53,358 bases of DNA from Acidimicrobiia bacterium (GTDB lineage Bacteria; Actinomycetota; Acidimicrobiia; IMCC26256; PALSA-610), in contig JADGOO010000002.1 of NCBI GenBank assembly GCA_017882905.1, forward strand, positions 1 to 53,358. Direction: 5' to 3'. Of this stretch, positions 1 through 53,358 are shown one piece after another. The notes below the pieces were generated by a model. The model did not search any database. It had not been told where the DNA came from and was given only the letters and a program-made list of their open reading frames with translations. Positions within the stretch are counted from its first letter, which is position 1. Each line of letters begins with the position of its first letter. A program made the translations under genes and the position numbers.

Positions 1-104
1 AAGATGCGTCGGCTGCGCAGCCGACGGCCACGGCGCATCGCCTCGACCGCCATCGCCGAGGTGGTGACGGGCGGGCGATCGTCGTCAAGGTGCGAGAGAT
101 CCAT
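1..104 (-). CDS. N-terminus of an unknown protein, truncated by window edge; possibly anti-sigma or regulator downstream of the ECF sigma gene
   Basis: ATG at 104 (minus) just after the TGA of the ECF sigma ORF; reads MDLSHLDDDRPPVTTSAMAVEAMRRGRRLRSRR; runs off the window. Confidence 0.45.
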   Translation of the reverse strand, partial: MDLSHLDDDRPPVTTSAMAVEAMRRGRRLRSRRI

Positions 105-107
105 CGC

Positions 108-629
108 TCAGTCCTCCAATGTGCTGCGCAGCGCGCCAAGCCCGCGCGCGGCGTGCTGCTTGATGGCCCCAGCGCTGACGCCGAGCAGGTCGGCAACGGC
201 GGCTTCGGGCAGATCAGCGACGTATCGCAGCAGGACGACCTGGCGCTGACGGCGAGGCAGCGCCGACAGCGCGCGATGGAGGTCGACACGGTCGGCGACG
301 CCGTCGGCGATCGCACGGTCGGGCGGCCGGCGCGGCGCACCCTCGGAGCGAGCCGCGTGCTGCGCTCGACGCCACCGATCGAGCGCAATGTTCGCACTCA
401 CTCGCACCACCCATGGTGTCGCATCGCCAACCCTCGTCACTTTCGTCCACCGGGCGAACGCCCGGGCGCACGCCTCCTGAGCACACTCCTCCGCGTCGGC
501 GCGATCGCCGAGCAGGCGATAGGCGACTCGGTATCCGGCCGCGTGCAAACCTGGGAACGCCGCTTCGAAATCAACCCCGACCAGCGGGATCGCGCCGTCG
601 TCGGCGCCGCGAGCTTCCACCACAGCCAC
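108..629 (-). CDS. ECF-type RNA polymerase sigma factor
   Basis: sigma-70 region 2 (GYRVAYRLLGDRADAEECAQEACARAFARW) and region 4 (LPRRQRQVVLLRYVADLPEAAVADLLGVSAGAIKQHAARGLGALR); GTG start. Confidence 0.85.
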   Translation of the reverse strand: MAVVEARGADDGAIPLVGVDFEAAFPGLHAAGYRVAYRLLGDRADAEECAQEACARAFARWTKVTRVGDATPWVVRVSANIALDRWRRAQHAARSEGAPRRPPDRAIADGVADRVDLHRALSALPRRQRQVVLLRYVADLPEAAVADLLGVSAGAIKQHAARGLGALRSTLED

Positions 630-712
630 CCAGTCTCACGTTCGGCGAGGCCGCCACGTTGACACCGGGCACGAGGTTTCCGGCATCAAGCGCGTCTCCA
701 CGCACCGCGGCG

Positions 713-1192
713 CTACGGGCGGGTGGCGCGGACGCGGCCCTCGGGGTCGGCACCCTGTTCGTTCAGTGTGTAGAACCGCAGCTGGATGCCGTCGGGATCG
801 TCGAACGACATGATGAAGCCGATCGGCGCGTCGATGATGTCGGAGTGAGCGATGCCCAGCTCCTCGAGGCGCGTCGCCCACGCGTCGATGTCGGGACGAC
901 CGCACAACATGACCGCGAAGAAGTCGAAGCCGGCGATCCCGCGCGCCGCCGCAGGGTGCTCCCGCAACGCCAGCGCGAGATCTCCTTTCGCCTTGTACGA
1001 GACGCCGCGCACGACGCCGTCGGAGTCGTCGCGGAACTCCATCAGCGGCTCGAGGTCGAAGACACGCTCGTACCACGCCCGGCTCCGGACCAGATCAGAG
1101 ACCGGGACCTTCACGTGGTGCACCCCGAGTATCTCCCCGATGCCCACGTCTCGCTCCTGCGCCATGGTGCGAATCATGCCCGCTCGAAGCAA
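713..1192 (-). CDS. VOC (glyoxalase/bleomycin-resistance-like) family protein
   Basis: GVHHVKVPVSDLVRSRAWYERVF and SFDDPDGIQLRFYTL motifs; start could be internal (MAQERD). Confidence 0.8.
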   Translation of the reverse strand: MLRAGMIRTMAQERDVGIGEILGVHHVKVPVSDLVRSRAWYERVFDLEPLMEFRDDSDGVVRGVSYKAKGDLALALREHPAAARGIAGFDFFAVMLCGRPDIDAWATRLEELGIAHSDIIDAPIGFIMSFDDPDGIQLRFYTLNEQGADPEGRVRATRP

Positions 1193-1262
1193 TCTCGTCG
1201 AAGCGGACGCGGCCGGCGCGGGCCGCGGAAGCGCACGCGCCGACGGCCGTTAGCGTCGGGGC

Positions 1263-1868
1263 GTGGCCAAGCACAATCGCTTCGGGCTCACCCGGCGGGA
1301 TCGAGTCGTCGTCGCGACGGTTGTCGCGATCCTCGCCACGACCATCGGGACGACGGTCGTCGTGGTCAGGAGCATCGGGCCCTTCACGCTGAAGCTGCCG
1401 AAGTTCGCGGTGCCGGGGCCGGGGCCGGACGCGTCGCCGCGCGAGCTCGCCGTTGCGGCAACCACGGTCCCGCCGACACCGCGAGCGTGTGGCGCGTTCC
1501 ACGACATCCGGTCGATCGGCACCGCGACGGGCCGCGTCGATCTCGACATCGCACTCCAACATCGCGACTTCCCGCACTACAAGGCCGCGCTCACGCTGCT
1601 GCTCATCGCGTTCGACCGCGACCTCGCCCGGGCGATCCCCGCCGCGAGCGGGCCGCTGCGCGACCACCTCGCGCTCGCGCGCGGGTCCGTCGATGCCGGG
1701 CTCGCCGCTATCCGCTCCGCACGCGTGGCCACCGACTACGACCCGGTCACGCACGCCGAGGCAGGCTGGTCGCAGCTCGAGATCGCGGATCAGCTACTCG
1801 GAGCGAGCTGCGGCGGCGGCCTCGCGCCGCCACCGCAGGACCCGTTTGCGTCGATGAACGTCGGGTAG
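1263..1868 (+). CDS. hypothetical membrane-anchored or secreted protein
   Basis: ORF with N-terminal hydrophobic segment (VVVATVVAILATTIGTTVVVV); no recognised domain. Confidence 0.55.
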   Translation: MAKHNRFGLTRRDRVVVATVVAILATTIGTTVVVVRSIGPFTLKLPKFAVPGPGPDASPRELAVAATTVPPTPRACGAFHDIRSIGTATGRVDLDIALQHRDFPHYKAALTLLLIAFDRDLARAIPAASGPLRDHLALARGSVDAGLAAIRSARVATDYDPVTHAEAGWSQLEIADQLLGASCGGGLAPPPQDPFASMNVG

Positions 1869-1953
1869 CCGGCCGGCGAGCGCGACTACCGTGCACCAGC
1901 GCCAGGCGCCTCGGCCACCGACACGGCGAGCGCCGCGGATTCGGGGATCTTCT

Positions 1954-3291
1954 GTGGTTCTGAAGTTCGCAGATTGTGAGCTCGATCTGGCCCGCGTGCT
2001 CCTGCGCCGCGGCGGTCGCGAGATCAAGCTCGAGCCTCAGGTGTTCGACGTGCTTGCGCATCTCGTCCAGCGCCGCGGTGAGGTCGTGCGCAAGGAGGAG
2101 CTGCTCGACGAGATCTGGGGAAATCGCTTCGTGAGCGAGTCGGCCCTGACGACGCGCATCAAGTCGGTACGCCAGGCGGTCGGCGACGACGGCAACCGCC
2201 AATCGATCATCCGGACGGTGCACGGGAAGGGCTACGAGTTCGTGGCGCCCGTCGAGGAGGTCGACGGCGCCGAACAACCAACCGGGACCGGCGCGATCCC
2301 GGGGCTCCCCGCCGCGGTGCAGCCGCTCATCGGACGCGACCTGCTGCTCGACCTGCTCGTAGGCGCGCTCACCACGCATCGTCTGATCACGCTCGTGGGT
2401 CCGGGCGGTGTCGGCAAGACGTCGCTCTCGTTGGAGCTCGCACGGGCGGTGGCTGCCAACTACCCCGACGGCGTGAACCTCGTGGAGCTCGTGAGCGTGG
2501 TCGACGAAGACGCCACGATCGCGGCCGTCGCGACGGCGGTCGACGTGAACGTGCGCCGCGGCAGCACGATCGAAGACGCGATACTCGAGATGCTGCGGCC
2601 GCGGAGCTCCCTGCTGGTCCTCGACAACTGTGAGCACTTGATCGAACCCGTCGCCGAGCTCGTGAGTCGCATCCTGCGCGAAGCGCCGCTGGTGTCGATC
2701 GTGGCGACGAGTCGTGAACCACTGGCCGTTCCGGGCGAACGCGTGTGGTCGGTCGAGCCGCTCTCCACGGCCGGGGCGACCGGCCTCGACGAGCACGGCC
2801 TGATGAGCATCCCGGCCGTCGCGCTGTTCGTGGAGCGGGCCCGGGCCGCCGACCCCGAGTTCGTCCTCGACGCGACGACTGCGCCCGTGGTGGTCGAGAT
2901 CTGCCGGCGCCTCGACGGCATCCCACTCGCGATCGAGCTCGCCGCGGCGCGCGCCCGTGTGGTCGACGTGGCCGAGATCGCGCGGCGCCTCGACGAGCGG
3001 TTCGGGCTCCTGAAGGCGATGCGCCGAGGTAGCGATCCGCGCCACCGCACCATGCACGACGCGATCAGCTGGTCGTACGACCTGCTCGCACCCGATGAAC
3101 AAGAGCTGTTCACCACGCTCTCGGTGTTCGCCGGACCGTTCGATCTCGGTTCGGCCGAGTCGATGTGCACGACGGGCGATGCGCTCGATCTGCTCACGCG
3201 GCTCACCGAGCGCTCGATGCTCTCGGTACGCCGGCCCGCCGGCACCGGCACCCGCTACGAGGTCTTGGAGACGCTGCGCGAATACGGCTGA
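1954..3291 (+). CDS. wHTH (OmpR/PhoB-type) + NB-ATPase transcriptional regulator, N-terminal part ending at an in-frame TGA
   Basis: wHTH KFADCELDLARVLLRRGGREIKLEPQVFDVLAHLVQRRGEVVRKEELLDEIWG; P-loop GPGGVGKTS; LDNCEHLIEPVAELV; probable GTG start at 1954; TGA at 3289-3291. Confidence 0.8.
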   Translation: MVLKFADCELDLARVLLRRGGREIKLEPQVFDVLAHLVQRRGEVVRKEELLDEIWGNRFVSESALTTRIKSVRQAVGDDGNRQSIIRTVHGKGYEFVAPVEEVDGAEQPTGTGAIPGLPAAVQPLIGRDLLLDLLVGALTTHRLITLVGPGGVGKTSLSLELARAVAANYPDGVNLVELVSVVDEDATIAAVATAVDVNVRRGSTIEDAILEMLRPRSSLLVLDNCEHLIEPVAELVSRILREAPLVSIVATSREPLAVPGERVWSVEPLSTAGATGLDEHGLMSIPAVALFVERARAADPEFVLDATTAPVVVEICRRLDGIPLAIELAAARARVVDVAEIARRLDERFGLLKAMRRGSDPRHRTMHDAISWSYDLLAPDEQELFTTLSVFAGPFDLGSAESMCTTGDALDLLTRLTERSMLSVRRPAGTGTRYEVLETLREYG

Positions 3292-4467
3292 ACCCGCCTC
3301 GGCGATGCTCGGGCGGGCGAGATGTTCCAGGCTCATGCCGCACACTTCGCGGCGGAGGCGGCTTCGGTGCAGGCCGAGCTGTGCGGTCCCGGCGAGCCGG
3401 GCGCGATGGCACGCGCGGAGGCGTCGTTCGCCGATCTGCGCGCCGCGCAGCGGTTCGCGGTCGAGACCGGTGGCTTCGACGAGGCGTTCGGTCTCATCGG
3501 ATCGATTCGAGAGTTCGCGATGCGCGCCATGCGCTACGAAGTGTTCGCCTGGGCCGACGTGGCCGCCCGCGCGCCCGGAGCCGGCGACCATCCGTTGCGG
3601 CCCGTGCTGACGGGAATGCGGTCGTACGGGGCGTTCGTGTGGGGCGAGTTCGACCTGGCCGTGTCGCTCGCCCACGAGGCGCGCGACCTCGAAGCAACGC
3701 TCGGCGTTCATCCCAGCGGTCTTGCCGAGCGCGTGCTCGCCAACGTGCTGTGCATCGTCGGGCGCGGCGCCGAAGGCGATGCGGAATCAGCGCGACAGGT
3801 CGAGGTTGCCGAAGAGTCGGGCAATCGCTCGAGCATCGTCCACGCGTGCTACATGGCCGCGGTGGCCCGCAGCTCGGTCGGCGACGACGTCGCCGCCGGC
3901 CGCCTCGTGGCCCGCGCCCGGTCGGAGGCGACGAAGACCAACAGCCCGACCGACCTGGCGTCGGCGTACGTGGCGGAGGGCTTCGCCGCCCGCAGCGATG
4001 ACGATGCGCTCGCCGCGTTCGTGCGCGCCGAGCAGCTCGCGACCGCGGCCGGCAACCGCTGGATGGCCGCGTTCGCACGCACCGAAGCAAGCGGCCTGCT
4101 GGTGCACCGCGGCGCGCTCGACGAGGGGTGCGCGCGCCTCGCCGAGATGGTCGCCGTCTGGTACCGAGCCGGCGAGTGGTCCCAGCAATGGCACACGCTC
4201 TCGCGGTGCGTGATCGCACTGCACCGTGTCGGCCACACCGCGCTCGCCACCGAGCTGGTGGGCGCGATCGAAGCCCATGCGATGCTCGGTGTCGCGCCGA
4301 TGAGCCCCACGCTTCGTCTCCTCGCCTTCGAGACGCGCGACGTGCTGATCGACGAGCTGGGCGATGCGCAGGCCGCGGAGCTCCGGGCGGCCGGCGCGTC
4401 ACGTCCGGTCGAGGACATCGTTCGCCGCACGCGCAACGGCTTGCTCGGACGGCCACTCGACACGTGA
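3292..4467 (+). CDS. C-terminal (helical/TPR-like) part of the same regulator, same frame after the TGA; possible independent start at ATG 3322
   Basis: same reading frame as 1954-3291; continuous reading ...LETLREYG[TGA]TRLGDARAGEMFQAHAAHFAAEA... Confidence 0.6.
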   Translation, partial: TRLGDARAGEMFQAHAAHFAAEAASVQAELCGPGEPGAMARAEASFADLRAAQRFAVETGGFDEAFGLIGSIREFAMRAMRYEVFAWADVAARAPGAGDHPLRPVLTGMRSYGAFVWGEFDLAVSLAHEARDLEATLGVHPSGLAERVLANVLCIVGRGAEGDAESARQVEVAEESGNRSSIVHACYMAAVARSSVGDDVAAGRLVARARSEATKTNSPTDLASAYVAEGFAARSDDDALAAFVRAEQLATAAGNRWMAAFARTEASGLLVHRGALDEGCARLAEMVAVWYRAGEWSQQWHTLSRCVIALHRVGHTALATELVGAIEAHAMLGVAPMSPTLRLLAFETRDVLIDELGDAQAAELRAAGASRPVEDIVRRTRNGLLGRPLDT

Positions 4468-5727
4468 CACCACACCGATCCGCGCGCCCGCTCTCGTGCG
4501 AGCCACGTCGCCGAGGTACGCACGGACGTGGGCGGCCAGGTCGCCGGCGTCACGGCCGAAGCCGGCGATCAGGTTCGACCGACGGCGGCGCATGAACGGC
4601 AGACCGAGCACATAGAGGCCGGGCATGCGAGCCACGCCCCCGTCGTGGACGACCCGATGGCGATGATCGAACGCCGCGGCATCCAGCCACGGGTACGTGG
4701 GGCGGTAGCCGGTGGCCCAGACGACGGTCGAGAACGCCGCGAGGTCGAGGCTCGTCGGCGGGGCCGGCACGACGGTCGGTTGCGCAGGGCGCGGCGGTCC
4801 GACTTCGCCCTCGAGCCCGTTGGACGTGACGAACTCGTCGATGCGGTGCAGCAGGCGCGCTTGCTTCAGATCGGCGTTGGCGACCAGGCTCGCGAGCGCA
4901 CCGGAGCACTGCGCGGTGCGTCCCGAGATCCCCACGAGCCGGCCGACGCACCGCACGCCCTGCGCGCCGAGCGCGTTCAGATCGAGGTCGCTGTGCTCAT
5001 TCGTGCCGACAAGCTGCACCGAGGCGTGGCGCCGCGCGCGGTCAATGTCGTCGACTTCGTCGTAGCGCTCGTCGAGCTGGCCGATGGCGTCGAGCCACCA
5101 GTACACGTCGCGTTCCCGGTACGAACGCGGGAGGCGCACGTGCTCCCCTACCGCGATCGTGACCGCGCGTCCACTGCGCTGCAGCTCGGAGGCGATCTGC
5201 ACGCCGGACGCCGACGCACCCACCACGAGGATCTCGCCATCGGGGTCAAGCTGGGCCGGCCGCCGGTAGTCGAGCGCGGTGAGCTGATCGATGCGGGTGG
5301 GAAGCTCGGCTCGGAGCGCGGGGACACGCGGTTCGCTCGATGCGCCGGTTGCCGCGACAACCACGTCGCACTGCCATGTGCCCGCGTCGGCGATCACAGC
5401 GAAGCCGTCGGCGGTGCGCCGCACTGCCGCGACCGTCACCCCGGTGAGCACCGGCGGCTCGAAGCGCCGGCGGTACGCCTCGAGGAACGCGACGGTCTCC
5501 TGCGCGGTCATGAAGCCGTGCGGGTCGCCGCCTCGGTAGCCGTGACCGGGCAACGCGTTCATCCAGCTCGGGGTGAGCAGGCGCAGGGAGTCCCAGCGCT
5601 CTGTGCGCCACGAGTGCGCAAGGTCACCGCGTTCCAGCACCACATGGTCGATGCCGGCGGTAACGAGGTGATGACTCATCGCGAGTCCGGCCGGGCCGGC
5701 ACCGACGATCACTACAGGCACACGCAT
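4399..5727 (-). CDS. FAD/NAD(P)-dependent flavin monooxygenase-like protein
   Basis: VVIVGAGPAGLAMSHHL (FAD Rossmann), EILVVGASASGVQIASEL (second Rossmann), ATGYRPTYPWL; GAGGAG SD upstream of ATG 5727. Confidence 0.85.
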   Translation of the reverse strand: MRVPVVIVGAGPAGLAMSHHLVTAGIDHVVLERGDLAHSWRTERWDSLRLLTPSWMNALPGHGYRGGDPHGFMTAQETVAFLEAYRRRFEPPVLTGVTVAAVRRTADGFAVIADAGTWQCDVVVAATGASSEPRVPALRAELPTRIDQLTALDYRRPAQLDPDGEILVVGASASGVQIASELQRSGRAVTIAVGEHVRLPRSYRERDVYWWLDAIGQLDERYDEVDDIDRARRHASVQLVGTNEHSDLDLNALGAQGVRCVGRLVGISGRTAQCSGALASLVANADLKQARLLHRIDEFVTSNGLEGEVGPPRPAQPTVVPAPPTSLDLAAFSTVVWATGYRPTYPWLDAAAFDHRHRVVHDGGVARMPGLYVLGLPFMRRRRSNLIAGFGRDAGDLAAHVRAYLGDVARTRAGARIGVVSRVEWPSEQAVARAANDVLDRT

Positions 5728-5765
5728 CACCATCTCCTCGTTACCGCCGTGGCTCGCCAGGGGCG

Positions 5766-6329
5766 TCAGGCGAGCTCGACTTGGACCAGCGTCGGGTTCG
5801 TCACGATGTCGAACACCGCCGACCGCTTCTGCGATTGGGCCACGATCGCGGCGATGTCGTCGCGCGACGCGTCGGCGTCGATGTCGTACGTGACCTTGAT
5901 CGCGTCGAATCCGTTGCGCACATCGCCGTCGATGCCGAGGATGCCCTGCAGGTCCATGCCGGCTTCGACGGTCGCCTTCACCGAGCGCAGCTGCACGCCG
6001 CGATGTGTCGCCACCGTCGCCACGCCCGCAGTGAGGCACGACGCCAGTGCGGCGAGGACGATCTCGGGCGGTGTGGCGCCATTGTCGTCCGACGCGAACA
6101 CCTCGGGGTGATCCGCCTCGATGCAGTACGCCTGGCGGTGCGCGTGCTCCTGGCCGAGGCCAGAGAAGTCGGTGATCGTGGTCCGGCTGTTCGTTCCCCG
6201 CACCCATTCGCAGCGGGCGCGCCACTGGAACTGCGCGGCCGCGGGCGCGTCGGTGAGAGCCTGACGAGCACCGCGCAAGGCGTCGATGTTCACGCCGTTG
6301 TCGACGGTCGGGGCGTCGGTCTGGGTCAT
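5766..6329 (-). CDS. OsmC family protein
   Basis: ATPPEIVLAALASCLTAGVATVA motif typical of OsmC-like proteins. Confidence 0.85.
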   Translation of the reverse strand: MTQTDAPTVDNGVNIDALRGARQALTDAPAAAQFQWRARCEWVRGTNSRTTITDFSGLGQEHAHRQAYCIEADHPEVFASDDNGATPPEIVLAALASCLTAGVATVATHRGVQLRSVKATVEAGMDLQGILGIDGDVRNGFDAIKVTYDIDADASRDDIAAIVAQSQKRSAVFDIVTNPTLVQVELA

Positions 6330-6495
6330 GTCGATTCTCCTGTTGCTCGGACCGCGGACCATGCGTGCCGCGGCCAACGCCAGAGTCCACGGTGCGGGCG
6401 GCCACGTCATGGAGGCGGGCTGGAGATCCACTGACGATCGCCGTCAACGAATCTCCACCCGACCTTCAGGACTCGGCGGACAGGTAGACCGCACG

Positions 6496-7359
6496 ATGCA
6501 GAGCGTGACCACATCGAGGCGAACCACGCGCGAGAAGGAAGCCGGCCACGACTGGCGGCAAGCCGGCGAAGCCTGGGGCCGACGAGCCAACGACTGGGCG
6601 TGCTTGTACGAGCACTACTCGCTCGACGTGCTCCTCGCCGTCTTCCAACGGCTCGGAGTGGGCCAGAACCTGGAGCTGCTCGACATCGCATGCGGCGCCG
6701 GGCTCGGGGCGCGCGTCGCCGACGCCTCCGGAGCGAGGGTCGCAGGGATCGACGCAGCCGCCGAGCTCATCGCGGTCGCCCGGGAACGGACTCCCAGCGC
6801 CGACCTCCGGGTGGGTTCGATGTTCGAGCTGCCGTGGGCCGACGCGTCGTTCGACGCGGTCGTGTCGATCAACGGCATCTGGGGCGGTTGCGAAGCCGCA
6901 CTCGACGAGGCATTCCGGGTGCTGCGCCCGGGTGGCACCGTGGGCATCAGCTTCTGGGGTGCCGGGCCGCCGCTCGATCTGCGGGCGTGCTTCAAGGTCT
7001 TCGCCCTTCACGCCCCGGATGAGCATGTCGCGTCGATGCGGCAGCTGAACGACATCAGTGCCCCGGGAGTCGCCGAGACGATGCTGGCGGGTGCCGGCTT
7101 CGACGTTGGCGAGCACGGGCGGCGCACGTCGGTGACCGAGTGGCCCGACGCCGACCTCGCGTGGCGCGCGCTGTCGAGCGTCGGTCCCGCCGTGCCGGCG
7201 TTGCAGTCCGGCGACCACGAGGCGATCAAGGCCGACCTGCTCGCCGCGATCGAGCCCTGCCGCGACGCACGGGGCGTTTACCGGTTGCGCAACGACCATC
7301 ACTTCGTGATCGCCCGCCGGCCGGGCGGAGCCGAGCAACACCCAACGAGGTCGACGTGA
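6496..7359 (+). CDS. class I SAM-dependent methyltransferase
   Basis: LELLDIACGAGLGARVADASGARVAGIDAAAELI; DASFDAVVSINGI; FRVLRPGGTVGISFW. Confidence 0.85.
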   Translation: MQSVTTSRRTTREKEAGHDWRQAGEAWGRRANDWACLYEHYSLDVLLAVFQRLGVGQNLELLDIACGAGLGARVADASGARVAGIDAAAELIAVARERTPSADLRVGSMFELPWADASFDAVVSINGIWGGCEAALDEAFRVLRPGGTVGISFWGAGPPLDLRACFKVFALHAPDEHVASMRQLNDISAPGVAETMLAGAGFDVGEHGRRTSVTEWPDADLAWRALSSVGPAVPALQSGDHEAIKADLLAAIEPCRDARGVYRLRNDHHFVIARRPGGAEQHPTRST

Positions 7360-7601
7360 CGATCGCGCGCGGTCCCCGACCGACCACACGCGACGAGATG
7401 TGGATCGACGGCGATCGCCTCTGCGTGCGACCGATCGACGGCACCGATGAGGAGCGATTGGCGCGGATGTTCGAGCGCCTCTCACCGAGGAGCATTCGCC
7501 ACCGGTTCTTCTCGCGCGCACGAAGCCGAGATCGCGCTCACCGTCGAAGACGCGTCTTTGATCGGCGCGCGCGCCGCGTGAGCGGCGTGAGAGAGAAGTA
7601 G
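7356..7601 (+). pseudogene. degraded GNAT N-acetyltransferase remnant
   Basis: GTG overlaps the methyltransferase stop; N-terminal GNAT-like MFERLSPRSIRHRFFSR, then frame loss; another frame directly reads HEAEIALTVEDASLIGARAA*, resembling the GNAT AEIAxxVxD strand; ORF end overlaps the tRNA-Glu 3' end. Confidence 0.5.
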
Positions 7602-7671
7602 CCCCGAGCGGATTCGAACCGCCGCTTCCGCCTTGAGAGGGCGGCGTCCTAGGCCACTAGACGACGGGGCC
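7599..7671 (-). tRNA. tRNA-Glu (anticodon CTC)
   Basis: minus: GGCCCCG-TC-GTCTAGTGGCCTAGGAC-GCCGCCCTCTCAAGGCGG-...-GGTTCGAATCC-...-CGGGGCT-A; 7-bp acceptor stem; CTC anticodon; no encoded CCA. Confidence 0.95.
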
Positions 7672-7693
7672 AGGCTGTGTGTTTGTCAGCTTG

Positions 7694-7766
7694 CTCGGGG
7701 GGGAGGACTCGAACCTCCAACCTCCTGATCCAGAGTCAGGCGTTCCGCCAATTGAACTACCCCCGA
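7694..7766 (-). tRNA. tRNA-Gln (anticodon CTG)
   Basis: minus: TCGGGGG-TAGTTCAATTGGCGGAACG-CCTGACTCTGGATCAGG-...-GGAGGTTCGAGTCCTCC-CCCCCGA-G; 7-bp acceptor stem; discriminator G. Confidence 0.95.
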
Positions 7767-8464
7767 ATGGGTGCCACGGCACGGCGTCGTCGCGGTAGCC
7801 CGAGCATGATAGCGAGTCCGGGTACGAGCTTTCCGATGCGATCATGGCGCTGCAGGCGGGCGTAGCCGAAGATGCGGCCGGCGGCCACCCGCACCGATTC
7901 TCGGAACAGGTACCGCACCTCCGACCAGCCTCGCACCGGACTGGTGTGGGTGGGTGAGGTGACGGCGTCGAGGTCGACCTCTTCGGCGATGTCGCGGATC
8001 CGGGCGTTGTGGTACGGATCGGAGACGAGGGTGACCTTGGAGATGCGCTCGGCGTGCAGGATGCGCGCCGCGGCTTGGAGCGACTCCCACGACGAGCGGC
8101 CCTGCACCTCGCGCAGGATCGCGCTCTGCGGCACACCACGGGCGTGCAGGTAGGTGGCACCGGTCGACGCTTCGGTGTACACGTCGCCCGGTTGCTTGCC
8201 GCCCGTGACCACGATCCGGGGGGCCACGTGGGCGCGCCACAGCTCGAACGCGTGGTCGAGACGGGCGGCGAGCACGGGCGACGGGCGTCCGTTGTACTGC
8301 GCGGCGCCGAGCACGATGATCGCTTCACTCGGCCGGCGGTTGTCGACACGCGACGCCTGCCAGACCTGCACGAAGATCACCACCCAGTAGACGAAGGCGA
8401 CGAGCGCACCGAGGAGCACGACCTTCACCGCCAGCCGGAGCAGTCGCAGTGGCGTGAACGGCAT
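7757..8464 (-). CDS. YdcF/SanA-like (DUF218) membrane protein
   Basis: SEAIIVLGAAQYNGRPSPVLAARLDHAFELWRAHVAPRIVVTGGKQPGD...TLVSDPYHNARI; N-terminal TM; stop TAG lies inside tRNA-Gln. Confidence 0.85.
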   Translation of the reverse strand: MPFTPLRLLRLAVKVVLLGALVAFVYWVVIFVQVWQASRVDNRRPSEAIIVLGAAQYNGRPSPVLAARLDHAFELWRAHVAPRIVVTGGKQPGDVYTEASTGATYLHARGVPQSAILREVQGRSSWESLQAAARILHAERISKVTLVSDPYHNARIRDIAEEVDLDAVTSPTHTSPVRGWSEVRYLFRESVRVAAGRIFGYARLQRHDRIGKLVPGLAIMLGLPRRRRAVAPIRG

Positions 8465-8494
8465 CCGTGCGGCGTCTCGCGGGTCGGGCGATCG

Positions 8495-9922
8495 TCAGTG
8501 CGCGTCGAGCCGCGCGCGCGCGCTGCGAAGTCGGAGCAACGTGCGCTCGCGCCCGAGCAGGTGGATGGAATCGAACAGCGGCAGCCCGGCGTGGCGGCCT
8601 TCGACCGCCGTGTAGATCGCGACGAGCACCTTGGCGGGCTTCATCCCGAGTGCCTTGAGCATCTCGCGAGGATCGATCGCGTCGACGGTCCACTCGCAGT
8701 GCTCGACGTGGTCGATCACGGCGTCGAGCACCTCGGCGACGCGGTCGGCCGCGACGAGCCGATCCCATGACTCGGGCGCGATCGTGAACTCGTCGTCGGA
8801 CGCGAACAGGAAGTCGCACTGCTCGGCGATCTGCACAAGGGTCTTGGCTCGCTCTTGCGCGATGGCCACCGCGCCGGCGAACGTCGCTTCGTCGAGAGCG
8901 TCGCCGTAGCGCTGCACGGCGAACGGCCGCACCTCCTCCACGAGCTCGGCGATAGGGAGCCGGCGGATGTGCTCGCCGTTCATCCACTCGAGCTTCTGCG
9001 CGTCGAAGCCGGCCGGCGACGACGTGACGTCGGCGATGTCGAAGAGCTCGACGATCTGCGCGCGCGTCATCACCTCGTCGCCGTCGGCGGTGCCCCAACC
9101 GAGGCGGGCGAGGAAGTTCACGAGGGCCGCCGAGAGGTAACCCTGGTCGCGGTACTCCTCCACCGACACCGCGCCGTGCCGCTTCGAGAGCTTGTGGCCA
9201 CCCGGCCCGAGGATCAGCGGGCAGTGCGCATAGACGGGCACGTCGATGGCGCCCAGCGCGGCGCGGATCGCGAGCACACGGTGCGTGGTGTCGATGAGGT
9301 CTTCGCCCCGGATCACGTGCGTGATGCGCTGATCGAGATCGTCGACGGCGTTGGCGAGATAGAACACGGGCGAGCCGTCGGTGCGCACGATCACGAAATC
9401 GCTGATCGTGGCCCACTCCACGCTGACCGTGCCGCGCACCACATCGTGGAACGTGCTCGAACCCTCGCGTGGCACGCGGAAGCGGATCGCGACCGGTCGG
9501 CCCTCGGCGCGGCGGGCGGCGCGGGTGTCGTCGTCGAGGTCACGGCACGTGCCGTCGTAGCCCGGCGGCAGACCGGCCGCGCGCGCCGCGTCGGCGCGGG
9601 CGTCGAGATCTTCCTTCGTGCAGTAGCACTCGTACGCGAAGCCCGTAGCCACGATCAGGCGCGCCGCCTCGAGGTGGCGCTCGCGCGACTGGCTCTGCAC
9701 GTACGGGCCTTCGTCGATGTCGAGGCCGAGCCATTCGAGCACGGCGCGCATCTGCTGCACGTGGGCGTCGGCGCTGCGGCTGGCGTCGGTGTCTTCGACG
9801 CGCAGAACGAACGTGCCGCCGGTGTGGCGCGCGTAGAGCCAGTTGAACAGCGCGGTCCGTGCGTTGCCCACGTGGAGCTGGCCGGTCGGCGCCGGCGAGT
9901 AGCGAACGCGGACATCAGCCAT
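8495..9922 (-). CDS. gltX: glutamate--tRNA ligase
   Basis: VRYSPAPTGQLHVGNARTALFNWLYAR; YDGTCRDL; GHKLSKRHGAVSV (KMSKS-like). Confidence 0.95.
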   Translation of the reverse strand: MADVRVRYSPAPTGQLHVGNARTALFNWLYARHTGGTFVLRVEDTDASRSADAHVQQMRAVLEWLGLDIDEGPYVQSQSRERHLEAARLIVATGFAYECYCTKEDLDARADAARAAGLPPGYDGTCRDLDDDTRAARRAEGRPVAIRFRVPREGSSTFHDVVRGTVSVEWATISDFVIVRTDGSPVFYLANAVDDLDQRITHVIRGEDLIDTTHRVLAIRAALGAIDVPVYAHCPLILGPGGHKLSKRHGAVSVEEYRDQGYLSAALVNFLARLGWGTADGDEVMTRAQIVELFDIADVTSSPAGFDAQKLEWMNGEHIRRLPIAELVEEVRPFAVQRYGDALDEATFAGAVAIAQERAKTLVQIAEQCDFLFASDDEFTIAPESWDRLVAADRVAEVLDAVIDHVEHCEWTVDAIDPREMLKALGMKPAKVLVAIYTAVEGRHAGLPLFDSIHLLGRERTLLRLRSARARLDAH

Positions 9923-9965
9923 GGGACCCGTCAGTGTACGGGCCGCCCCGGCCGGCTCGCGGCCG

Positions 9966-10352
9966 TCAGCTGGTGGCGACAAGCGAGGCGACGGTGGCGC
10001 TGATCTCGTCGGCCGACGCGCCCGGCCCGAACACGGCGGCGATTCCGGCCGCCTTCAGGTCGTTCACGTCGGCGTCGGGCACGATGCCGCCCACGACCAC
10101 CGGCACGGTCACACCTGCGGCGCGCAGGGCTTCGACCACTCGGGGCGCGAGCGTGAGGTGGGCGCCCGAGAGCATCGAGAGCCCAACGAGGTCCACGTCT
10201 TCGTCGCGCGCGGCCGCGGCCACGGTCTCCGGCGTATTGAACAGGCCGAGGTACACGACCTCGTGGCCCGCGTCGCGCAGCAACCGAGCCACGACCTTCA
10301 CGCCACGGTCGTGACCGTCGAGCCCCACCTTGGCAACCAGCACGCGTGCCAC
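9966..10352 (-). CDS. cobalamin-binding subunit of acyl-CoA mutase (IcmB/McmA2-like)
   Basis: VLVAKVGLDGHDRGVKVVARLLRDAGHEVVYLG (DxHxxG), GLSMLSGAH, VVGGIVP; GTG start 1 nt after the upstream TGA. Confidence 0.9.
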   Translation of the reverse strand: MARVLVAKVGLDGHDRGVKVVARLLRDAGHEVVYLGLFNTPETVAAAARDEDVDLVGLSMLSGAHLTLAPRVVEALRAAGVTVPVVVGGIVPDADVNDLKAAGIAAVFGPGASADEISATVASLVATS

Positions 10353-10353
10353 G

Positions 10354-11991
10354 TCAGATCCGCGGCTGTTCGACGTGGTGGCCGAACACGTCACCGAGGG
10401 TCGCCATGATCTCGCCGAGCGTCGCACGGGTGCGCACGGCGTCGATGAGCACCGGCATCAGGTTCCGATCGGGGTCGGCCGCCGCGGTCGCGAGATCTCG
10501 GCGGGCGCGTTCCACGGCCGCATCGTCGCGCACCGATCGCACCGCCGCGAGCCGGTCGCGCTGGCGGCGCTCGTCGTCGCCCGTGATGCGCAGGAGCGGG
10601 ATCTCGTCTTCCTCGTTGCCGTCGGTGAAGCAGTTGACGCCCACGATGAGGCGCCGGTTCCGATTCACGCGCTTCTCGAAGTCGTAGGCAGCGTCGGCGA
10701 TCTCCGACTGGAACCAGCCTTCCTCGATTCCGCGGATCACACCCTCGAGCATCGAACCGCCGCCCATCTCGTCGAGCAGCGCGAAGATCTCCTCGGCCCG
10801 TTGCTCGACATCGTCGGTGAGCGCTTCCACGAAGTACGAACCGCCGAGCGGATCCGCCACGTTCGCCACACCGGTCTCGTGGGCGAGCACCTGCTGGGTG
10901 CGCAGGGCGATGCGGGCCGCTTTCTCCGAGGGCAGCGCGAGCGCTTCGTCCATCGAGTTCGTGTGCAGGCTCTGCGTGCCGCCGAGCACTCCCGCCAGCG
11001 CCTCGATCGCCGTGCGCACGATGTTCACTTCGGGCTGGTCGGCCGTGAGCGACACGCCTGCCGTCTGCGTGTGGAAGCGCAGTGCGAGGCTGCGCTCGTC
11101 GGTTGCGCCGTAGCGGTCGCCGAGCCAGCGCGACCAGATGCGGCGCGCGGCGCGGTACTTGGCGATCTCTTCGAAGAAGGCGATGTGCGCGTTGAAGAAG
11201 AACGACAGTCGGGGCGCGAACGCGTCGACCTCCATGCCGGCCGCCCGGGCGAGCTCCACGTACGCGAACCCGTTCGCGAGCGTGAACGCGAGCTCTTGCA
11301 CGGCCGTGGAACCGGCCTCGCGAATGTGGTAGCCGGAGATCGAGATCGTGTTCCAGCGCGGCATCTCGGCGGCGCAGAACGTGATCGTGTCCCGCACGAG
11401 GCGCATCGACGGCCGCGGCGGGAACACGAACTCCTTCTGAGCCTGGTACTCCTTCAGGATGTCGTTCTGCAACGTGCCGCCGAGGCGAGCGCGCGGCACA
11501 CCGCTGTCTTCGGCATTGGCCACGAACATGGCGAGCACCACCGCGGCCGGTGCGTTGATCGTCATCGAGGTGGTGATCTCGCCCAGATCGATGTTGCGGT
11601 ACAGGTCTTCGACGTCGGCGATCGTGTCGACGGCCACGCCGCAGCGGCCGACCTCGCCCTCGGAGCGTGGGTCGTCGGAGTCGAGTCCCATCAGCGTGGG
11701 CATGTCGTAGGCGGTCGACAGACCGTCGCCGCCCGCCCGGAGCAGCTCGTGGAAGCGGCGGTTCGTGTCGTCGGCCGTGCCGTAGCCGGCGAACATCCGC
11801 ATCGTCCACAGCTTCGTCCGGTACATCGAGGCGTACGGGCCCCGCGTGTACGGGAACAGGCCGGGATGCTCGGCGTCGGGCGGGCCGTAGACCGGCTCCA
11901 GCGGCACCCCGCTCATGGTCGTGAAATCGGCGTCGCGGAGCGGGGCCGCCGCGAACCGCTCCTGCCACCGCTCGCGGTTCGATGCCGTCAC
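10354..11991 (-). CDS. acyl-CoA mutase large subunit (methylmalonyl-CoA mutase family, isobutyryl-CoA-mutase-like)
   Basis: GPYASMYRTKLWTMRMFAGYGTADDTN; GTLQNDILKEYQAQKEFVFPP; ISISGYHIREAGSTAVQELAFTLANGFAYVE; LGGTQSLHTNSMDEALALP. Confidence 0.92.
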   Translation of the reverse strand: MTASNRERWQERFAAAPLRDADFTTMSGVPLEPVYGPPDAEHPGLFPYTRGPYASMYRTKLWTMRMFAGYGTADDTNRRFHELLRAGGDGLSTAYDMPTLMGLDSDDPRSEGEVGRCGVAVDTIADVEDLYRNIDLGEITTSMTINAPAAVVLAMFVANAEDSGVPRARLGGTLQNDILKEYQAQKEFVFPPRPSMRLVRDTITFCAAEMPRWNTISISGYHIREAGSTAVQELAFTLANGFAYVELARAAGMEVDAFAPRLSFFFNAHIAFFEEIAKYRAARRIWSRWLGDRYGATDERSLALRFHTQTAGVSLTADQPEVNIVRTAIEALAGVLGGTQSLHTNSMDEALALPSEKAARIALRTQQVLAHETGVANVADPLGGSYFVEALTDDVEQRAEEIFALLDEMGGGSMLEGVIRGIEEGWFQSEIADAAYDFEKRVNRNRRLIVGVNCFTDGNEEDEIPLLRITGDDERRQRDRLAAVRSVRDDAAVERARRDLATAAADPDRNLMPVLIDAVRTRATLGEIMATLGDVFGHHVEQPRI

Positions 11992-12014
11992 CCCACTAGT
12001 TTCGCACGCCGTCG

Positions 12015-12899
12015 ATGGTCACCATTCGAGCCGCCACCGCCAACGACCTCCCCGCATGCCGCGCGGTGTGGCTCGCCACCGAGGGCTTGGACCTGCCCAC
12101 CGGCGCCGAAACGCTGCCGCTGCACGAACACGAGCTGCGCCGCGGACGGTTGCTCGTGGCCGATTCGGGTGCCGCAGGAGCCGCCGGGATCGTCGGTTTC
12201 GGGGCCACGCTCACCCGGTCCGGCGTGGCGTACCTCTCCGACCTGTTCGTGGCGCCGGCCGAACACGGCCACGGAATCGGTGGTCGCATCCTGCAGGCGC
12301 TGTTCGCCGACCACGCCGGTCCTCGCTTCACGATGGCATCGGGTTCGCTCGCGGCGCGTGCGCTCTACGAACGCCACGGGATGCAGCCCTCGTGGTCGCT
12401 GTCGTATCTCCTCGGCGACGTCGTCTCGATCGACACCAGCGCCATCGCCGACCCGTCGGTGACGGTGCGGCGCGCCGCCGTCGACGACGTGGTGGCGCTC
12501 GACCACGAGGTCACTGGGCGAGATCGCCGACCCGAGCTCGAACACGAGGTCGGCACCCTCGGCGGCCACGTGGTGCTCATCGAACGCGCCGGACGGCCGA
12601 TCGGGCACGCCGTCGTGATCCACGGCACGTGGTGGGTGCCGTGGCGACCGCGCGGCACACGCGTCGCGCCCGTCGTAGTACGCGACGCGACCGATGCGCC
12701 CGCGGCGTTCGCAGCCGCGATCGACTACGCACGGGCGCTCGGCGCGACCGTGATCAACTCGTTCGTTCCCGCACCGCACCCGGCGCACGATGCGCTGCTC
12801 ACGGCCGGCCTGCGCAGCATCGACAGCGACCTGCACATGACGAGCGAACCCTCACTCGTGGATCCGACGCGCTACGCGCCGTCGATCGATACGGTGTGA
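12015..12899 (+). CDS. GNAT family N-acetyltransferase
   Basis: VTIRAATANDLPACRAVW; YLSDLFVAPAEHGHGIGGRILQAL; ARALYERHGM. Confidence 0.85.
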   Translation: MVTIRAATANDLPACRAVWLATEGLDLPTGAETLPLHEHELRRGRLLVADSGAAGAAGIVGFGATLTRSGVAYLSDLFVAPAEHGHGIGGRILQALFADHAGPRFTMASGSLAARALYERHGMQPSWSLSYLLGDVVSIDTSAIADPSVTVRRAAVDDVVALDHEVTGRDRRPELEHEVGTLGGHVVLIERAGRPIGHAVVIHGTWWVPWRPRGTRVAPVVVRDATDAPAAFAAAIDYARALGATVINSFVPAPHPAHDALLTAGLRSIDSDLHMTSEPSLVDPTRYAPSIDTV

Positions 12900-12901
12900 C
12901 G

Positions 12902-14140
12902 ATGGCCGACGCGCGAGGTGCCGAAGCGTCGTGGCGGCCGCCGGCGCGCCCGGCGTGGGTGCAGAAGCTCAACACGTTCGCGCCGGCAGTGCCGGGGCTG
13001 CTCACGACGCTCGACGCCGATGAGCTCACCGGCACCGCGACTGCGACCACCGGCCTCGACGACTTCGGCGGCGACGAGTGGTACGAGCCGTTCCGGATCT
13101 TCGTGGCCTCGCTCCGCGATGAAGCCGAGCTCACCGCGACCGGTCACTTGATGGTGCGCGCCGAGCTGCTGCGCACGCTGGCGAACCGCCTGCGCGTCGT
13201 CGCCGATCCCACCGTTCCGGCCGCCGTTGCCGCACCGCTGTTCATCACCGGCACGGCGCGCAGTGGCACGTCGATCCTCCACGAGCTCCTCGCGCTCGAC
13301 CCCGAGCTCCGTGCCCCGCTCGCGTGGGAGGTGCTCTACACCGACGAGGCAGCCCGCGCCGCGGCCGACGCCGACGTCACGTGGTGGGACGAGGTCGCGC
13401 CCGAGTACCGCACGATGCACGAGAACGGCGGTGACCTGCCGATGGAGTGCATCTTCCTCACCGCGCACGCGTTCCTCTCCGATCAGTGGACCGGCCCGCA
13501 AGACGTGCCCGCGCTCGCGAAGCACACGGCCCGCGCCGACCACACCGACGCCTACCGGTGGCATCGGCGCCAGCTCGGCGTGCTCGGCGCGCATCACCGC
13601 TCGGGCGACGGATCGAACCGGCCGGCGCGGCGCTGGGTGCTGAAGGCGCCCAGCCACCTCGCCACGCTCGACGCGTTGTTCGCGGTGTACCCCGATGCCG
13701 TGGTCGTGCAGACGCACCGAGATCCGGCGCGCACGATCCCGTCGACCATCAGCTTGATGGCCACGCTCCGATGGATGCGCAGCGACCGGGTGAACGTCGA
13801 GGGCCTGGCGGCGCGCACCGCGCATGGCACCGCCGCGCTCCTCGACTGGGTCGACGCGCGCCGGGCGTCGGGCGAGCTCCCCGACGGGCAGTTCGTCGAC
13901 GTGGCCTACGCCGAGCTCGTGCAGGATCCGGTGGCGGCGCTCCGCGGCGTGTATGGCGCGGTGGGTCGGGAGCTCGGCGACGACGGCGCGGCGCGCATTC
14001 GCGCCTACCTCGACGCCAAGCCGAAGGCGAAGCACGGTGAGCACCGGTACTCGCCCGCCGCCTTCGGACTCGACGAAGATGACCTGCAGGCGCGCTATGG
14101 CGGATACTGCGAGCGGCACGACATCGCCCGCGAGCGCTGA
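12902..14140 (+). CDS. sulfotransferase family protein
   Basis: LFITGTARSGTSILHELLALDPELRAPLAWE (PAPS-binding-like loop); RWVLKAPSHLATLDALFAVYPDAVVVQTHRDPARTIPS. Confidence 0.88.
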   Translation: MADARGAEASWRPPARPAWVQKLNTFAPAVPGLLTTLDADELTGTATATTGLDDFGGDEWYEPFRIFVASLRDEAELTATGHLMVRAELLRTLANRLRVVADPTVPAAVAAPLFITGTARSGTSILHELLALDPELRAPLAWEVLYTDEAARAAADADVTWWDEVAPEYRTMHENGGDLPMECIFLTAHAFLSDQWTGPQDVPALAKHTARADHTDAYRWHRRQLGVLGAHHRSGDGSNRPARRWVLKAPSHLATLDALFAVYPDAVVVQTHRDPARTIPSTISLMATLRWMRSDRVNVEGLAARTAHGTAALLDWVDARRASGELPDGQFVDVAYAELVQDPVAALRGVYGAVGRELGDDGAARIRAYLDAKPKAKHGEHRYSPAAFGLDEDDLQARYGGYCERHDIARER

Positions 14141-14185
14141 GCCACCACGAGACCACGAAGCAACGCGACACCGAGAGCGAGACCG

Positions 14186-14653
14186 ATGAGCGCCGGTACC
14201 TGGGAGAGCCACCACGCGATCACGACGCTGATGTACTCGTACGCCGACTGCGTGGACCGCGGAGACTTCGACGGCATCGGCGCGCTGTTCGAGCACGGCG
14301 AGATCACCCAGAAGAGCGTGGCGGGTGCCGTCGTCGGCGCCGACGCCGTGACCGCCCTCTATCACTCGACGACCCGCGTGCACGCCGACGGCACCACTCG
14401 GGCCCGCCATCTCAACACCAACGTGATGATCGACATCGACGAGGTGGCCGGTACCGCGACAGCGAGCTCGGTGTTCCTCGTGTTGCAGGCCACCGACGCC
14501 GTACCGCTCCAGCCGATCGTGTCAGGCCGCTACCGCGACCGCTTCACGCGCGTCGCCGGCACGTGGCACTTCACCGAGCGCGAGATGAACGTCGAGTACA
14601 TGGGCAACGTGAGCGATCACCTGAGCGACGCCGTGTTGCGAATGCTCAGCTGA
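14186..14653 (+). CDS. SnoaL-like/NTF2-like protein
   Basis: HHAITTLMYSYADCVDRGDFDGIGALFEHGE... typical of SnoaL-like domains. Confidence 0.75.
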   Translation: MSAGTWESHHAITTLMYSYADCVDRGDFDGIGALFEHGEITQKSVAGAVVGADAVTALYHSTTRVHADGTTRARHLNTNVMIDIDEVAGTATASSVFLVLQATDAVPLQPIVSGRYRDRFTRVAGTWHFTEREMNVEYMGNVSDHLSDAVLRMLS

Positions 14654-15824
14654 CCAGAGCGCGAGCGTGCTTGAGGCCGTAGACGAACGCGTTGGGCATC
14701 TCCTCGACGCTGCCCTGGACGATCTGCCATGCGGCGACACGGGCCAAGAGCTCCTCGAAGAAGATCCTGATCTCGAGACGAGCGAGCGACGCGCCGAGGC
14801 AGAAGTGCGTGCCGAACCCGAACGCGATGTGGTTGTTCGGCTTGCGCGCCACATCGAGGGCCTCGGGATCGGTGAAGTGCCCCGGATCACGATTCGCCGA
14901 TGAGTACATGAGCAAGACCTGGTCGCCGCGCCGGATGGTGGCGCCGTGCAGCTCGAAGTCTTCGGTGGCGCACCGGCACATGTTGTGGATCGGCGTGACG
15001 AAGCGGATGAACTCCTCCACCGCCACGGTGAGGTCGGCGCCGTCGCGCAGCGCCGCCAGCTGATCGGGCCGCCGGGTGAGCTCCACCATCATGCGCGCGA
15101 TCACGGTGCGCGTGGTCTCGGCGCCACCATCGAGGAGCAGGAGACAGTCGGAGAGCACTTCGTTGACACCGAACGGGCAGCCGCCCACCTCGTCGAGCTG
15201 CGCCCAGAGGCTCATCACGTCGTCGGCGGGCTGTGTCTTCTTCGTCTCGTACAGCTCGGCGCACGCCCCCGCGAACTCCATCGCGGCAACGATCCCCGGC
15301 TCGTCGTGGTAGCGCGGACCGCCGCCGAGCACGATCGTCTGCTCCGACCAGTCGCGCAGCTGCGGCCACATCTCGTCGGGGAAGCCGAGCAGGAGACCGA
15401 TCATCATCGCGGGAAGCGGCGCGGCCAGATCGTCGACCACGTCGGCCGTACCGTTCGCCAGCGCCGCGTCGAGGAGGTGCACCACTACGTCGCGCACGTG
15501 GTCTTCCCACCGGCGCACGGCGCGGGGCGTGAAACGCCTCGACACGAGCTGGCGGCGAGCCGCGTGCAACGGGTCGTCGAGACCGATGATCGACGGGTCG
15601 GCGCCGATCTTCGGCCGGTACCCGTGCTGCGGGTCGCTGTTCACGAACACGTCGTCGCGCTTCTCGATGGCAACGATGTCGTCGTAGCGCGAGATCGCCC
15701 ACAGCTCGTTGATCGAATCCCAGTACACGGGCGCGTGCTCCCGCATCCACGCGTAGGTGGGGTACGGGTCGGTCACGTACAAGGCACCGTCGAGCAGGTC
15801 GATCGAACGGGCGGAGGTCGTCAT
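14646..15824 (-). CDS. cytochrome P450
   Basis: heme loop FGFGTHFCLGASLARLE; I-helix LLLDGGAETTRT; ExxR-like EEFIRFVTP. Confidence 0.95.
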   Translation of the reverse strand: MTTSARSIDLLDGALYVTDPYPTYAWMREHAPVYWDSINELWAISRYDDIVAIEKRDDVFVNSDPQHGYRPKIGADPSIIGLDDPLHAARRQLVSRRFTPRAVRRWEDHVRDVVVHLLDAALANGTADVVDDLAAPLPAMMIGLLLGFPDEMWPQLRDWSEQTIVLGGGPRYHDEPGIVAAMEFAGACAELYETKKTQPADDVMSLWAQLDEVGGCPFGVNEVLSDCLLLLDGGAETTRTVIARMMVELTRRPDQLAALRDGADLTVAVEEFIRFVTPIHNMCRCATEDFELHGATIRRGDQVLLMYSSANRDPGHFTDPEALDVARKPNNHIAFGFGTHFCLGASLARLEIRIFFEELLARVAAWQIVQGSVEEMPNAFVYGLKHARALVS

Positions 15825-15866
15825 GCCCAGAATCTAGAGCAGCGCGCCGCTCGACAGACCCGACGC

Positions 15867-16676
15867 TCAGTACGGGCGGTCGCCCACAACCGTCACGCGC
15901 TCCATGACGCGACGGTGCGGGAGGAAGTCGTTGCTCACACAGTGTTGGGTGGCACGGTTGTCCCAGAACGCCACGCTGCCCGGACGCCATCGGAAGCGGC
16001 ACTGCACATCGGGGATGGTCGCCGTGCGCTCGAGCTCGGCGAGCAGCGGCCGCGATTCGCTGTCGTCCAAGCCTTTGATCCCGCACGTGAACGCACGGTT
16101 CACGTAGATCGTCCTTCGTCCGGTCTCGGGGTGCGTGCGCACCACCGGGTGCTCCACGGTGGGGTGGCGTTCGCGCATCTTCGCCTGCTCGTCGGGCGGG
16201 AGGTGCGCACCGAACACGCGCACGAAGTCGTGCAGGCCCACCAGCCCGTCGATCTCCTTGCGCGTGCTGTCGTCGAGCATGTCGTATGCCGCGCCCATGT
16301 CGGCCCAGAGGGTGTCGCCGCCGAGCGGCGGCGACTCCACGATGCGCAGGATCGAACCGAGCGACGGCTCGGGTCGCCACGTCACGTCGCTGTGCCATAC
16401 GTCGGGCGCGCGGTGTGTGCCCTGCGACGGGAGCACGAAGATCTCCGGCTCTTTCTGCGTCGACGGCGTGAGCGGGTGCACTTCCAGATCACCGAAGGAG
16501 CGACCGAACGCGATGTGGCGCTCGCGATCGAGCTCGTGCTGGTCGCGGAAGAAGATGACCTTCCAATCGAGCAGCGCACGGCGGATCTGCGCGATCTCGT
16601 CGTCGGAGAGCGGCGACGCGAGATCGACACCGCTGATCTCTGCGCCGATCGTGGCCGTGAGCGGTTCGATCTCCAC
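15867..16676 (-). CDS. TauD/TfdA family Fe(II)/2-oxoglutarate dioxygenase
   Basis: IGAEISGVDLASPLSDDEIAQIRRALLDWKVIFFRDQ; WHSDVTW; CRFRWRPGSVAFWDNRATQHCV. Confidence 0.92.
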   Translation of the reverse strand: MEIEPLTATIGAEISGVDLASPLSDDEIAQIRRALLDWKVIFFRDQHELDRERHIAFGRSFGDLEVHPLTPSTQKEPEIFVLPSQGTHRAPDVWHSDVTWRPEPSLGSILRIVESPPLGGDTLWADMGAAYDMLDDSTRKEIDGLVGLHDFVRVFGAHLPPDEQAKMRERHPTVEHPVVRTHPETGRRTIYVNRAFTCGIKGLDDSESRPLLAELERTATIPDVQCRFRWRPGSVAFWDNRATQHCVSNDFLPHRRVMERVTVVGDRPY

Positions 16677-16701
16677 GCGCCTTCAGCCTACGGCGCCCCC
16701 G

Positions 16702-17121
16702 TCACCAGTAGAAGCCCGTCGCCACGCCGGCTGCGATCGTCACGTTGAGCAACACGAGCAGAACGAGCCGGCCGACGGTCGGCCGAAGCCGCTTCGGCAG
16801 GGTCCGGAAGCGCGGGTCCGCATGCTCGTTCACGACGTCATGCGACCTCGCCATCAGCGCGAACGCCGTCGCGAGCGCGGCGAGGGCCAGGCTCACCCAG
16901 ATCGTGCGCGGCACACCACGACGCCCGATGTCCGCGACGTGCAGTCCCCATACGTAGCCGCCACCCAACCCGACCGCGGCCGTCACCATGGCCGTCGCGA
17001 TCATGTGGCCGGTCTTCGACGCGAGGGCGCGACCGATGGTGTTCGCGCCGAACGCGAGCAGGAAGTCACCGATGATCTCGATGACGATCTGCGCAATGAT
17101 CTCGGCGATGAAGTCGAACAT
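16702..17121 (-). CDS. hypothetical membrane protein
   Basis: three to four hydrophobic segments; no recognised family. Confidence 0.55.
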   Translation of the reverse strand: MFDFIAEIIAQIVIEIIGDFLLAFGANTIGRALASKTGHMIATAMVTAAVGLGGGYVWGLHVADIGRRGVPRTIWVSLALAALATAFALMARSHDVVNEHADPRFRTLPKRLRPTVGRLVLLVLLNVTIAAGVATGFYW

Positions 17122-17142
17122 CAGGTGAGTGCCGGGATGCCG

Positions 17143-18444
17143 TCAGTCGCGTCGAGCTCGTGTCACCCGCAATGGCAAGTGCCGGATGCCGTTGTGCTTG
17201 TTGCTGCGCGTGAACTCGACCGGCCCTGCGAGCTCGACCCTCTCGAAGGCGGCGAGCGTCTCTTCGAGGATCACGGTGAGCTCGAGGCGGGCCAGGTTCG
17301 CACCGAGGCAAAAGTGGATGCCGTGGCCGAAACCGAGGTGCGGGTTCGGATCTCGATCCACACGGAACGTCATCGCGTCGGCGCCGAACACCCGCTCGTC
17401 ACGATTCGCCGACGCTTCCCAGAACACCACCTTGTCACCGGCCGCGATCTGGCAGCCCGCGAGCACCGTGTCGCGCGTTGCCGTGCGACGGTTGTATGCG
17501 GCGGGGGCAGTGAAGCGCACAGCTTCCTCGACCGCGAACGGCATGAGCGCGGGATCGGCGCACAGCTGCTCCCACTGCCCCGGATGCTCGATCATCGCGA
17601 GCACGGCACCGGCCGCTGCGTTGCGCGTGGTGTCGGCCCCCGCCGCGAACAAGAGCGTGAAGAACGCTTGCAGCTCGCCGTCGGTGAGCTGCGGCGGATC
17701 CACACCGTCGAGGCGCGCGTGCACCACGGTCGAGAGCATGTCGTCGGCCGGACACGCCCGCTTCTCGGCAATGCGCGCCACTCCGTACTGATAGAGATCG
17801 ATCGCCGGGTTGTGCGGCTCGGACTCCACACGATCTTCCTCCCCCGCTCGCCTGCGGCTCGCGCCCCAAGGGGCTTCGGCGAGGGCTTCGGTGTAGGTGG
17901 TGGCCGCACGGCGGGTGCCGAAGTCGAACGCACCCTCGACGCACTCGAACAGCATGTGGCGATCAGCTTCCGGAACGCCGAGCAACGAGCAGATCACCTG
18001 CATCGGCAGCTCGCCGGCCACGTCGACGAGGTAGTCGCACTCGCCGCGATCGATCACCGCGCCGAGCAAGGCGCGCGTGCGCGCCCGCAGCTCCGGCTCG
18101 ATCGCGACAAGACGCCTCGGCGTGAGACCCGGCGTGACGAGCGCACGGATTCGTTGATGGCGCGGGTCGTCCATCATGTTGAGCAGCTGGCCGGCGGTCG
18201 GTGAGTCGGGCAGGATCGTGCCGCCGTAGGCGCGGTGCCCGCCGCGCTCCGACGAGAACGTGTCGGGGTCGTGGAGCACGGTGAGCGTCTCGGCGTGCGT
18301 GGCCACCGACCAGAAGCCCTCGCCGTCGGGCGTGTGCTCCGTCGGCTCGCACCACAGGACGGGCGCCTCGCGGCGATGCCACACGAAGAAGTCGTGGGGG
18401 AAGCCGTCGGCGAAGTTGTCGAGATCTGTCAGATCGAGCTGCAC
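17143..18444 (-). CDS. cytochrome P450
   Basis: LGFGHGIHFCLGANLARLE; AAGADTTRNA. Confidence 0.95.
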   Translation of the reverse strand: MQLDLTDLDNFADGFPHDFFVWHRREAPVLWCEPTEHTPDGEGFWSVATHAETLTVLHDPDTFSSERGGHRAYGGTILPDSPTAGQLLNMMDDPRHQRIRALVTPGLTPRRLVAIEPELRARTRALLGAVIDRGECDYLVDVAGELPMQVICSLLGVPEADRHMLFECVEGAFDFGTRRAATTYTEALAEAPWGASRRRAGEEDRVESEPHNPAIDLYQYGVARIAEKRACPADDMLSTVVHARLDGVDPPQLTDGELQAFFTLLFAAGADTTRNAAAGAVLAMIEHPGQWEQLCADPALMPFAVEEAVRFTAPAAYNRRTATRDTVLAGCQIAAGDKVVFWEASANRDERVFGADAMTFRVDRDPNPHLGFGHGIHFCLGANLARLELTVILEETLAAFERVELAGPVEFTRSNKHNGIRHLPLRVTRARRD

Positions 18445-18464
18445 CGGTCCCTAGTCTCGCGGGC

Positions 18465-18986
18465 ATGCTCACCGGTGTCGACGCAGTCATCGCTCGCGAC
18501 GAGATCCGCCAGCTCGCGTACCGCTACGCGTGGCTGCTCGACACGCGCGACATGGACCGTCTCGTCGGCCTCTTCGTGCCCGAGACCCGCAATCGTGGCG
18601 AGCTGCACGCCGAGCTCACGAACCAGCTCGCGCCGCTCGGCCCCACCATCCTGCTCGTCGCCAACCACATCATCGACTTCGACCCCGACGACGACGAGGG
18701 CCCCCACGACGACCGGGCCCGCGGCATCGTGTACTGCCGCGGCTACATCAGCGAGCCGGCCGGTTTCGTGGAGCAGATGATCGTGTACACCGACCGGTAC
18801 CGGAGCGACGACGGCCATTGGCGCTTCGTGGGCCGTCGCCACGAGCTCGTCTACGGGGTGCGCACCGCCGAGCAGCCCTACGAGCAGGGGCCCGCCGACT
18901 GGCCCACCCACTCCGTCGGCGTGGGCACGATCCCCGGCCGCCTCGACACCTGGCAGCGATTCGCCCGCGAGAACGCGCCTCGGTAA
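18465..18986 (+). CDS. SnoaL-like/NTF2-like protein
   Basis: DEIRQLAYRYAWLLDTRDMDRLVGLFVPETRN...; YTDRYRSDDGHWRFVGRRHELVY. Confidence 0.75.
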   Translation: MLTGVDAVIARDEIRQLAYRYAWLLDTRDMDRLVGLFVPETRNRGELHAELTNQLAPLGPTILLVANHIIDFDPDDDEGPHDDRARGIVYCRGYISEPAGFVEQMIVYTDRYRSDDGHWRFVGRRHELVYGVRTAEQPYEQGPADWPTHSVGVGTIPGRLDTWQRFARENAPR

Positions 18987-18995
18987 CTTCGCTCC

Positions 18996-20099
18996 ATGCG
19001 CGGGATCGTGTTCATGGGCGACGGCGTCGCCGAGGTCACCAGCGAGCTCGAGATGCGGGGGCCCAAGCCGCATGAGGTCGTCGTCCGCATGGTGAACGCG
19101 GGTGTGTGCCACAGCGACCTGTCGCTGATCAACGGCACGATCCCCTTCCCGGCCCCGTGCGTGATGGGCCACGAAGGCGCGGGCATCATCGAGGAGATCG
19201 GCAGCGCGGTGTCGTCCGTCGCAGTCGGCGATCACGTGGTGATCTCCACCATCGCGAACTGCGGCCGCTGCTCCGCGTGCGCGCGGGGCTTGCCCACGCA
19301 CTGCCGGCAATCGATCGGCAACTTCCGCATGTCGTACACGTACAAGGGCGAGCGCACATCGGCGTTCGCAGCGGCGTCGTGCTTCGCCGACCTCACCGTC
19401 GTCGACGCGATCCAGGCCGTGAAGATCAGCAACGACGTGCCGTTGTCGAGCGCGTGCCTCATCGGCTGCGGCGTGATCACTGGCATGGGCGCCGTGCTCA
19501 ACCGCGCCAAGGTGCGGCCCGGCGAGACCGCCGTCGTGTTCGGCGTAGGCGGCGTGGGGCTCTCGGCGATCCAGGCGTTGCGGCTCTCGGGCGCGGCGCG
19601 CATCATCACCGTCGACACCATCGCCGCCAAAGAAGGCCTCGCCCGCCAGTTCGGCGCCACCGACTTCATCGACGCCACCCAGGTGGAATCGGTGCCGGCC
19701 ACGATCAAGGCGCTGCTGCCCGCGAGTGGCGGTGCCATGTGGAACCCAGGTGGAGTGGACTGGGCGTTCGAGTGCACGGGCGTACCGCGCGTGCTGCACG
19801 ACGCGATCGAGTCACTCGACTGGGGCGGCACGGCCGTTGCGGTGGGCGTGCCGGCCGGCGATGCCCGCCTCGACATCCCGATCATGGGCAACTTCATCTA
19901 CATCGACAAGGGCCTCATCGGCTGTCGGTACGGCACGGCCCGGCCGCATCACGACTTCCCGAAGATCGCCGAGCTGTACCTCGAGGGCAAGGTGCTGCTC
20001 GACGAGCTCGTGAGCGAGGTGCATCCGATGGAGGACTTCCATACCGTCATCGAGCACATGCACACCGGCACTCTCGCCCGAGGCGTCCTCCAGTTCTGA
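18996..20099 (+). CDS. Zn-dependent alcohol dehydrogenase (MDR superfamily)
   Basis: NAGVCHSDLSLINGTIPFPAPCVMGHEGAGIIEEIG; structural-Zn cysteines NCGRCSACARGLPTHC; VFGVGGVGLSAIQALRLSGAARIITVD. Confidence 0.93.
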   Translation: MRGIVFMGDGVAEVTSELEMRGPKPHEVVVRMVNAGVCHSDLSLINGTIPFPAPCVMGHEGAGIIEEIGSAVSSVAVGDHVVISTIANCGRCSACARGLPTHCRQSIGNFRMSYTYKGERTSAFAAASCFADLTVVDAIQAVKISNDVPLSSACLIGCGVITGMGAVLNRAKVRPGETAVVFGVGGVGLSAIQALRLSGAARIITVDTIAAKEGLARQFGATDFIDATQVESVPATIKALLPASGGAMWNPGGVDWAFECTGVPRVLHDAIESLDWGGTAVAVGVPAGDARLDIPIMGNFIYIDKGLIGCRYGTARPHHDFPKIAELYLEGKVLLDELVSEVHPMEDFHTVIEHMHTGTLARGVLQF

Positions 20100-20110
20100 C
20101 CCCCCGACCA

Positions 20111-20160
20111 CGAACCAGCGTTGCGGATACGTCAGGGTGACGTATCCGTCACGCCGGTTG
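20111..20160. repeat. 50-bp direct repeat copy 1, containing a two-stem palindrome (20113-20159)
   Basis: CGAACCAGCGTTGCGGATACGTCAGGGTGACGTATCCGTCACGCCGGTTG; inner stem CGGATACGTCA/TGACGTATCCG, outer stem AACCAGCGT/ACGCCGGTT (one mismatch). Confidence 0.95.
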
Positions 20161-21096
20161 GGCACGATCGAGACGGGCGATGGCGCCGCGGAGCGCGGCG
20201 GCGAGCGCACGGCCACCTTCCTGAAGGTCGGCATGGCGCACGGGAATCATCCAGTAGCCGTACTCAGCCGCCCACGCGCGGCGGTGATCATCCTTGGCCG
20301 TATCCACGACGTCGGTGTGGTGCAGCGTGGAGTCGTACTCGAGCAGGATGTCCCACTCCTCGAGCGCAGCGTCGACGCGCGCGACGAACCGGCCTTGTCG
20401 GTCGCGGATTTCGAACTGCAAGGTCGGTTCCGGAAACCCGTGGCGTCGCAGAGTGTGCAGTAGCAGCGTTTCCATCTCCGACTCCGTCGGGCGCGCATGC
20501 TCGCGTGACCGCTCGAGAGCGGCGCGCAGCTTGCGCACGCCCGGCCGCCCCCGGCGAGCGCGTCGATACAGGTACGCCTCGAGCGACGAGTTCGTCACGA
20601 TTCTCTTGCGGCGCACCGCATAGATCGCGCGCTCGACGTCGTCGATCGTCACCCGTCGCCGGCCGGCGACGTGGAGCACTGCGAGTTCACCGACCACGAC
20701 GGGCAATCCGGCAACAACAGTGAAATCGCTCGGTTGGAGCCCCGTGAACTCGTGCACGTGCAGGCCAGCGTGTTGTGCCCGTTCCCACCTTGGACAGAGG
20801 ATCTCGATCGGGTCCCGGCTCGCGCCGGCGAGGCCGTAGAGCTTCGCGGCGCTGCGATGCGACAGGCCGCTCAGCTCGCCGCCAGCCCACGCTGCAGCGA
20901 GCGCACGGCTCCGCCAGCTGTCGGGCGCGCCCGAAACGCGGAACACCTCGTCGTAGAGCCGTTCAATGACTCCTCGCTCGATCAGCCGGCGACGGACGTC
21001 GTGCGTCCACCCGGCGCGTTCTGCATCGGCGAGCCGAATCAGACCGCAACGCAGCCGCGCCGACGCCAACAGCTCGTGATCTCGCCGCGTTGCCAT
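20149..21096 (-). CDS. AbiEi-like wHTH domain + DUF559 (PD-(D/E)XK/Vsr-like) nuclease-like protein
   Basis: N-term LLASARLRCGLIRLADAERAGWTHDVRRRLIERGVIERLYDEVFRVSG...LSHRSAAKLYGLAG (AbiEi-like); C-term RFVARVDAALEEWDILLEYDSTLHHTDVVDTAKDDHRRAWAAEYGYWMIPV (DUF559-like D...ExD...D..R). Confidence 0.8.
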   Translation of the reverse strand: MATRRDHELLASARLRCGLIRLADAERAGWTHDVRRRLIERGVIERLYDEVFRVSGAPDSWRSRALAAAWAGGELSGLSHRSAAKLYGLAGASRDPIEILCPRWERAQHAGLHVHEFTGLQPSDFTVVAGLPVVVGELAVLHVAGRRRVTIDDVERAIYAVRRKRIVTNSSLEAYLYRRARRGRPGVRKLRAALERSREHARPTESEMETLLLHTLRRHGFPEPTLQFEIRDRQGRFVARVDAALEEWDILLEYDSTLHHTDVVDTAKDDHRRAWAAEYGYWMIPVRHADLQEGGRALAAALRGAIARLDRAQPA

Positions 21097-21121
21097 GCAC
21101 GCCAGCGTGGCAGGAGCGGGC

Positions 21122-21156
21122 GGGCGCGGAACCGGAGCCCATCCGGTTTCGCGCCC
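21122..21156. promoter_or_regulatory. 15-bp-stem inverted repeat upstream of the AbiEi/DUF559 gene; candidate operator or 5' hairpin
   Basis: GGGCGCGGAACCGGA-gccca-TCCGGTTTCGCGCCC; fully paired with one G.U; 26 nt upstream of the minus start at 21096. Confidence 0.6.
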
Positions 21157-21164
21157 ACTCCATC

Positions 21165-21214
21165 CGAACCGGCGTTGCGGATACGTCAGGGTGACGTATC
21201 CGTCACGCCGGTTG
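21165..21214. repeat. 50-bp direct repeat copy 2, containing a two-stem palindrome (21167-21213)
   Basis: CGAACCGGCGTTGCGGATACGTCAGGGTGACGTATCCGTCACGCCGGTTG; 49/50 identical to copy 1; 9-bp outer and 11-bp inner stems, 3-nt loop. Confidence 0.95.
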
Positions 21215-21231
21215 AGACGTGGGGGGTCGGG

Positions 21232-22362
21232 TCAGGACTTGGCGAGGGCGGCTTCGCGTTGGCGGGTGGTGCTATGCACCGGGTCCTTGTCGAACTGCGG
21301 GAGCACGTGCTTGCCGAACGTCTCCACCGTCTCGATGGCCACCTCGCGCGACATCGTGGTCGACAGCTGGCCGAACACCAGCTGATCGACACCGGCGTCG
21401 GCGTACTTCTGGCACACGTCGGCGACCTCGTCGGGCGTGCCGAAGCACTGGATGCGCGCCTTGATCATCGCGTCGATCTGCTCGACGCTCGGCTCGGGGA
21501 TCAGGTCGGGCCACACCGGGATGCCGGCCGGGCGCGGGAACGTATCGAGATACTTGAACAGCAAGCTCGTGTGGTAGCTGCCCTGCAACGTGGCCGCGAT
21601 GTCGCGCACGCGCTGGCCGTCTTCGAGGCACAGCATGTTGCTCGTGACCATGATGTTGTTGTTCACGTACTCGCCGACGGGCTCGGCCTTCTCGATCGCC
21701 GTCTTGTACGAGTCGATCAGCGGCTTGAGCGAGTCGACGCTCGCCATCGTGAAGCACAGCACGCCGAGGCCCATCTCGCCCGCCTTCACGAACGTGCTCG
21801 GCGAACCGGCCGCAACCCACATCGGCGGGTGCGGCTTCGTGTAGGTCTTCGGGAGCACGTTGCGCTGCGGCATCGAGAAGAACTTGCCGTCGTGCGGCCC
21901 GTACTCGTCGTCGCGCCACATCTTCTTGAACTCGACGATCACCTCGTCGAACATCTCTCGGGTGATCTCCGGGTCTTCGATGCCGAAGCCGCGCTGCTCC
22001 GTCGACGACGAGCCGCGGCCCATGCCGAACTCGAAGCGACCCAGTGACAGGTGGTCGAGCATCGCGACGCGCTCGGCCACACGCGCCGGCGGGTTGACCG
22101 GCGGCGTGATGTTGAAGATGCCGGAGCCGATGTGGATGCGCTCGGTGGCGGCGGCGAGGTAGCCGAGGAAGACCTCGTTCGCCGACAGGTGCGAGTACTC
22201 GGTGAGGAAGTGGTGCTCGGTGGCCCACGTGTACTTGAAGCCCGACCGATCGGCCGCCTTGGTCCACTCGACCTCGTCGATCATGCGGTGGTGTTCGCGC
22301 AGCGGGTCGCCCGGGCGGTAGCCGGGCAGCAGACAGCCAGAGTTGAAGAGTCCGAATTCCAT
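21232..22362 (-). CDS. LLM class flavin-dependent oxidoreductase
   Basis: MEFGLFNSGCLLPGY...SGFKYTWATEHHFLTEYSHLSANEVFLGYLAAATERIHIGSGIF; RFEFGMGRGSSSTE. Confidence 0.9.
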   Translation of the reverse strand: MEFGLFNSGCLLPGYRPGDPLREHHRMIDEVEWTKAADRSGFKYTWATEHHFLTEYSHLSANEVFLGYLAAATERIHIGSGIFNITPPVNPPARVAERVAMLDHLSLGRFEFGMGRGSSSTEQRGFGIEDPEITREMFDEVIVEFKKMWRDDEYGPHDGKFFSMPQRNVLPKTYTKPHPPMWVAAGSPSTFVKAGEMGLGVLCFTMASVDSLKPLIDSYKTAIEKAEPVGEYVNNNIMVTSNMLCLEDGQRVRDIAATLQGSYHTSLLFKYLDTFPRPAGIPVWPDLIPEPSVEQIDAMIKARIQCFGTPDEVADVCQKYADAGVDQLVFGQLSTTMSREVAIETVETFGKHVLPQFDKDPVHSTTRQREAALAKS

Positions 22363-22408
22363 TCGGAGCACAGTAGCAAGGAAATGGAACACGTTCTAAT
22401 CTTCCGGG

Positions 22409-23284
22409 ATGCGCTGGACCGTGCCCTTCCCGATGTTCCCCGCCGACCAGATCGTGCCCATGGCCCGCGCGGCCGAGGCCAACGGCTTCGACACGATCGC
22501 GGTGCCCGACTCCGTCTTCTACCCGAAGGCGGTGACGGCCGATTATCCGTACTCGGCCGACGGCAGCCGGTTCTGGGCGCCCGAGACACCGTTCGTCGAC
22601 CCGTTCATCGCGATGGCCGCGATGGTCGCGGTCACTGAGCGGATCCGGTTCACGACCAACGTGGTGAAGCTCGCGATCCGCGACCCGCTGCTCGTCGCCA
22701 AGCAGCTCGCGTCACTCGCCGTGCTGTCGAACGATCGCGTGAGCCTCGGCGTGGGCCTGTCGTGGATCCCCGAGGAGTTCCGCTACACGCACACCGACAT
22801 GCGCACCCGCGGCAAGCGCGCCGACGAGATGATCGAGATCCTCAAGCTCGTGTGCGCGGGCAACGGGCCCGAGTGGGTCGAGTACCACGGCACCTACTAC
22901 GACTTCGACGAGCTGATGATCTCCCCCGCGCCCACGAAGCCTGTCAAGATCCATGTGGGTGGGCTCTCCGAGCCGGCGTTCCGGCGCGCCGCGCGCCTCG
23001 CCGACGGCTGGATCTCCGTGCAGAACAGCGAAGCGGAGATCCGGCACGCGATCGAACGACTCACGGCGCTGCGCGCCGAGCTCGACCGCGCCGACGAACC
23101 CTTCGAGGTCAACTCGCTGTGCATCGATGTCTGGGATGTCGACGGCTACCGGCGTCTGGCCGACGCGGGCGTCACCGAGCTCCAAGCGGTGCCGTGGTAC
23201 TTCTATGGCGGCGACCCCGAAGCGCTCACGACCCGTGTCGACTCACTGGCCCGCTTCGCGGACGAGGTCATCGCGAAGCTGTGA
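22409..23284 (+). CDS. LLM class (probably F420-dependent) oxidoreductase
   Basis: AMVAVTERIRFTTNVVKLAIRDPLLVAKQLASLAVLSNDRVSLGVGLSWIPEEF; PVKIHVGGLSEPAFRRAARLADGW. Confidence 0.9.
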   Translation: MRWTVPFPMFPADQIVPMARAAEANGFDTIAVPDSVFYPKAVTADYPYSADGSRFWAPETPFVDPFIAMAAMVAVTERIRFTTNVVKLAIRDPLLVAKQLASLAVLSNDRVSLGVGLSWIPEEFRYTHTDMRTRGKRADEMIEILKLVCAGNGPEWVEYHGTYYDFDELMISPAPTKPVKIHVGGLSEPAFRRAARLADGWISVQNSEAEIRHAIERLTALRAELDRADEPFEVNSLCIDVWDVDGYRRLADAGVTELQAVPWYFYGGDPEALTTRVDSLARFADEVIAKL

Positions 23285-23912
23285 CCTGAGCCCGTCGGTC
23301 GAAGCCCCGCTCCTTCTGCCACGCGTCGACGCGACTGCGCAACGCGAGACCGAACGCGAGACCGGCCACCACGGCGAGCACCAGCGCGCCGCGCCGCACG
23401 TTCGCACGACTCCCGGCGCGCGGCTGGTAGTCGCGCTTGGCGACGCGTGCCGTCTCGATGATGTGCCCGAGCACGTGCCCCGTCATCGCCGCGAACCACA
23501 GGTAGAACGACACCTGGTGCAGGGTGAGCCAGGGCTCACGGTGCGAGCGGCCGCCGAAGATCAGGACCAGGCCGGTACCGAGCAACGAGACGGTGAGGAC
23601 TGTGACGACCGGCCCGAGGAGCCGCAGCACGATGTGCGGCGGTCCCTTGCGCACGTAGGCCTCGTCGCCGACGTAGTACCGGGCGAACCGGTACATCGTG
23701 GCGCCCACCTTCAGGGCCACGACCGGCACGAGCAGCGCCCCCACGAACACGTGGATGCTCAGCAGTCCTCGTACGGACGGGACCGTCACACCCTCGACCG
23801 CGAGGAGCACGAAGATCACCGCGCCGGTCGCGGCGGTGAGGCGGTGGTTGCCCTCCACGCCGGGGTCGCCAGACGTCTCCTCGCCGGCGCGCAACACCTC
23901 TGCAAGCACCAT
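23268..23912 (-). CDS. hypothetical integral membrane protein (multi-TM, His-rich; cytochrome b561-like?)
   Basis: several hydrophobic helices with His residues (LLSIHVFVGALLVPVVALK; LTLHQVSFYLWFAAMTGHVLGHII); 17-bp 3' overlap with the upstream gene. Confidence 0.6.
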   Translation of the reverse strand: MVLAEVLRAGEETSGDPGVEGNHRLTAATGAVIFVLLAVEGVTVPSVRGLLSIHVFVGALLVPVVALKVGATMYRFARYYVGDEAYVRKGPPHIVLRLLGPVVTVLTVSLLGTGLVLIFGGRSHREPWLTLHQVSFYLWFAAMTGHVLGHIIETARVAKRDYQPRAGSRANVRRGALVLAVVAGLAFGLALRSRVDAWQKERGFDRRAQVTASR

Positions 23913-24094
23913 CGGCCGGAAGCGTACGGATTGCCGGCAAGACGCGGGTAAGAGGCCGAGCGGGTTCCTGAATGTGCTCTGACCTGGGCATGTCGTCGGT
24001 CGAGCCGGGCGGCGGGCGCGTTCGGCTTCGGGGTCGCCGACGCATTTGTGCGCTCAGAAGGGTGGGCAGCGGTCGAGTGGGGCAGAACCCTGGC

Positions 24095-25048
24095 ATGTTC
24101 GATGTGATGGACGAGGCCCGCGACCGCGTCGCGCCCGACGAGGACCTCGTCCGCATGTACCTCGACGAGATCGGGCGCCATCAGCTGTTGACCAAGGACG
24201 ACGAGGTTCGCCTGGCCCAGACGCTCGACGCGGCCAAGCTCGCCGCCGCCGAACTGCGCCAGGCCACGGGCCGCATGGGCGTCCGGCGCCGGCGGGAGCT
24301 CGAAGCGGCGGTCGCGGCAGGCGAGGTGGCGCGCCGCGAGTTCATCAACGCCAACCTTCGCCTCGTCGTGTCGCTGGCCAAGCGCTACCGGGCCTACGGC
24401 GTGCCGCTGCTCGACCTCGTGCAGGACGGCAACCTCGGGCTGATCCGAGCCGTCGAGAAGTTCGATTGGCGCAAGGGCTTCAAGTTCTCCACCTACGCCA
24501 CCTGGTGGATCCGCCAAGCACTGCAGCGCGGCGTGTTGAACTCGGCTCGCGTCGTGCGGCTTCCGGTGCACGCCGCCGACGCGCTCGCGAGAGTGCAAAA
24601 AGCGCGCGCCGAGCTCGAGATCCAGCTCGGCCGCACTCCCAGCTTGGCGGAGATGGCCGCGGCGGCGAACCTGCCGATCGACCGCGTGCTCGAGGTGACG
24701 CGCTTTGCGGTCGAACCGCTGTCGCTCGACGAGCCGCTCTCCGATCAGGGCACCACCGAGCGCGGCGACCTCCTCGCTGATCCCACGGCGGTGGCGCACC
24801 TCGAGACGACGGCACGGCGGTGGGCCGAAGGCGATCTCGCTCCGCTGCTGCGGCTCCTCGAACCTCGCGAGCAGCGAGTGGTGGCGATGCGCTACGGCCT
24901 CGGCGACCGGGAGTACTCGCTCCAAGAGGTGGCCGATCAGCTCGGCTTGACGCGCGAGCGTGTGCGCCAGATCGAGACGAAGGCCATCAACAAGCTGCGC
25001 CATCCGAGTGCGCGCGCCGCGGCCCGGGCGCTCTTGCAGACCGGCTGA
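24095..25048 (+). CDS. group 2 sigma-70 family RNA polymerase sigma factor
   Basis: DEDLVRMYLDEIGRHQLLTKDDEVRLAQ (region 1.2); REFINANLRLVVSLAKRYRAYGVPLLDLVQDGNLGLIRAVEKFDWRKGFKFSTYATWWIRQAL (region 2); region 4 LTRERVRQIETKAINKLRHPS. Confidence 0.95.
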   Translation: MFDVMDEARDRVAPDEDLVRMYLDEIGRHQLLTKDDEVRLAQTLDAAKLAAAELRQATGRMGVRRRRELEAAVAAGEVARREFINANLRLVVSLAKRYRAYGVPLLDLVQDGNLGLIRAVEKFDWRKGFKFSTYATWWIRQALQRGVLNSARVVRLPVHAADALARVQKARAELEIQLGRTPSLAEMAAAANLPIDRVLEVTRFAVEPLSLDEPLSDQGTTERGDLLADPTAVAHLETTARRWAEGDLAPLLRLLEPREQRVVAMRYGLGDREYSLQEVADQLGLTRERVRQIETKAINKLRHPSARAAARALLQTG

Positions 25049-25152
25049 GCCGAGGCGGTCGACGCGCCGGGGCGGCGGTTCGCGTAGCGTCGCCGCGTGC
25101 GCAGCACCCCGGCACGACGGTCCACGCCACGCCCCACGCGACCATCCGCCCG

Positions 25153-26949
25153 ATGAGCCGACCGATCGAGGACTACGCGCTGCTCGCCGACACGCAGAGC
25201 GCCGCGCTCGTGTCGCGCGACGGCTCCATCGATTGGATGTGTCTGCCCCGCTTCGACTCGCCCGCGATGTTCGCGGCCATGCTCGGCGGGCCCGAACACG
25301 GCTACTGGCAGATCGCTCCGGAGGGCGACGGCTGGACCAGCACCCGCCGCTATCGCGACAACACGTGGATCCTCGAGACGGAGTTCCGGCGCGGCGACGA
25401 CGCGGTTCGCATCATCGACTTCATGCCGGTGCGCGACAACCACCCGAACGTCGTTCGGGTCATCGAAGGCGTGCAGGGTCGCGTGGCGATGGCGAGCAAC
25501 CTCGCCGTGCGGTTCGACTACGGCCATCTGGTCCCGTGGGTGCAGACCACCGATACCGGCTGCCGGGTGATCGCCGGTCCCGACGGCGCGACGTTGCGCA
25601 CGCCCGTTCCGATGCACGCGACGAACGACCTGATCAGCTGCGAGTTCCACGTCGACGCAGGCCAACGGTTGCCGTTCGTGCTCGTGTGGCACCCATCGCA
25701 CGAACACCACCGAGCCGACATCGACGTGGAGAAGGCCCTCGCGCACACGGAGCGTTGGTGGCAGCAGTGGTGCGGGCACTGCACCTACGACGGGCCCGAT
25801 GCAGCGTTGGTGCGCCGTTCCCTCCTGGCGCTCAAGGCACTCACCTACGGGCCGACGGGCGGCATCATCGCGGCGGCCACGACGTCGCTCCCCGAAGACA
25901 TCGGTGGCGAGCGCAACTGGGACTACCGCTACGGGTGGCTGCGCGATGCCACCTTCACGCTGCACGCAATGCTGCTCAACGGCTTCGTTGCCGAAGCGAA
26001 CGCCTGGCGCGATTGGTTGTTGCGGGCCATCGCCGGCGATCCCAGCAGTGCACAGATCATGTATGGGCCTGCCGGCGAGCGGCGACTCACCGAATGGGAG
26101 GTCCCGTGGCTTCCGGGGTACGAGGGCTCGCGGCCCGTGCGGATCGGGAACGCGGCCAGCGAGCAGCTGCAGATCGACGTGTACGGCGAAGTGATGGACG
26201 TGCTCACGCACCGGCGCGAGCTCGACCACGGTCCGCACGGCGAAGCCGTCTGGCGTCTGCAGTGCGAGCTGCTCGACTACCTCGAAGGCAAGTGGCAGGA
26301 GCCCGACGAAGGCATCTGGGAGGTGCGCGGGCCGCGCCGCGACTTCACGCACTCGAAGGTGATGGCTTGGGTCGCGTTCGATCGTGGCGTGCGGGCCATC
26401 GAGAGCTTCCACGTCGACGGCGACGCGGCGCGATTTGCCGCGGCTCGCGACGCCGTCCACGCCGAGGTGTGCAGCCGCGCCTACGACGCCGACATCAACG
26501 CGTTCACCCAGGCGTACGGCAACGGCCGCGCCGATGCCGCGGTCCTCATGATGCCGCTCGTGGGATTCCTCCCGATCGACGACCCTCGAGTGCAGGGGAC
26601 GATTGCAATGGTCACCGAGCGCCTCGACGACCATGGCTTCCTGCAGCGCTACGAGCACGACACGTCGGCGGTCGACGGGCTGCCCGGTGGTGAGGGCGCC
26701 TTCCTGCCGTGCACGTTCTGGCTCGCAGACTGCTACGCGCTCTCGGGCGACACGGAACGTGCGCGAAAGGTCTTCGAACGCGCGAGTGGCGTCGCCAACG
26801 ACCTGGGCCTGTTGGCGGAGGAGTACGACGTGACTCGCAAGCGACTCGTGGGCAACTACCCGCAAGCGTTCTCGCACGTATCGCTCGTGAACACGGCACG
26901 GAACCTCACCGAGAGCGGACCGGCGCAGCTGCGCGCGCAGCGCTTGTAG
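25153..26949 (+). CDS. glycoside hydrolase family 15 protein (glucoamylase/trehalase-like)
   Basis: MSRPIEDYALLADTQSAALVSRDGSIDWMCLPRFDSPAMFAAMLGG; RNWDYRYGWLRDATFTLHAML; EGAFLPCTFWLADCYALSG. Confidence 0.93.
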   Translation: MSRPIEDYALLADTQSAALVSRDGSIDWMCLPRFDSPAMFAAMLGGPEHGYWQIAPEGDGWTSTRRYRDNTWILETEFRRGDDAVRIIDFMPVRDNHPNVVRVIEGVQGRVAMASNLAVRFDYGHLVPWVQTTDTGCRVIAGPDGATLRTPVPMHATNDLISCEFHVDAGQRLPFVLVWHPSHEHHRADIDVEKALAHTERWWQQWCGHCTYDGPDAALVRRSLLALKALTYGPTGGIIAAATTSLPEDIGGERNWDYRYGWLRDATFTLHAMLLNGFVAEANAWRDWLLRAIAGDPSSAQIMYGPAGERRLTEWEVPWLPGYEGSRPVRIGNAASEQLQIDVYGEVMDVLTHRRELDHGPHGEAVWRLQCELLDYLEGKWQEPDEGIWEVRGPRRDFTHSKVMAWVAFDRGVRAIESFHVDGDAARFAAARDAVHAEVCSRAYDADINAFTQAYGNGRADAAVLMMPLVGFLPIDDPRVQGTIAMVTERLDDHGFLQRYEHDTSAVDGLPGGEGAFLPCTFWLADCYALSGDTERARKVFERASGVANDLGLLAEEYDVTRKRLVGNYPQAFSHVSLVNTARNLTESGPAQLRAQRL

Positions 26950-26960
26950 CGTTGCCGGCA

Positions 26961-28481
26961 GTGCCTGGGCGCGAACCTCCTGTGCCGCCGGACACGTCAG
27001 GCCCGGAGTCGAGTGCGTCGGGCCGGGCCGGCCCCCTCGACGACTACCGCGCGAAGCGAGACTTCGCGGCGACACCGGAACCGTCGGGCAACGATGGCGC
27101 GCTCGCTGCCCCCAACGTGCTGCGCTTCGTCGTCCAGGAGCATCACGCCCGCGCGATGCACTGGGACCTGCGCCTCGAACACGACGGCGTGCTGCCGTCG
27201 TGGGCGGTGCCGAAGGGCATCCCGCTCGACCCTCACGTGAACCGGCTCGCGGTGCGCACCGAGGATCATCCGCTCGAGTACCTCGACTTCGCCGGCGACA
27301 TCCCCGAGGGCGAGTATGGCGGCGGCACCATGCGCGTCTGGGACCACGGCACGTACGAAGCGCTCGAGTGGACCGATCGCAAGGTCACGGTCGTGTTGCA
27401 CGGCGAACGGGTGCAGGGGCGCTACGCGTTGTTCCGCACCGGGCGCGACGGGCGCGAACGCGATTGGATGATCCACCGCATGGATCCGCCGGCCGACCCG
27501 ACCGCGCAACCGATGCCGGCGACAGTCGCGCCGATGCTCGCCACGCCCGCTACGGAGCGACCTCGGCACGGCGCGTGGGCCTACGAGCTGAAGTGGGACG
27601 GCATCCGCGCCGTGGCGTTCGTCGAGGGCGGTCGCGTCCGCTTCCAGAATCGCAACGAACGAGACATCACGCCTCGTTATCCCGAGCTGCGCGAGCTCGG
27701 CCGCGCACTCGGGAGCACGCGCGCCATCCTCGACGGCGAGATCGTCTCGTTCAATCCCGAGACGGGCCGGCCCGACTTCCATCGCCTGCAGCAGCGCATG
27801 CACGTCGATGGCGACCATCGCATCCGCAAGCTGAGCCAGGACCTGCCGGCCACCTACATGATCTTCGATCTGGTCTGGCTCGACGGGCATTCGCTCGTCG
27901 AGGTGCCCTACGAGCAGCGGCGCGCGACGCTCGCAGGCCTCGACCTGCGCGGGCCGAGCTGGCAGTGTCCCCCGCACGAGGTCGGCGACGGATCGGCGAC
28001 GTTCGACATCAGTCTGCGCTTCGGCCTCGAAGGCGTGGTCGCCAAGGCGCTCGACAGCCGCTACGAGGGTGGTCGGCGTTCGTCGGCGTGGCTGAAGATC
28101 AAGCACGGGATGCGCCAGGAGCTGGTCGTGGCCGGTTGGATGCCCGGCGAGCGGGGCCGCACCGGCTCGGTCGGATCGCTGCTCGTCGGCTACTACGACG
28201 ACGAGGGAACGCTCGTGTACTCAGGGCGCGTGGGCAGCGGCCTCACCGGCAACGACATCGAGCGCCTCGACCGCGCGCTCCCGCAGCTCGAACGCGCGAC
28301 GAGCCCGTTCGGCGCCGGATCCGTGCCGCGTGGCGCACGATTCACCGAGCCGCGGCTCGTCGCCGAGGTGCGCTTCACCGAGTGGACCCCAGCCGGCGGA
28401 CTGCGCCAGCCTGTCTTCCTCGGGCTGCGCACCGACGTCGATCCGGCCACGGTGCGTCGCGAAGCGCCCACGGCCCCCTGA
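26961..28481 (+). CDS. ATP-dependent DNA ligase with N-terminal LigD 3'-phosphoesterase domain (no polymerase domain)
   Basis: PE: LRFVVQEHHARAMHWDLRLEHDGVLPSWAVPKG...GEYGGGTMRVWD; ligase motif YELKWDGIRAV; LRFGLEGVVAKALDSRYEGGRRSSAWLKIK. Confidence 0.93.
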   Translation: MPGREPPVPPDTSGPESSASGRAGPLDDYRAKRDFAATPEPSGNDGALAAPNVLRFVVQEHHARAMHWDLRLEHDGVLPSWAVPKGIPLDPHVNRLAVRTEDHPLEYLDFAGDIPEGEYGGGTMRVWDHGTYEALEWTDRKVTVVLHGERVQGRYALFRTGRDGRERDWMIHRMDPPADPTAQPMPATVAPMLATPATERPRHGAWAYELKWDGIRAVAFVEGGRVRFQNRNERDITPRYPELRELGRALGSTRAILDGEIVSFNPETGRPDFHRLQQRMHVDGDHRIRKLSQDLPATYMIFDLVWLDGHSLVEVPYEQRRATLAGLDLRGPSWQCPPHEVGDGSATFDISLRFGLEGVVAKALDSRYEGGRRSSAWLKIKHGMRQELVVAGWMPGERGRTGSVGSLLVGYYDDEGTLVYSGRVGSGLTGNDIERLDRALPQLERATSPFGAGSVPRGARFTEPRLVAEVRFTEWTPAGGLRQPVFLGLRTDVDPATVRREAPTAP

Positions 28482-28488
28482 CGTTCTC

Positions 28489-28513
28489 GTTTCTGGACTG
28501 ACGGCACGGGTAC
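28489..28513 (+). promoter_or_regulatory. SigF-type promoter-like motif GTTT-N15-GGGTAC upstream of the universal stress protein gene
   Basis: GTTT 28489-28492, 15-nt spacer, GGGTAC 28508-28513, GTG start at 28523. Confidence 0.55.
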
Positions 28514-28522
28514 AACTGTGAT

Positions 28523-28999
28523 GTGACCAGCTTGTTGTTCGCGGTCGACGGATCACCGATCTCGCTCGACGCGATCCACCGTGCGCTCACGCTCGTGCCG
28601 CCGCCGGCGACGGTGACGTTGCTGCATGTGAGCGCGTCGCCCGCGGCCGAGGCCGGAGCCGGTGGCATCGAAGGGCCCGTGTACACGCCGGGCGAGCTCG
28701 AGACGTTGCGGGAGGCCGAAGCGCACGACGCCGAAGAGGTGCTCGACAAGGCTGCCGGTGCCGTTCCTTCCGGATACCAGGTCGAGCGGCGCACCGACGA
28801 GGGCGACCCCGGCACCGCCATCTGCGCGGCGGCGCTCGCCGTCGACGCAGATCTCGTCGTGGTCGGCAGCCACGGGCGCGGCGCGCTCGCACGGATGGTC
28901 CTCGGGTCGACGAGCACCTACGTGGTGCACCACTGCCGGCGTCCGGTGATGGTCGTGGGACACCACGACGACGGCGAGACCGAACCGGCGGCCGGCTGA
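28523..28999 (+). CDS. universal stress protein (UspA family)
   Basis: LLFAVDGSPISLDAIHRAL; ADLVVVGSHGRGALARMVLGSTSTYVVHHCRRPVMVV. Confidence 0.92.
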   Translation: MTSLLFAVDGSPISLDAIHRALTLVPPPATVTLLHVSASPAAEAGAGGIEGPVYTPGELETLREAEAHDAEEVLDKAAGAVPSGYQVERRTDEGDPGTAICAAALAVDADLVVVGSHGRGALARMVLGSTSTYVVHHCRRPVMVVGHHDDGETEPAAG

Positions 29000-29019
29000 C
29001 GGCGTTCGGCCGCTCCGGC

Positions 29020-29367
29020 TCAGCCCGCTTCGCGATGCGGATCGACCTGCTCGAACCAGTCGGCGCGCTCGAGCAGGAAGTGGAAGTCGATGAGGTCGTC
29101 ACCGCTCAGCACGGGCGCGACGAAGCTCGGGTGCTCGTCGATCTCACTGGGCCGGGCCGACACGTGCAGCACCACACCCGCTGCTGCGATCGCGCAGAGC
29201 TCCCCCGCATCGATCCATGCGGCGTCGCGCCGCGCGCAGCGCCGGCACACAAACGCGACGCTCGCTCGCGCCAGACCCACGAAGCACTCAACGTGGAGCG
29301 CGTCGAGCGGCAGCATCATGGCTCCGCAGTCGTGGCACTCGACTTCGACGAACGAAACCTGTTGCAC
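29020..29367 (-). CDS. hypothetical protein with zinc-ribbon-like Cys pairs
   Basis: VECHDCGAMM...FVCRRCARRDA (CxxC...CxxC); probable GTG start. Confidence 0.5.
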   Translation of the reverse strand: MQQVSFVEVECHDCGAMMLPLDALHVECFVGLARASVAFVCRRCARRDAAWIDAGELCAIAAAGVVLHVSARPSEIDEHPSFVAPVLSGDDLIDFHFLLERADWFEQVDPHREAG

Positions 29368-29461
29368 TCCCGCGCGATACCGCGCGGGTCGTAAGTTCAA
29401 CCCTGCTCGGTGCAACCGAAGCAGGCACTTCGACCTCATCTGACCCGGCGGAGAGACGATC

Positions 29462-31633
29462 TTGATCGCACGAGTACCCCGAGCTTCCGACGCTGCCGCG
29501 GCCGGTGCCGGCAATCTCGCGGCGTGGCCGGGTCAACCCTTCCCCCTCGGGGCGACCTGGGACGGCATCGGGACGAACTTCTCGGTGTACTCCGAGGTCG
29601 CCGAGGGCGTGGAGCTCGGCCTCTTCGACGCGTACGGGCGCGAGACGCGCCTGGCGATGAGCGAACAGACTGCCTTCATCCATCACATCTACGTGCCGGG
29701 CGTGGGCCCCGGAGACGAATACGGGTTCCGGGTACGAGGTCCATGGGCTCCTGCAGCCGGAAAGCGCAACAACCGCAGCAAGCTCCTCCTCGACCCGTAC
29801 GGCAAGGCTGTGCGCGGCGCGGTGCGGTGGGGGCCGAGCGTCTATCCGTATCGATTCGGCGACGAGACGCGCGCGAGCACGTCCGACAGCGCACGCGCCA
29901 TGCCGAAGAGCGTCGTGGCCAACCCCTACTTCGACTGGGGCGTCGACCGCCGACCGTCAACCCCGCTCCACGAGACCGTCATCTACGAGACGCACGTCAA
30001 GGGGTTGACGCAACGGCACCCGTCGGTGCCCCCGAACCTGCGCGGCACGTATGCCGGCTTGGCCACACCCGACGTCATCGAGTATCTGCTCGGTCTCGGA
30101 GTGACCGCCGTCGAGCTGCTCCCGGTGCACCAGTTCGTGCACGATCACCGACTCGTACGCGACGGCCTGCGCAACTACTGGGGCTACAACTCGATCTGTT
30201 ACCTCGCGCCGCACAACGAGTACAGCGCGAGCGGTGACCGTGGCAGCCAGGTGCAGGAGTTCAAGCAGATGGTGCGCGCGCTGCACGACGCGGGCATCGA
30301 GGTGATCCTCGACGTGGTCTACAACCACACCGCCGAAGGCAACCACCTCGGGCCGATGCTGAGCTTCAAGGGCATCGACAACGAGGCCTACTACCGACTC
30401 GCCGACGATCCCCGCTACTACGTCGACTACACCGGCACCGGCAACACGCTGAACATGCGCCATCCGCACGTGCTGCAGCTCATGATGGACAGCCTGCGGT
30501 ACTGGGTGATCGACATGCACGTCGACGGCTTCCGATTCGACCTCGCCGCGACGCTCGCCCGCACTCTGCACGACGTCGATCGACTCTCGGCGTTCTTCGA
30601 CGTGATCCAGCAAGATCCGATCATCAGCCAGGTGAAGCTGATCGCCGAGCCGTGGGACGTGGGCGAGGGCGGCTATCAGGTGGGCAACTTCCCGCCGTTG
30701 TGGAGCGAGTGGAACGGGCGCTATCGCGACACCGTGCGCGACTACTGGCGGGGCCGCGATCAGACCATCGGCGAGCTCGCTCAGAGGCTCACCGGCAGCT
30801 CCGACCTCTACGAGGCCACCGGGCGCAGACCGAGCGCGAGCATCAACTTCATCACGGCGCACGATGGTCTCACGTTGCGCGATCTCGTGTCGTACGAGCA
30901 GAAGCACAACGAGGCGAATGGCGAGGAGAACCGGGACGGGACCGACGACAACCGAAGCTGGAACTGCGGTGTCGAAGGCGACACCGACGATGCCGACATC
31001 CTGGAGTGCCGCAAGCGCCAACAGCGCAACTTCCTGGCCACGCTCATGCTGTCCCAAGGCGTACCGATGCTGCTCGCCGGAGACGAGATCGGACGGACCC
31101 AGCGCGGGAACAACAACGCGTACTGCCAGGACAACGAGGCGTCGTGGTTCGACTGGGAACAGGCCGACGAGAACCTGTTGGCGTTCACTTGCGAGCTCAC
31201 GAGCCTGCGGCGCGAGCACGCGGTGTTCCGTCGCCGGCGCTGGTTCCAAGGCCGAGCGATCCACGGCTCCGAGGTCAGCGACATCGCATGGTTCCGACCC
31301 GACGGCACGCCGATGGCCGACGACGATTGGAACGCCGCGTTCGCCAAGACGCTCGGCGTGTTCCTCAACGGCGAAGCACTCCCCGACCTCGACTCGCGCG
31401 GCCGGCCAGTGCACAGCGCGAGCTTCTACATGGTGTTCAACGCACATGCCGAGCCGTTGCGCATCACGCTTCCCGAAGCCGCGTGGGGCCGTCGCTGGCG
31501 GCTGCGCCTCGATACCGCGCGCGATCGGCTCTACGCCGACAACAGCGACGCGCCCGCGTTCAAGGCCGGAGACTGGATCGAAGCTCTGGATCGATCGCTG
31601 CTGTTGCTGAGAAGGCTCGACGGCGCATCGTGA
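29462..31633 (+). CDS. glgX: glycogen debranching enzyme
   Basis: GATWDGIGTNFSVYSEVAEGVELGLFD; YNHTAEGNHLGPMLSFKGIDN; DGFRFDLAATLAR; TTG start after GGAGAG. Confidence 0.93.
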   Translation: MIARVPRASDAAAAGAGNLAAWPGQPFPLGATWDGIGTNFSVYSEVAEGVELGLFDAYGRETRLAMSEQTAFIHHIYVPGVGPGDEYGFRVRGPWAPAAGKRNNRSKLLLDPYGKAVRGAVRWGPSVYPYRFGDETRASTSDSARAMPKSVVANPYFDWGVDRRPSTPLHETVIYETHVKGLTQRHPSVPPNLRGTYAGLATPDVIEYLLGLGVTAVELLPVHQFVHDHRLVRDGLRNYWGYNSICYLAPHNEYSASGDRGSQVQEFKQMVRALHDAGIEVILDVVYNHTAEGNHLGPMLSFKGIDNEAYYRLADDPRYYVDYTGTGNTLNMRHPHVLQLMMDSLRYWVIDMHVDGFRFDLAATLARTLHDVDRLSAFFDVIQQDPIISQVKLIAEPWDVGEGGYQVGNFPPLWSEWNGRYRDTVRDYWRGRDQTIGELAQRLTGSSDLYEATGRRPSASINFITAHDGLTLRDLVSYEQKHNEANGEENRDGTDDNRSWNCGVEGDTDDADILECRKRQQRNFLATLMLSQGVPMLLAGDEIGRTQRGNNNAYCQDNEASWFDWEQADENLLAFTCELTSLRREHAVFRRRRWFQGRAIHGSEVSDIAWFRPDGTPMADDDWNAAFAKTLGVFLNGEALPDLDSRGRPVHSASFYMVFNAHAEPLRITLPEAAWGRRWRLRLDTARDRLYADNSDAPAFKAGDWIEALDRSLLLLRRLDGAS

Positions 31634-33701
31634 CGGTGGTGCCGAAGCTCGTCGTGGTGTAGTCGACGTCGTCCATCAGCGCTTCCATCAAGGCATGCCC
31701 GCGGCCACGACGCGTATCGCGGCGCGGCCGCTTCCAAGTGCCGCGGTCGCGCACGGTCACCTCGACGAGCTCGCCGTCGCTGCGCGCTTCGACCTCGACA
31801 TCGCCTCGAGCAGGCGCGGGTGCATAGGCGTGCTCGACCACGTTGGCAGCCGCCTCGCCGACCGCGAGCAGGATCTCGGACGCGACCGCGGCCGGAATGC
31901 CCTCCCGTGTCATCCACCGCTGCAGCTCGCGCCGCACCGAGCCGAGCTGCACGGCTTCGGCGGGGACGCGACGATGAAACGGCGCGCCACTGCGCACCGT
32001 GGAGCGCACCACGAGTAGCGCGACGTCGTCGGTGGCCGAGTCGCCGACCAGCTCCTCGAGCAGGTCGGCACTGAGATCGTCGACCGAGGCAACCGGGCCC
32101 TTCGGCGCATCGGCCGCGAGGCGTGCCTCCAAGGTCGCGGCGAGACGAGCGAGCCCGATGTCGATCGCTTCGCCGCGCCGCTCGATGAGCCCGTCGGTGT
32201 AAAGCACGAGCATGTCGTCACCGGCGAGCGTGGCCGTGGCGGTCTCACGCTCGGCTGCGATGCCGGCACCGACCGGCACTGACCGGCCTTCGTCGAGGAA
32301 CCGCACACCGTGGGGACCGGCGAGCAGCGGCGGTGGATGACCGGCACACGCGTAGCGGAGACCCGCGGTGGTGGGGTCGTACACCGCGTACACGACCGTG
32401 GCCATCGCCGCGCCGGCGGTCACGCGGGCGAAGTGATCGAGATGACTGAGTACGACGCCGGGGTCGTCGTGCGCGAGCGCAAGCGCACGCAAGGCGCTGC
32501 GCAGCTGCCCCATGGTGGTCGCGGCGCGCACGCCGCGGCCGACCACGTCGCCCACCGCGAGGCCGAGGCGGCCGGCACCCAGGTCGATCACGTCGTACCA
32601 GTCGCCGCCCACTTCCATCTCGGCGACCGACGACACGTACCGGGCCGACAGCTCGGCGTCGCGCGTCTCGGGAAGGACGTCGAGCAGCAAGCTGTGTTGC
32701 AGCACGTGCGCGATCTCGCGGTCGAGTTCCGAGAGGCGCACCCGGTCGTACGCCTGACCAGCGAGACTGGCAAGGTTCTCGAGGTCGGCCAGCGCGTCGT
32801 CGGAGAGCGCCGTCTCGTCTCCGAAGGCGATACCGAGCGAGCCGACCGCGCGGTCCTGCAGCAACATCGGCACGCACACGCCGGCGCTCCCGATCTCCTG
32901 CATGACGACCGAGAGCTCGGGCCGGAGATCCACGTAATCCCGCAGGTCGCGGAACTCGAGGCGGCGGCGGGCACGAACCGCGACCGCGAGCGGCGACGGC
33001 GAATCGAGCGACACTCGCTGGAGATCCGAGAACATCCCGCGTCGGTAGCCGTAGAGTCCGGCGAGAACGAGCACCCGCTGGGCTTCGTCGACGAGCATCA
33101 CGACAGCCGCGCGGGCCCCGAACGCCCGCATGCCGTGTGCGAGCACGGCCTCCGTGACGTCATCGCGAGTAGCCGCGGTGGCGAGTGCCGCGGTGGTGGC
33201 CTGCACGCGCACCACGCGGTCGCGCTCCTCGGCCAGGTTCGCCAGCAGCGCGTCGCGTTCCGTCTGTGCTCGGACTCGCTCGGTGACATCCTTGATCGTG
33301 CCGAAGCGCTCGCCGCGACCCGACGAGTCTCGGATCGCGGCGATGCTCAAAGTGATCGTGCGCTGCTCACCGTCGCCGCGGCGGATCTCGAGGTTGTCGA
33401 ACTCCCCCTTGCCGGTCGCGATGATCTGCGCACGCGCGCGTTGCACCTCGATCCGGTCGGCCGGCACCGATGACCACCACGGGTAGGGCGGCATCGCGCC
33501 CACCACGTGCTCGCGATCGAACCCGACGATGCGGCAGAACTCGTCGTTCGCGTCGACGACCGAGCCGTCGTGCGCGGTCACGAACCAGCCGTCCTGGAAT
33601 GCGTCGAGCATCGCCTGATGACGCCGGGCCTGGACGACCAGCTCATCAGCGAGCGTGGCGCCGTGCCCCGCGTCGGCGTCCGCGCTGGTCTCGCCCGTCA
33701 C
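31560..33701 (-). CDS. PAS + GAF + SpoIIE-type PP2C phosphatase + RsbW-like HATPase
   Basis: PAS MLDAFQDGWFVTAHDGSVVDANDEFCRIVGF; PP2C GGDWYDVIDLGAGRLGLAVGDVVGRG; LYTDGLIERRGEAIDIGL; HATPase LAVGEAAANVVEHAY. Confidence 0.92.
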   Translation of the reverse strand: MTGETSADADAGHGATLADELVVQARRHQAMLDAFQDGWFVTAHDGSVVDANDEFCRIVGFDREHVVGAMPPYPWWSSVPADRIEVQRARAQIIATGKGEFDNLEIRRGDGEQRTITLSIAAIRDSSGRGERFGTIKDVTERVRAQTERDALLANLAEERDRVVRVQATTAALATAATRDDVTEAVLAHGMRAFGARAAVVMLVDEAQRVLVLAGLYGYRRGMFSDLQRVSLDSPSPLAVAVRARRRLEFRDLRDYVDLRPELSVVMQEIGSAGVCVPMLLQDRAVGSLGIAFGDETALSDDALADLENLASLAGQAYDRVRLSELDREIAHVLQHSLLLDVLPETRDAELSARYVSSVAEMEVGGDWYDVIDLGAGRLGLAVGDVVGRGVRAATTMGQLRSALRALALAHDDPGVVLSHLDHFARVTAGAAMATVVYAVYDPTTAGLRYACAGHPPPLLAGPHGVRFLDEGRSVPVGAGIAAERETATATLAGDDMLVLYTDGLIERRGEAIDIGLARLAATLEARLAADAPKGPVASVDDLSADLLEELVGDSATDDVALLVVRSTVRSGAPFHRRVPAEAVQLGSVRRELQRWMTREGIPAAVASEILLAVGEAAANVVEHAYAPAPARGDVEVEARSDGELVEVTVRDRGTWKRPRRDTRRGRGHALMEALMDDVDYTTTSFGTTVTMRRRAFSATAAIDPELRSSLRP

Positions 33702-33795
33702 CTCGGCTCCTCGTTGGGGACTCCATCGTCGCGGCGCCTCGCCCGGAGGTCAACCGCCTCGCGGTGGGTGGCACCCAACGACAACCCAACACTCG

Positions 33796-36222
33796 TCAAT
33801 GACGGAGCAGCAGCGCAACCGGAAGCTCGGCGCACACGGCGGCCAGCGGCAGGTTCCCATCGGCATCGGCGACCAGGGTCGCACCCGTGAGCGCGTCGGT
33901 CCAGGGGCCGTCACCCACGGCGATCGCCGTGTCGGACCAGGTCGCGGCGATCGACCACCGGTACGGCGCCAGCGTCGCCGGCCATCGGGCCCCCACCGCC
34001 ACCGCTTCGGCACCGCCGAGCGCCCTGCGCAGCGCGACCACATGTGCGGCGCGGGAGCCCAGAGCGGCGACGCGTGCGACCCGACCGGCCACGAAGAGCG
34101 GCGCGTCGGCGCGTCGCGCCGCCAAGAGGCGAGCGGTCACCGCCAGCTTGATCGCGCCGTCGCGCCACTGCGCGCGCAGCTCGGCCCACTGCAGCTCGGC
34201 GTTCCCCGCCAACATCGCGGCGTGCGCCGCGTGGTCGACGGGCCGCCGGTTGTCGGGGTCGACGAGGCTGAGGTCCCAAGTCTCGGTTCCCTGGTACACG
34301 TCGGGTGCGGGCGCCAAGACCATCTTGAGGAGCAGCTGCACGAGCGAGTTGCTCGCACCCGCGAGCTCGATGCGGCTGCGCAGGTCGGCGAACAGCTTCT
34401 CGAACTCGCTCGAGTGCGCCACCGACCGGCGGGCAAGGTCGATCACGACGGCTTCGTGAGCTTCGTCGGGATCGAGCCAGCTGGTTCGCAGCTTCGCTTC
34501 CCGGAGCGCTTTGCGCAGGTACTCCTCGAGCCGGTCGGCGAACGAGGCGCTCGCGTCGGGATCGAGCGGCCATGCGCCGAGCATCGTCTGCGCCACGAAC
34601 CGCACTTCGTCGGGCGCGACCTCTTCGGGGATCGCGCCGCTCGCCCACCATGCGCACACGGCCGCGTCGAGCTCGTCGGCACATTCACTCGCCGCGGCCA
34701 GGCGGGCGCGTACGTCTTCGCCCCGCTTGCTGTCATGCGTGGAAGTCGCGACCTGGCCCGGCGGGCGCTGCGCGCCGGGCGTCGACCGCGACGCTCGGTC
34801 GATCAGCCGCTCGAACGCGTCGTGCACGTCGTCGTCGGGGTCGGCACCAACCTCACACTGTGAGATGAGCACCGGGTAGCGGTAGCACGCGGTGTCTTCC
34901 CGGCCCTTCGCCATCACCGGCCCCGAGAGCTGCTGCCAGCGCCGCGCCAGCTCGCCGTCGACGACGAGTCGCTCGACCACTGCGTCGAGGTCGGCCCGCG
35001 AGACTCCGGCGGCCGCGGCCCGTTGTACGGCGCGCTCGATACGCCTGCGATCATCGGCCGACGGCGGCTGCGGGGGCACGAGGTAGGTGCGGTAGACGTC
35101 GAGGCAGAGGGTCAGCTCGCGCAATGCCCCAAGCAGAGGCTGCGGCAGTCGCGCACACAGCGTGGCCCACTCGGCGGCGAACGATTCGTCGAGGACGAGC
35201 GCCTTGGCCTCTCGTTCCACACGCGCGTAGTCGACATCGACGCCGTCGGCTGCAGCAGCTGCGAGCAGCGCGGCCCGACCGGATGGGTGGATCTGAGCGG
35301 CGTGCAGCGCTGCACCCCACTCGTAGCCGGTCGTGCCCGCGATGGGCCAGGGCGGGAGCATCTCATCGGCGGCGAGGATCTTCTCGACGACGATCCACGC
35401 GTCGGGTGGGAGCGCGTCGGCCAGTCGGCGCAGGTAGCCGGCCGGGTCGGCGAGGCCATCGATGTGGTCGAGGCGCACGCCGTCGAGGACACCCTCATCC
35501 GCGAGCTCGATCACCAGCGCGTGCGTCGCCCGGAAGACATCGGGGTCTTCGACGCGTACGCCGACGAGCGAGTCGATGTCGAAGAAGCGCCGGTAGTTGC
35601 GGGCGTGCGCGGCCGTTCGCCATTCGCCGAGCACGTACACCTGGACGTCGAGGAGCGCACGCAGCGCGTCGATGTCGCCGTCGCGCGCGGCGGGCGACAC
35701 AGGCCCGCGCACCGGATACGCGGTGCCGTGGTGGTCGAACGCAAGACCGCCGGCTCCGTCGGACACCAGGCGCAGTGCGCCGCTGCGCAGCGCGTCGTCG
35801 CTCGGCTCGTCGAGCACGGGAAGCGTCACCCGGCCGGGTGGCGTCTGCGCGTTACCACGCCAATCGATGTCGAACCAGGCCGCGAACGGCGATGCTTCCC
35901 CTTCAGCGAGCACGGAACGCCAGCGGGCATTGCGCACATCGGCCGCCTGGTGGTTCGGTACGACATCGGCGATCACGAGCATGTCGTGGTTGTGGGCGAC
36001 GAACGCGAGCCGTTCGAGCGCGCCCATGCCGCCGAGCTCCGCGCTGACCGAATCGGGCGCCAGCACGTCGTAGCCGTGCATCGAGCCCGGCACCGCCTGC
36101 CACACGGGCGCGAGATACAGCGCGCCGATGCCGAGCCGAGCGAGGTACGGGACGACGGCGCGGGCATCTTCGAGCGTGAATCCGGCGTGCAGCTGAAGCC
36201 GGTAGGTCGATGTCGGAGTCAA
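33796..36222 (-). CDS. treY: malto-oligosyltrehalose synthase
   Basis: [112 protein letters not shown]. Confidence 0.95.
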
Positions 36223-38114
36223 ACGGATGCGTCGGGTTCGGGCTCGGGGGCGAGGACCAGCGCGCCGAGGGGCGGGAGCGTGAGCGTCACCGACCAGGCG
36301 TACGGCCCGAGCGGCACGGGAACGGCGTCGACACCACCGAGGTTGCCGATTCCACTCCCTCCGTACACGTCGGCGTCGCTGTTGAGCAGCTCACGCCATC
36401 GCCCACCCGATGGCACGCCGAGGCGGTAGCCCTCGCGAACGGTCGGGGTCCAGTTGGTCACTGCGAGCACCGGTCGAGCGCGAGGCGCGGTGCGGGTCCA
36501 CGCGAACACGCTCTGTCTGGTGTCGTTGTCGACGACCCATTGGAAACCGGCCGGATCATGGTCGAGGGCGTGCAGCGCCGGTTCGGAACGCACGAGTGCG
36601 TTGAGGTCGCGGACCAGCCGGTATGTACCGCGGCCGGAACCGTCGTCGAGCCGCCACCATTCGAGCTCGCCGTCGTGATCCCATTCGCGTCGCTGCGCGA
36701 TCTCGCCGCCCATGAACAAGAGCTTCTTGCCCGGGTTCATCCACTCGTTCGCAAAGAGCAGGCGCAGCGTCGCAAGCTGCTGCCATTCGTCGCCGGGTGC
36801 CTTCGCCACCAGCGACCGCTTGCCGTGCACGACCTCATCGTGCGAGAGCGCGAGCACGTATCGCTCACTCCACGCGTAGAGCGACCGGAACGTCAGATCG
36901 TCGTGGTGCCAGGCGCGGTGCACCGGCTCGCGCGTCACATAGCGCAGCGTGTCGTGCATCCAACCCATGTCCCACTTGAACGAGAACCCGAGACCGCCGC
37001 CGGCCGTCGGCGCGGTGACTCCCGGCCAGGCAGTCGACTCCTCCGCGTAGGTCCGAACACCTGGGAACGAACCCGAGATCTCGTCGTTGAGCTCTTGGAG
37101 CAACGTGATCGCGTCGAGGTTCTCGCGACCGCCGTGCTCGTTGGGCAACCACTCTCCCGCCTTGCGGGAGTAGTCGCGGTAGAGCATCGATGCCACGGCA
37201 TCGACCCGGATTCCGTCGGCGTGGTATCGCTCGAGCCAGCAGCACGCGCTGCTGACGAGGAAGCTGCGCACCTCGCGTCGCCCGTAGTTGAAGATGCACG
37301 AGCGCCAGTCGGGATGGAAGCCGAGACGCGGATCCGCGTGCTCGTACAGGTGCGTACCGTCGAAGTGCGCAAGGCCGTGCGGGTCATCGGGGAAGTGTGA
37401 CGGCACCCAGTCGAGGATCACTCCGATGCCGGCGGCGTGCAGCTCGTCGACGAACCACATGAAGTCGGTGGGAGTGCCGAAGCGTGATGTGGGCGCGAAG
37501 TAGCCCGTGGTCTGATAGCCCCACGACCCCGTGAACGGATGTTCCATCACGGGCAGCAGCTCTACGTGTGTGAAACCGAGATCGTTCACGTAGTCGGCGA
37601 GCAGGGGTGCCATCTCGCGGTAGGTGAGCAAGCGGCCATCGGGGCTTCGCCGCCATGATCCGAGATGCACCTCGTAGATCGACATCGGCGCGTCGTCGCC
37701 CTGGCGCGCGGCGCGGTCGGCCATCCACCCGTCGTCGCGCCATGTGTACGCGAGATCGGCGACGATGGAAGCCGTGGCCGGCGGCAGCTCGCATTGCGAG
37801 GCAAGCGGATCGGCCTTGTCGGCAACGAAGCCGTTGCGACCTTCCACCCGGTACTTGTAACGGTCGCCGGGCCCCCATCCGGGCAGGCGGCCGGCCCAGA
37901 CACCGGTTCCACCCTGTTCGGCCAAGGCGTCGGCGCGCGGCCGCCATCCGTTGCGGTCACCGACGACGCTCACCGCCTGCGCGTCGGGCGCCCACACCGC
38001 GAAGTGCACCCCGTCACCGTCGCAGTGCGCGCCGAGCGCGTCGTAGAGGCGGAAGTGGCGACCCTCGTTGAGCAGATAGCGGTCGATCGATCCCAGCACG
38101 CGATCTCCTGTCAC
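36219..38114 (-). CDS. glgB: 1,4-alpha-glucan branching enzyme
   Basis: [101 protein letters not shown]. Confidence 0.95.
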
Positions 38115-40105
38115 ACCTCGACCAATCCGCGGCGTCGGGCGGCATCGAGACGGGCCAACAGAGCTCGGATGCTCTCGTCGGATTCAACCTCGTCGAACGA
38201 ACGCGCGGCCCGGTGCGCGAAGTTCTCCGCCCGCCGGTCTTCGGGCGCGCTCGGATCGTTCTGCTGTTCCGGTTCGAGCCAGAGATCTTCGAGCGCCACG
38301 AGCACCATCTCCGCCCGGCTCGTCCCGAGGAAGGCCAACAGGGCCCCGAGAACCTCGCTCGGCTCGAGTGAATCACCGCCGTCTTCGTCGAGCACGCGTG
38401 CGTCGCGTAGCGAGTTGAGGACCTTCGTCTGATCGATCGGTTCGAGCTCGGCCCACCAGCGAGCGAACGTGCGGGTGTCGTGCGTGTCGATCGCGGCGAG
38501 CGTGCGGCGGCCCGGAGGTGCAAGACCGTCGTCGCGCAGCTCGAACTGCGCCACGTACATGCCGAGCATGCGGTGGGCTTGCAGCGCTCGGCTCGTCTCG
38601 TGCGGGACTGTCCCGAGGTTCTCTCCGACGATCAAGGCGCCGGCGCGTTCGGCTTCGAGGCAGAGCAGCGCGTAGAGCTCTTCCGATGGATACTGCACGT
38701 ACGCGCCGTCGGCGGCGCCGGCGTCGCCCGGAAGCCACCACAAGCGCTGGAGACCCATCACGTGGTCCACTCGCAAGATGCCGCACGCGCTGAGATGCGT
38801 CCGCAGCGCGGCGATGAGCTCGGCGTGCCCGGTGCGCCGCGCCGCGGCCGGGTTGACGGGAGGCGTGCCCCAATCCTGGCCGGCGCGATTGAACTCGTCC
38901 GGCGGAGCTCCGACCCGGGCGTTGAGCACGAACAGGTCGGGATGCGCATGCACGTCGAACCCGTCGCGGTGCGTTCCGAGAGGCAGATCGAGATACAGCA
39001 CCTGACGGCGCCGTGTCAGCTCCGCATGCAACGCGTCGAGCTGGTCCACGGCCAGCCATTGCACGTAGGCGTGGTAGCGGGCGGTCGGATCCTCCGCGCC
39101 CACCTCGGCGATGCGCGCCGCGCTTCCGTGTTGCTCCACGGCGGAGCGGAAGCGCGCGTAGTGCACGGCATCGGGGTGCGCGGCGCACCAGTGCGCGAAC
39201 GCATCGGCGCGCGAAGGATGGGTGTGCAGCGTGTCGTAGGCGCGCTGCAGCTCATGGCGCCGTCTGGCCGCGACGCCGACGATATCGACGATGCTCGCCG
39301 AGCGGTCGCCGTCGACTCGGGGCACGCCGGCGAGCTCCGGCACGGCGGCCACGTCGAGGTAGGTCTCGTTCCAGTACCGACGACTCACCGGGGAGTACGG
39401 GCTCAGCGTCGTCGGCTCCCGGCCCGCCCCGACGAACGCGGCCAGCAGCGGCAGCGTGGCGATCACGTCGGCCGAGCAGTGTTCCGCCCAGACCGCGAGT
39501 CGCTCGAGCGCGCCGAGATCACCGATCTCACGTGCCTCGTCGTGCAAGGCATAGAGCGGCGCGAACACACCCCACCGGCGCTGCACACCAGGTGAGCGAT
39601 CCCTGAGGTGCGACGGCGCCGCGATCACGGTGGCGACCGAATCGTCGTGCCCGACACGACTCACCGCGGCGGCGTGCACACCGGGTGGGATCCGGACAGG
39701 CGGCTCGACGAGCATCGATACGTGCGCCATGCCATCGCGGCGGGGCGCGCCGACACGACAGTCGCGGCGACCGAACTCGTGCGCTTCGCCATCCTCGAGC
39801 TCGATCCGAAGCCTGAACTCGTTGTTCGCTTCTCCACTCGGCACCCGTACCGTGAGTCGCAGCGGAGCGCCGTCCCAGAGGACAACGACCGGCTCGAGCA
39901 TCTGGCGAAGCTGATCGTCGCGGCTGAGCCTCAGGGCTTCTGGCGCGTCGTCGACCCGGGCGATCTCTACACCCATTGCTGCGAGGACGGCGAGCAACAC
40001 GTCGTCGCTGACGACGCGACGCGAGCCGTCCCAGGCCCGCCAGGCACGTTGGACTCCGTGATGCTTGGCGAGCGCGCGCAACGCGGCCGGCGCGTCGGCC
40101 ATCAC
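38111..40105 (-). CDS. malQ: 4-alpha-glucanotransferase
   Basis: [74 protein letters not shown]. Confidence 0.93.
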
Positions 40106-43100
40106 TGCGCCTCGATCAGCTCAGGGAGCGTGGGGTCGCCTTCCGTGACGCCGGCCAGCCGAAGGGCGGCGCGCAACGGCACGCCGACGAGCGCGGGACG
40201 GTGCGCGAGCTCGTAGCCGATCTCGTAGAGCGCTTTCTCGAGCAGCAACGCGTCGAGCTCGCGATTGCGGTCTTCGGTACCGGGGGGAAGCAGGTCGAGG
40301 GGGCTCACCACCTCCAGATACCCATTCACGAACGCCTCGCTCATCGCGGTCGTCCAACCACGGAGATGCGCGCCGAGCTGCTCCTCGGCGCGCCGCTCGT
40401 CGTTGATACGACCGTGGGCAACCACTTCGCTCATCGCCGCGCGTGCCACATAATCGAACGACCGGATCATCCCCGCGACATCGCGGAGCGCGGGCCGGCG
40501 CAGCCCACGTTCGCTGATCGTGCGCATGGGCTCACCCTCGAAATCGATCACGACGAAGTCGCAACCGGTCCATAGAACTTGACCGAGATGGAGGTCGCCG
40601 TGCACGCGGATGCGGCGTCCTCCTTGCACCGAACCGATCGCGGCGAGACGTTCGTGCACCGCGTCGGTGTGCTCGGCGAGCGTGCGCGCCCACGACGCGG
40701 CGGGTTCTTCGAGCCGGTCGCGCGCGATTCTCAGGCTGCGCAACGTTCGCTGGCCCGTCGTGCGCAGCGACTGCGCCAGGCTGCGCCGCACCAGCACGCC
40801 CATGGGTTCGGGCGTGAAGCGCGGATCGTCGACCTGCGCGAGCAACGCGTGCAGCTGACCGATGCGCCCTCCGAGCAGCTGCGCTTCTCCGAGCCCTTGG
40901 GGTGCTTCATCGGGAACATGCGCGAGCACGTTCTCGGCTTCACGGCCGGCCGCTTCGAGGAACCACTCGTAGCCGGTGGTCTCGTGCGGAACGAACGCGT
41001 GCGCAACGGCCAACGTGGTGGCCGGCCCCGGGCGTCGAGGTCGGTAGTCGAGCGCCCCGAGCACTGCCGGTACCGGTGCACCGGATCCATCGAGCGACCG
41101 GGAGATCTCGAACTCCGGACTCTCCCCCGGCTCGAGCCGGCGCACGAGCTTCATCACCGCGGTGTTCCCGAACAACAACGACGTGTTCGACTGCTCCTTC
41201 GAGACGGGCACGGGGTCGGGCAGCCCGTCGAGGTCGACGACGTTGCGCCGCAACGGCACGCCGCACAGTGAGGCGTCACGGCCCTCGATGCGGCGGCGGC
41301 GGGAGATCAGCGTCATCAGCACCCGGCCGAAACCAGGGTCGCTCGTGGCGTCGACGAGGCTCCATTCACCGTCGGCCGCGACGACGTCGGCGAGCACTCC
41401 GACTTCGTCGTCGTGCGGCCTCGCGAGCAGTACCGGCAGCGCGTAGCTCTCGGGCTCGCTGTCGGCGTACTCGACCCGCACGATCAGGACCCACGCCTCT
41501 CGTCCCGAGCCGAGCGGCACGTCGAAGTGGTCACTGACCCTGGTCGCGGTGATGAAGCGGTCCTTGCCTCCGAACCAGCGGCTGGCGCGCAGGATGTCGG
41601 GCAGCACCAGCTCGATGCTGCGCACGTCGTCGGCGAGCCGCGTGCCGCGCCACGACGTTCGGATGCACGGGCGGCGCGGCGCGCTGTCGAGCCCGCCCGG
41701 ACGCACCGATTCGAGTGCCAGCCAGTAGAACGCGTGCGGGCCGAGTGTGAGCGTGTAGGGCCGGTCGGTGATCGTCGGGAACTCGGTGTTCCCGAACAGC
41801 TCACGGGGCGCCACGCCGCGCCACCGGCTGAGATCGAGCTCAACCGACTGCGCAAATCGCGACAGGTTCGCCACTACGAGCACCGACGCGTCATCGGCGT
41901 GGTCCCGATCGCGTTCCTTCTGCTCGTCGGATGTCTCGAAGCCGGCCGACAGCGCCGACACGACGGGGACGCCGGCGGTGTCGAGCACCGCCCGAGCATC
42001 GGCTTCGGCATCGAGCGGGCGGCGCACGAACGCGAAGACCCGATGGTTTTCGGGCGTGAGCAGCTCTACGGCGCCCCGACCGAACACCGCGTGGCGACGC
42101 CGCAACGCGAGCAACCGCCGCACCCACCACAGCAGCGAGTCGGGGTTGTCCACCTGCGCGGCCACGTTCACGGTCTCGTGGTGGTACTCGGGATCGATGA
42201 CGAGCGGGAGGTACAGACGCTGCGGGTTCGCTTGCGAGAATCCGGCGTTTCGGTCGGCACTCCATTGCATCGGAGTGCGCACGCCGTCGCGGTCACCGAG
42301 GTAGACGTTGTCGCCCATCCCGATCTCATCGCCGTAGTACAAGACCGGCGTGCCCGGCAGCGAGCACAAGAGTCCGTGCATGAGCTCGATCTTCTGGCGA
42401 TGGTGCTGCAGCAGCGGAGCCAGTCGGCGGCGGATGCCGAGGTTCACGCGCATCGCGGGATCTTTGGCGTACACGCGCCACATGTAGTCGCGTTCCTCCT
42501 CGGTCACCATCTCGAGGGTGAGCTCGTCGTGGTTGCGAAGGAAGATCGCCCATTGCGCGCCGGGAGGAGCCGCCGGTGTCTGGCGCAGGATGTCGACGAT
42601 CGGGAAACGGTCTTCCATACGCAGACCCATGAACAACCGCGGCATGAGCGGGAAGTGGAACGCCATGTGGCATTCGTCGCCCGCGCCGAAGTACTCGACC
42701 GCGTCTTCTGGCCATTGGTTCGCCTCCGCGAGCAGGAGGCGATCGCCGAACCGCTGATCCACGTGCGCGCGCAGCGAACGCAAGAACGCGTGCGTCTCGG
42801 GCAGGTTCTCGCAGTTCGTGCCCTCGCGTTCGAACAGGTACGGAACGGCGTCGAGGCGCAACCCGTCGACACCGAGCTCGAACCAATGGTCAACCGTGCG
42901 CAACATCTCTCGACGCACGTCGGCGTTGTCGAAGTTCAGGTCGGGCTGGTGCGAGTAGAACCGGTGCCAGTAGTACTGCCCGGCGACGGGGTCCCACGTC
43001 CAGTTCGAGTGCTCGAAGTCCTGGAAGATGATGCGCGCTTCGCGGTAGCGCGTGGGGTCGTCGCTCCACACGTACCAGTCCCTGAAGCGCGATCCGATCG

Positions 43101-43497
43101 CGGCCCGACGGGCGCGTTGGAACCAAGGGTGCTGGTCCGACGTGTGGTTCATCACCAGCTCGGTGATGACCCGCAATCCGCGTCGGTGAGCCGCGTCGAG
43201 AAAGCGCCGGAAGTCGCGCATCGTGCCGTAGATCGGGTTGATGCCCCGATAGTCGGCGATGTCGTAGCCCTCGTCGCGCAGGGGCGACGGATAGAACGGC
43301 AACAGCCAGAGTGCCGTGACGCCCAGGTCTTGCAGGTAGTCGAGCTTGCTCGTCAGCCCGTTGAGGTCGCCGATGCCATCGCCGTCGCTGTCGCAGAACG
43401 ACCGCACGTGCAGCTCGTAGACGATCGCGTCCTTGTACCAGTCGTCACCCGAGGATCGCACGACGACATCGCCGCGCTCGGCCGCCTCGAGCTGCAT
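40102..43497 (-). CDS. treS: trehalose synthase-maltokinase fusion (TreS-Mak/Pep2)
   Basis: TreS: WYKDAIVYELHVRSFCDSDGDGIGDLNGLTSKLDYLQDLGVTALWLLPFYPSPLRDEGYDIADY; C-term maltokinase: VHGDLHLGQVLWTGCDFVVIDFEGEP; stop/start TGATG overlap with glgE. Confidence 0.95.
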   Translation of the reverse strand: MQLEAAERGDVVVRSSGDDWYKDAIVYELHVRSFCDSDGDGIGDLNGLTSKLDYLQDLGVTALWLLPFYPSPLRDEGYDIADYRGINPIYGTMRDFRRFLDAAHRRGLRVITELVMNHTSDQHPWFQRARRAAIGSRFRDWYVWSDDPTRYREARIIFQDFEHSNWTWDPVAGQYYWHRFYSHQPDLNFDNADVRREMLRTVDHWFELGVDGLRLDAVPYLFEREGTNCENLPETHAFLRSLRAHVDQRFGDRLLLAEANQWPEDAVEYFGAGDECHMAFHFPLMPRLFMGLRMEDRFPIVDILRQTPAAPPGAQWAIFLRNHDELTLEMVTEEERDYMWRVYAKDPAMRVNLGIRRRLAPLLQHHRQKIELMHGLLCSLPGTPVLYYGDEIGMGDNVYLGDRDGVRTPMQWSADRNAGFSQANPQRLYLPLVIDPEYHHETVNVAAQVDNPDSLLWWVRRLLALRRRHAVFGRGAVELLTPENHRVFAFVRRPLDAEADARAVLDTAGVPVVSALSAGFETSDEQKERDRDHADDASVLVVANLSRFAQSVELDLSRWRGVAPRELFGNTEFPTITDRPYTLTLGPHAFYWLALESVRPGGLDSAPRRPCIRTSWRGTRLADDVRSIELVLPDILRASRWFGGKDRFITATRVSDHFDVPLGSGREAWVLIVRVEYADSEPESYALPVLLARPHDDEVGVLADVVAADGEWSLVDATSDPGFGRVLMTLISRRRRIEGRDASLCGVPLRRNVVDLDGLPDPVPVSKEQSNTSLLFGNTAVMKLVRRLEPGESPEFEISRSLDGSGAPVPAVLGALDYRPRRPGPATTLAVAHAFVPHETTGYEWFLEAAGREAENVLAHVPDEAPQGLGEAQLLGGRIGQLHALLAQVDDPRFTPEPMGVLVRRSLAQSLRTTGQRTLRSLRIARDRLEEPAASWARTLAEHTDAVHERLAAIGSVQGGRRIRVHGDLHLGQVLWTGCDFVVIDFEGEPMRTISERGLRRPALRDVAGMIRSFDYVARAAMSEVVAHGRINDERRAEEQLGAHLRGWTTAMSEAFVNGYLEVVSPLDLLPPGTEDRNRELDALLLEKALYEIGYELAHRPALVGVPLRAALRLAGVTEGDPTLPELIEAQ

Positions 43498-45443
43498 CAG
43501 GTTGCCTCCCGCAAGATCTCGAACAGGTGGCCCGGCACCGTGCCAGGGTCGAGCTGCACAAAGCCTCGCGCGCCCTGCCACGAATAGCGCGCGTCGGTCA
43601 GCAAGTCGTGCACGACGAACGCCTCATCGGGTTCCATACCCAATGCCGCCAGATCGAGACCACACCAGCCCGACTGCACCTGCCACGAGTCGAGGCTCAC
43701 GAAGCCGAGCACCCGATCGTCACCGCACTGCTTCGTCCAGCAGACGATCTGGTCGTTGTCGATGTGATGGAAGCGCAGCGAGTCGTTGCGGTGCAGCGCC
43801 GGGTGGGCGCGCCGGGCCCGGTTCAGGTGCCCGATGAACGGGGCGAGCGATCCGGGCGCGTCGAAGTCCCAGTGGCGCACCTGGTACTTCTCCGAGTCGA
43901 GGTACTCCTCGGATCCTGGCGCGATCGAGTCGCGTACCATCAGCTCGAACGATGGGCCGAACATGCCGTAGCTCGCGCTCATGCCGGCGGCGAGCAGCAG
44001 GCGGGCCAGGAACGTGGCCCGGCTGCCCCGTTGGAGGTGGCCGGGCAGGATGTCGGGCGTGTTCGTCCAGACGTTGCCCCGGAAGTAGGCGCTCCCTGGT
44101 CCGTGGGCGAGCTCGTTGAAGTAGTCGATGATCTCCGACTTGGTCTCACGCCACGTGAAGTACGTGTACGACTGGGTGAACCCGACCTTCGCCAGCCTGT
44201 GCATCACCTTCGGTCGCGTGAAAGCTTCCGACAAGAAGATGACGTCGGAGTCGCGCTCGTGCACCTGCGCGATCAGCCACTCCCAGAACGGGAACGGCTT
44301 CGTGTGCGGGTTGTCGACCCGGAACACGCGCACCCCGGCGTCGATCCAGTGGCGCACGACCTCGAGCAGCGCAGCCCAGAGCGCGTCACGGTCGGGACCC
44401 TCGAGATCGAACGGATAGATGTCCTGATACAGCTTCGGAGGGTTGGAAGCGTGACGGATCGTGCCGTCGGCTCGATGCGCGAACCACTCGGGATGCTCGG
44501 CGACCCAGGGGTGGTCGGGCGCGGCCTGCCACGCGAGGTCGAGGGCGATCTCGACGCCGTGGTGTCGCGCCGCGGTCACGAGATGGGCGAGATCGTCGAG
44601 GGTTCCGAGATCGGGATCCACCGCGAGGTGGCCGCCTTCCGCGGCGCCGATCGCCCACGGGCTCCCCGGGTCTGACGCGCTCGCCTCGAGCGAGTTGTTC
44701 GGACCCTTTCGGTGCGACCGGCCGATCGGGTGGATCGGCGGCAGGTAGAGCACGTCGGCGCCGAGTGCCGTCACGTACGGCAGCCGGGCCACGACATCGG
44801 CCAGCGTGCCCGGGCGATCCGGATCGGGAGACGCCGACCGTGGGAACATCTCGTACCAGACACCACACACCGCAAGGGGCGGGTCGACGCGCAACGGATA
44901 GTCGGGCGACGTCGTGGCATCCGGTGTCGGAGATCGACGGGCCAGGGCAACGGCGCGCTCCACCTCAGGGTTCGGCAGCGGACCGCCGAGGGCCTGCAGC
45001 GCAGCGTCGATCACGGCGATGTCGCGCTTGCGCAGTGCGCCTCGGAGTCGCTGCAACAGCGCGGCGCCTTCGCGGCGATCGAGGGTCGTGTCGGCGCCGC
45101 TGCGCTCGAACGCGAGCGTGTCCCGGTACCAGGTCGAGATCCGATCCGCCCACGCGATCACTCGAAAGCTGTGCGCACCGGTCAGCGTCGGCGTGACGAC
45201 CGCGCGAGAGCGGTCGTTCCCGAGGGACTCCATCTCGGTCGTGGTCGGCGACTTCGCTCCGGGTGCGGTGACTTGCACGATCGCGCTGACCAGGTCATGC
45301 CCGTCGCACACGAGATCGGCCTCGATCGCGAGTGCGTCGCCGGCGATGCACTTGGCCGGAAAGCGCCCGCCGTCGACGGTCGGCACGACCGACTCGATCG
45401 CCACGCGCGTCAGCGGCGGCGGGCATCCTCTGGTGTCGCTCAC
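43497..45443 (-). CDS. glgE: alpha-1,4-glucan:maltose-1-phosphate maltosyltransferase
   Basis: CGVWYEMFPRSASPDPDRPGTLADVVARLPYVTALGADVLYLPPIHPIGRSHRKGPNNSL; FRVDNPHTKPFPFWEWLI; EAFTRPKVMHRLAKVGFTQSYTYFTWR. Confidence 0.95.
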   Translation of the reverse strand: MSDTRGCPPPLTRVAIESVVPTVDGGRFPAKCIAGDALAIEADLVCDGHDLVSAIVQVTAPGAKSPTTTEMESLGNDRSRAVVTPTLTGAHSFRVIAWADRISTWYRDTLAFERSGADTTLDRREGAALLQRLRGALRKRDIAVIDAALQALGGPLPNPEVERAVALARRSPTPDATTSPDYPLRVDPPLAVCGVWYEMFPRSASPDPDRPGTLADVVARLPYVTALGADVLYLPPIHPIGRSHRKGPNNSLEASASDPGSPWAIGAAEGGHLAVDPDLGTLDDLAHLVTAARHHGVEIALDLAWQAAPDHPWVAEHPEWFAHRADGTIRHASNPPKLYQDIYPFDLEGPDRDALWAALLEVVRHWIDAGVRVFRVDNPHTKPFPFWEWLIAQVHERDSDVIFLSEAFTRPKVMHRLAKVGFTQSYTYFTWRETKSEIIDYFNELAHGPGSAYFRGNVWTNTPDILPGHLQRGSRATFLARLLLAAGMSASYGMFGPSFELMVRDSIAPGSEEYLDSEKYQVRHWDFDAPGSLAPFIGHLNRARRAHPALHRNDSLRFHHIDNDQIVCWTKQCGDDRVLGFVSLDSWQVQSGWCGLDLAALGMEPDEAFVVHDLLTDARYSWQGARGFVQLDPGTVPGHLFEILREAT

Positions 45444-45567
45444 AACGCAATGTTGTACCCAAGATCTGGGCCCGCTCCCGGACCGGGACGACCAACCGTC
45501 TCGCGATGTTCACGATTTTCCGCGAGATCTGTTTGAGCCGCCGGGGCAGCGGGAAGATTGATTCTGC

Positions 45568-45598
45568 AGGTCCGGTGCCCGCCCGCCCAACCGGACCT
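45568..45598. repeat. 9-bp perfect inverted repeat in the glgE leader/intergenic region
   Basis: AGGTCCGGT-N13-ACCGGACCT. Confidence 0.7.
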
Positions 45599-45728
45599 CA
45601 ACGTGCCGTCGGGGGCCCGCCGTGCGCCCGCCCAGATTCTGCGGGTCCCCGGCGAGCACATCCGACCTCTGCGGGCAGGTCGTACCTCCGCTGCACAATC
45701 GGGGCGGCCGATGCAATGCAGCGGCTGC

Positions 45729-48200
45729 TCAGCGCCGGTGGCGGAGTTGAACGCGTGTGCCCCAGCTGGTGCGCTCCACGTCGATCTCGTCGACGAGCTC
45801 GCCCATCAGCCCGAAGCCGCGTCCGCCGGGTCGCACCGCGTCGCTCGTCCGCCAGCGGCCGAAGTCGCGCACGGTGCACACCACGGCCCGCTCGCTCAAA
45901 TGACCTTCGACCGCGAGCTCTCCGGTGGGCATGTCGCGATAGGCGTGCTCCACGACGTTGGCGCACGCCTCGCCGCATGCGAGCACCACGTCGTCGATGA
46001 CCGGCAGCGCCAACCCGGCGTGGCGCAGCCAGTCGCGAAGATCGTGGCGAACCGAGCGCAGAAGTCGCGGATACGCAGGCACGCGGCGCATGAACGTGCT
46101 CGCCGGGTCGCAGAGCTGCACTGCGAGCACAGCAACATCGTCGAGTGGCGCCGCACCGCCGCCGAGCACCGAGTCGAGCAAGCCGGCACAGAGCGCGTCG
46201 GGCAGGTCCTCGCCGAGCGCCGCGGCCGCGTGCTCCACTCGTGCCAGGCCCACATCGAGGGCCTCACCGCGCCGTTCGACAAGTCCGTCAGTGCACAGCA
46301 CGACGCTCCCGCCGAGGTCGAGATGCACGACAGCTTCGGTCCGATCGAAACGCCAGACCCCGAGCGGGCCGCCTTGGCCACCTGCTGCGAAGCGAGCGCC
46401 GGAACGATCCACCAGGAGCGGCGGAAGATGTCCGGCACAGGAGTAGCGCACGCTGCGGTCGGCCGGGTCGGCGATCGCGTAGACGAGCGTGGTGGATCGG
46501 CCGACGTTGAGCGCAACATATCGATCGAGCGCGCGCAGCACGCGCGAGGGATCGTCCCCATCCATCGCCAGCGCGACGAGCGCCGAACGAAGCTGTCCCA
46601 TCGTGGCGGCGGCTTCGACACCGCGCCCGACCACGTCGCCGACCACGAGACCGAGCCGACCCCCCGGCAGCGCAAACGTGTCGATCCAGTCACCACCGAC
46701 GAGCATCTCGTCGGCGCCCGCGCGGTAACGGTGCCCGACGAGCGCGCCCTCGATGGTCGTGAGCAGCTTGGGCAACAAGCGCTCCTGCAGCGTGGCCGCC
46801 ACGCGCCGCTCACGGTCGCGGGCGCGCTCACGCTCGAGCGCGGGTTCGGCCGCGGCCGCGACGGCCTCGACGAGCTCCATCTCCGACGGTCCGAGCTGCC
46901 CGGCGCTCCCCGCAGCAAGTGCGATCGTGCCGGCCAATGACTCGCGCTCGAGGCGGAACGGAACCACCACGAGCGACTCGACGCCAAGGCGGAGCAACGC
47001 GTCGCGATGGCGTTGGTCGTGCACGATGTGGTCGATCAATCCGGGCGGCACGACCGACACGCACACCGCTCCCCCGGCTTCGCCGGTGGCGCGGACCGGG
47101 TCGCGCGGCCGCGACGGATACCCGGCGACAAGATGCGCGTCGGCTTCCCGGTCAGGTTCGGACGCGGCGGCAACGCGCACGACCTCGGTTCCGCCCTGCA
47201 GCTCGATGAGGCACCAGTCGGCGAACTGCGACAGGTGCACCGCCAAGGCATCGAGGCGCGCTTCGAAGCCGGTGACAGCCTCGAGCGAGCTCATGATCGC
47301 GGCCGTCTGCTCGGCGAGGTGGTGCAAGCGGTCGGCCGCCCGACGCGCCGCGCGTTCCGCTTCGACGGCGAGCGCGCGTTCGAGCGCGTGCGCGCCCTGG
47401 CGCACCACGGCCAACAGCACTTCGCGCGTGGGGGCATCAAGGTTGCGTCCCGAACCGGAGTGCTCGATCACGCCGAGGGTGCGCGCCCGCACGATCAGTG
47501 GCACGGCGTGCGCACCGTCGGTTCGGTCGTCGATGATCGATCCTGCGCGCACCGCTTCGTGCACGAGCTCGCTCGCCGCCGGCGCGCCGGCGAGGGCCGT
47601 CACCTCATCGTTCTCGATCGCGTACGCGTGCACCTCGCCGCGCAGGACGGTCGCCAGCTCGAGGGCGAGCGTCGCGAGGACTTCGCGGGCGTCGGTGGTA
47701 GCGAGGTCACCCGTCCAGCGCTGGAGCAGCGTCGCGCGCGCCGCGCCCGCATGGCGTTCGCTCACGTCGACGAACAGCACGACACCGCCGACGATGAGCC
47801 GACCGACGCGCAGCGGCGCCGAGCTCACCTCCATCACGCCATGAACGCCGTCATCGCGCTCGAAGTGGATCTCTTCGGCCCGCACGACCTCGCCACTCGT
47901 CAGCGAACGCGCGAGCGGCCAGTCGTGCATTGCCAGCGCACTGCCGTCGGGCCGCAGGCCGCTGTAGCGCCGGAAGCTCTCCGTCGCGGGCTCCTCGCCC
48001 CAGATCCTGGCCACCTCTGGATTGGCGTACACGACCTCGCCCTCGGCGTTGGCCACGATGACGCCGACCGGCCACTGGTCGAGGACGGCGGCGATGACCG
48101 AGTCGGGGACCGAGGCGGACCCGCCGGCGGGTGACGGCTCGGTGGCGGCAGCGTCATCAGGAGTGGCCACAGGCAAATCGAGGTTATCGGCCCAGCGCAC
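45729..48200 (-). CDS. PAS + GAF + SpoIIE-type PP2C phosphatase + RsbW-like HATPase (second paralog)
   Basis: PAS DQWPVGVIVANAEGEVVYANPEVARIWG; PP2C GGDWIDTFALPGGRLGLVVGDVVGRG; LCTDGLVERRGEALDVGL; HATPase LACGEACANVVEHAY; GTG start approximate. Confidence 0.9.
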   Translation of the reverse strand: MRWADNLDLPVATPDDAAATEPSPAGGSASVPDSVIAAVLDQWPVGVIVANAEGEVVYANPEVARIWGEEPATESFRRYSGLRPDGSALAMHDWPLARSLTSGEVVRAEEIHFERDDGVHGVMEVSSAPLRVGRLIVGGVVLFVDVSERHAGAARATLLQRWTGDLATTDAREVLATLALELATVLRGEVHAYAIENDEVTALAGAPAASELVHEAVRAGSIIDDRTDGAHAVPLIVRARTLGVIEHSGSGRNLDAPTREVLLAVVRQGAHALERALAVEAERAARRAADRLHHLAEQTAAIMSSLEAVTGFEARLDALAVHLSQFADWCLIELQGGTEVVRVAAASEPDREADAHLVAGYPSRPRDPVRATGEAGGAVCVSVVPPGLIDHIVHDQRHRDALLRLGVESLVVVPFRLERESLAGTIALAAGSAGQLGPSEMELVEAVAAAAEPALERERARDRERRVAATLQERLLPKLLTTIEGALVGHRYRAGADEMLVGGDWIDTFALPGGRLGLVVGDVVGRGVEAAATMGQLRSALVALAMDGDDPSRVLRALDRYVALNVGRSTTLVYAIADPADRSVRYSCAGHLPPLLVDRSGARFAAGGQGGPLGVWRFDRTEAVVHLDLGGSVVLCTDGLVERRGEALDVGLARVEHAAAALGEDLPDALCAGLLDSVLGGGAAPLDDVAVLAVQLCDPASTFMRRVPAYPRLLRSVRHDLRDWLRHAGLALPVIDDVVLACGEACANVVEHAYRDMPTGELAVEGHLSERAVVCTVRDFGRWRTSDAVRPGGRGFGLMGELVDEIDVERTSWGTRVQLRHRR

Positions 48201-48209
48201 ATTGGGTAG
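48183..48209 (+). promoter_or_regulatory. SigF-type promoter-like motif GTTA-N17-GGGTAG upstream of sod
   Basis: GTTA 48183-48186, 17-nt spacer, GGGTAG 48204-48209. Confidence 0.4.
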
Positions 48210-48271
48210 TCGGCCTGTAGAGCGACGGGGCGCGACGCGCGGCCGAAACGTCGTGGATGCGGATGGAGACG

Positions 48272-48928
48272 ATGGATTCGATGGACACCTACACACTCCC
48301 GGACCTTCCCTATGACTACGCCGCGCTCGAGCCGCACATCTCGGCTCGGATCATGGAGCTGCACCACGACAAGCACCACGCGGGTTATGTGAAGCAGGCC
48401 AACGCCACGCTCGAACGACTCGAGCAGCTGCGGTCCGACGGTGGCGGCGACGCGATGTTGCTCCGAGCGCTCGAGAAGTCGTTGGCCTTCAACGTGTCGG
48501 GCCATCTGCTGCACTCCGCCCTGTGGCCGTCGATGCGCCCTGGCGGCGGCGAGCTCGAGGGCGAGCTCGCGGCGGCCGTCGACGACGCCTTCGGCACCTT
48601 CGATGCCATGCGCCGCCAGCTCACCGAGGCCGTGTCGAGCCTGCAGGGCTCGGGTTGGGCCGCCCTCGTGTGGGAGCCGCTCGCGGGCCGCCTGATCGTC
48701 GAGCAGATCTACGACCACCAAGGCAACATGACGCCGGCAAACGTGCCGCTCCTCGTGATCGACGGCTGGGAGCACGCGTACTACCTGCAATACGCCAATG
48801 AGAAGGACCGCTACATCGAAGCGTTCTTCGAGGTGGCCGACTGGGGACAGGCCGCCCGTCGATTCGAGCAGACCCGTCGTCTTCCGGCGTTTGCCGACAT
48901 CACGGCCCGCGGCGCCGTCCGGCCATGA
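48272..48928 (+). CDS. superoxide dismutase (Fe/Mn)
   Basis: YTLPDLPYDYAALEPHISARIMELHHDKHHAGYVKQAN; FNVSGHLLHSALW; DGWEHAYYLQYANEKDRYIEAFF; start among 48257/48272/48281. Confidence 0.93.
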   Translation: MDSMDTYTLPDLPYDYAALEPHISARIMELHHDKHHAGYVKQANATLERLEQLRSDGGGDAMLLRALEKSLAFNVSGHLLHSALWPSMRPGGGELEGELAAAVDDAFGTFDAMRRQLTEAVSSLQGSGWAALVWEPLAGRLIVEQIYDHQGNMTPANVPLLVIDGWEHAYYLQYANEKDRYIEAFFEVADWGQAARRFEQTRRLPAFADITARGAVRP

Positions 48929-49335
48929 GCCTCGACCGCAGCTCGCGTGGCGACGAGCGCCGCGACGCGGGCATTCGAGAGCGACACGGACCGTCGCCCG
49001 CCATCACACCGCGCGAGCTACGGCTCCTCGCCGAGATCGAAGACGGCATCCGGCTCGAAGACCCACGGCTCGCCGCGCGGCTCACGGCGGGGCGCCGAGA
49101 GCGGGTGCGGCTCCATCTCCGCGCCCACCGCGCCGTGCTGTCGCTGGTCGGCGCGCTCGGCGGCATGGTGCTCATGGTGCTGTGCTTCGCGAGCCTGCTC
49201 CCCGTCGCGCTCATCGGCGCCGCCATGTTCAGCGCGTCGATCGGTGCCCAGGCCCAGCCGGTGGCCCGCGCCGTTCGCCGGCTTGCGTGCCGCGTGGCGC
49301 GCTTGGGTATCGAGCGGCATCACCCGGGCGGCTGA
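48925..49335 (+). CDS. DUF3040-like membrane protein
   Basis: ITPRELRLLAEIEDGIRLEDPRLAARLTAG followed by two hydrophobic helices; ATGA overlap with sod. Confidence 0.75.
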   Translation: MSLDRSSRGDERRDAGIRERHGPSPAITPRELRLLAEIEDGIRLEDPRLAARLTAGRRERVRLHLRAHRAVLSLVGALGGMVLMVLCFASLLPVALIGAAMFSASIGAQAQPVARAVRRLACRVARLGIERHHPGG

Positions 49336-49435
49336 TCCCGCCGCCGAGCACGCCGCATCGCTCATCTGCCTCGCTGCACCCCACAAGGCCGGTGAGGGCG
49401 CATCGAACCGTAACGCACCGAACACCTTGGTCAAT

Positions 49436-49462
49436 GTTTGTGTGATGGTACGAGGCGGGTAG
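49436..49462 (+). promoter_or_regulatory. SigF-type promoter-like motif GTTT-N17-GGGTAG upstream of the STAS/anti-sigma/sigF genes
   Basis: GTTT 49436-49439, 17-nt spacer, GGGTAG 49457-49462. Confidence 0.55.
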
Positions 49463-49486
49463 CAGGCACAGATGGAGGGCGCGAAC

Positions 49487-49837
49487 ATGACTGAGGTGGG
49501 TCCGGAATCTGGTCAGGAGCTGGTGCTCGACACCCAACGGCACGGCGCTGCTGCGATCGTGCGGGTGCGAGGCGAGCTCGACGCGTACAGCGCGCCGAGC
49601 CTCGAGGACCTCGGCGCGAACCTGCTCGCCGACGGCACCAGCGAGATCGTTCTCGATCTCTCCGAGACGTCGTTCCTCGATTCGTCAGGCTTGCGGGCGA
49701 TCCTCACGTTGCACCGCCGGATCGACAATGATCGGGGCGAGCTCACGCTCGGCAACCCCAGCGAGCCGGTGCTTCGATTGCTCGAGATCACCGGCTTGAC
49801 TGATCACTTCACAGTGCGCCGCGACGCTGCGCACTGA
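49487..49837 (+). CDS. STAS-domain anti-sigma factor antagonist (RsbV-like)
   Basis: IVRVRGELDAYSAPSLEDLGANLLADGTSEIVLDLSETSFLDSSGLRAILTLHRR (DSSG phospho-Ser motif); GGAGG SD before ATG 49487. Confidence 0.9.
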   Translation: MTEVGPESGQELVLDTQRHGAAAIVRVRGELDAYSAPSLEDLGANLLADGTSEIVLDLSETSFLDSSGLRAILTLHRRIDNDRGELTLGNPSEPVLRLLEITGLTDHFTVRRDAAH

Positions 49838-49903
49838 CAGCTGATCGACTGACACCCAGTCGTTCGTACAACTCGTCCGGTCGGATCATTCGTGAGGTGG
49901 GCA

Positions 49904-50290
49904 ATGGAGCAGCACTCGACGTTGACCTCTGAAGTGGTGCGTCTCACGGTGCCGCGGTCGCTCGAGTACGTACGATTGGTACGGCTCACGGCCGCGGGGT
50001 TCGCTTCGAGACTCGGTTACGATGTCGAGGAGATCGACGACGTACGCCGCGCAGTCGACGAGCTCGCGAGCATCATCGTCGAGACGGGAACGGGTGGCGA
50101 CCTCGAAGTGGGGTTCCGAGTTGCCGGCGGCGTGCTGATCGTCGAGGGCTCTGCGCCCGCCGAGATCCCGCCGCTCGTCGACGAGCTGGCCCATCAGATC
50201 CTCGCCGTCGTGGTCTCCGTGCACGACACCGGGCTCGAGTCCGATCGCGCGTGGTTCCGTTGCGAGAAGCCGCTTCCGGCGGGTGCGTGA
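49904..50290 (+). CDS. UsfX/RsbW-like anti-sigma factor with degenerate ATPase motifs
   Basis: RSLEYVRLVRLTAAGFASRLGYDVEEIDDVRRAVDELASIIVET; position between STAS and SigF genes. Confidence 0.75.
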   Translation: MEQHSTLTSEVVRLTVPRSLEYVRLVRLTAAGFASRLGYDVEEIDDVRRAVDELASIIVETGTGGDLEVGFRVAGGVLIVEGSAPAEIPPLVDELAHQILAVVVSVHDTGLESDRAWFRCEKPLPAGA

Positions 50291-50293
50291 CCT

Positions 50294-51046
50294 ATGGCGC
50301 CACGTGACGCTGAACGCGCTGCGCTGTTCGCGAAGTTCGTCGAGTTCCGAGCCACTGGCGATCGCAAGCTCCGCAACGAGCTGATCGAGGCGCATCGCTC
50401 TCTCGCGACGCACCTGGCCCGCCGATTCACCAATCGCGGCGAGCCGTTCGACGACCTTCTGCAGGTGGCGCAGCTCGGCATGCTCAAGGCAGTCGAGCGC
50501 TTCGACACCGACCGCAACCTCGAGTTCTCGACCTTCGCGACGGCCACGATCGAAGGCGAGCTGAAGCGCCACTTCCGCGACCGCACATGGTCGGTACGCG
50601 TCCCTCGGCGCGCGCAGGAGCTCCACCTCCGGCTCGGCACGACCATCGGTGAGCTGTCGCAACGTCTCGGTCATGCACCGACCATCCCGGAGCTCGCCGA
50701 AGAGCTCGGGGTCAGCGACGACGAGGTGCTGCAGGCGATGGAGGTCGGTGGCGCCTACCGCAGCGCGTCACTCGAAGCGAAGTCGGCCGACAGCCGCGAA
50801 GCGCCGGTGCTGGAGCGCACGCTCGGCCGGACCGACGTGGGCTTCGACGCCGCCGAGCACCGCGTGCTCGTCGACGAGCTCCTGTCATCGTTGCCCGAGC
50901 GAGAGCGCCGCATCGTCGAGCTGCGCTTCTACCAGGAGATGACACAGACCGAGATCGCCGAGCACGTGGGCATCAGCCAGATGCACGTGTCAAGGTTGCT
51001 GTCACGCACGCTCGCCGAGCTCCGGTCACGGCTCCAGGGCGTCTGA
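50294..51046 (+). CDS. sigF: SigB/SigF/SigG family RNA polymerase sigma factor
   Basis: LARRFTNRGEPFDDLLQVAQLGMLKAVERFDTDRNLEFSTFATATIEGELKRHFRDRTWSVRVPRRAQEL; region 4 MTQTEIAEHVGISQMHVSRLLSRTLAELR. Confidence 0.93.
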   Translation: MAPRDAERAALFAKFVEFRATGDRKLRNELIEAHRSLATHLARRFTNRGEPFDDLLQVAQLGMLKAVERFDTDRNLEFSTFATATIEGELKRHFRDRTWSVRVPRRAQELHLRLGTTIGELSQRLGHAPTIPELAEELGVSDDEVLQAMEVGGAYRSASLEAKSADSREAPVLERTLGRTDVGFDAAEHRVLVDELLSSLPERERRIVELRFYQEMTQTEIAEHVGISQMHVSRLLSRTLAELRSRLQGV

Positions 51047-51076
51047 TCGGCCCGGCGACAGCCGCGGTCCGCGCGG

Positions 51077-51102
51077 GTGTCACCCGCAACGACGCGGGGT
51101 AC
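51077..51102 (+). promoter_or_regulatory. SigF-type promoter-like motif GTGT-N16-GGGTAC upstream of the OtsA-like gene
   Basis: GTGT 51077-51080, 16-nt spacer, GGGTAC 51097-51102. Confidence 0.35.
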
Positions 51103-51113
51103 GACCGTGGTGA

Positions 51114-52634
51114 ATGGCCACGGTCCTGCACCCTCCCGCCTCGCGACGGAACGCGGCACGATCGACGGCTCCGGCCGATGCTGCGCCACCGCTGATCCTG
51201 CTGTCACACCGAGGACCGGTCGGCTTCGTCGAGACCGAGACCGGTTGCCGCATGACGCGTGGCGGTGGCGGTCTCGTCACCGCACTGCGCGATCTCGTTC
51301 GGCACGCGCCCAACGCCTCGTGGATCTGCGCAGCGACGACTGAACCAGAGCGGGTCTTGGCCGCGGCCGGTCGACCGGTGCCGGCCGTGATCGGTACCGA
51401 CGCGCAGTGCGATCTGCATCTCGTCGCGGTCGATGCCGCGGCGCACCACGACTTCTACGCAGTGATCGCAAACCCGCTGCTGTGGTTCGTGCAGCACATG
51501 CTGTGGGATCTTGCGACCGCGCCGAACATCACGGCGCGCGAGCTTGCCGCGTGGCGCGACGGCTACGTGCGTGTGAACGAGGAGTTCGCCCATCGGCTTG
51601 TGGAAGTGGGGCGGGCGAGCGAGCCGGGCACCGTCGTGATGGTGCACGACTACCACTTCTATCTCGTACCTGCGCTGGCCCGGGCCGCCGGCCTCGACCG
51701 CTTCCTGCATTTCTTCGTGCACATCCCGTGGCCGCATCCCGACGCCTTGCGCGTCCTCCCGCTCGAGATGCGTCACGCGATCGTGCGCGGGCTGCTCGGT
51801 GCCGATCTCGTGGCGTTCCACACGGGGCGGTACGCACGCAACTTCATGCTGACCTGTCAAGACCTGCTCGGCCTCGAGATCGACGAGAGCCGCAACACCG
51901 TGCGCTACGACGGTCGCGACGTAGCCGTGCGCTTCTATCCGATCTCGGTCGACCCCGAGTCGCTTCGCGAGCTTGCCGCGACACCGGAGACGGAACAGCA
52001 CGAACGCGCGCTCGCGGCCACGCGGCGCGAGATGATGATCTTGCGCGTCGACCGCACCGACCCCGCGAAGAACATCCTGCGCGGCTTCCTCGCGTTCGAT
52101 CGTCTGCTCGAGCTCCATCCCGAGCTCGCATCGCGAGTGACGTTCCTCGCATTGCTGCAGCCGAGCCGCCAAGACGTGCCCGAGTACGCCGAGTACCGCG
52201 CCGCGATCGAGAAGATCGTCGACGAGGTGAACGCGCGGCACGGCACGCCCGACTGGCAACCGATCGATCTGCGCGTCGAAGAGAACCTCGCGCGCGCGGT
52301 CGCCGCGTACCGCGACTTCGATGTGCTGGTCGTGAACGGTGTGGCCGACGGGATGAACCTCGTCGCCAAGGAGGCGCTCGTGGTGAATCAGCGCGACGGC
52401 GTGCTCGCCCTGTCGGAGTGCACCGGAGCCCACGAGGAGCTCGGGGCCGTGGCGCTGACGCTCGCTCCGTTCGACATCGAGCAGCAGGCAAACGCGCTCT
52501 GGGAGGCATTGACGATGCCGGCCGCCGAACGAGCGCTGCGCCACGCCGCCGCACTCGAGATCGTGGAGACGAACAACACGGCGAAGTGGCTCACGCACCA
52601 GCTCGCCGACATCCGGTCGTTGCGACCCGCCTGA
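51114..52634 (+). CDS. GT20 alpha,alpha-trehalose-phosphate synthase-like protein (divergent OtsA)
   Basis: LLSHRGPVGF; VMVHDYHFYLVPAL; FFVHIPWPHPDALRVLP; RVDRTDPAKNILRGF; GVADGMNLVAKEALVVN. Confidence 0.9.
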   Translation: MATVLHPPASRRNAARSTAPADAAPPLILLSHRGPVGFVETETGCRMTRGGGGLVTALRDLVRHAPNASWICAATTEPERVLAAAGRPVPAVIGTDAQCDLHLVAVDAAAHHDFYAVIANPLLWFVQHMLWDLATAPNITARELAAWRDGYVRVNEEFAHRLVEVGRASEPGTVVMVHDYHFYLVPALARAAGLDRFLHFFVHIPWPHPDALRVLPLEMRHAIVRGLLGADLVAFHTGRYARNFMLTCQDLLGLEIDESRNTVRYDGRDVAVRFYPISVDPESLRELAATPETEQHERALAATRREMMILRVDRTDPAKNILRGFLAFDRLLELHPELASRVTFLALLQPSRQDVPEYAEYRAAIEKIVDEVNARHGTPDWQPIDLRVEENLARAVAAYRDFDVLVVNGVADGMNLVAKEALVVNQRDGVLALSECTGAHEELGAVALTLAPFDIEQQANALWEALTMPAAERALRHAAALEIVETNNTAKWLTHQLADIRSLRPA

Positions 52635-52648
52635 AGGCGCGTCGTCAG

Positions 52649-53350
52649 TCAGGCGGCGAGCTGCAGGAGTGGCAGGATCTGCGCGGTGACCGCATCCGCG
52701 GCGCGGGTTCCGTCGACTCGCACCAGCTGGTTGCGCCGCTCGAACCAGCGCAACATCGGTTCCGTGTAGCAGCGGTACGCGGCCAGGCGGCGATGCACGG
52801 CGGCGCTTTCGTCGTCGCTGCGCCTCACGAGCCGGCCGCCGCACTCCTCGCAGCACGAGCGCGCCACGGCGAGCTCCGCGACGAACGGTCTGTCGCATTC
52901 GCCGCACACGAGCCGATCCGCGAGCCGCGCCGCGATGTGCTCACCCGGAACGACGAGCTCGATCACGAGGTCGAGGCCACCCGGGCCGAGCAGGTTGCAC
53001 AGCGCACGCGCCTGCTCACTCGTACGCGGGAAGCCGTCGAGCACGAACCCCGCATCGGTATCGTCCTGGGTGAGTCGATTCCCCACGAGCGCGAGGACCA
53101 GCGCGTCGGGGAGCAATCCGCCGCGCGACATGGTCGCAGCCACTTCGAGGCCGAGCGCGCTGTCGTTGCGCACCTCATCACGCAGGAGGTCACCGGTGGA
53201 GATGTGCGGCACGCCGAGCGCCGCGGCGATGCGCGGGCACTGGGTGCCCTTGCCCGCGCCGGGTGCGCCGGCCACGACCAGACGCGTCCGCGCCGCGTGC
53301 CCCCTCGGCGCGTCGGAAACGGCGAGGGCCCGCGACTCCGCGGGCGGCAT
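52649..53350 (-). CDS. adenylate kinase-like protein
   Basis: LVVAGAPGAGKGTQCPRIAAALGVPHISTGDLLRDEV; GFVLDGFPRTSEQA; Cys4 LID (CGEC...CCEEC); start uncertain (N-terminal extension). Confidence 0.9.
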   Translation of the reverse strand: MPPAESRALAVSDAPRGHAARTRLVVAGAPGAGKGTQCPRIAAALGVPHISTGDLLRDEVRNDSALGLEVAATMSRGGLLPDALVLALVGNRLTQDDTDAGFVLDGFPRTSEQARALCNLLGPGGLDLVIELVVPGEHIAARLADRLVCGECDRPFVAELAVARSCCEECGGRLVRRSDDESAAVHRRLAAYRCYTEPMLRWFERRNQLVRVDGTRAADAVTAQILPLLQLAA

Positions 53351-53358
53351 CGGTGGGC

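Follow-up and report, generated by a model that had tools for sequence, protein, structure and literature searches.

A solitary AbiEi/Vsr-type nuclease gene bracketed by lineage-specific palindromes: a candidate selfish element of Actinomycetota

Why does a solitary nuclease-like gene in an Acidimicrobiia genome lie between two nearly identical palindromes? The question is raised by a unit within the 53,358-nucleotide stretch of DNA analysed here (the window), for which a selfish element had been predicted: two-stem palindromes enclosing exactly one gene, whose product would recognise, cut or maintain them. The repeats are real. They are direct, 50 bp long and 49/50 identical (20111–20160 and 21165–21214), and their core, GATACGTCAGGGTGACGTATC, occurs just twice in the window, once in each repeat (0 expected from 100 shuffles). 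Single-stranded folding of the two copies (z = −3.9 and −6.7) agrees with the predicted fold, except that the outer 9-bp stem is perfect in copy 2 only, copy 1 having an A/C mismatch (AACCAGCGT versus ACGCCGGTT). The natural repeat unit is a 47-bp dyad (22 + 3 + 22). Copy 1 (20113–20159) lies 13 bp past the stop codon of a Zn-dependent alcohol dehydrogenase gene (ADH; 18996–20099, plus strand) and copy 2 (21167–21213) lies 18 bp past that of an LLM oxidoreductase gene (21232–22392, minus strand) and 70 bp upstream of the nuclease start codon. The two neighbours, identified from their translations, are convergent and no transposase lies nearby, both as predicted. The nuclease gene (20149–21096, minus strand) is the only one between the repeats, but is not strictly enclosed by them: its stop codon (TGA, 20149–20151) falls inside the right arm of the left palindrome, so that the final codons (..CAA CCG GCG TGA) are palindrome sequence.

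The gene encodes 315 amino acids and belongs to a family that combines an AbiEi-type part with a nuclease of the Vsr/MTES_1575/DUF559 type, in agreement with the predicted AbiEi-type winged helix and DUF559 domain. Residues 5–198 (20503–21084, minus strand), the expected DNA-binding part, are AbiEi-like (PADLOC AbiEi, E = 4.3e-18), and residues from about 200 to 300 (20197–20499, minus strand) form the nuclease part. Among 20 family members, domain matches were to MTES_1575 REase (13/20), AbiEi_4 (11/20) and DUF559 (7/20). The residues that are invariant in the family (D242, E253, H260, R272) and those that are nearly so (E209, Q227, D269) are all present in the window protein. The family profile weakly matches two structures, 3hrl (endonuclease-like) and 3r3p (mobile intron protein; E = 0.003), the latter of which we take to be the homing endonuclease I-Bth0305I. 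Domain and structure-profile searches of the family returned these nuclease and AbiEi matches and no transposase domain, and single-sequence structure prediction of the window protein gave no usable fold (pLDDT 36). MTES_1575 has been assigned to the Vsr type (PMC3710099). A tblastn search for homologs in plasmids and phages gave no match, which leaves spread between cells without an explanation.

The palindrome is not confined to the window. Genome-wide, its core has six sites, five strong and one weaker, and four of these, outside the window, lie between or behind unrelated genes. In a 675-kb sample of the genome the core sites proved to be part of a wider set of 47-bp dyads with common outer arms and differing inner stems. 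Covariance models of the window family (R1) and of many lineages (R2) returned 31 matches at E≤0.1 and 67 at E≤1, respectively, in the window's own genome with both strands counted, which we estimate to represent roughly 40 distinct sites. The search for further copies that the original prediction proposed was thus successful, although the palindrome is not a mark of the nuclease only, since the majority of copies stand alone at a distance from nuclease genes. In a survey of 61 genomes, R2 matches were present in 37 (43 matches in the own genome, both strands counted). The dyads of the own genome fall into three families, namely that of the window nuclease, that of a second paralog (GATGCGTCGCTCACCCG..) and one to which no nuclease could be assigned (..TCGATAGCGC..). 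Members of the third (AACTTGCGTGACTCGATAGCGC..) were seen at L016 (640–686), L174, L175, L177, L180 and L189; they share the outer arm and are possibly served by the window nuclease, or a relic. Rfam returned no family for the palindrome at its cut-off, and the core pattern had no match in viruses. The sole exact core match outside the own genome in GTDB r220 (L048, 6511–6533; Nocardia sp. MAG RYN_116) has unrelated flanks; sharing the core only, it is compatible with chance. Separately, contig C8 of the own genome carries two paired palindromes of the CCTATCAGTGATAGG type that look similar to a TetR operator (L072, 6240–6276).

To what extent palindromes accompany nuclease genes was assessed at 72 homologs from 61 genomes of the class, with control zones taken from the same loci. 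Flanks were scored by counting 47-mer dyads with at least 17/22 pairs, which replaced a simple hairpin score that under-counts brackets. Dyads of this quality were found upstream in 27/68 and downstream in 25/72 cases, against 15/1192 and 14/1196 control zones (about 1.2%; Fisher p<1e-23). With imperfect copies allowed, 34/72 homologs are bracketed on both sides by like 47-bp palindromes, and no bracket was detectable at 30/72, some of these being at the ends of contigs or in divergent clades. The two dyads of a locus are on average alike at 38/47 positions, compared with 18.7 between loci. A second set, drawn evenly across the phylum and independent of the discovery of the pattern, had 14 of 29 loci bracketed (a few of them by weak dyads) versus 26 of 3000 random zone pairs (0.9%). 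The predicted association of palindrome and nuclease is therefore far above background. It is also apparent from the dyads themselves: among 69 sites in four sister genomes, all 4 pairs of palindromes less than 4 kb apart bracket a nuclease (spacing 1009–1017 bp). Dyad-to-dyad spacing is about 1.0 kb in all units, and units are about 1.0–1.05 kb long. Flank orientation is mixed (28 direct, 15 inverted and 2 ties in 45 bracketing pairs). At L036, L044 and L047 a third dyad was observed about 1.3 kb from the unit, perhaps from an adjacent or degenerate unit with which a dyad is shared. At L202/L125 (G021:C5, about 782–791 kb), tandem dyads (TCTCGGGTGTC..) with 61–62 bp spacing lie on both sides of a nuclease homolog.

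The manner in which the palindrome may be read is suggested by its variation. Mismatches between upstream and downstream copies spare two blocks in each half (about positions 6–11 and 18–21) and their mirror images. The strongest period of this profile is 10.5 bp, a power reached by 0 of 5000 permutations in which positions were treated as independent. Such spacing is consistent with a symmetric protein contacting a single face of B-form DNA. Judged by this pattern, a double-stranded dyad read from one face fits better than a cruciform or a single-stranded hairpin.

Comparison of sequences further indicates that each nuclease lineage has its own palindrome. Similarity of palindromes tracks that of the proteins (Mantel r = 0.46, p = 2e-4), and does so in a comparison restricted to pairs across genera (r = 0.37, p = 2e-4). 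Genome G050 encodes five paralogs with five different dyads, and the closest pair of proteins has the closest dyads. Many R2 dyads are found in 17/19 genomes with a close nuclease versus 9/42 of the others (p = 6e-7). Genome G003 (L204, L205; 77% complete) contains at least about 50 R2 palindromes, several identical in score, and no close nuclease was found in it.

We consider it fairly likely, with a probability of about two in three, that the window locus is one copy of a selfish palindrome–nuclease system, REP/RAYT-like or homing-like, in which a restriction-type nuclease takes the place of an HUH enzyme. The autonomous unit would be palindrome–nuclease–palindrome, of about 1.0–1.05 kb, and the solo palindromes near gene ends would be non-autonomous copies or remnants of it. 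Recognition would rest on the AbiEi-type winged-helix part, with which the nuclease, probably dimeric, would contact one face of its cognate 47-bp dyad in double-stranded form, while the Vsr/MTES_1575-type domain would cut at or near the variable centre of the dyad. Repair of the break from another copy would then convert and spread palindromes, with the gene sometimes copied along. Several observations count against this reading: intact palindromes beside the gene would make the element a target of the enzyme that it encodes, 30 of 72 homologs have no detectable bracket, no target-site duplication could be defined, G003 has many palindromes and no close nuclease was found in it, and plasmids and phages yielded no homologs.

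Orthologous sites differ in their occupancy. Joined flanks of the units of one family were searched in 12 genomes and the matched sites were then read. The L023 site holds a full unit in G050 and a single dyad in G041 and is vacant in G055; the site of the G057 and G041 units is empty and free of dyads in G050 and G056; and the L117 site, with a unit in G050, is occupied in G055 and empty in G041 and G057. Hence, these sites have seen both gain and loss of units and solo dyads. At the window locus itself, the ADH and LLM genes of relatives are arranged in a different order or separated by a different gene. The original prediction was that the gene with one palindrome copy may insert into pre-existing palindromes, in which case empty sites would carry a single copy. 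Sites without a unit do exist and one, in G041, carries a single palindrome, but most empty sites have none at all, so that insertion confined to pre-existing palindromes is not supported.

These sites bear on the alternative of a classical homing gene, in which the nuclease cuts solo palindromes, the gene alone is copied in, and solo palindromes arise by recombination of the flanking copies, as solo LTRs do. The solo palindrome at the orthologous site of a full unit is what such a gene would leave, and the weak relation to EDxHD homing endonucleases points the same way. That solo dyad, however, belongs to G041's own family (34/47 identical to L027 and 25/47 to the G050 unit at the site) and is not simply a remnant of a G050-type unit. 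Since, in addition, solo copies far outnumber nuclease genes and most empty sites are palindrome-free, we regard this alternative as unlikely.

A second alternative requires no movement: the palindromes would be operators of an autorepressing AbiEi-type regulator, together with ordinary hairpins at 3′ ends. AbiEi domains are known autoregulators, and the upstream palindrome mostly ends 36–50 bp ahead of the start codon, a position to be expected of an operator. Against this, the copy at the nuclease stop codon is the same palindrome as the upstream one, dozens of solo copies follow the stop codons of unrelated convergent genes, and orthologous sites differ in whether they carry a unit or a solo copy. 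An operator function as the whole explanation thus appears improbable.

The placement of the palindromes could also reflect a domesticated host function, as bidirectional terminators or chromosome marks which the nuclease maintains or homogenises. Solo dyads lie mostly 4–30 bp from stop codons and are strongly biased to convergent gene ends: 10/18 in the own genome and 13/19 in four sister genomes (a set that includes two dyads belonging to units) lie between convergent genes, versus 26 of 291 intergenic regions, with genes called by a simple script. Homogenisation is likewise seen. At two orthologous occupied sites, where the proteins are 66–68% identical, the two flanks are identical at 38–44/47 positions within a species (39 and 40; 44 and 38), whereas the same flank is identical at 24–32/47 between species (30 and 24; 30 and 31). 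The two flanking dyads thus evolve in concert, a pattern that repair of one copy from another would produce and that also counts in favour of the selfish system. Yet the palindromes have neither a T tract nor a terminator match, are lineage-specific and absent from many related genomes, and vary in presence at orthologous sites, which leaves domestication with a rather slim chance. That a palindrome was duplicated by chance around an unrelated solitary gene is practically negligible, since the same architecture recurs at tens of loci across the phylum, even though the own genome has a clear near-identical pair at one nuclease only.

The selfish palindrome–nuclease system therefore remains our preferred reading, and the original idea is largely upheld in bracketing, dispersal, gain and loss, and co-divergence, with its mechanism revised in that the palindrome looks like a double-stranded dyad. 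The same arrangement across the phylum, with a palindrome that differs per enzyme lineage, looks like an undescribed kind of selfish element. Evenly balanced, in our estimate, is the wider proposal of a phylum-wide, previously undescribed class in Actinomycetota, whose AbiEi-winged-helix/Vsr-type nuclease would recognise a lineage-specific 47-bp dyad and spread itself and free dyads by cut and repair, as a non-HUH enzyme for a REP-like repeat. We found no earlier description of a palindrome–nuclease system in open-access PMC text, and one may exist elsewhere. The association connects solitary AbiEi/DUF559-type nucleases, a common and unexplained gene family of which an actinobacterial genome often encodes several paralogs, with a dispersed repeat; it thereby gives the family a testable role and provides a non-HUH parallel to REP/RAYT. 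How palindromic repeats for which no transposase is known come to spread, a question that CGTC REPs also pose, becomes directly testable as well. Should the nuclease cut its own dyad, each lineage would offer a naturally occurring enzyme whose target is long, readable and able to evolve, suited to the study of changes in site specificity.

Several known classes were compared and rejected. A DDE insertion sequence disagrees with the missing transposase domain, the mixed flanks (28 direct versus 15 inverted) and the lack of a visible duplication. An integron attC cassette is not supported, as RYYYAAC/GTTRRRY boxes are missing in most lineages (some window-type copies resemble GTTRRRY), the ends are lineage-specific and an integrase is absent. 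An intrinsic terminator was rejected for want of a T tract at the palindromes. AbiE toxin–antitoxin systems share the AbiEi-type N-terminal part (PADLOC, AbiEi_4); the present protein, in contrast, has no adjacent AbiEii nucleotidyltransferase toxin, its neighbours being ADH and LLM genes, and carries a C-terminal nuclease instead.

CGTC-tagged REPs are 20–40 bp long with an unpaired CGTC and are described as lacking a dedicated transposase, and Actinobacteria are not listed among their hosts (Di Nocera et al. 2013, PMC3733652). Both they and the present repeats are short, CGTC-containing intergenic palindromes downstream of genes. The 47-bp dyad, however, has GCGTC in a long paired arm, mainly in one clade, and differs from the 20–40 bp hairpin with an unpaired CGTC head and CCA-like tail.

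With I-Bth0305I (3r3p) and free-standing homing genes, the system has in common a Vsr-like catalytic domain, the prospect of a long dimer-bound target (the I-Bth0305I family is reported to bind as a dimer to nearly 60 bp; PMC3943268) and a putatively selfish gene whose site is filled in some alleles and vacant in others, here between species. Unlike them, the present gene lies outside introns and has an intact copy of its presumed target on either side, with other copies of that target dispersed.

A close parallel in architecture is REP/RAYT (TnpA-REP, REPtrons). The present system resembles both REP/RAYT and homing genes in its presumed workings without falling fully under either definition. 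REPs prefer gene ends, especially convergent ones (PMC3733652). GTAG-type unpaired heads, a REP feature, were absent from the 45 bracketing pairs, whose ends are AACC, TTTT, TTCT, AGCA etc. The present enzyme is an AbiEi plus Vsr-type nuclease rather than an HUH/Y1 tyrosine transposase, its 47-bp dyad has a 10.5-bp block spacing, and the hosts are Actinomycetota. In both systems, a solitary enzyme gene is flanked by palindromes, short palindromes of the same kind are dispersed near gene ends, and palindrome families are specific to the enzyme (PMC3733652).
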